34,520 nucleotides of DNA from Acidimicrobiaceae bacterium. Its GTDB lineage: Bacteria > Actinomycetota > Acidimicrobiia > Acidimicrobiales > Bog-793. Under the pieces are notes generated by a model that was not told where the DNA came from, made no database searches, and was given only the letters and a program-made list of their open reading frames with translations. The translations under genes and the position numbers were made by a program. Each line of letters begins with the position of its first letter. Positions within the stretch are counted from its first letter, which is position 1. This document shows positions 1 through 34,520 of this stretch, piece by piece. The stretch lies in contig DAHUXW010000051.1 of the NCBI GenBank assembly GCA_027306925.1, positions 1 to 34,520 on the forward strand, given 5' to 3'.

Positions 1-2
1 GC

Positions 3-1592
3 GCCCCGGTGGCGATCTCGGGCGTCAACTTCGCGGTGGCGGAGACGGGGACCCTGGTCGTGGTCGAGTCGGAGGGGAACGGACGGATGTGCCTCACCCT
101 TCCGTCGACCCTCGTCACGGTGATGGGGATCGAGAAGGTGATCCCCCGCTGGCGAGACCTCGACGTCCTTCTCCAGCTCCTGCCGCGCTCGGCGACTGGG
201 GAGCGCATGAACCCGTACACGTCGATGTGGACCGGGACGACCGCGGGCGACGGGCCGCGCGAGTTCCACCTCGTGCTGCTCGACAACGGCCGCAGCGACG
301 CGCTCGCGGACCGAGTCGGTCGCCAGGCGCTCCGCTGCATACGCTGCGCAGCCTGCCTCAACGTCTGCCCGGTGTACGAGCGCGTCGGCGGCCACGCGTA
401 CGGCTCGGTCTACCCGGGTCCGATCGGGGCGGTGCTCGCGCCGCAGCTCGACCACGTCGCCACGGACCCCGTCGCGGCCTCGCTCCCGTTCGCGTCGACG
501 CTCTGCGGCGCGTGCTTCTCGGTGTGCCCGGTCCGCATCGACATCCCGCGGCTCCTCGTCCACCTGCGCGGCGAGGTCGTCGAGCGCAAGGCGGCGCGCG
601 GGCCGACCGCCGAGTCCGTCGCGATGGCGGCCGCCGGGTACGTGCTCGGCTCGCGGCGGCGCCTCGACTTCGCGGAGCGCGCCGGTGCGTCGGTCGCGCG
701 TGTGCTCTTCCCGCGGGGCCGCGTCGGCCGGCTCCCCGGTCCGCTCGGACGCTGGACCGACGCACGCGACGCCCCGCTACCGGCCACACAGTCGTTCCGC
801 CGGTGGTGGCTCGAGCGCGCCGCCGCGGCTGGGCCGGCCGCGGCCGGCGCGAGCGGCCCGCCGGCCACTGACGCACCGGCGGACGGCGGTGGTCCGCCGG
901 CCCGGTCCGACGAGCTCGGCATCGCCTCGGTGGCCGCAGCGATGCGCGCGACACGCCGCGGGCGGCGATCCGCCGGCCGGTCGGGCGGACCCGGTGCCAC
1001 AGGGCGCTCGGCGCACGCTCCTCGCGACCCGTCAGGTCGCGAGTCGGTGCTCGGAGCGGTCCGCGGGGCTCTCGACGCGGCCCCCGGGCCGACGACGCCC
1101 GTGCGCCGCGACTACCGGCGCGCGTCCCCGACGGCCGGCGCGCAGGCGACGGACGAGATGCTCGAGCGCTTCGCCGAGCGGATCACCGACTACCGGGCGA
1201 CGCTCCGCCACGCCGCGCCTCGCGAGGCCGCGATCGCGATCGCGGCCGCGCTCGCCGCGAGCGGCGCGTCGAGCGTCGTGCTCCCGAGCGACTTCCCGGA
1301 CGACCTCGTCCCTCGGGGCGACCTCGGCCGACCCACGACCGTCACGCGCGACGCGCCGCCGCTCGGCGTCGGCGACCTCGAGCGGACGGACGCGGCAGTC
1401 ACCGCGTGCGCGGTCGCGATCGCCGAGACCGGGACCATCGTGCTCGACGGCGGCGCCGCGCAGGGACGCCGCGCCCTGTCGCTCCTCCCGGACCACCTCG
1501 TCGTCGTGGTCCGCCGGTCACAGGTCGTCGACAACGTGCCCGACGCGCTCGTGAGGCTCGTGCCGACGACGCCACAGACCTGGATCTCGTGA
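3..1592 (+). CDS. LutB-LutC-like lactate utilization fusion protein (5' truncated by window edge; ends at an in-frame TGA)
   Basis: LutB motifs GVNFAVAETGTLVVVESEGNGR, CIRCAACLNVCPVYERVGGHAYGSVYPGPIG and CGACFSVCPVRIDIP, followed in the same frame by a LutC-like domain (AIAETGTIVLDGG, LLPDHLVVVV, TWIS). Confidence 0.88.
   Translation, partial: APVAISGVNFAVAETGTLVVVESEGNGRMCLTLPSTLVTVMGIEKVIPRWRDLDVLLQLLPRSATGERMNPYTSMWTGTTAGDGPREFHLVLLDNGRSDALADRVGRQALRCIRCAACLNVCPVYERVGGHAYGSVYPGPIGAVLAPQLDHVATDPVAASLPFASTLCGACFSVCPVRIDIPRLLVHLRGEVVERKAARGPTAESVAMAAAGYVLGSRRRLDFAERAGASVARVLFPRGRVGRLPGPLGRWTDARDAPLPATQSFRRWWLERAAAAGPAAAGASGPPATDAPADGGGPPARSDELGIASVAAAMRATRRGRRSAGRSGGPGATGRSAHAPRDPSGRESVLGAVRGALDAAPGPTTPVRRDYRRASPTAGAQATDEMLERFAERITDYRATLRHAAPREAAIAIAAALAASGASSVVLPSDFPDDLVPRGDLGRPTTVTRDAPPLGVGDLERTDAAVTACAVAIAETGTIVLDGGAAQGRRALSLLPDHLVVVVRRSQVVDNVPDALVRLVPTTPQTWIS
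1021..1043. repeat. Perfect 9-bp inverted repeat with 5-nt loop at the LutB/LutC domain junction
   Basis: CTCGCGACC-CGTCA-GGTCGCGAG read directly. Confidence 0.8.
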
Positions 1593-1703
1593 CCGTCGGC
1601 GACGAGCGACATCGCGCTCGACCGCGTCGAGGGCGTGCACGGCCCGCGGCGGCTCGACGTCGTGCTCGTCGACGACCGCCCCGCGGGCTGAGCGCAGCCG
1701 CGC

Positions 1704-2744
1704 GTGCCGCGTCTCGTCGCCGCCCCGGACAAGTTCCGCGGCACCGCGACCGCACCGGAGATCGCGCAGGCTGCCGCGACAGGCGCGCGGCGCGCCGGCT
1801 GGACGGCCTCGTGCGTCCCGCTCGCCGACGGGGGCGAGGGCACGCTCGACGCGGTCGGCGGTGAGGTGCGGACCGACGTCGTGACCGGCCCCCTCGGCCG
1901 GCCCGTCGAGGCGCAGTGGCGCCTCGTGCGTGCGGGCTCGCCTCCGGTCGCGACCGCCGTCGTCGAGATGTCACGGGCCTCGGGACTCGCGCTCGCCGGA
2001 GGAGCCGCGGGGAACGACCCGATCGGGGCGACGACTCGCGGCACGGGCGAGCTCGTGCGCGCCGCGCTGCGCGCCGGCGCCGACCGCGTCGTCGTCGGCT
2101 GCGGCGGCTCGGCGACGACGGACGGCGGCGCGGGCGCCTTGGAGGCGCTCGCCGGCGACCCGGCGCTGCGAGGCGTCGAGCTCCTCGTCGCGACGGACGT
2201 CACGACCCCGTTCCTCGACGCGGCGCGGGTGTTCGCCCCCCAGAAGGGCGCGAGCGCCGAACAGGTCGCGCTCCTCGCGGCGCGGCTCGCCGCGACCGCG
2301 CGACGGTACGCGGCCGAAATGGGCGTCGACGTCACCCGACTCGACGGCGCAGGCGCGGCCGGCGGCCTCGCGGGCGGGCTCGCGGCGCTCGGAGGTCGCA
2401 TCGTCTCGGGATTCGATCTCGTCGCGGACCTCGTCGGCCTCGACGAGCAGCTCGCTCGCGCGGACCTCGTGGTCACCGGCGAGGGTTGCCTCGACGCGAC
2501 CTCGCTCGCGGGCAAGGTCGTGAGCGGCGTGCTCTCGCGCCTCGCGGGCCGGGCGCCCTCGCTCGTCGTGGTCGGGGTGTCGCGCTCGCTCCTCGCAGCC
2601 GACCTCGCCGCGGCTACCGCCGTCCCCGAGCATCTCGTGGAGGTCGTCGACCTCACCGAGCGCTTCGGCGCCGAGCGCGCGCTCGCCGAGCCCGTCGCGC
2701 TCGTGGCCGACGTCGTGCACGACGCCCTCGCACGCCTGAGCTGA
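1704..2744 (+). CDS. Glycerate kinase (GlxK/GarK family)
   Basis: N-terminus PRLVAAPDKFRGTATAPEIAQA, LADGGEGTLDA, GCGGSATTDGGAGALEAL, FAPQKGAS, TGEGCLDATSLAGKV; GTG start. Confidence 0.93.
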   Translation: MPRLVAAPDKFRGTATAPEIAQAAATGARRAGWTASCVPLADGGEGTLDAVGGEVRTDVVTGPLGRPVEAQWRLVRAGSPPVATAVVEMSRASGLALAGGAAGNDPIGATTRGTGELVRAALRAGADRVVVGCGGSATTDGGAGALEALAGDPALRGVELLVATDVTTPFLDAARVFAPQKGASAEQVALLAARLAATARRYAAEMGVDVTRLDGAGAAGGLAGGLAALGGRIVSGFDLVADLVGLDEQLARADLVVTGEGCLDATSLAGKVVSGVLSRLAGRAPSLVVVGVSRSLLAADLAAATAVPEHLVEVVDLTERFGAERALAEPVALVADVVHDALARLS

Positions 2745-2783
2745 CGGTCCGCGCGACCGGGCGTGCGCGACCGGGCGCCGCCG

Positions 2784-2832
2784 ATCATCAGGTGCACTAG
2801 ATCATTATATTCAAGTATGCTTGATATCGAAT
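2784..2832. promoter_or_regulatory. AT-rich island with dyad TCAAG-TATG-CTTGA upstream of the FTR1-like gene
   Basis: ATTATATTCAAGTATGCTTGATATC is sharply AT-rich in a very GC-rich window and contains a 5-bp inverted repeat. Confidence 0.5.
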
Positions 2833-2904
2833 GAGGCCGCGCGCCGCACGGGCGCGGGCCGCGCGGCGCGACGGTGCCGCCCACGACGACCGAGGACGGC
2901 GCGC

Positions 2905-3789
2905 GTGATCGCAACCTTCGTCATCTTCCTCCGAGAAGGCATCGAGGCGAGCATGATCGTCGCGATCCTGCTCGCGTACCTCGACCGGATCGGCCAGCGC
3001 CGGCACTTCCGCGACGTGCTCCTCGGGGTCGCCGCGGCGCTCGCGCTCGCCGGCGGTGGCGGCGTCGCCGCGTACCTCACGATCCACGCGTACGCGGGAT
3101 CGCGGGTCCAGACGATCTTCGAGACGTGCACGTTTGCCGTCGCGGCCGTGCTGCTCACGTACATGACGTTCTGGATGCGGTCCCACTCGCGCACGATCTC
3201 GAGAGACCTTCGGGCGCGCACCGACGCCGCGCTCGGACGCGGGGAGCGGCTCGGGCTCGCGCTGCTCGCGTTCCAGGCCGTCGGCAGGGAGGGCGTCGAG
3301 ACGGCCGTGTTCACGCTCGCGATCGTGTTCGCGACCGGCACGCACGGGACGCTCGCCGGTGGACTGGCCGGGCTAGTGGGCGCGCTCGCCATCGCGTTCG
3401 TGATCTACCGGCTCGGGCACCGGCTCGACCTCGGCAAGTTCTTCGCGGTCATCGGAGCGGTCCTGATGGTCTTCGCGGCGGGCCTCGTCGCCGACACCGT
3501 CGAGAACCTCCAGCAGCTCGGCTGGCTCCGTTTGCTGGACCACCCGATGTGGAACTCCGGCCACGTGCTCGCGGAGGGGTCCGCCTTCGGCGACGTGGTC
3601 CACAGCCTCTTCGGCTACGCGCAGCAGCCGACGCCGTTGCAGCTCGTCGCGTACGTCGTGTACCTCGCGGCGACGCTCGCAGCGTTCCTGCGCGCAGGAC
3701 GGCCGCACCGGGGCGGACCCCGCCGCGCGGCGGGGCGTGCCCGTAGCGCGTCCGAGCACGCCGCAGGCGACACCGCGCTCACCACCTGA
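2905..3789 (+). CDS. FTR1-family iron permease
   Basis: FLREGIEASMIVAILLAYL and a second REGVETAVFTLAIVF motif; several hydrophobic segments; GTG start at 2905 inside the longer ORF. Confidence 0.88.
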   Translation: MIATFVIFLREGIEASMIVAILLAYLDRIGQRRHFRDVLLGVAAALALAGGGGVAAYLTIHAYAGSRVQTIFETCTFAVAAVLLTYMTFWMRSHSRTISRDLRARTDAALGRGERLGLALLAFQAVGREGVETAVFTLAIVFATGTHGTLAGGLAGLVGALAIAFVIYRLGHRLDLGKFFAVIGAVLMVFAAGLVADTVENLQQLGWLRLLDHPMWNSGHVLAEGSAFGDVVHSLFGYAQQPTPLQLVAYVVYLAATLAAFLRAGRPHRGGPRRAAGRARSASEHAAGDTALTT

Positions 3790-3811
3790 CGCGGGCCGCG
3801 GCCGGCCGGGC

Positions 3812-3847
3812 CGCGCTCCCCCCGGCGTGGCGCGCTCCCCCGGCGTG
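3812..3847. repeat. Near-perfect tandem direct repeat (18/17 nt) just upstream of the riboswitch
   Basis: cgcgctccccccggcgtg (3812-3829) and cgcgctcccccggcgtg (3831-3847), differing by one C. Confidence 0.65.
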
Positions 3848-3960
3848 TATGGTGGCCCAGACCGCCAGCTCAGCGAAGTCCGGTGGAACTCCGGCGCTGT
3901 CCCGCAGCTGTAAGGCCTATTGGCCGAGCCAGATCGCCTGACTGACGGTGCACGAAAGAG
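3845..3960 (+). ncRNA. Cobalamin (B12) riboswitch aptamer
   Basis: Core gaagtCCGGTGGAACTCCGGCgCTGTCCCGCagCTGTAAgg...ccGAGCCAGAtcGCCTG matches the B12-box class; placed before a BtuF-like gene. Confidence 0.93.
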
Positions 3961-4002
3961 AGCCTTCGAGGAAGGGCAGCTCGTGCGGTCAGGACGATCA
4001 TC

Positions 4003-4046
4003 GGTCCTCTCCGTCGACGGAACCCCACTCGACCGGAAGGAGGACC
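4003..4046 (+). promoter_or_regulatory. Candidate expression platform: hairpin that sequesters the btuF-like Shine-Dalgarno
   Basis: GGTCCTC (4003-4009) is complementary to GAGGACC (4040-4046), which contains the SD before ATG 4051; inner CCG/CGG extends the stem. Confidence 0.55.
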
Positions 4047-4050
4047 CCGA

Positions 4051-5025
4051 ATGAGACGTCACCACCATCTGCTCGCAGTCGTCGGCGCGGCCGCGCTGCT
4101 CGCCTACGGCGCGTCGGGCGCGCTCGCGTCGCCGCCCACCGCGCACGGCCGCGCACACGCGCCGGATGCCGCGCGCGCCGCGGCGCCCGGCGCCGGCACG
4201 TTCCCCGTCTCGGTGCGCACCCGCTACGGCACGGTCGTGGTCCGCAAGCGGCCGACCCGGATCGTGTCGCTCTCGCCGACGGTCACCGAGATGCTCTTCG
4301 CGATCGGCGCGGGACGCCAGGTCGTCGCCGTCGACAACGACTCGACGTACCCGAAGAACGCACCGCGTTCCGGGCTGTCCGGCTACACCCCGAACGTCGA
4401 GGCGATCGCCCGCTACCGGCCGGACCTCGTCGTGATCTCCTACGACCCGACGCATCCGGACCTCGTCGAGGCGCTGCACCTCCTCGGGATCCCGACGCTC
4501 TTCGTGCCCGCCGCGGCCGACCTCGCGCAGACCTACGGCGAGATCGAGACCCTCGGCAGGGTCACCGGCCGGACCGGCGCCGCGCAGTCCGAGATCGCGA
4601 GCGTGCGGCGGCGGATCGCCGCGCTCGTCCGCACCGTGCCCCACCGCGCGCACCCGCTCACGTACTTCTACGAGATCGGCTCGGGCCCGCTCTATACCGC
4701 GACCGGCGACACGTTCGTGGGCTCGGTGCTCGCGCTCGCGGGCCTGCGCAACGTCGCGGGGGCCTCGGTCGGCGGCGACGACTACCCGCAGTTCTCGAGC
4801 GAGGTCGTCGTGCGCGACAACCCGACGTTCGTCTTCGTCGCGGACGGGGCCCCGGTCGCCGCGGTCGCCGCCCGACCGGGCTGGTCCGCGCTCGGCGCGG
4901 TCCGGGCGCACCGTGTCGTCGAGCTCGACCCCGACGTCGCATCACGCTGGGGCCCGCGCGTCGTCGACCTGCTGCGCGCGGTGATCGCCGCGGTCGACAA
5001 GGTCCCCGCCGCGGCAGCGGGCTGA
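4051..5025 (+). CDS. BtuF-like periplasmic substrate-binding protein of a cobalamin ABC transporter
   Basis: Signal peptide then RIVSLSPTVTEMLFAIGAGRQVVAVDNDSTYP...LSGYTPNVEAIARYRPDLVVIS; follows a cobalamin riboswitch. Confidence 0.9.
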   Translation: MRRHHHLLAVVGAAALLAYGASGALASPPTAHGRAHAPDAARAAAPGAGTFPVSVRTRYGTVVVRKRPTRIVSLSPTVTEMLFAIGAGRQVVAVDNDSTYPKNAPRSGLSGYTPNVEAIARYRPDLVVISYDPTHPDLVEALHLLGIPTLFVPAAADLAQTYGEIETLGRVTGRTGAAQSEIASVRRRIAALVRTVPHRAHPLTYFYEIGSGPLYTATGDTFVGSVLALAGLRNVAGASVGGDDYPQFSSEVVVRDNPTFVFVADGAPVAAVAARPGWSALGAVRAHRVVELDPDVASRWGPRVVDLLRAVIAAVDKVPAAAAG

Positions 5026-5039
5026 CCGGGCGGGCGGGC

Positions 5040-6143
5040 GTGGGCACGCCCCCGGGCGACGACGCGCGCGCGGGCGCGCGGGGCCTCGACGACGCGCGCG
5101 CGGCACCGGTCGAGCCGTCACGCCTTCGCCCCGGTGCGTTCCTCGCCTGCGTCGCCGCGCTCGTCGGGGCAGGGATCGTCGGGCTCGTGCTCGGGCCGAT
5201 CCCCGTGAGCGCGACCGGCGCGCTCGCCGAGGTGCTCCACCGGGTCACCGGGCTGAACATCGGGCGCGGCCTCGGGGGGGTCGACGCGTCGATCGTCTGG
5301 CAGATCCGCGCGCCGAGGGTCGCGCTCGCCGTCCTCGTCGGCGGCACGCTCGCGATGGCGGGCGGCGCGTACCAGGGCGTGTTCCGCAACCCGCTCGCCG
5401 ACCCGTACCTGCTCGGGATCGCCGCGGGCGCCGGTCTCGGCGCGACGATCGCGATCGGTGCGGGCGCCGAGGGGGTGACGGGCCCCCTCGCGTGGGTACC
5501 GCTCGCGGCCTTCGCCGGAGCGATCGTCGCGGTCGTGTGCACGTACGCGCTCGGCGCGCGCGGCGGCGAGCGGTCGGCGGCGACCCTGCTGCTCGCCGGT
5601 GTCGCGATCTCGAGCATGCTCACCGCCGTCCAGACCTACCTGCAGCTCCGCCACACCCAGACGCTGCGGGACGTCTACTCCTGGATCCTCGGCGACCTGT
5701 CCACCGCGGGGTGGCACGACGTCGTCCTGCTCCTTCCGTACACGGTGCTCTCGTGCGCGGTGCTGATCGCGCACCGCCGCCGGCTCGACGTCCTCGCGGT
5801 CGGCGACGACGAGGCCGCGTCGCTCGGCGTCGACGTCACGCGCACCCGCCTCGTCGTGCTCGCCGCCGCGTCGCTCGGGACCGCGGCGGCCGTGTCGGTG
5901 AGCGGCCTCATCGGGTTCGTCGGGATCATCGTGCCGCACGCGGTCCGCATGCTCGGCGGCGCGAGCTACCGCTCGGTGCTCCCCCTGTCGTTCCTCGTCG
6001 GCGGCGCGTTCCTCGTACTCGCCGACCTCGTCGCGCGCACGGTCCTCGCGCCGGGCGAGCTGCCCATCGGCGTCGTGACCGCCGCGCTCGGCGGGCCGTT
6101 CTTCGTGCTCATCCTCCGCCAGCGAAGCACGGCCCACTGGTGA
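5040..6143 (+). CDS. BtuC/FecCD-family ABC permease
   Basis: RAPRVALAVLVGGTLAMAGGAYQGVFRNPLADPYLLGIAAGAGLGA; PHAVRMLGGASYRSVLPLSFLVGGAFLVLADL; probable GTG start inside the longer ORF. Confidence 0.9.
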   Translation: MGTPPGDDARAGARGLDDARAAPVEPSRLRPGAFLACVAALVGAGIVGLVLGPIPVSATGALAEVLHRVTGLNIGRGLGGVDASIVWQIRAPRVALAVLVGGTLAMAGGAYQGVFRNPLADPYLLGIAAGAGLGATIAIGAGAEGVTGPLAWVPLAAFAGAIVAVVCTYALGARGGERSAATLLLAGVAISSMLTAVQTYLQLRHTQTLRDVYSWILGDLSTAGWHDVVLLLPYTVLSCAVLIAHRRRLDVLAVGDDEAASLGVDVTRTRLVVLAAASLGTAAAVSVSGLIGFVGIIVPHAVRMLGGASYRSVLPLSFLVGGAFLVLADLVARTVLAPGELPIGVVTAALGGPFFVLILRQRSTAHW

Positions 6144-6997
6144 CCGGCCGGGGACGCCGGAACCTCCGGGCAACAGCCGCCCGGCGCGTGCCCGGCGGCG
6201 CGCCGCAGACGGCCGCGGACCTCGCATGCGACGGCGTGTCGGTCTCCCTCGGCGGGCGAAGGATCGTGGACCGCGTCAGCCTTGCGGTCGCCACCGGCCG
6301 CTGGTGCACGATCGCGGGACCGAACGGTGCGGGCAAGACCACGCTCGTGCGCGCGATCGCCGGCCTCGTCGCGTACGACGGCTCGGTGCGCGTGGGTGGT
6401 GCCGCGCTCGACCGGCTGCGACCCTCGGCGCGCGCGCGGCTCGTAGCGCTCGTCCCGCAGCAGCCGGTCGTCCCGCCCGCGATCACGGTGCTCGACTACG
6501 TCCTGCTCGGCCGGACCGCGCACCTCCCGCCGCTCGGCGTCGAGAGCGCCGTCGACCTCGACGCCGCGCGCGGCGCGATCGAGGAGCTCGACCTCGGGCC
6601 GTTCTGCGGCAGGCACGTCGGGTCGCTGTCCGGCGGGGAGCGCCAGCGCGCGGTCATCGCCCGCGCGCTCGCGCAGTCGAGCCCGGTCCTCGTGCTCGAC
6701 GAGCCGACGACCGGCCTCGACCTCGGCTACCAGCAGGACGTGCTCGACCTCGTGTCCGCGATGTGCCGCGAGCGCGGGCTCACGGTGCTCTCGACGATGC
6801 ACGACCTCACGCTCGCGGGCGCGTACTCTGACGAGCTCGTGCTCATGACCGAGGGGCGCGTCGTCGCGAGCGGCCCGGTCGCCGAGACGCTCACCGCCGA
6901 GAACCTCGCCCTCGTCACGAGAGCGCGCTTCCGCCTCCTCGACGAGTCCGGCCGGACCGTCGTCGTGCCGCTGCCGCTCGCCCGGGACCACCGGTAG
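6140..6997 (+). CDS. BtuD/FhuC-like ABC transporter ATP-binding protein
   Basis: Walker A GPNGAGKTTL, signature LSGGERQRAVIARAL, Walker B PVLVLDEPTTGLD; GTG start overlaps the permease stop. Confidence 0.93.
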   Translation: MTGRGRRNLRATAARRVPGGAPQTAADLACDGVSVSLGGRRIVDRVSLAVATGRWCTIAGPNGAGKTTLVRAIAGLVAYDGSVRVGGAALDRLRPSARARLVALVPQQPVVPPAITVLDYVLLGRTAHLPPLGVESAVDLDAARGAIEELDLGPFCGRHVGSLSGGERQRAVIARALAQSSPVLVLDEPTTGLDLGYQQDVLDLVSAMCRERGLTVLSTMHDLTLAGAYSDELVLMTEGRVVASGPVAETLTAENLALVTRARFRLLDESGRTVVVPLPLARDHR

Positions 6998-7002
6998 CGG
7001 GC

Positions 7003-7040
7003 GGGTCGGCGGGCACGGCGCCTGGCCGACGCCGCGACCC
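7003..7040. terminator. Candidate bidirectional hairpin between convergent genes
   Basis: GGGTCGGCG (7003-7011) pairs with CGCC-GC-GACCC (7030-7040), 9 bp with a 2-nt bulge; no U-tract. Confidence 0.35.
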
Positions 7041-7045
7041 GGGGC

Positions 7046-7339
7046 TCAAAGCTGGAAGGCCTCGGCGATCGACCGCTCGGCCTCGGCGTAGGCGAGGCCG
7101 GCCTTCGCGAGCAGCTCCGCGATCGCGGCGAGCGCCTGGTTCACGTGGTCGGCGCCCTGGTGCCACTGGGACCAGAGCTGCTCGAAGGACTCGCGGGCGG
7201 AACCCTGCCATCGCTGCGCGAGCGGCTCGATCTTGCGCTCGAGCTCCGCGATCATCATCTCGATCGCCGCGGCGCCCTGGTGGACCTCACCCGCGAGCGC
7301 CTGGAGATCGTCGGGGCTGACGCCAATCTCGCTGGGCAT
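7046..7339 (-). CDS. WXG100-family (ESAT-6-like) protein
   Basis: 97 aa, helical, central WQG (LAQRWQGSARESFEQLWSQW); ATG at 7339 inside a longer ORF. Confidence 0.85.
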   Translation of the reverse strand: MPSEIGVSPDDLQALAGEVHQGAAAIEMMIAELERKIEPLAQRWQGSARESFEQLWSQWHQGADHVNQALAAIAELLAKAGLAYAEAERSIAEAFQL

Positions 7340-7497
7340 CACTGGACCTCCCGAAAGACCGCCGCGCGACGCCCCGGTCGAGCGCTGACCGGCGGTACCG
7401 CCACGCGGGACGCACGCACGCTCGGCGCCACCGGTATTGCTAGCACAGGCCGGCCGAGGCGTGAACCGGGCCGCGCGCCCCGGCGGGCCGGGTGCAG

Positions 7498-8553
7498 CTA
7501 CCGGCCGGTGGCGGGCTCGTCGCCCGGCGAGCGCGGGTCCGCGTCCTCCGCCTCCGCCGCCACGTCGTCCACGAGCTCGGGGTGGGTCGCGGCCACGTCC
7601 CACAGCCGGCCGGCCACGGGCTCCTCGTCGAGGCCGAATCGCTCGGCCACGGTATGGGCGATCTGGCGCGGCCACCGCCGGCCCCTGTCCGGCTGGCCCG
7701 CGGCCCCGCCGGGTGCCGCCGGATCGACGTCCGCGTGCGGGCCCGCGTCCGGCACCTGGTCCGCCTGCGGGGCCGCGTGGAGCTCGGGGCCGACGTGCCT
7801 GGCGTCGCCGGGCCCGGGCTCGAGGTCCGCGAGTCGGGGTGCAGCCCGCCCCTTGTCCGCGGCCGGCTCGCGGTCCGCGCCGTCGGGCCGCGGATCGCCG
7901 GGCGACGGCGCGGCAGGCGGAGGGAGGCGGGGGTCGCCCGCAGGCCCGGCGACGTCCCCCGCGCGCGTCACACTCCTCGCGCCGACGGCCTTGCGGGCCG
8001 CGGCGACCGGCTGGCGGCCCGTCGGGCCGATGAGCGCGACCGTCAGCACCGCGCCGGCCGCGCCGCGCGCGAGCGACTCGCGGGTCCCCGCGGACAAGCC
8101 GAGCGGCGCCGATCCCGCGGTCAGCTCGCGCCCGCGTGACGCGATCCGCGACAAGACCCCTTGCGCGAGATCGAGCCGTGCGCACGGCGTCCCGAGCCCG
8201 CCCAGCTCGCCGTGGAGCGCGTCGACCGCGAGCGCCGGTCGTGGCCAGTGGTTGCGCAGGACCGGCACGAGCGCCGACGGGTCGAGGCCGACGTGCTCCG
8301 CGTAGCGCCACAGCCCGACGACCGCCGCCTGCTCGACGTGGAGCAGCTCGAGACGGCCGTGCTCGAGGGCGTCGAGGTCCACCCTCGGCACCCCGGTCGC
8401 ATCCCGCACCTCCTCGAGCGATCGCCCTGAGCGCTCGCGCGCGGCGCGCAGGAGCAGGCCGACCTCCACCGGGTTCGCCGGAGGCGGAGCTGTGGCGACG
8501 GACGTCCGGGACCCGGGCGCAGCCTTCGGCGGTCGCCGGAACAACCTCAACAT
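7498..8553 (-). CDS. RodZ-like N-terminal helix-turn-helix protein with low-complexity C-terminal region
   Basis: VGLLLRAARERSGRSLEEVRDATGVPRVDLDALEHGRLELL resembles the HTH_25/RodZ type; ATG at 8553. Confidence 0.65.
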   Translation of the reverse strand: MLRLFRRPPKAAPGSRTSVATAPPPANPVEVGLLLRAARERSGRSLEEVRDATGVPRVDLDALEHGRLELLHVEQAAVVGLWRYAEHVGLDPSALVPVLRNHWPRPALAVDALHGELGGLGTPCARLDLAQGVLSRIASRGRELTAGSAPLGLSAGTRESLARGAAGAVLTVALIGPTGRQPVAAARKAVGARSVTRAGDVAGPAGDPRLPPPAAPSPGDPRPDGADREPAADKGRAAPRLADLEPGPGDARHVGPELHAAPQADQVPDAGPHADVDPAAPGGAAGQPDRGRRWPRQIAHTVAERFGLDEEPVAGRLWDVAATHPELVDDVAAEAEDADPRSPGDEPATGR

Positions 8554-8596
8554 CGCGATGCCTCCCCCGTCTGCACGCCCGCCGTCCGCGACCGCG

Positions 8597-10129
8597 TCAG
8601 TGCACCCTGACGAGCCGCAAGGTATCCGCGACCGGCTCCGCCTCGCTCGGCGAGCCGGCGAGCACGACGACCACGTCCCCCGGGACGGCGTAGCCGGCTT
8701 CGACCGCACGCTTCACGGCAAACCACACGACGTCGTCCGTGCTCTTGGACTCGGCGACGTCGAGCGTGTCGACGCCCCAGCTCATCGAGAGCTGGCGGGC
8801 CGTGCGCGCGGACGGCGTCGTCGCGACGATCGGCATGGCCGGGCGAAAGCGCGAGATCGCCCGCGCGGTCGCGCCCGAGCGCGTGCACGCGATGATCGCG
8901 GCCGCGCCCTGCTCGGCCGCGGCGCGCCACGCGGCGCCCGTGATCGCCGCGGTGATCCGGGCCGCGGACGAGGGCGGGCCGGACACCTGCTGGACTCCGA
9001 GTCCCGCACCCCACGCCGCGTAGTCGAAGTCCTCCTCGGTCCGCGTCACGATGCGCGCCATCGTCGCGACGACGTTCACCGGGTCGGCACCGATCGCCGT
9101 CTCCGCCGAGAGCATGACCGCGCTCGTGCCGTCGAGCACGGCGTTCGCGACATCGGTCACCTCGGCACGCGTCGGCACCGGCGCGACGACCATCGACTCG
9201 AGCATCTGGGTCGCGGTGATCACCGGGCGACCGAAGCGGACGCCGGCGCGGATGATCCGCTTCTGGTGGTGCGGCACGTCCTCCAGCGGGACGCGCACAC
9301 CGAGGTCGCCCCGGGCGACCATCACCGCGTCCGTGACCTCGAGGATCGCGTCGAGGTCCTCGATCGCCTCGAGCGTCTCGATCTTCGCGCAGAGCATCGG
9401 CCCGTCCCTGCCGACCGCGCTCCGGACCTTCTCCATGTCCGCCGCGCGGCGCACGAACGAGACCGCGACCGCGTCGACGCCCTCGGCCGCGAGCACCTCG
9501 AGCCTTTCGAGGTCCTCGACGGTCGGCGTCGAGAGCTGCATGCTGCGCGCGGGCGCGGTGACGCCGGGGCGTCCCTGGAGCCGCCCGCCGGAGCGGACGC
9601 GGACGCGGACGCCGTCGTCCGCGTCGCCGAGCACGACGAGCGAGACGCCACCGTCGCCGAGCGCGACGGCGTCGCCCGGCTCGAGGCGGTGGACCACGTC
9701 GTCGACCGCGACCGCGATCCGCTCCGCGGAGCTCGTCGGCGACGTCGAGCCCGGCACGAGGAGCAGCTCGTCGCCCGCGACGAGCACGACGCCGCCCTCG
9801 GGGAACGGCGTGGCGCGGATCTTCGGCCCCGGCAGGTCTGCGAGGATGCCGACGTGCGGCGCGACCTCGCGAAGCGCGCGCATGCGCTGCACGGCCTCGT
9901 CGACGTCGCCGTGCGCGAGCGTGATCCTCGCGACGTCCATGCCCGCGTCCGCGAGCGCCCGAAGCGTCGCCCGGTCGTCCGACGCCGGTCCGATCGTCGC
10001 GACGATCCGGGTCCGGCGGTGCGGGACGCGGCGCCGCGGGGCACGGGCGCCCTCGGTGTCGTTCGCCACGTCACGTACGGTCGCCGTCGCGTCGCGGCTC
10101 GCGGGTCGAGGATCTCCGGCAGGCTCCAT
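8597..10129 (-). CDS. Pyruvate kinase (atypical active-site loop)
   Basis: RRTRIVATIGPAS, LPGPKIRA, AKIETLEAIEDLDAI, DAVMVARGDLGV, PVITATQMLESM, PTRAEVTDVANAVLDGTSAVMLSAETAIG. Confidence 0.93.
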   Translation of the reverse strand: MEPAGDPRPASRDATATVRDVANDTEGARAPRRRVPHRRTRIVATIGPASDDRATLRALADAGMDVARITLAHGDVDEAVQRMRALREVAPHVGILADLPGPKIRATPFPEGGVVLVAGDELLLVPGSTSPTSSAERIAVAVDDVVHRLEPGDAVALGDGGVSLVVLGDADDGVRVRVRSGGRLQGRPGVTAPARSMQLSTPTVEDLERLEVLAAEGVDAVAVSFVRRAADMEKVRSAVGRDGPMLCAKIETLEAIEDLDAILEVTDAVMVARGDLGVRVPLEDVPHHQKRIIRAGVRFGRPVITATQMLESMVVAPVPTRAEVTDVANAVLDGTSAVMLSAETAIGADPVNVVATMARIVTRTEEDFDYAAWGAGLGVQQVSGPPSSAARITAAITGAAWRAAAEQGAAAIIACTRSGATARAISRFRPAMPIVATTPSARTARQLSMSWGVDTLDVAESKSTDDVVWFAVKRAVEAGYAVPGDVVVVLAGSPSEAEPVADTLRLVRVH

Positions 10130-10208
10130 CACACCAGCATGCCCGAAGTCGTGCGCCGCGACGAGCCGGCGCACCGCGACCGCCCCGCAGGTCGCACGTC
10201 GGCGCCCG

Positions 10209-11477
10209 CTACGCGACGTAGGGGATCGTCTGCGGGCCCTCGGGGAGCACGCAGCACCGCGCGCCCGGTCCCGCGCGCTCGAGCTCCCCGGCGACGAACG
10301 CGGCCACGTCGGCGACCGGCTCGAGATGGGCCGACACGAGCGCATCGTCGCTCAGGCCGTCCGCGTGGACCGCGACGCGCGCCTCGGTCTGCACCCGCGC
10401 CTGGACCTGCACCTGCCACTGGTCCGCGACGGTGTGCGCGCGCGCTTCGATCGAGGCGAGGAGCTCGGCCGGCGACGACGCGGACGACAGGATCTCGCGG
10501 TAGGAGCCGTGGTCGGGGAAGCCGTCCGCGCACTGCGCGACGACCACGATGACGCCCCCGCGGCGCACGACGCCCGCCGCGGCGGACATGCCCTTCACCG
10601 ACTGGTAGAGGTTCTGGTCGAGCGGGTAGCCGGCGTTGCTCGTCACGACGACGGGGAAGCGCTCGGGCACGGGCTGCATCGCGACCTGCCGGGACCGGGC
10701 GCACGCGGCCGCGTGCATCTCGAACAGGTCCCCACCGAACGCCTCGACGATCCGCTGGCTAGCGTCGAGCACGACGTCGCACGCGAAGTGGACCCCGATC
10801 GCCGCCGCGATCGTGCGCACGTCGTCCTGGACGGGGTTGCCCTCGATCACGCCCCAGGTCGCACGCGGGTCGCCGATGCGCTTCGCGTCGTGGAGCACGA
10901 GCGTCGTCGCGAGCCCCGCGAGGCCGGGCGCGACGAGCTTCGCTCCGCCGGAGAAGCCCGCGAAGAAGTGCGGCTCGACGAAGCCCGTCGTGATCCGCAC
11001 GTCGGCCTCGACCCAGGTCCGGTTGACCTCGACGGGGACGCCGCGTCCCATGGCCCCGAGGTCGACGAGCGAGGACGCGTCGCGCGCGTCGTGGTTCACG
11101 ACCCGGACGCGCGCGAGCACGTCACGTCCGAGCATCGCCTCGAGCTCGGCGGGCGTGTTCGCACGGTGCGTGCCGGTCGCGACGAGCACGACGACGTCCT
11201 CGAGGCCGACGACGCGCTCGATCTCGTCGAGAAGGACCGGCACGACGACGTCGCGCGGCTGGGCGCGCGTGCCGTCGCAGATCGCGATCGCGACGCTACG
11301 CCCCGGCGCGAGCCGCTCGACGAGCGGCGGCCCGGCGACGGGCCGCCGGAGCGCCCGGAGCACCTCGGCGCGTGGGTCCGCGGCCGGGGGCCGGTGCGAG
11401 GGCCGCACGACGAGCGTGCGGTCGTCGGGGAGCTCGACGGCGAGGCCGGTAGTGCCGTAGGCGAGGTCGACGATCAC
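10209..11477 (-). CDS. LarA-family (nickel-dependent lactate racemase-like, DUF2088) protein
   Basis: ICDGTRAQPRDVVVP, VLVATGTHRANTPAEL, EPHFFAGFSGGAKLVAPGLAG, SNAGYPLDQNLYQSVKGMSAA; GTG start at 11477. Confidence 0.85.
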   Translation of the reverse strand: MIVDLAYGTTGLAVELPDDRTLVVRPSHRPPAADPRAEVLRALRRPVAGPPLVERLAPGRSVAIAICDGTRAQPRDVVVPVLLDEIERVVGLEDVVVLVATGTHRANTPAELEAMLGRDVLARVRVVNHDARDASSLVDLGAMGRGVPVEVNRTWVEADVRITTGFVEPHFFAGFSGGAKLVAPGLAGLATTLVLHDAKRIGDPRATWGVIEGNPVQDDVRTIAAAIGVHFACDVVLDASQRIVEAFGGDLFEMHAAACARSRQVAMQPVPERFPVVVTSNAGYPLDQNLYQSVKGMSAAAGVVRRGGVIVVVAQCADGFPDHGSYREILSSASSPAELLASIEARAHTVADQWQVQVQARVQTEARVAVHADGLSDDALVSAHLEPVADVAAFVAGELERAGPGARCCVLPEGPQTIPYVA

Positions 11478-11488
11478 GCGGGACCTCC

Positions 11489-12895
11489 TCAGCTCGCCGG
11501 GCTCACGGAGCTCATGTTGAACTCGGCGACACGAAGGGTCGGCATCGCGGTGCGGCTCGTCCACTCGCCCCACTCTCGCGAGAGCGCCCGCTCGCTACGG
11601 CCCGCCTCGACGACACGCCCGAGCAGGTCGACCGGGCTCTCGTTGAAGCGGAAGTTGTTGACGGCGCCGACGATCTCGCCGTGCTCGACGAGGTAGACGC
11701 CGTCGCGCGTGAGGCCCGTGAGCAGCAACGTCGCGAGGTCGACCTCGCGGATGTACCAGAGGCACGTGAGCAGCAGGCCGCGCTCGGTGCCCGCGACGCC
11801 CTCGTCGAGCGACGCCGCCGCCCCCGGGAGCTCGAGCGTGAGGTTGTCGACCGGCGGCGTGAACTCGGCGCCCGAGCGCGCGGCACCCGCGCGGTGGTAG
11901 CGGAGACGCTCGAGCCGCCCGCCGTCGACCCAGCGAGTCGGTCCGATCGCCGCGCCGTCGTCGAAGACGGACACGTCGCTCGAGGACGCGCCCGCCGCGA
12001 CGAACGGCTGGCACGCGAGCCCGTGCGCGAGCGGGTCGCTCGACAGCCGGAGTGGCGAATCGGAGAGCACGTCGCCGATGCGCGTCCCGCCGCCGGGGCG
12101 CGCGAAGACGCTCCGGCCGTCCTCGGCGTCGCGGCCGCTCGCCGCCTCGGCGAGCACGATCATCAGGTCCGCGACCGCGTCGGGCGGGAGCACGACGTCG
12201 TAGTGCCCCGGCGGCAGCTCGATGCGACGCGCCGCCCACGACAGGCGCGTCGTGACCCGCTCGTTCAGCACGACGATCGCGTCCGGCGCGAGCCGGTCGC
12301 CCCCCGCCCCGGCCCACGCGGACGCCGCGCCGTCCGCCGCGCGCGCGACGAGCTGGAGCGACGCCGTGGGCTGGACGTGGCGCAGGCGCGTCCCGGCCGA
12401 GGTACCGAGGTAGGTCGTCGTGCTCTCGTGGCTCGCGAAACCCGACTGCACGTGGCCGGCCGCCCGCGCCTCGCCGAACACCTCTCGCAGCCCGGCGACG
12501 ACCGGAGCGACCGCGTCGAACCCGGCGAGCACCGGCGCGTCGGCGAAGTCGGACGCCTCGCCCGCCGCGACGAGCGGCGCTTCGTCCTCCGCGGCCGTCG
12601 CTGCCCGGGCGTCGGACTCGGCCGCGGCGACCAGCTCCGCGACGTCCCCGCCGCCGCTCCGGCTCGCGACGCCGACCGAGGTGCCCGACGCCCCCGCGTG
12701 GAAGCTCACGACCGTGACCCTCCGGTCGCGGCGTTGCCCGTTCGTCGTGGTCGTGTTGTTCGCGAACCGGACGTCGACCTCGCTGCGCTCCTCCACGATG
12801 ACCGCGCACCGGCCCGCGGTCGCCGCCGCGAGCGCGCGCTCCACGACCTCGTGCGCCGGGTCGAGCGGCGTCCCGGTGCCTGCGACCGAGCTCAC
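11489..12895 (-). CDS. TldE/PmbA-family modulator of DNA gyrase / metalloprotease partner
   Basis: Paired with an adjacent TldD; VSFHAGASGTSVGVAS, YLGTSAGTRLRHVQPTASLQLVAR, LLLTCLWYIREVDLATLLLTGLTRDGVYLVEHGEIVGAVNNFRFNESPV. Confidence 0.87.
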   Translation of the reverse strand: MSSVAGTGTPLDPAHEVVERALAAATAGRCAVIVEERSEVDVRFANNTTTTNGQRRDRRVTVVSFHAGASGTSVGVASRSGGGDVAELVAAAESDARAATAAEDEAPLVAAGEASDFADAPVLAGFDAVAPVVAGLREVFGEARAAGHVQSGFASHESTTTYLGTSAGTRLRHVQPTASLQLVARAADGAASAWAGAGGDRLAPDAIVVLNERVTTRLSWAARRIELPPGHYDVVLPPDAVADLMIVLAEAASGRDAEDGRSVFARPGGGTRIGDVLSDSPLRLSSDPLAHGLACQPFVAAGASSSDVSVFDDGAAIGPTRWVDGGRLERLRYHRAGAARSGAEFTPPVDNLTLELPGAAASLDEGVAGTERGLLLTCLWYIREVDLATLLLTGLTRDGVYLVEHGEIVGAVNNFRFNESPVDLLGRVVEAGRSERALSREWGEWTSRTAMPTLRVAEFNMSSVSPAS

Positions 12896-12929
12896 GACGC
12901 GCCCGCGACGCGCCGGGCGGGCGCTACCG

Positions 12930-14438
12930 TCACCGTCCGGACTCCCCGAGCGTGTTCAACACGTTCACCTGCCGGAACAGCGCGCTCGGGCATCCGTGGC
13001 TCACGGCCGCGACCTGGCCGGGCTGGCCCTTGCCGCAGTTCATCGCGCCGGCGAGCAGGTAGGTCGACTCCCCGCCGAGAGCCCCGAGCGCGCCCCAGAA
13101 GTCCGTCGTGCGCGACTGGTACGCGACGTCGCGCAGCTGGCCCGTGATCCGGCCGTGCGAGATCTCGAAGAAGCGCTGGCCCGTGAACTGGAAGTTGTGC
13201 CGCTGCATGTCGATCGACCAGCTCTTGTCGCCGACCACGTAGATGCCGCGGTCGACGCCCGCGATGAGCTCGGCGGTCGTCGGCCCGGCGGCCCCGCCGT
13301 GCGCGAGCGACACGTTTGCCATGCGCTGGATCGGGATCATGAGCGGCGAGCACGCGTACGCGCAGCCGTTCGACCGGGCGAAGCCCGCCTCGGCGGCGAT
13401 CCGCCGGTCGAGCTGGTAGCCGACGAGGACGCCGTCGCGGACGATGTCGAACGCGGTCGCCGCCACCCCCTCGTCGTCGTACGCGACGGTCGCGAGCCCG
13501 TGGGGGGTCGTGCGGTCACCCGTCACGTCCATGAGCTCCGAGCCGTAGCGCAAGGTGCCGAGCTGGTCGAACGTCGCGAACGACGTCCCCGCGTACGCGG
13601 CCTCGTAGCCGAGCGAGCGGTCGAGCTCGGTCGCGTGGCCGACGGACTCGTGGATCGTGAGCCACAGGTTCGTCGGGTCGATCACGAGGTCGTACGCGCC
13701 GGGCTCGACGCTTCGCGCTGCGAGCTTCTCGGCGAGCCATCCGGGCATGGACTCGAGCTCCGACTCGAAGTCCCAACCGTCGCCCTCGAGGTACTCGAAG
13801 CCGCGCCCGACCGGCGGCGCGCACGTCCGCATCGTCTCGAACGCCCCCCCGGGACCGTCGAGCGCGAGCGCCTCGAGGCTCGGGTGGACCCGCACGCGGC
13901 GCTGGGTCGTCACGGTGCCCGCGAGGTCCGCGAAGTGCTTCTCCTCGGCGACCGCGTGGAGGCTGGCGGTCACGTGGTCGACGCCGGGCGCCGCGAGCAG
14001 GCGGCGGCTCCAGGCGCCGAGGAGCGCGACGCGCTCGTCGATCGGGACCGTCGTCGGGTCGCGGCGGTAGGGCGCCTCCCAGGTCGACTCACCGTGCGCG
14101 GGCTCGGGCGCGAGCTCGACCGGGGCCGCGCCGGCCGCCGAGGTGACCTTCGCGAGCGCGACCGCCTGGTCGACGAGGCCTCGCGCCGCGTCGGCGTGGA
14201 GCTCCACCGTCGCCGCGAAACCCAGCGCGTCGCCGTGGACCACGCGCACGCCCACACCGACCTCGACGTCGTCGGACGTGCCCTCGACCGCGGCGTCGCG
14301 CAGCGCCAGGTACTGGTCCCGGATGACCTCGACGCGCACCTCTGCGTGACGGCAGCCGAGCTCAGCCGCACGCGCGAGCGCCGCGGAGCGGATCGCCTCG
14401 AGCGGCAGCTCGGCGAGCGTCGGCACCGCACCGCTCAT
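12930..14438 (-). CDS. TldD-family metalloprotease
   Basis: HExxxH-type motif HESVGHATELDRSLGYEAAYAGTSFA; ELMDVTGDRTTPHGLATVAYDDEGVAA; GGAMNCGKGQPGQ-like C-terminus. Confidence 0.9.
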   Translation of the reverse strand: MSGAVPTLAELPLEAIRSAALARAAELGCRHAEVRVEVIRDQYLALRDAAVEGTSDDVEVGVGVRVVHGDALGFAATVELHADAARGLVDQAVALAKVTSAAGAAPVELAPEPAHGESTWEAPYRRDPTTVPIDERVALLGAWSRRLLAAPGVDHVTASLHAVAEEKHFADLAGTVTTQRRVRVHPSLEALALDGPGGAFETMRTCAPPVGRGFEYLEGDGWDFESELESMPGWLAEKLAARSVEPGAYDLVIDPTNLWLTIHESVGHATELDRSLGYEAAYAGTSFATFDQLGTLRYGSELMDVTGDRTTPHGLATVAYDDEGVAATAFDIVRDGVLVGYQLDRRIAAEAGFARSNGCAYACSPLMIPIQRMANVSLAHGGAAGPTTAELIAGVDRGIYVVGDKSWSIDMQRHNFQFTGQRFFEISHGRITGQLRDVAYQSRTTDFWGALGALGGESTYLLAGAMNCGKGQPGQVAAVSHGCPSALFRQVNVLNTLGESGR

Positions 14439-14685
14439 CGCGGGGCCCCCGGTGGCAGGTGGCAGGCGACGGCCGCGCCGGTGCGCGCCTCGCGCGCGAA
14501 CGGCTCCGACACTCCCACGCGACCTCCCCGGCCGTCGCTCCCGACGCCGCGCGCCCGGGCGGCACGCCGGGTCGGGACCCTGTTGCAACGCTAGCCTGCG
14601 CGTCTGTCGCCGTCGCCCCGGTGGCGGCACGGCGGCAGCCGGCACGGCGCACATCGGTCACGGCGTACAGCGTCACGGAGGAGTG

Positions 14686-16794
14686 GTGGGAGCACGGCAG
14701 GACGGCGCACGTCGTGCGGTGACGGCGGTCGGCGCGCTCTCGCGCGCGCTCCACGCCGGCGGCGGCTCGACGATCGGCGGGCGCATCGGGCTCGCGCTCG
14801 ACCCGGACCTGCTCGCGTCGCTCGCGGTCGGGCGCGAGGTCGCGCTCGTGTCCGGGACGAACGGCAAGACGACGACGACGCGCCTGCTCGTGGAGGCGCT
14901 CGGGGGGCCGGGCGAGGTCGCGACCTCGCTCGCCGGCGCGAACATGCCCGGCGGGCTCGTCGCAGCCCTCGCGCCGGCCCGCGACGGCGAGCCCGCGGTG
15001 CTCGAGGTCGACGAGGGCTACCTGCGCGACGTCGCGCGCGCCGTGCGCCCGCGCGCCGTCGTCGCGCTGAACCTCTCTCGCGACCAGCTCGACCGCGTCT
15101 CGGAGGTGCGGATGGTCGCGGCACGCTGGCGCGACGCGTTCGCCGAGCTCGACACGACCGTCGTCGCGAACTGCGACGACCCGCTCGTCGCGTGGTCGGC
15201 TGGAGCGGCGCGCGACGTCGTCTGGGTGGCCGCGGGAGGGACCTGGCACGCGGACGCCCACCACTGCCCCGTGTGCGACGCGGAGATCCGGTTCGCGGCG
15301 CCCGGCGAGGCCGCCGGCTGGTCCTGTCGCTGCGGCTTCGCCCGCCCCACGCCTCGCGCCGTGCTCGAGGGCGGCTCGCTCGTCCTCGACGGGCGCGCGT
15401 CGCCGATCGACCTGGCACTTCCAGGGCGGTTCAACCGGGCCAACGCGGCGATGGCCGCCGTCGCGGCGACCGTGCTCGGGCGGAACCTGGACGAGGCGAC
15501 TTCGGCCGTCTCCCGGGTCGGAGAGGTCGCGGGCAGGTTCGCGGTCGTGCGCGACGGAGCGATCGACGTCCGGCTCCTGCTCGCGAAGAACCCGGCCGGG
15601 TGGAGCGAGCTCATCGAGATGGTCGCGTCGGGCGCGCGACCCGTCGCCGTCGCGATCAACGCCAGGGACGCGGACGGTCACGACCCCTCGTGGCTCTGGG
15701 ACGTCGACTTCGAACGACTCGGCGGCTCGACCGTCGTCGCGACCGGCGAGCGCCGCCACGACCTCGCGGTTCGCCTGCGGTACGCGGGTGTCGCCCACCG
15801 CGTCGTCGAGGACCAGGTCGAGGCCGTGCATCTCGCGGCCGTCGCCGGGGGGGTCGACTACGTCGGCAACTACACGGCGTTCCAGCAGCTGAGGCGATCC
15901 CTCGCCGCCGCGCGTCGCGTCGAACGACCGCCCGCGCCCGACCCGGGCGTGCTCCGGCCGCCGGGGCCCGCGGTCGCCGCGCGCGCCCCCGGGCGCGCGA
16001 GTGCCCGTCGCGAGCGGCTCACGGTCGTCGTCGTCCACCCGGACCTGCTCGGGACCTACGGCGACGGTGGGAACGGGGCCGTGCTCGCGAGCCGGGCCGC
16101 ATGGCGTGGTCTCGCGGTCGAGCTCGTGCTCGCGACCTCCGACGCCCCGCTGCCGCGCGGCGGCGACCTCTACTGCCTCGGCGGCGGCGAGGACGGACCG
16201 CAGGGGCGCTCGGCCGCGCTGCTCGCGGACGGGGCGCTCGAGCGCGCGATGGACCACGGCGCGACGGTTCTCGCCGTGTGCGCCGGCTTCCAGATCGTCG
16301 GGACGACGTTCGCCGGGCCCGGCGGCGCGCCCCAGCACGGGATCGGGCTCGTCGACGTCGAGAGCGTGCGCGGCACCGGCCGCCGTGCGGTCGGCGAGGT
16401 CGTCGTCGAGAGCGTCGAACACGCGGCGAAGGGCGGCAACGGCTTCGCCCTGGACGCGGGCCTCCTGCTCTCGGGCTTCGAGAACCATGCGGGCGTCACC
16501 CGCCTCGGTCCGGGCGTGGCCCCGCTCGGGCGGGTCCGGTCGGGCGCGGGCAACGGGGCGGGCGCGGCCGGCCGGCCGGAGGGCGCGGTCACCGGTCGGG
16601 TCGTCTGCACCTACCTCCACGGACCGGTGCTCGCGCGCAACCCCGCGCTCGCGGATCGGCTTCTCGCGTCCGCGACCGGGGCCGCGCTCGCGCCCCTCGA
16701 CGACACGGAGGAGGACCTCCTGCGGCACGAACGGCTGCGAGGCGCGACAGGGAGATTGCGACCCGGCATAGGGTCTCTCGTGCGGGTAAGGTGA
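14686..16794 (+). CDS. Single-chain MurT-GatD fusion: lipid II isoglutaminyl synthase (Mur ligase domain plus class I glutamine amidotransferase)
   Basis: MurT part: VSGTNGKTTTTRLLVEAL, ANMPGGLVAAL, LEVDEGYL, NLSRDQLDR, Cys4 ribbon HCPVCDAEI...WSCRCGF, FNRANAAMA. GatD part: VVHPDLLGTYGDGGNGAVLASRAAWRG, YCLGGGEDGPQ, VCAGFQIVG, GFENHAGVT, YLHGPVLARNP. No stop between. Start is GTG 14686 or 14719. Confidence 0.9.
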   Translation: MGARQDGARRAVTAVGALSRALHAGGGSTIGGRIGLALDPDLLASLAVGREVALVSGTNGKTTTTRLLVEALGGPGEVATSLAGANMPGGLVAALAPARDGEPAVLEVDEGYLRDVARAVRPRAVVALNLSRDQLDRVSEVRMVAARWRDAFAELDTTVVANCDDPLVAWSAGAARDVVWVAAGGTWHADAHHCPVCDAEIRFAAPGEAAGWSCRCGFARPTPRAVLEGGSLVLDGRASPIDLALPGRFNRANAAMAAVAATVLGRNLDEATSAVSRVGEVAGRFAVVRDGAIDVRLLLAKNPAGWSELIEMVASGARPVAVAINARDADGHDPSWLWDVDFERLGGSTVVATGERRHDLAVRLRYAGVAHRVVEDQVEAVHLAAVAGGVDYVGNYTAFQQLRRSLAAARRVERPPAPDPGVLRPPGPAVAARAPGRASARRERLTVVVVHPDLLGTYGDGGNGAVLASRAAWRGLAVELVLATSDAPLPRGGDLYCLGGGEDGPQGRSAALLADGALERAMDHGATVLAVCAGFQIVGTTFAGPGGAPQHGIGLVDVESVRGTGRRAVGEVVVESVEHAAKGGNGFALDAGLLLSGFENHAGVTRLGPGVAPLGRVRSGAGNGAGAAGRPEGAVTGRVVCTYLHGPVLARNPALADRLLASATGAALAPLDDTEEDLLRHERLRGATGRLRPGIGSLVRVR

Positions 16795-17726
16795 TGCGAA
16801 TGGATGCCAGCGCGGGCATCGGGGGAGTCGGAGGCGAGCTGCTCACGCCGCTGGGCTGGAGTGAGCGCGCGAAGGCCTACGTCGCTCTCACGAAGCCGAG
16901 GATCATCGAGCTCCTGCTCATCACCACGATCCCGACGATGTTCGTCGCGGCGCGGCGCCTGCCCTCGGCCGGCCTCGTCGCCCTGACGCTGGTCGGCGGA
17001 GCGCTCGCGGCCGGCGGTGCGAACGCGATGAACATGGTCTACGACCGCGACATCGACGCGATCATGGAGCGCACGAAGAACCGACCGCTCGTGACCGGGG
17101 CCATCTCGCCGCGGGCCGCGCTCGTGTTCGCCGTGTCGCTCGAGGTCGCGTCCTTCCTCCTGCTGTGGAGCACGGTGAACCTGCTGTCCGCGGTGCTCGC
17201 GGTCTCGGCAACGGCCTTCTACGTCGGCGTGTACACGATGTGGCTGAAGCGCTCGTCGCCGCAGAACATCGTGATCGGCGGCGCGGCGGGCGCCGTGCCC
17301 GTCCTCGTCGGGTGGAGCGCGGTCACGGGCCACCTCGCGCTCGCCCCGCTCGTGCTGTTCGGCATCATCTTCCTCTGGACGCCGCCGCACTTCTGGGCGC
17401 TCGCGGTCCGCTACCGGGACGACTACGCGGCTGCGCACGTCCCGATGCTTCCCGCGATCGTCGACCTTCCGAAGGTCGTGCGTCAGATGATCATCTACAC
17501 GGTCGCGCTGTGGGCGCTGTCCGCGACGCTCGCGCCGGTCGCGCACCTCGGCCCCGTGTTCTTCGGGATCACGATGGTGCTCGGCGCGGCGTTCTTCTGG
17601 AAGGCGTGGTCGCTGCGCGCCGATGCGAGCCCGAAGCGGGCGATGAAGGTCTTCGGCTTCTCTATCACCTATCTCACGCTCCTGTTCTTCGCGATGGGTG
17701 TCACCGCCGTTGTCCGTCACCCCTGA
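16794..17726 (+). CDS. ctaB: Protoheme IX farnesyltransferase (heme O synthase)
   Basis: AYVALTKPRIIELLLITTIPTMFVA, ANAMNMVYDRDIDAIMERTKNRPLVTG, LFLWTPPHFWALA; start overlaps the preceding stop (gTGATG). Confidence 0.95.
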   Translation: MRMDASAGIGGVGGELLTPLGWSERAKAYVALTKPRIIELLLITTIPTMFVAARRLPSAGLVALTLVGGALAAGGANAMNMVYDRDIDAIMERTKNRPLVTGAISPRAALVFAVSLEVASFLLLWSTVNLLSAVLAVSATAFYVGVYTMWLKRSSPQNIVIGGAAGAVPVLVGWSAVTGHLALAPLVLFGIIFLWTPPHFWALAVRYRDDYAAAHVPMLPAIVDLPKVVRQMIIYTVALWALSATLAPVAHLGPVFFGITMVLGAAFFWKAWSLRADASPKRAMKVFGFSITYLTLLFFAMGVTAVVRHP

Positions 17727-18342
17727 CCTGACAGGGACCCGGCACGAGGCGCCGGAAGGAGTCGAGGGCGGCGGCGCGCCCGGCCGCCGCGCGCGCTGGC
17801 CTCTCGCCGTCGTGCTCGTCGCGGCCGTCGGGCTGGCCGCCTTCGTCGTCTACGCGGTGGCCTCCGCGGGGCGCGCGAAGCCACCGGTCGGGTCTGGGCT
17901 CCCGACGGTCCCCGCGGGCCGGGTCGCCGCGTCGTTCTCGCTCCCCCGACTCGGAGGCGGCGCGCCCGTCACCCTCGCGGCGTTCCGAGGCAGGCCGACG
18001 ATCGTGAACTTCTTCGCCTCGTGGTGCGCCGACTGCCGGGCGGAGCTCGCTGCGTTCGGCGCCGTCTCACGCACTGACGGTCGCCGCGTGAACTTCGTCG
18101 GCGTCGACGCCAACGACACGAACCTCACGCTCGCGCGATCGCTCCTCGCCCACGCGGGCGCACGCTTCCCGGTCGCGGTCGACGCGAACGGCTCGGTGGC
18201 GAGCGGGAAGTACCTGGTGACGGCGCTCCCCGTGACGTTCTTTCTCAGCTCCTCGGGGCGGGTCGTCGGCGAGGTGTTCGGCACGCAGAGTCGCGGGACT
18301 CTCGACAGCTGGGTCGCGAAGCTGACGTCGCGCGCCGGATGA
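17698..18342 (+). CDS. Membrane-anchored TlpA/ResA-like thioredoxin-fold protein
   Basis: N-terminal TM segment; RPTIVNFFASWCADCRAELAAF with CxxC; VTALPVTFFLSSSGRVVGEVFG. Confidence 0.85.
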   Translation: MSPPLSVTPDLTGTRHEAPEGVEGGGAPGRRARWPLAVVLVAAVGLAAFVVYAVASAGRAKPPVGSGLPTVPAGRVAASFSLPRLGGGAPVTLAAFRGRPTIVNFFASWCADCRAELAAFGAVSRTDGRRVNFVGVDANDTNLTLARSLLAHAGARFPVAVDANGSVASGKYLVTALPVTFFLSSSGRVVGEVFGTQSRGTLDSWVAKLTSRAG

Positions 18343-19166
18343 CGGCCGACGGTGTCGGGGCGGAGCAGCCCGCGCGCGTCGGTTCCGACGCCGATGCGGC
18401 CCGACGGGCGGCCGCGCTCGCGGCTCCTCGCGTCCCGCGCAAGTTCGTCGTGTGGGCGGCCGTGGCGGTCGTCGTGCTGGCCGGCGGCGGCATGCTGCTC
18501 GAGCGGGTGTTCACGAGCGTCGGCCTGAACTCCTACTCCATCAGCGCCTCCTCGTCGGCCTCGCCGGGCAAGCGGGCCTCGAAGTCCGCCGTCGTCCCGC
18601 TGCGGTCGTTCATGGGGATCACGGCAGGCTCCGGCGCCCTCGGTCCTGCGCTCTCGCTCACCGACCAGCGCGGGCGGAGCGTCACGCTCGAGTCGCTGCG
18701 CGGCCGGGTCGTCGTGCTCACGTTCTTCGACGCTGGCTGCGACGACATCTGCCCGGTCCTCGGCGCCGAGATCCGTCGGGCCGAGTCCCAGCTCGGCGCG
18801 AAGGCCTCCACGGTCGCGTTCGTCGCCGTGAACACCGATCCCCGGACGCTCTCGGTCGCCGCGACCGCGCGCACGAGCTCCCGCCTCGGCCTCGCGTCAC
18901 GGCCGAACTGGTACTTCCTCACGGGCTCGCTCGCTTCGCTCGACACCGTGTGGACTCGCTACGGCATCACGGTCGAGGTCGCACGAGCGACCCACCAGGT
19001 CGCGCACACGGAGCTCATGATCTTCCTCGACCGCACGCTGCACGAACGGATCGAGGCGACGCCCGTCGGCGACCAGAAGCGCGGCGGCACCACGACCCTG
19101 CCGGCTGCGAGCATCGTGCGCTTCGGCGACGGGATCGCCAGCTACGCGCGCACGCTCCTCCACTGA
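18339..19166 (+). CDS. SCO1/SenC-like copper chaperone / redoxin
   Basis: TM anchor; LTDQRGRSVTLESLRGRVVVLTFFDAGCDDICPVLGAEI with CxxxC; downstream VAHTELMIFLD His. Confidence 0.83.
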   Translation: MTADGVGAEQPARVGSDADAARRAAALAAPRVPRKFVVWAAVAVVVLAGGGMLLERVFTSVGLNSYSISASSSASPGKRASKSAVVPLRSFMGITAGSGALGPALSLTDQRGRSVTLESLRGRVVVLTFFDAGCDDICPVLGAEIRRAESQLGAKASTVAFVAVNTDPRTLSVAATARTSSRLGLASRPNWYFLTGSLASLDTVWTRYGITVEVARATHQVAHTELMIFLDRTLHERIEATPVGDQKRGGTTTLPAASIVRFGDGIASYARTLLH

Positions 19167-19178
19167 CAGGACTTCTCG

Positions 19179-19826
19179 ATGCCGACGACCGCCACCCGGA
19201 CCGACGACGCCTCACCGTTCGCCCCCCCGCCGCCGCGACCGTGGTACCGGCGGCGAGCGACACTTCTCGTCGCGGTGCTAGCGGTCGTCGTCGCCGTCAC
19301 CGTGGTCACGGACCTCCCGACCCGTCCGACGCACACGAACGACGTCGCGACCGCCCAGTCGGTGATCACCGAGGCCGTGAACGACACGAAGCCGTGCAAC
19401 CTCGGCATGACCGAGGCCTTCGGCTTCTACGCGGACGTCACGACCGGGCACATCACCGCCGCCCATCGCGCCCAGATTCCCGCGCTGATCCGCGACGACC
19501 TCGATGCGTGCTCCTACACGAACGCCAGCATCGACGACCTCGCGGGCATCGACAACCCCTCGTCGCCCACCGGTCGCCGCCTGAACGTCATCGCCACCGA
19601 CGTCCTCGTGTGGTGCGATCCTGACGCGCTCACGGCGATCGGGGAGATCACGGTCCTGCTCGACCACCCGCACGACTCCGCGGCGCTCGCGAAGCTCGCG
19701 AGCGCGGAACGGCTCCTCACCGCGGACCGGGCCCGGTCCCTGGCGGCCATCGCCAGCCTCGCGCGCACGCTCGGCACGACATTCCACACGAAGCTCGAGC
19801 TCGTCACCGCGCCCCACAGCGCGTAG
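19179..19826 (+). CDS. Single-pass exported protein of unknown function
   Basis: Continuous ORF after the sco-like gene; TM segment RRATLLVAVLAVVVAVTVVTDL; no recognised domain. Confidence 0.7.
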   Translation: MPTTATRTDDASPFAPPPPRPWYRRRATLLVAVLAVVVAVTVVTDLPTRPTHTNDVATAQSVITEAVNDTKPCNLGMTEAFGFYADVTTGHITAAHRAQIPALIRDDLDACSYTNASIDDLAGIDNPSSPTGRRLNVIATDVLVWCDPDALTAIGEITVLLDHPHDSAALAKLASAERLLTADRARSLAAIASLARTLGTTFHTKLELVTAPHSA

Positions 19827-19890
19827 CGACCAGCCCGGGACCGTGCGGCCGCTCCGGGCGTCGCCGCCGGACGCGACGTGTCTCGGCGCC

Positions 19891-20742
19891 TCAGCCCCGT
19901 GGAGCGCCCGGCCCCTCCGGCCGGCCGCCGACGTCACTCGGCCCGTCCGGAGCGTCCGACGGGCTGCCCCAGCTCAGGCGCCGCTCCGCGCGGAGAAGCT
20001 GGCGCATCTCGTCGTCCGGGTCCTCGCTGTCCTTCAACCAGGCCATGAGGTTCGACAGCACGGCCGGCAGGTACGCCATGGCCGGGATCACCCAGAGCGC
20101 GCCCGCAGCGAGCTGCTGGTCCGCGATCAGGCTGAGGCCCGAGCTCGGCGTGTGCACGTACGCGTGGTACCAGGAGACGTGCGAGAAGCCGAGGAGGTAG
20201 CCGATCATCCACGTGATCCACATCGCGACGACCGTCACGCCGAGCCGCATCGGGTACGCGGACCGCGGCACGAACGGCGGCGACACGACGATCTCGAGCC
20301 ACAGGAGCACACCGAGCACGAGCAGCGTCGCGGCCTCCAGCAGCGACAGTCCCGCGATCCGCCGGAGCGCGTCCACCGACGGCGGGATCCGCCACCCGAT
20401 CACCGCAGCGAGGTACGCGACGAGATAGGCGATGCTCCGCACCGGGCTGCGATGACGCCGGCGTGCGGTCGCGACTCGGGCGAAGAACGGCAACCGGGCG
20501 CGCTCCCGGCCGGGACCCGCTCCGGTGACCGCAAGCAGGTGGTCCGACCCGGACCACGGCGCGGACACCACCACGAGCACCGGCACGAGGACCGCGAGCA
20601 CCGCGAACTGCACGGTCTCGGCGACCACGTAGCGACGGGCGAGGACGCCGACCGGCGGCGCGAGCACGACCAGCGCGTGGACGAGCGCAGCCCCGAGAAG
20701 AGTCCACGTCGCCCTCGATCGACCGGTCCCGGGCCGGCTCAC
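19891..20742 (-). CDS. CtaG-type (caa3) cytochrome c oxidase assembly factor
   Basis: Multi-TM protein with LGVTVVAMWITWMIGYLLGFSHVSWYHAYV, IADQQLAAGALWVIPAMAYLPAVLSNLMAWLKDSEDPDDEMR; GTG start at 20742 with AGGGG upstream (longest ORF to 20790). Confidence 0.85.
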   Translation of the reverse strand: MSRPGTGRSRATWTLLGAALVHALVVLAPPVGVLARRYVVAETVQFAVLAVLVPVLVVVSAPWSGSDHLLAVTGAGPGRERARLPFFARVATARRRHRSPVRSIAYLVAYLAAVIGWRIPPSVDALRRIAGLSLLEAATLLVLGVLLWLEIVVSPPFVPRSAYPMRLGVTVVAMWITWMIGYLLGFSHVSWYHAYVHTPSSGLSLIADQQLAAGALWVIPAMAYLPAVLSNLMAWLKDSEDPDDEMRQLLRAERRLSWGSPSDAPDGPSDVGGRPEGPGAPRG

Positions 20743-20756
20743 ACCGGCCCCTGGGG

Positions 20757-20879
20757 TCAACGTGTCGGTCGACGCTGGAAGAATCCCCACAGGCAGTAGA
20801 CGAGCAGCGACCCGACGGGGATCGCGAAGGTCAGTGACTGGGGACCAGCCCAGCTGAACGAGCTCGAAGCCAGGATCAC
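20757..20879 (-). CDS. Predicted 40-aa single-TM membrane microprotein of the oxidase operon
   Basis: GTGATCCTGGCT... translates as (V/M)ILASSSFSWAGPQSLTFAIPVGSLLVYCLWGFFQRRPTR*; GGAGG 7-8 nt upstream of GTG; positively charged tail after one TM; below the ORF track's size cut-off. Confidence 0.68.
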   Translation of the reverse strand: MILASSSFSWAGPQSLTFAIPVGSLLVYCLWGFFQRRPTR

Positions 20880-20963
20880 CGCGCTACCTCCACGATCGCC
20901 GCTCGGACAAGGACGCGGGCGCGAGGCACCCGCCGGCAGCTGCGCCGCGCACCGGTCACCTCG

Positions 20964-21626
20964 TCAGACCACCACATAGAACAGCACCCAGAACACGAGG
21001 TTCACGAGCGCCGCGAGACCGAGGAACGTCGTGCACCCCTCGAGGTTCGCACGGAACAGCCGAGCCGGGGGCTGGGTCGAACGCGACGGCCCGCCGTCCT
21101 CGGCGACCGCACGTCGCAGCCTGATCGAACGGGCGAGCAGCGTCTCGAGCCAGTAGGCGCTCATCAGCAACAGTGCCGTGTTCAACCCGGCCCAGCCGAT
21201 GAACGTCGAGGAGTAGCCGCTCGCACCCGGGAAGAAGGGCATGCGCGTGAGCTCCCAGATCTGCATGCCCGCCGCCAGCAGCAGCGAGCCGACGCCGATC
21301 CAGCCGCTCACCTCCCAGTCGACCACGAGACCCTTGCGCATGCGCAAGGTCCCGTAGTAGTTGACGAGCGCTCCGAACACGGTGATCGCGAACACCGACG
21401 CCCCGATCGAGGTCGGCGCGGTCATCCCGTGCGGGCGCCAGAGGCCCGCGTCGTTGGCCGAGCGGAGGTAGAAGTACGCGAACGCGAGGCTCGCGAACAC
21501 GAACAGGCAGATCCCGACGAGCAGCCTGCTCCCCGTCCAGATCGCCCCCTCGGCCGCCCGCAGCTCGTAGGCCGCCTCTTCGGGCGTGCTCATGAGCTGT
21601 GGCCTCGTAGAGGTCGCCTCAGACAT
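20964..21626 (-). CDS. Cytochrome c oxidase subunit III
   Basis: Multi-TM heme-copper oxidase subunit III pattern (AAEGAIWTGSRLLVGICLFVFASLAFAYFYLRS; FRANLEGCTTFLGLAALVNLVFWVLFYVVV); start overlaps the coxA end. Confidence 0.88.
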   Translation of the reverse strand: MSEATSTRPQLMSTPEEAAYELRAAEGAIWTGSRLLVGICLFVFASLAFAYFYLRSANDAGLWRPHGMTAPTSIGASVFAITVFGALVNYYGTLRMRKGLVVDWEVSGWIGVGSLLLAAGMQIWELTRMPFFPGASGYSSTFIGWAGLNTALLLMSAYWLETLLARSIRLRRAVAEDGGPSRSTQPPARLFRANLEGCTTFLGLAALVNLVFWVLFYVVV

Positions 21627-23628
21627 CGCTCGGTCCTCCCTCGATCGTCGTTCCGGCCCCGAAGCCTCCGCCTCCGCCACCGGCTCCTCCGCTCGAGGCA
21701 CCCGCACCTGCCGTCGCCCAGACCTTGTCGAAGTCCGCGATGTCGGGGGCGTCAACCTCGCCGTAGTGGTACGGGTCCGCGTAGATCACGGGGATCCGGT
21801 CGAAGTTGTGGAACGGGACGGGCGTCGGCGACTGCCACTCGAGCCCGCGCGAGCCCCACGGGTTCGCCGGCGCCGGCTTCGGGTCGATGAAGATCGACCA
21901 GGCGAAGTTTGCCGTGAACACGAGGAACGAGCTTGCGAGCATGTACGCGCTGATCGTCGAGAAGTCGTTCAGGCCCTGGAGGCGCTGCGCGTACTCGAAG
22001 ACCCGGCGGGGCTGACCGAGCAGGCCCACGATGAACAGCGGGAAGAACGTGCAGTTGAAGAAGATGAACATCATCCAGAAGTGGATGAGGCTCAGCTTCT
22101 TGTTCAACGTCTTGCCCGTCATCTTCGGCAGCCAGTAGTAGAGGCCGCCGAAGAAGGCGAACACCAGGCCGCCCATGATCGTGTAGTGGAAGTGCGCCAT
22201 GACGAAGAAGCTGCCGTGCACGGTCACGTTCACCGGGACGTCCGACAGGAAGACCCCGGAGATGCCGCCAAGCAGGAAGTTGAAGTAGAGCGCCAGTGCG
22301 AAGAGCATCGGCACCTCGAAGCGTATCTTCGACTTCCAGAGCGTCCCCATGCCCGTCAGGTAGATGAACCCGGTGGGGATCGAGATGAGCTCGGTCGTGA
22401 GCATGAAGAGCGGCCGCATGTCCGGGTTGATCCCGCTCTGGAACAGGTGGTGCTGCCAGACGAAGAACGACAGCAGTGCCACGCCGATCATGCCCGCGGC
22501 GCCCACTCGATAGCCGAAGAGCGGTTTGCCGGTGAACACCGGCAGGATCTCACCGACTACGCCGAAGCCGGGCAAGGCCATGATGTACACCTCCGGATGG
22601 CCGAAGAACCAGAAGAGGTTCTGCCAGAGGAACGCGCTCCCCCCGCGTTCGTTCACGTAGAACGCGGTCTGCGCCGTGCGGTCGAGGATGCCGAACAGTC
22701 CACCGGTGACGAGCGTCGGTGTCGCGAGCGCGAGCAGCGACGCGACGGCGAGCAGCGACCAGATGAAGATCGGCAGGCGGCTCCAGGTCATCCCCGGCGC
22801 CCGGTAGTTGATGATCGTGACGATGATGTTGAAGCCGGCGGTGATCATGCCCGTGCCGACGACGGCGAAGCCGACGAGGTACGAGTCCATGCCGCCGACC
22901 GCCTGGGTCTGCAGCGGTGCGTAGCCGGTCCAGCCGGTCGGGAACCCGCCGTAGGGAAGTGCCGTCATGATAACGAGGTAGCCCGCCGTGAACATCCAGA
23001 ACGAGAACGCCTCGACCCGCGGGAACGCCATGCGGCGCGACCCGATCATGAGCGGGATGAGCCAGCCGGCAATCGGGCCGGTGATGATCGACGTCGCCAT
23101 CATCATCATGACCGTGCCGTGCTCGCTCACGAGCGAGATGTAGGTCCCCGGCCCGAAGTAGTGCGTCGTCGGACTGAGGAGCTCGGTCCGCACCGCCATC
23201 GCGAGGAGTCCGCCCGTGAAGAGGAAGAGCAGGACGCCGATGATGTACTGCATCCCGACGACCTTGTGGTCGAGCGTGAACCGGAAGTACCGGCCCCAGC
23301 CCTTCTCCTCGATCTCGGGTGCCGGCTCCTTGCCGACCAGCTTGAGGATCGGGTAGTTCAGCGCGCCAACGCCGAGCAGCCAGCCCACGACCCCGAGCGT
23401 GAGCGCGAGGACCGTCGCGACGTTGTTCTGCCGGTTCAGCTGAACGTTCGCGTAGCCGGAGGCGATGGAGTTGCCGATGAAGTGGCCGAGCGCATAGCCG
23501 GCCACCGCGCCGACGAGCGCAGTGCCTATGTGCTGGCCGAGCCAGGGGGAGCGGCGCCGGTCCGCACCGCTCGGCGGCGTCTCGCCCGGTCGTCCGAGGC
23601 CGACCGATTCGTGCATGCTGATCGCCAT
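21619..23628 (-). CDS. Heme-copper oxidase subunit I (CoxA/CtaD-like)
   Basis: Heme/CuB ligand motifs EHGTVM, WFFGHPEVYI, VWQHHLF, MAHFHYTIMGG; extra N-terminal TM region; Gly-rich C-terminus. Confidence 0.95.
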   Translation of the reverse strand: MAISMHESVGLGRPGETPPSGADRRRSPWLGQHIGTALVGAVAGYALGHFIGNSIASGYANVQLNRQNNVATVLALTLGVVGWLLGVGALNYPILKLVGKEPAPEIEEKGWGRYFRFTLDHKVVGMQYIIGVLLFLFTGGLLAMAVRTELLSPTTHYFGPGTYISLVSEHGTVMMMMATSIITGPIAGWLIPLMIGSRRMAFPRVEAFSFWMFTAGYLVIMTALPYGGFPTGWTGYAPLQTQAVGGMDSYLVGFAVVGTGMITAGFNIIVTIINYRAPGMTWSRLPIFIWSLLAVASLLALATPTLVTGGLFGILDRTAQTAFYVNERGGSAFLWQNLFWFFGHPEVYIMALPGFGVVGEILPVFTGKPLFGYRVGAAGMIGVALLSFFVWQHHLFQSGINPDMRPLFMLTTELISIPTGFIYLTGMGTLWKSKIRFEVPMLFALALYFNFLLGGISGVFLSDVPVNVTVHGSFFVMAHFHYTIMGGLVFAFFGGLYYWLPKMTGKTLNKKLSLIHFWMMFIFFNCTFFPLFIVGLLGQPRRVFEYAQRLQGLNDFSTISAYMLASSFLVFTANFAWSIFIDPKPAPANPWGSRGLEWQSPTPVPFHNFDRIPVIYADPYHYGEVDAPDIADFDKVWATAGAGASSGGAGGGGGGFGAGTTIEGGPSDV

Positions 23629-23715
23629 CGGTTCAGCCCTCTCCCCTCTCCGCCGAAGCGGGAGCTGTCGCCATCGTGCTGTCAGGACTGCTCGTCATGG
23701 TCATGATGTCGTGCC

Positions 23716-24681
23716 TCAGCTCGTCGGCTTGACGGCCTGGGCGACGCTCACAGGCTGAGCGCCGTACACCTGGATCTTCGAGTACTTGTCGACGTTGTCC
23801 GGGTAGTACACGCCGTCGGCGCCGTTGGCGTCGGCCGTATAGGTCCAGGAGAACGGCGGCAGCAGCTTGGTCACGGCCGCGAGCTGCGTCTCGTTGGAGG
23901 ACGCCCACTGCTGGAAGGTGGTCTTCGACACGACGTGGCCGTAGTTGAACATCGCGCCGTGCCAGATGCCGCAGAGCTCGTCGCAGCGGACCGTCACCTT
24001 GCCGAGGGCGTGCGTCGTCGTGAACGCAACGTTGTCCTGCTGCGGGTTCGCGTCGGCCTTCACGCCGAGCTGGTACGCCCAGAAGTCGTGGATCACGTCG
24101 AGCGACGTCACGTGGAACGCGATCGTCGTGTTGTTGGGCACCATGAGCGTGTCGGTCTCGAAGCCGCCGTACGTCGGGTACCGGTACGTGAACTTCCACT
24201 GCTGGCCGATCACCTGGATCGGCAGCACGGTCTTCGACGTCGGCGTCCAGATCGGCTGGGGACCCTCGCCGCCGCCGGCGCCGGCGGGCACGATGAGCTC
24301 GACGGTGCCGAAGACGAAGGCCGAGAGCACCACGATCGTCGTCGACGCGATCCACGCGGTCTGGATCTTCATGTTGCCGCGTGCCTTCGGCCCACCGATG
24401 AGGTCCGAGCCGCCCTTGCTGGCCCGCCAGTTGACGATCGCGTACCCGAAGTAGAGCCACACGCCGAGCGTGACCGGCAGGGCCGCCATCATCAGCACGT
24501 TGAAGTCGAACTGCGCACCCGACGCGCTCGACGTCATGTCCCCGGGCGGCATGTGCGGTCCGGCGGCGAACCAGAAGAGCGGGTCCACGATCGCCGAGAT
24601 CACGAGCCACGCGACCGCGAGCCGCGCCCCGTGATTCGGCCCACCCGCCGTGCGCGAGACCGTCGCCTGCTGATCTGACAT
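23716..24681 (-). CDS. Cytochrome c oxidase subunit II with CuA site
   Basis: Two TM segments, VIGQQWKFTYRYP, SLDVIHDFWAYQLGVKADANP, CuA motif CDELCGIWHGAM. Confidence 0.93.
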   Translation of the reverse strand: MSDQQATVSRTAGGPNHGARLAVAWLVISAIVDPLFWFAAGPHMPPGDMTSSASGAQFDFNVLMMAALPVTLGVWLYFGYAIVNWRASKGGSDLIGGPKARGNMKIQTAWIASTTIVVLSAFVFGTVELIVPAGAGGGEGPQPIWTPTSKTVLPIQVIGQQWKFTYRYPTYGGFETDTLMVPNNTTIAFHVTSLDVIHDFWAYQLGVKADANPQQDNVAFTTTHALGKVTVRCDELCGIWHGAMFNYGHVVSKTTFQQWASSNETQLAAVTKLLPPFSWTYTADANGADGVYYPDNVDKYSKIQVYGAQPVSVAQAVKPTS

Positions 24682-25361
24682 CAGCTCACCACCTTGAGGA
24701 ACCCGTCCATGAAGCTGATCGTCTGCATGGGACCGCCGTTGCCGTACACGTAACCGCCACCGCAGGGAACGAAGCACTGCCAGCCGTACTGACCCGTCGT
24801 CTTCGGCGTCATGAACGAGAACTCCACCGTGTTGTGCGCCTCGGAGAGCGTGCACGGCGCCGAGTTGCAGAAGTTCTTCGCGTTGCCGTTTACGCCGTAC
24901 AACGGGACGTTGATTCCGAGCGTCGGGATCGAGAACGTGTGGCCGACGCCGTTGCCCTTCGTCGCGTCGATGAGCGAGAACGGCTTGCCGTTCAGCGTCG
25001 CCGCGTTGCCGAGCGTGCCGTAAACCGCCCCGACCTGCGGGTTGCGGAGCGCGCTGCCCGAGTCGTACTGGTCGATCGTGACGTTGACCCGGGTGTTCGC
25101 CGGGAGGTCCCAGAGCGTCGTGTGCACCCACTTGCCGTCCGGCGCCTGGGTCAGGTACGAGACCCAGCTCGGGTGGGTCCCGAAGCCGATCGCGCCGACG
25201 GTCTGCAGCGTCATGTCGACCGCCTGGCCCTGGCTGTGGCCGGCCGCGAAGTCGAGCGTCGGCGGCTCCGAGCGCAGGTAGGCCATCGAGACGAACACGA
25301 CGAGACCGACCGCCACGGCGAGCAACGAGGAGAATATCCCCAGCCTCGCACTACGTCCCAC
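24681..25361 (-). CDS. Membrane-anchored cupredoxin-like protein of the oxidase operon (degenerate CuA-like motif)
   Basis: One N-terminal TM then VGHTFSIP...HNTVEFSFMTPKTTGQYGWQCFVPCGGGYVYGNGGPM; GGGGAGG upstream of GTG 25361; longest ORF to 25517; stop overlaps the coxB start. Confidence 0.65.
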   Translation of the reverse strand: MGRSARLGIFSSLLAVAVGLVVFVSMAYLRSEPPTLDFAAGHSQGQAVDMTLQTVGAIGFGTHPSWVSYLTQAPDGKWVHTTLWDLPANTRVNVTIDQYDSGSALRNPQVGAVYGTLGNAATLNGKPFSLIDATKGNGVGHTFSIPTLGINVPLYGVNGNAKNFCNSAPCTLSEAHNTVEFSFMTPKTTGQYGWQCFVPCGGGYVYGNGGPMQTISFMDGFLKVVS

Positions 25362-25488
25362 CACGTACCTCCCCTTGCCTCGCACCGTCTCCGACGGCTC
25401 GTCGCGGGGAGGCCACGCCATCGCGATGCCCATGTCGGGCACGCGACGCGGACCGAGCCCCCCACGGCTCGCAGTCCTGCGATGAATC

Positions 25489-25517
25489 ACCATAGGTCGG
25501 ACTATTGCGTCGGGCAA
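25489..25517 (-). promoter_or_regulatory. Candidate sigma70-like promoter for the oxidase operon
   Basis: Minus strand TTGCCC-N17-TATGGT; consensus-like spacing in a locally AT-richer stretch. Confidence 0.35.
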
Positions 25518-25564
25518 GCCTTTCGGCCCCCCTCTTCGCGCTCGCCGGCCCTAGCGCGTTCGCG

Positions 25565-26173
25565 TCAGGCCCCGGCGCCGTGCAGGCGGGCGAAGCCACG
25601 GATGCTGTCCGCGACGAGCTGGACGGCGATCGCGGAGAGCAGCAGGCCGAATATCCTCGTCAGAAGGTGGATGCCGCCGGGCCGAAGGACGCTCAGCACG
25701 CCGAGCGAGAACCGCAGCGCCAGGTAGATCAGCGCGAGCACGCACACGAGCGCGACGCCGATCGCGAGCGCGTCGTGGAAGCCGTGGGCCTGACGGACGA
25801 AGACGATCGTCGCGGCGATCGCCCCGGGGCCGGCGATGAGCGGCGTGCCGAGCGGAACGAGCGCGATGTTCACCTCGTCGACGTGCGCGGGCGACCGCTC
25901 CCGGTCGACGAGCAGCTCCAGGGCCACGAGCAGCAGGAGCAGGCCACCGGAGCCCTGGATCGCGGGAACGGAGATCCCGAGGTAGCCGAGGATCTGCTGG
26001 CCGAAGAGCGCGAACGCGGCGATGACCCCTCCGGCGACCACGACGGCCTGCCAGGCGAGTCGCCGGCGGTCGCGCGTGGTCCGCCCATCGGTCAGCGCGA
26101 GGTAGATCGGCACGTTGCCGAGCGGGTCCATGATCACGAGGAGGGTCACGAACACCCCGGCGAAGAACCTCAC
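25565..26173 (-). CDS. MarC-family integral membrane protein
   Basis: FVTLLVIMDPLGNVPIYLALTDGRTTRDRRRLAWQAVVVAGGVI...NIALVPLGTPLIAGPGAIAATIVF. Confidence 0.9.
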   Translation of the reverse strand: MRFFAGVFVTLLVIMDPLGNVPIYLALTDGRTTRDRRRLAWQAVVVAGGVIAAFALFGQQILGYLGISVPAIQGSGGLLLLLVALELLVDRERSPAHVDEVNIALVPLGTPLIAGPGAIAATIVFVRQAHGFHDALAIGVALVCVLALIYLALRFSLGVLSVLRPGGIHLLTRIFGLLLSAIAVQLVADSIRGFARLHGAGA

Positions 26174-26215
26174 GACGATCCGCCCATGACACCGTCATAC
26201 ATGGGATCGTGTCGT
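26172..26215. promoter_or_regulatory. Imperfect inverted repeat (about 13 bp paired) between divergent marC-like and mscL genes
   Basis: ACGACGATCCGCCCATG (26172-26188) against CATGGGATCGTGTCGT (26200-26215), 11-nt loop, with bulges. Confidence 0.5.
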
Positions 26216-26302
26216 CACGCCCGCCGGACGGTCCACGGCGGGCTGTACTCGAGGTGACACGACCAGCCGGTGGCGCGACACACGACGAGAGGGAGGAACT
26301 GC

Positions 26303-26719
26303 GTGCTAAAGGACTTCAAGGACTTCATCCTGCGTGGCAACGTGATCGAGCTCGCGATCGCGTTCGTCGTCGGGACCGCGTTCGCGACGGTCATCAAAGC
26401 CCTCGTCACGGACATGTTCACGCCGCTGCTCTCGATCCCCGGCCACGTCTCGTTCGCGAATCTCCACTTCACGGTCAACGGCAGCACCTTCTACTACGGC
26501 GACTTCCTGAACACGGTCATCGCGTTCCTCGTCGTGGCCGCCGCGATGTTCTTCCTCGTCGTGCGGCCGATCGCGGTCGTGACCGCGCGGCTGAAGAAGC
26601 GCCAGGGCGAGGCGCCGCCGGAGACCAAGGAGTGCCCGGAGTGCCTGTCCACGATCCCCTACCTGGCCCGCAGGTGCTCGCAGTGCACCGCCGAGCAGCC
26701 AGAGGTCGCCGCCACCTGA
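26303..26719 (+). CDS. mscL: Large-conductance mechanosensitive channel MscL with C-terminal zinc ribbon
   Basis: LKDFKDFILRGNVIELAIAFVVGTAFATVIKALVTDMFTPLL; C-terminal CPECLSTIPYLARRCSQC; GTG start with GGGAGGA upstream. Confidence 0.94.
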   Translation: MLKDFKDFILRGNVIELAIAFVVGTAFATVIKALVTDMFTPLLSIPGHVSFANLHFTVNGSTFYYGDFLNTVIAFLVVAAAMFFLVVRPIAVVTARLKKRQGEAPPETKECPECLSTIPYLARRCSQCTAEQPEVAAT

Positions 26720-26861
26720 CGGGCGATGCGGCCACCGCGTCGCGACCCGCCGGTCGCGCGGTCGCCGGGCGCCCGGACGGCGCGACCCCGGCGGGTGCAC
26801 GGACGCGCGCGGTTCTCAGCGGGCGCTCCACGACGCCCCGGGATCGGTCGTTAGCCTCGCG

Positions 26862-27407
26862 GTGATGGAGGACGAGGTGGCCGCGCCCGGTGGCGTCGCC
26901 AGCCGAGGTGCGGCGCGCGACGCGGGCGCCCGCCGGCTCCGCAGGCTGACGGCGGGCGCGGCCGCGATCGCGGTCGCCGCGACCGGGTCCGTCAGCGTCG
27001 CGCTCGCCGGCGCGATCCCGGGGCGCTCGTCGAGCGGCGCGTCACCGGCACGGACGCCGGCCGGCGTGAGCGGCGCCGCCGCGGCCATGAACGTTCCCGG
27101 CGCGTCGACGGTGCCCGCCGCGTCCGGCACCACCGTCCCCGCGACGACCGCACCTCCCCCGACGTCGACCGCGCCGACGACGACCGCGGCGCCCGTGACG
27201 ACGACGGAGCCGCACGCCGCCGGCGCCGGGACCGCGACGACGTCGCCGGTGGCGACGCTGCCGCCGACCACGGTGCCCGCAACGACGGTGCCCACAACGA
27301 CAGTCCCTCCGACCACTGTGCCCGCGACGACGCTGCCACCGGTCACGTCGCCGCCGACGCTGCCGCCAGCCCCGAGCTCCCCGGTCGCCTCGAGCGGCGC
27401 GTCGTGA
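26862..27407 (+). CDS. Exported/membrane-anchored Thr-Pro-rich low-complexity protein
   Basis: N-terminal hydrophobic segment LTAGAAAIAVAATGSVSVALAGA, then TTVPATTVPTTTVPPTTVPATTLPP repeats. Confidence 0.6.
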   Translation: MMEDEVAAPGGVASRGAARDAGARRLRRLTAGAAAIAVAATGSVSVALAGAIPGRSSSGASPARTPAGVSGAAAAMNVPGASTVPAASGTTVPATTAPPPTSTAPTTTAAPVTTTEPHAAGAGTATTSPVATLPPTTVPATTVPTTTVPPTTVPATTLPPVTSPPTLPPAPSSPVASSGAS

Positions 27408-27426
27408 GCGCGGCGTCGTGAGCGCG
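27399..27426. repeat. Perfect 14-bp tandem duplication spanning the stop codon of the Thr-Pro-rich gene
   Basis: gcgtcgtgagcgcg at 27399-27412 and 27413-27426. Confidence 0.8.
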
Positions 27427-27452
27427 GCCCGGACCTCCGGGACCTGGCGCCG

Positions 27453-28133
27453 GTGACCGCATCGCTCGCCGGTCGGCTCGGGCTGTCGAACCAGGACCTC
27501 TGGTACGCGTCCCGGGGCTCCGGCGTGGTGCTGATCGCGCTGCTCACCCTCGCGCTCGTGCTCGGTGTCGCCGTGCGTGCCGGCTGGGCCCCCGGCTCCA
27601 CGCTCCGCTTCGTCGTCGAGGGGCTCCACCGCAACGTCGCGCTGCTGGGCCTGACCGTGCTCGTGCTCCACGTGGCGACCGCGGAGCTCGACCCCTTCGT
27701 GACGCTCGGCTGGTCGGCGGCGTTCGTGCCGATGGCCTCGCCGTACCGCAGCCTCTGGATCGGGCTCGGCGCCGTCTCGCTCGACCTCGCGCTAGCGGTG
27801 GCCGCCACGAGCCTCGTCCGCCGCCATCTCTCCTACCGGTCGTGGCGCGCCGTCCACCTCCTCGCGTACGCGGCGTGGCCCGCGGCCTTCGTGCACTCGC
27901 TCGAGTCCGGGGACGACACGCGCATCGGCTGGGTATCGGGCACGCTCTGGGCGTGCGCCGCTGCGGTCGCGATCGCCACGGTCGTCCGGCTCGCCGGGGA
28001 GAAGCCGGCGGGCCGGTGGTCCCGCCGCGCGGTCGCCGTGCCGTCGCCGGCGCCCGCGACCGTGTCCATGCCGGACGCGCGTCGTACCGGGCGCGAGCGT
28101 CGGGCACCCGTCGCGGCCGCGGACGAGCGATGA
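27453..28133 (+). CDS. Ferric-reductase-like transmembrane (cytochrome b-type) protein
   Basis: About six TM segments with paired His: GLHRNVALLGLTVLVLHVAT and WRAVHLLAYAAWPAAFVHSLESGDD. Confidence 0.8.
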   Translation: MTASLAGRLGLSNQDLWYASRGSGVVLIALLTLALVLGVAVRAGWAPGSTLRFVVEGLHRNVALLGLTVLVLHVATAELDPFVTLGWSAAFVPMASPYRSLWIGLGAVSLDLALAVAATSLVRRHLSYRSWRAVHLLAYAAWPAAFVHSLESGDDTRIGWVSGTLWACAAAVAIATVVRLAGEKPAGRWSRRAVAVPSPAPATVSMPDARRTGRERRAPVAAADER

Positions 28134-29440
28134 GCCCGCGAGCGGCGGCGCTCGCGGCCGCCGACGCGCCGCGCGACCGCGACGGTGCGATGCCTGCGAC
28201 CGGGCTCCCGCGCGTGCTCGCCACCGCGTCGAGCGGCCCCGGGCTCGTCGCGCACCTCGCCGCCCACGGTGCCCTCCCTGCCTTCTCCGCGACGCGCCGC
28301 GCCGAGCACCCGCTCGTCGACCTCGTCGAGCAGTCGGGCCTGACCGGTCGCGGCGGGGCCGGCTTCCCCACCGCGCGCAAGCTCGCGGCCGTCGCCCGAG
28401 CCCGCGGCGACACGGTGGTCGTCGCAAACGCGACGGAGGCCGAGCCGGTGAGCGCGAAGGACAAGGTGCTCTGCCGGCTCGCGCCCCACCTCGTCCTCGA
28501 CGGCGTGCAGCTCGCCGCGGAGGCGGTCGGCGCGACGCGCGCAGTACTCGTCGCGCACCCCACGGTGAGCGGCGTGCTCGGGGCCGCGATCGCGGAGCGC
28601 GCGCGTCACGGTCTCGGCGGCGTGAGACCCGAGATCGTCGACGCGGCAACGCACTTCGTCGCCGGCGAGGAGAGCGCGGTCGTCAACTGGGTCGACCACG
28701 GGCGATCGGTGCCCACCGGGTCACGGCACCGCCCGCACGAGCGCGGGGTGGGCGGCAGGCCGACGCTCGTGAACAACGTCGAGACGCTCGCGCACCTCGC
28801 CCTCGTCGCGCGGCACGGAGCCGCGTGGTTCCGGGCGCTCGGGACCGAGACGGAGCCGGGAACGCTGCTCGTGACCGCGCGTGGCGCGGTCGCCAATCCC
28901 GGCGTCTACGAGGCAGCGATCGGGTCGCGCGTCGACGACGTGGTGGGCGCCGCGGGAGGGCACGTCGCGACCCCTCTCGCGTACCTGGTCGGGGGCTACT
29001 TCGGCACGTGGATCGGCACCGAGGGACGTGAGGTCGCGTTCAGTCGTCAGGGGCTCGCACCGCTCGGTGCGAGCGTCGGCGCCGGCCTGCTGCTCGCCGT
29101 GCCGACGAGCTGCTGCGGGGTGGTCGAGACCGCCAGGCTCGCCCGCTACCTCGCGGGCCAGTCCGCCGGCCAGTGCGGGCCGTGCGTGTTCGGGCTCCGC
29201 GCGATCGCGGACGAGGTCGGCCTGCTCGCACGGCGCGAGCTCGCGTCCGACGGGACCGCCAGGCTCCGGCGGTGGCTCGGCGAGGTCGACGGGCGTGGCG
29301 CGTGCGCGCACCCGGACGGGGTCGCGCGCCTCGTGCGGAGCGCGCTCGCGGTCTTCGACGACGAGGTCCAGCGCCACGTGAACCGCAGGTGCAGCGCGCC
29401 GCGGCCCGAGCAGAGCGCGCTCGGCCTCCCGGTCACGTGA
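28130..29440 (+). CDS. NuoF-like (NADH:ubiquinone oxidoreductase 51-kDa-like, SLBB/Fe-S) protein
   Basis: SGLTGRGGAGFPTARKLAAV, GEESAVVNWVDHGRSVPTG, GGRPTLVNNVETLAHLALV, SAGQCGPCVFGL, GACAHPDG; start overlaps the previous stop. Confidence 0.87.
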   Translation: MSPRAAALAAADAPRDRDGAMPATGLPRVLATASSGPGLVAHLAAHGALPAFSATRRAEHPLVDLVEQSGLTGRGGAGFPTARKLAAVARARGDTVVVANATEAEPVSAKDKVLCRLAPHLVLDGVQLAAEAVGATRAVLVAHPTVSGVLGAAIAERARHGLGGVRPEIVDAATHFVAGEESAVVNWVDHGRSVPTGSRHRPHERGVGGRPTLVNNVETLAHLALVARHGAAWFRALGTETEPGTLLVTARGAVANPGVYEAAIGSRVDDVVGAAGGHVATPLAYLVGGYFGTWIGTEGREVAFSRQGLAPLGASVGAGLLLAVPTSCCGVVETARLARYLAGQSAGQCGPCVFGLRAIADEVGLLARRELASDGTARLRRWLGEVDGRGACAHPDGVARLVRSALAVFDDEVQRHVNRRCSAPRPEQSALGLPVT

Positions 29441-29709
29441 GCCCGGCCACGCGGGCCGGCGCCGCCGCGTCACCCGGCGGACGGCGCCGTCCAGTTCTGC
29501 GGGTCGACCCGATCGCGTGTGACGGTCGCGGCATCTGCGCGGAGCTCCTCCCCGAGCTCGTCACCCTCGACGACTGGGGCTTCCCCGTCGTCGACGGACG
29601 GCCGGTGCCGCGCGAGCTTGCCCGCCTCGCGCGACGCGCCGTCGCCGCCTGCCCGACGCTCGCGCTCCGGCTCGAGCACGAGCACGAGCACGAGCACGAG
29701 CTGAGCTGA
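29437..29709 (+). CDS. Small single-cluster ferredoxin with EHEHEHEHE tail
   Basis: VDPIACDGRGICAELLPELVTLDDWGFPVV...AVAACPTLALRL (C-x5-C ... CP, 3Fe-4S type); GTG start overlaps the NuoF-like stop. Confidence 0.82.
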   Translation: MSPATRAGAAASPGGRRRPVLRVDPIACDGRGICAELLPELVTLDDWGFPVVDGRPVPRELARLARRAVAACPTLALRLEHEHEHEHELS

Positions 29710-29733
29710 GCTGAGCTGAGCTGAGCTGAGCAC
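29674..29733. repeat. Compound microsatellite: (GAGCAC)x4 then (GAGCT)x6 then GAGCAC
   Basis: Units counted directly; GAGCAC encodes the EH tail, the stop codon lies inside the GAGCT array. Confidence 0.95.
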
Positions 29734-29785
29734 AGGTCGTGCAGACGCGCTCGGCGGCTGCACAAGTCGGGGCCGAGCGCCGGCG

Positions 29786-30928
29786 TCAGCGATGCCGCAG
29801 CCAGTCCGCCTCGACCGACGCTCCGTCAGGCGAGCGGTGAGGCGGCCGGTCGGGCGGCACGACGTCCGCGGGCAGGTGGTGTCGGTCCCCCGACCACGGC
29901 GCGTGCGGCGCGACGAGGTAGTCGGCGAAGCGGTAGGCGATCTCCTCGTAGTTCACGCGCCAGCCGCGGAAGTGCGGCCACGCCGCGGCCGCGTCGCGCT
30001 CGAGCGCGAAGCCCGTCTCGGCGAGCTGCGCGACCGCCGATTCGAACGCCGCGTACTCGAGCTCGATCGCCCCGGCCGGGGACGGGTCCGGATCGTACGG
30101 CCATCGCAACGTCGCCGCGAGCCGCCGGAGGGCGCTGAAGCCCATCCGCAGGCACATCCGGGCCTGCGAGGGAGCCGTCGACGGACAGAGCGCGAGCTGC
30201 AGGGCGGCCGCGTCGAGGACCGCGAGCAGGGAAAGGAGCCACGAGTAACCGACCTCGGGCGAGCGGAACAGCACGAGAACCGGGTGCGTGCCATGGCTCT
30301 CGGCGACGTCGGCGGACCACAGCTCCCAGTCGCGGTAGAAGTCGGGAAGCGCGCCGACGGCGTCGACGAGCTGGTGCCGCATGAGCACCTCGGGCCCCCA
30401 CGCCGGGACGCCCGCTCGGCTCTCGGTGAGCGCGACGAGCGCCTCGCGCTGCGCGTACGCCTGGTAGATGACCGGCAGGTAGCCGATCTGGAGCGCGATC
30501 GTGACCGCGCCCGTCGCCGCGGCGAGCACGCGGATGACGTTGTTCGTCGGTCCGTCCGCGCCGACGAGCCCGACGACGAAGAAGGCAGCCGCTGCCTGGC
30601 GCACCGCTAGACCGAACGATCCAGCCCACGGGAGCAGCTGCATCGCACCGCCGAGCACGAAGGTCGCGAGGAACACCGCGAGCTGCGCGACGAGCGCGAG
30701 CGGCCCGATCGCCGAGAGCAGGCTGTCCTTGCGCGCGTAGCTCGGTGTGAGCCGGGCGGCCGCGACGAGCCCGGCGCGCACGCTCCTCTGCACGGTCGAG
30801 GACGCCCGCTGGAGCATGGACTGGCCCCGCGGCGACACGAACGTCGCGACGAGGCTCGCCCACGTGAGCCCGACAAGCACGATCCCTGCGGCGAATACGA
30901 ACCAGCGCACCGGTGAATCATCGCCCAT
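29786..30928 (-). CDS. Ion-channel-like membrane protein of uncertain function
   Basis: N-terminal TM segments, pore-like FFVVGLVGADGPTNNVIRVL, then GYLPVIYQAYAQREALVALTESRAG as in bacterial two-TM channel-like proteins; long soluble C-terminus. Confidence 0.6.
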   Translation of the reverse strand: MGDDSPVRWFVFAAGIVLVGLTWASLVATFVSPRGQSMLQRASSTVQRSVRAGLVAAARLTPSYARKDSLLSAIGPLALVAQLAVFLATFVLGGAMQLLPWAGSFGLAVRQAAAAFFVVGLVGADGPTNNVIRVLAAATGAVTIALQIGYLPVIYQAYAQREALVALTESRAGVPAWGPEVLMRHQLVDAVGALPDFYRDWELWSADVAESHGTHPVLVLFRSPEVGYSWLLSLLAVLDAAALQLALCPSTAPSQARMCLRMGFSALRRLAATLRWPYDPDPSPAGAIELEYAAFESAVAQLAETGFALERDAAAAWPHFRGWRVNYEEIAYRFADYLVAPHAPWSGDRHHLPADVVPPDRPPHRSPDGASVEADWLRHR

Positions 30929-30956
30929 GCGTGCGGCGCGGCGCGGCGCCTCCGGC

Positions 30957-32240
30957 TCAGCCGGCGGCGGCCCCGAACGTGCACGTCCCGATCGGAACCC
31001 CGGCGACGCAGTGCGACGGGGGCTCGGACATGGTCTTCGCGTGCTCGACCGTGATCGACGCGGGCGGCGCGAGGTCGACGCCGTCGGGCTGGTTGAGGTA
31101 TCCGGGCGCGGTGCCCCGGACCCCGGTGTGGCCGTACTGCCAGACGATCTTGTCGGTGCGCGGGTCGATGACGATCACCCGGTCGTTGTAGTCGTCGTTG
31201 CAGAGCACGTCCGGGCCTCCCGGCACCGGACGGCACAGCGACGGCTGGTTCAACGCGCCGGGACCGCTCGACGGCCCGTAGCGCCAGAGGAGCTTGCCGG
31301 TCGAGTTGAACTCGACGATCTGACCGGGATCCGAGTAGTCGACGGTGAGGTAACGGTTCGGCGACACCTCGTTGGTGTCCGACGGGTAGGCGACGCCCGG
31401 CGGATTCGTGCTCCAGAGGATCTTGCCGCCGAGCGTGATCTCGTCGACCCAGTCGCCGTTGATCTCGGTCGCAAGGTAGTTGCCGTTGTCCATGGGGAAG
31501 ACGCCGTTCGGGCTCCCCCAACGGAGCGGCGGCTGGTGGTAGCACGCGTTCGAGTTCTCGCCGAGGCGCTCGACCGGCACGTGACTCGGCGGGCGGAGCA
31601 CGAGGATGCTGCAGTTCTTGATGTCCGCGAGCACGATGTCGCCGTTCGGGGTCATGAGCGCGTCGTCGGGGTTGTCGAGGTGGTTGAGCGTCGATCCCGG
31701 AGTGCCGGGGGTCCCGTAGCGCCAGAGGATCCGGTGGGTCGCGATGTCGACGAGCGTGACGACCTGATCGTCCTCCTCCGTCACGAGGATGTCCTTGCCG
31801 TTCGGCGTGAAGAACGCGTCGTCGGGGATGAGGAAGCTCTGCCCGGGCGCCAGGTCCCCGGGCCGCGGGAACTGCCAGACGATCTTGCCGGACGGGCTCA
31901 CGACGAGCAGCCGACTGTTCGAGCGGTCGGCGATGAGCACGTCCGTATGGAGCACTGCGGGATTCGAGCCGGGTTGCAGGTTCGGCCCGGCCCGCAGCCC
32001 CTTCGGCGGCAGCGGGAACGGCAGCCCACCCGAGCGCGCGCGCGCGGCCCGCCGGGACCTCGCCGCGAGCGATGTCGCGGCCGCGCCACCGGGGTGTCCC
32101 GCCTTCGCGGTGCGGCCGGCACCGGTGGGCGACGCACCCGCCGCGTCCTGTCGGTGCGAGGAGGTCGAGAACCCGGCGAGCGCGGCGACGCACGCGAGGA
32201 CGAAGGCGGCCGACACGACGACCTTTGGCGATCTGAGCAC
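30957..32240 (-). CDS. Exported beta-propeller (PQQ/NHL-like repeat) protein
   Basis: Signal-anchor start and repeated blades GKIVWQF, HRILWRYG, GKILWSTN, GKLLWRYG, DKIVWQYG; GTG start at 32240. Confidence 0.75.
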   Translation of the reverse strand: MLRSPKVVVSAAFVLACVAALAGFSTSSHRQDAAGASPTGAGRTAKAGHPGGAAATSLAARSRRAARARSGGLPFPLPPKGLRAGPNLQPGSNPAVLHTDVLIADRSNSRLLVVSPSGKIVWQFPRPGDLAPGQSFLIPDDAFFTPNGKDILVTEEDDQVVTLVDIATHRILWRYGTPGTPGSTLNHLDNPDDALMTPNGDIVLADIKNCSILVLRPPSHVPVERLGENSNACYHQPPLRWGSPNGVFPMDNGNYLATEINGDWVDEITLGGKILWSTNPPGVAYPSDTNEVSPNRYLTVDYSDPGQIVEFNSTGKLLWRYGPSSGPGALNQPSLCRPVPGGPDVLCNDDYNDRVIVIDPRTDKIVWQYGHTGVRGTAPGYLNQPDGVDLAPPASITVEHAKTMSEPPSHCVAGVPIGTCTFGAAAG

Positions 32241-32332
32241 GGGGCGATGGTATGCGGCGCGCGGCGCTCTGTGGTCGCACGACACGTGGCGCGCGGCGGG
32301 CCGTGTTGCGACAGACGGTACGATTCGACGCC

Positions 32333-33190
32333 GTGAAGCTCGCCGAGGTGCTTCGCGGGGATCTCGCGGCCACGGTCGAGGTGTTCCTCGCCGCCGATGC
32401 GCGCATCGGCCGACGCGCCGCTCCCGACGACGTGCACGACGCGCGCGTCGCACTTCGCAGGGCCCGCTCGAACCTGCGGACGTTCCGCACGTTGTTCGAC
32501 CCGTCGTTCCTGCGCAGGGTCCGGCCCGAGATCGCGTGGGCGGGCGAGCAGTTCGGTCCGGTCCGGGATCTCGACGTGATCGCGTCGCGCCTGCTCGTCC
32601 GCTTCGAGGACCTCAACGCCCACGAGATCGCGCTCCTCACGACGTTGCTCGCGCGCGAGCGGGCGGACGGCCTGCGCCGCCTCGACGATGCCCGATCGTC
32701 TCCCCGCTACGGCGCCGCCCTCGACGCGCTGCGCGAGGTCGCCTCGTCGCCCGCGATGCGCGGCCGCGCGTCACGCGATGCGATGGCCTGCCTGCCGGCC
32801 CTGCTCGAGCGTCCGCGCCAGGAGCTCCGCGCGGCGGGGCGTGCGGCACGCGCGCGCGCGGACGCCGATGCGCTCCATGTCCTGCGCATCCGCACGAAGC
32901 AGCTCCGCTACGCGGCCGAGCTCTCGGCCCCGGTCCTCGGGGATCCCGCCACGCGCCTCGCATCGAGGTGCGCGAGCCTCCAGCGACACCTCGGCCGCCA
33001 GCGCGACGCGACCGCCTGCGCCGAGTGGGTCACGCAGCACGTGGCACAGCTCGAGGGCGACGGCGACGCGTGCGCGCGGCTCGCCCGGGACGAGCATCTC
33101 GCCGGCGTCGAGCTCGCGGGCAGATGGGGACGCAAGCTGCGGCGCGTCGACCGTTCGTGGGACCGTCTGCGTCGCGCGCGCCGCCGGTGA
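32333..33190 (+). CDS. CHAD-domain protein
   Basis: DDVHDARVALRRARSNLRTFRTLF, GPVRDLDV, LHVLRIRTKQLRYAAEL, LQRHLGRQRDA; GTG start at 32333 or upstream ATG. Confidence 0.87.
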   Translation: MKLAEVLRGDLAATVEVFLAADARIGRRAAPDDVHDARVALRRARSNLRTFRTLFDPSFLRRVRPEIAWAGEQFGPVRDLDVIASRLLVRFEDLNAHEIALLTTLLARERADGLRRLDDARSSPRYGAALDALREVASSPAMRGRASRDAMACLPALLERPRQELRAAGRAARARADADALHVLRIRTKQLRYAAELSAPVLGDPATRLASRCASLQRHLGRQRDATACAEWVTQHVAQLEGDGDACARLARDEHLAGVELAGRWGRKLRRVDRSWDRLRRARRR

Positions 33191-33272
33191 GCCTCGGGCG
33201 CGTGCCCGCGACCGGACCGCACCTCGGGGCCGCCCGCGCGTGCCGGGCCGCGGCAGGCCTGGCGACGGTCGA

Positions 33273-34439
33273 TCAGGGACGCGCGGACATCGTGAAGAAG
33301 TCGCGCGACCACCACGAGTAGAAGTAGCGCTGCGGCGTGCCGGCCATGCCCGACAGCAGGTTCGTCCCGTTCGACGGTGCGGCGAGGCCCGTCGGGCTCG
33401 CCGGCCGGTACGTGGCGAAGTTCACCCAGTCGGTGTTGATGTCGAGTTCCATCGCACGCACCGCGCCGGCGCGCACGAGCAGGTTCGCGAGGTCCGTGAT
33501 GTTGAGCCCGGGTCCGCCGACGTAGACGAGCGCGCCGTTGGCGGTGACCCCGACGCCCGAGCGCCAGACGTACACCTGGTTGCCGAGCGTGAAGCCCCAC
33601 TTCGTCGTGTCGTTCGCGTTCAGCCCGGGAACCGGCCGGCCGCTGTCGACGAGGAGCGAGAGGTTCTGGCGCACGGCCTCGACCGCCGGGGTCATCCTCA
33701 CCTCGCTCCCCCAGGAGCCGATCGCGACGGAGCCGTTCCGGTAGATGACGAACGACGCGCCCCCCGCGTGCAGCGGGAGGAACGTCTTGCCCTGGGTGAA
33801 GTAGCCACCGTTCGCGTCCTGGACGCGGAAGCCCGCGTTGAACGCCGCGACGAGTGTGCGCGCTGCGCTCGGCTCGATCGGGGCCGTGTACTTCCACGGC
33901 CCGCCGCCCGGGATGAAGCTGCCCGAGTACAGCGTCGCCCGCAGCAGTCGCGTGTCCATCCACGCGACCCCCACGACGTAGCTCGTGTGGACCGCGTCGG
34001 GTCGGAGGTACGTCTCGTAGATCGCGGGAACGCCGCGCACGGTGCGGCCCGCGGGATGCCACTGGCCCTCACCGGCGATCGCGGGCGAGGCGAAGGGCAC
34101 CATCGGCGATGGCGCCGGGAGCGGCACAGGGCCGCTCGCGACGCGGGTCGGGGGAAGCGTCGTGAGCGAGACCGGCTTCGGGATCGCCCCCGCAGGCGGT
34201 CGACCGCCGACGCGTGGCGGATGGTGGGAGTACCAGAGGTTCTCGATCCACGCGACGGCCGACGCGCCGCCGTGCTCGCGCACCCACTCCGCGCCGCGCG
34301 CGGGCAGCGTCACGCCGAGCGACGGGTTGGTCAGCGCGTTCTCGAGCGAGAGCCATACGGGCGTCAGCGCCGCGAGGACGGCGAGCATCCCGGTCGCGAC
34401 GGGATGTCTCCCGGCGATCGTGCGGCGCGCACGGCGCAC
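33273..34439 (-). CDS. Phosphodiester glycosidase (NAGPA/DUF2233)-like exported protein
   Basis: LVAAFNAGFRVQDANGGYFTQGKTFLPL, SWGSEVRMTPAVEAVRQNLSLLVDSGRPV, TANGALVYVGGPGLNITDLANLLVRAGAVRAMELDINTDWVNFATY; N-terminal TM. Confidence 0.82.
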   Translation of the reverse strand: MRRARRTIAGRHPVATGMLAVLAALTPVWLSLENALTNPSLGVTLPARGAEWVREHGGASAVAWIENLWYSHHPPRVGGRPPAGAIPKPVSLTTLPPTRVASGPVPLPAPSPMVPFASPAIAGEGQWHPAGRTVRGVPAIYETYLRPDAVHTSYVVGVAWMDTRLLRATLYSGSFIPGGGPWKYTAPIEPSAARTLVAAFNAGFRVQDANGGYFTQGKTFLPLHAGGASFVIYRNGSVAIGSWGSEVRMTPAVEAVRQNLSLLVDSGRPVPGLNANDTTKWGFTLGNQVYVWRSGVGVTANGALVYVGGPGLNITDLANLLVRAGAVRAMELDINTDWVNFATYRPASPTGLAAPSNGTNLLSGMAGTPQRYFYSWWSRDFFTMSARP

Positions 34440-34520
34440 GGCCCGGCGCCGCGCACGCCGGCTGCCCGCCCGCGCGTGCGCGCCGCGACGCGGCGTCGGA
34501 CGGCCGGCGCCGCGCGCCGG

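Follow-up and report, generated by a model that had tools for sequence, protein, structure and literature searches.

A putative single-chain lipid II isoglutaminyl synthase, with MurT and GatD fused in one open reading frame, in the Acidimicrobiia

We consider an open reading frame in which the two partners of the lipid II amidating enzyme, MurT and GatD, are joined, and whose product is very probably a lipid II isoglutaminyl synthase made as a single chain. This reading is based on the sequence, the domain content, the conserved residues, the predicted folds, a linker predicted to be disordered and the phylogeny. The ORF is located at positions 14686-16794 (+) of the window, by which we mean the whole stretch of 34,520 nucleotides that was analysed, an entire contig (C104) of the host assembly. 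It runs from a GTG start to a TGA stop over 702 codons without interruption, and the full-length product would be of roughly 72 kDa. The frame stays open upstream as far as 14452, and with in-frame GTG codons at 14683, 14686 and 14719 the true start is unsure. The features of the gene and of the pair upstream of it are as follows.

11492-14435, minus strand: TldD/TldE (PmbA) metallopeptidase pair, divergent and upstream of the fusion
14677..14681, plus strand: GGAGG, a possible ribosome-binding site read from the sequence, 4 bases before the GTG at 14686, a short spacing
14686..15918, plus strand: MurT part, residues 1-411 (Pfam PF08245 and PF08353; PDB 6fqb_A and 6gs2_B; invariant residues)
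15919..16005, plus strand: linker, residues 412-440 (29 aa), Pro/Ala/Arg-rich (AlphaFold2 pLDDT)
16006..16791, plus strand: GatD part, residues 441-702, a class I glutaminase (Pfam PF07685; PDB 9sq9_C, 5n9m_A and 6fqb_E)
16792..16794, plus strand: TGA stop codon (sequence)

The initial annotation of this DNA claimed a complete MurT and a complete GatD in one uninterrupted ORF, and the Pfam domains together with the PDB matches over both halves bear this out. The MurT half contains Mur_ligase_M (PF08245) at residues 55-175 (E 2e-12, above the curated cut-off) and MurT_C (PF08353) at residues 299-377 (E 5e-21; 75 bits against a cut-off of 25), and the GatD half contains GATase_3 (PF07685), a CobB/CobQ-like glutaminase domain, at residues 446-652 (E 1e-23, above the curated cut-off). 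The top PDB matches are the MurT chains 6fqb_A, 6gs2_B and 9sq9_A for residues 19-412, and the GatD chains 9sq9_C, 6fqb_E and 5n9m_A for residues 445-675; the identity of the fusion to characterised MurT/GatD is about 25-30%. The NCBIfam equivalogs for MurT (NF045635) and GatD (NF045636) are the top matches of their respective halves but miss their cut-offs, with 136 of 800 bits and 79 of 400 bits, these cut-offs being very strict name-giving thresholds and not a feature that defines the family. Relative to other Mur ligases the N-terminus is truncated, leaving about 56 residues before the ATP loop, like in 6gs2_B and 6fqb_A.

The motifs that had been named along with the two domains (the ATP loop, the Cys4 ribbon, the C-terminal domain, the Cys of VCAGFQ and the His of YLHGP) are every one present, and they can be compared with the S. 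aureus and S. pneumoniae enzymes, for which the residue roles are taken from PMC6113224 and PMC6085368. In the MurT half, the ATP loop GTNGKTT occupies residues 57-63, with K61/T62 aligned to K59/T60 of SaMurT in the PDB alignment, and E107 aligns with the Mg-binding Glu of SaMurT, E108. The zinc ribbon, found in a subset of the MurT family only, is formed by C194, C197, C214 and C216. The C-terminal domain carries D330-G-H-D333-P-S-W, in which D333 aligns with D349 of S. aureus MurT. In the GatD half, C532 of the nucleophile motif aligns with C94 of SaGatD, H645 with H189 (H645-G646-P647 being an HGP that replaces HPE) and R567 with R128, and D460 matches D32 of S. pneumoniae GatD. In an alignment of 20 fusions, whose other members are 48-65% identical to the window protein, the residues K61, T62, E107, the four ribbon Cys, D333, D460, C532, R567 and H645-G646-P647 are invariant, and the N-A-x-x-A-D-G motif region is retained. 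Invariance at this level of divergence indicates that both halves are under selection. D333 is the most telling of these residues: it lies in the MurT half, and its S. aureus counterpart D349 supplies the last member of the glutaminase triad in the two-protein enzyme. Its conservation implies that the fusions keep the MurT-GatD interface of that complex, now within one chain.

We turn to the segment between the two halves. The AlphaFold2 model of the fusion, made with a 20-row alignment, has two folded parts (pLDDT 83, pTM 0.79), and pLDDT falls below 50 at residues 411-421 and 427-440, so that the linker is predicted to be disordered. Aligned separately with Foldseek, the first part finds MurT and the second finds GatD in the solved complexes from S. 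aureus, S. pyogenes and S. pneumoniae. A Pro/Ala/Arg linker of roughly 30 residues had been anticipated, which agrees with the 29 residues found. Across the fusions of all lineages the linker is 24 residues long at the shortest and 135 at the longest (median 44), and it shares no common sequence or conserved motif; it is Pro/Ala-rich in high-GC members and Ser/Thr/Asp/Gln-rich in four others (L011-L014). Two linkers (L018 and L040) consist in part of units repeated in tandem and in frame (APDGVAARV.. and PVPVAPEAR..), a hint at the way in which the linker lengthens. In one family (f39), the fused proteins L035, L057, L060 and L061 reach about 830-1040 residues, longer than the remaining fusions, and the alignment of L035 has large insertions beyond the linker too. 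An internal start that would yield free GatD was also considered and rejected: the window's linker contains no in-frame ATG and no start preceded by a Shine-Dalgarno sequence, and its sole in-frame start, a GTG lying 20 codons ahead of the GatD domain, is not conserved in relatives.

From the above, a working mechanism may be proposed; the activity, the substrate, the ammonia transfer, the packing within the molecule and the persistence as a single chain are what we infer. The GatD half (C532-H645) would hydrolyse glutamine to ammonia, with the third triad residue, D333, supplied by the MurT half. The MurT half, using ATP, would activate the α-carboxylate that D-Glu carries in lipid II; ammonia crossing the intramolecular interface would then give D-isoglutamine. 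The flexible linker may be a mere tether, with the two folded units packing like the known two-protein complex. It is plausible that the fusion enforces a 1:1 stoichiometry, as had been suggested for it. The covalent linkage need not change the activity, because MurT and GatD made as two proteins already assemble into a defined complex in which they share an active site.

The next question is how widely the fusion is distributed. The host is a metagenome-assembled genome of 2.87 Mb (97.6% complete, 170 contigs) in which no second copy of MurT or GatD, including the MurT_C domain, was found; it encodes MraY and therefore should make lipid II. A search for the same domain architecture, which had been put forward as a check, finds the same fusion in 28 genomes of the order besides that of the host. 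Within the host's family (f1), 16 of the 34 other genomes carry it in a single frame, two further ones have pieces cut at contig ends (L019; L020), and none has separate murT and gatD. Splitting of the two genes in the closest relatives, and a frameshift or stop in the linker, had been named as observations that would speak against a natural fusion; the relatives that have the gene have it fused, and the linker in the window sequence has neither. In other families of the order the fusion is present in 5/5 genomes of f45, 5/5 of f39, and one genome each of f43 and f60, and split genes are found in f16, f23, f30, f33, f47, f53 and others. This fused clade is known mostly from metagenome-like, multi-contig assemblies. 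Of the 80 named loci listed, which also take in Clostridia, Chloroflexi and a single record from Acidobacteria, the fusion occurs at the Atopobiaceae locus alone.

MurT/GatD was undetected in the remaining 16 of the 34 family members (G003, G006-G008, G010, G012, G018-G021, G023, G024, G028-G030 and G034). The same holds for many other genomes in the order and in the class, and here as in the family it is seen even at more than 93% completeness; G036 and G040, from the order, are single-contig genomes. This differs from the statement in PMC6085368 that the murT/gatD operon is universally present in Actinobacteria.

To examine the origin of the fusion, we use a tree built on a concatenation of both parts, MurT and GatD. 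In it, the f1, f39, f43 and f45 fusions form one clade (bootstrap 100, SH-aLRT 95). The f60 fusion (L062) falls outside of it, and a single clade including L062 is allowed (p-AU 0.29). The nearest named split relatives in the tree are labelled Acidimicrobiales and Acidimicrobiaceae. A locus of the same class, L101, is identical in the tree region to L190 (IMCC26256, CP011489), a member of the Acidimicrobiia; on these grounds the host is placed in that class. A distant set of fusions consists of the Atopobiaceae record L192 and two groups, f95 and f102 (L116, L120-L124). A single origin for all fusions was tried and is rejected, with a log-likelihood lower by 225 (p-AU 3e-5); therefore the fusion arose at least twice. 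A tightly coupled murT-gatD operon probably became fused in a common ancestor from which several families of the Acidimicrobiia descend, and the lineage containing the Atopobiaceae acquired its fusion independently. Such a repeated origin fits partners that work solely with each other. We offer more tentatively, as an idea with somewhat less than even chances, that two or more separate fusion events in Actinomycetota, with retention across several families of one lineage, reflect selection in favour of an enzyme that is obligately a single chain, perhaps against uncoupled glutaminase activity or loss of ammonia.

There is a structural concern, whether the ORF as read corresponds to one protein in the cell. 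An error of assembly or sequencing could have merged two overlapping genes into one frame, given that the host genome was assembled from a metagenome, into 170 contigs, and that in other families the genes are adjacent but in a different frame, as split pairs nearly always are. The relatives rule this out as the source of the fusion, and we regard it as having hardly any chance of being right: the architecture recurs in the order with different linkers on independently assembled contigs, and the 29 extra codons found here cannot be created by a base error, since the start of the GatD domain in split pairs from the order and class lies -10 to +62 nt from the MurT stop, with one exception at 99 nt (L037). 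A somewhat better, still improbable, account is that one chain is translated and then cut in the linker to give the usual two-protein complex. The linker is unconserved, predicted to be disordered and contains Arg, and a precedent is available in the fused molybdopterin synthase MoaX of M. tuberculosis, which needs cleavage for activity according to the title of a reference in PMC10484409. No sequence feature, however, calls for cutting, and relatives have no conserved linker motif, the composition changing completely among them.

The fused enzyme could also have changed its substrate and amidate a target other than lipid II, e.g., another Mur-type peptide precursor. Several genomes of this family and of this order manage without a detectable MurT/GatD, so that amidation is not universally needed there, and characterised enzymes are less than 30% identical to the fusion. 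Against this, the ATP-binding, glutaminase and interface residues are kept together with the N-A-x-x-A-D-G region, and the orthologues that the tree contains as two separate proteins are ordinary MurT/GatD; we consider a changed substrate very unlikely, less so than the merging of two genes by error and more so than cleavage. The preferred reading remains a lipid II isoglutaminyl synthase that acts as a single chain.

The neighbourhood of the gene suggests no functional link beyond shared descent. The fusion is flanked by the divergent TldD/TldE pair and by a UbiA-family gene (protoheme farnesyltransferase-like), after which thioredoxin-like and then SCO1-like genes are located. All six f1 genomes examined retain the UbiA neighbour or the TldD/E pair, unlike those of f45, f39 and f60; the TldD/TldE pair adjoins the fusion in several relatives. 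Elsewhere in the window, at 7049-8311 (-), a 421-residue ORF has a WXG100 (ESX secretion) domain near its C-terminal end (residues 329-412), preceded by a long N-terminal region that matches nothing in Pfam; its start is as called from the ORF.

MurT/GatD is essential in mycobacteria and staphylococci. The fusion is a naturally linked 1:1 construct of this drug-relevant enzyme, useful for crystallography, assays and inhibitor work, and the known chemistry is unchanged by it.

The fusion as such is not new, although the initial annotation implied so: Figueiredo et al. 2012 (PMC3267633) mention three fused murT/gatD ORFs as rare cases in Actinobacteria. The window fusion is of the same kind, both ORFs being merged in an actinobacterium; those three cases carry no species names in the text consulted. 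Among the later papers searched, we found none that describes or studies a natural MurT-GatD fusion and no biochemical or proteomic data on any, and structure papers treat MurT/GatD as a two-protein complex. What appears to be new here is the lineage, its breadth and the evidence of repeated origin.

Compared with the known MurT/GatD of S. aureus (6GS2, 6H5E), S. pneumoniae (6FQB) and S. pyogenes (9SQ9), the fusion has the same domains, the same order of murT then gatD, and the same catalytic, ATP, zinc-ribbon and triad residues; the known enzymes are two proteins, whereas this one is a single polypeptide with a 29-residue linker predicted to be disordered. The fusions of the Atopobiaceae lineage share its architecture, with linkers of 35-78 residues, but are far from it in the tree, where a joint clade is rejected. 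Amidotransferases in general occur as one or two polypeptides (PMC3266927, PMC5871853). The single-chain glutamine amidotransferases follow the same logic as the window fusion, with a synthetase and a glutaminase domain covalently joined, but differ from it in the acceptor and in the synthetase family.
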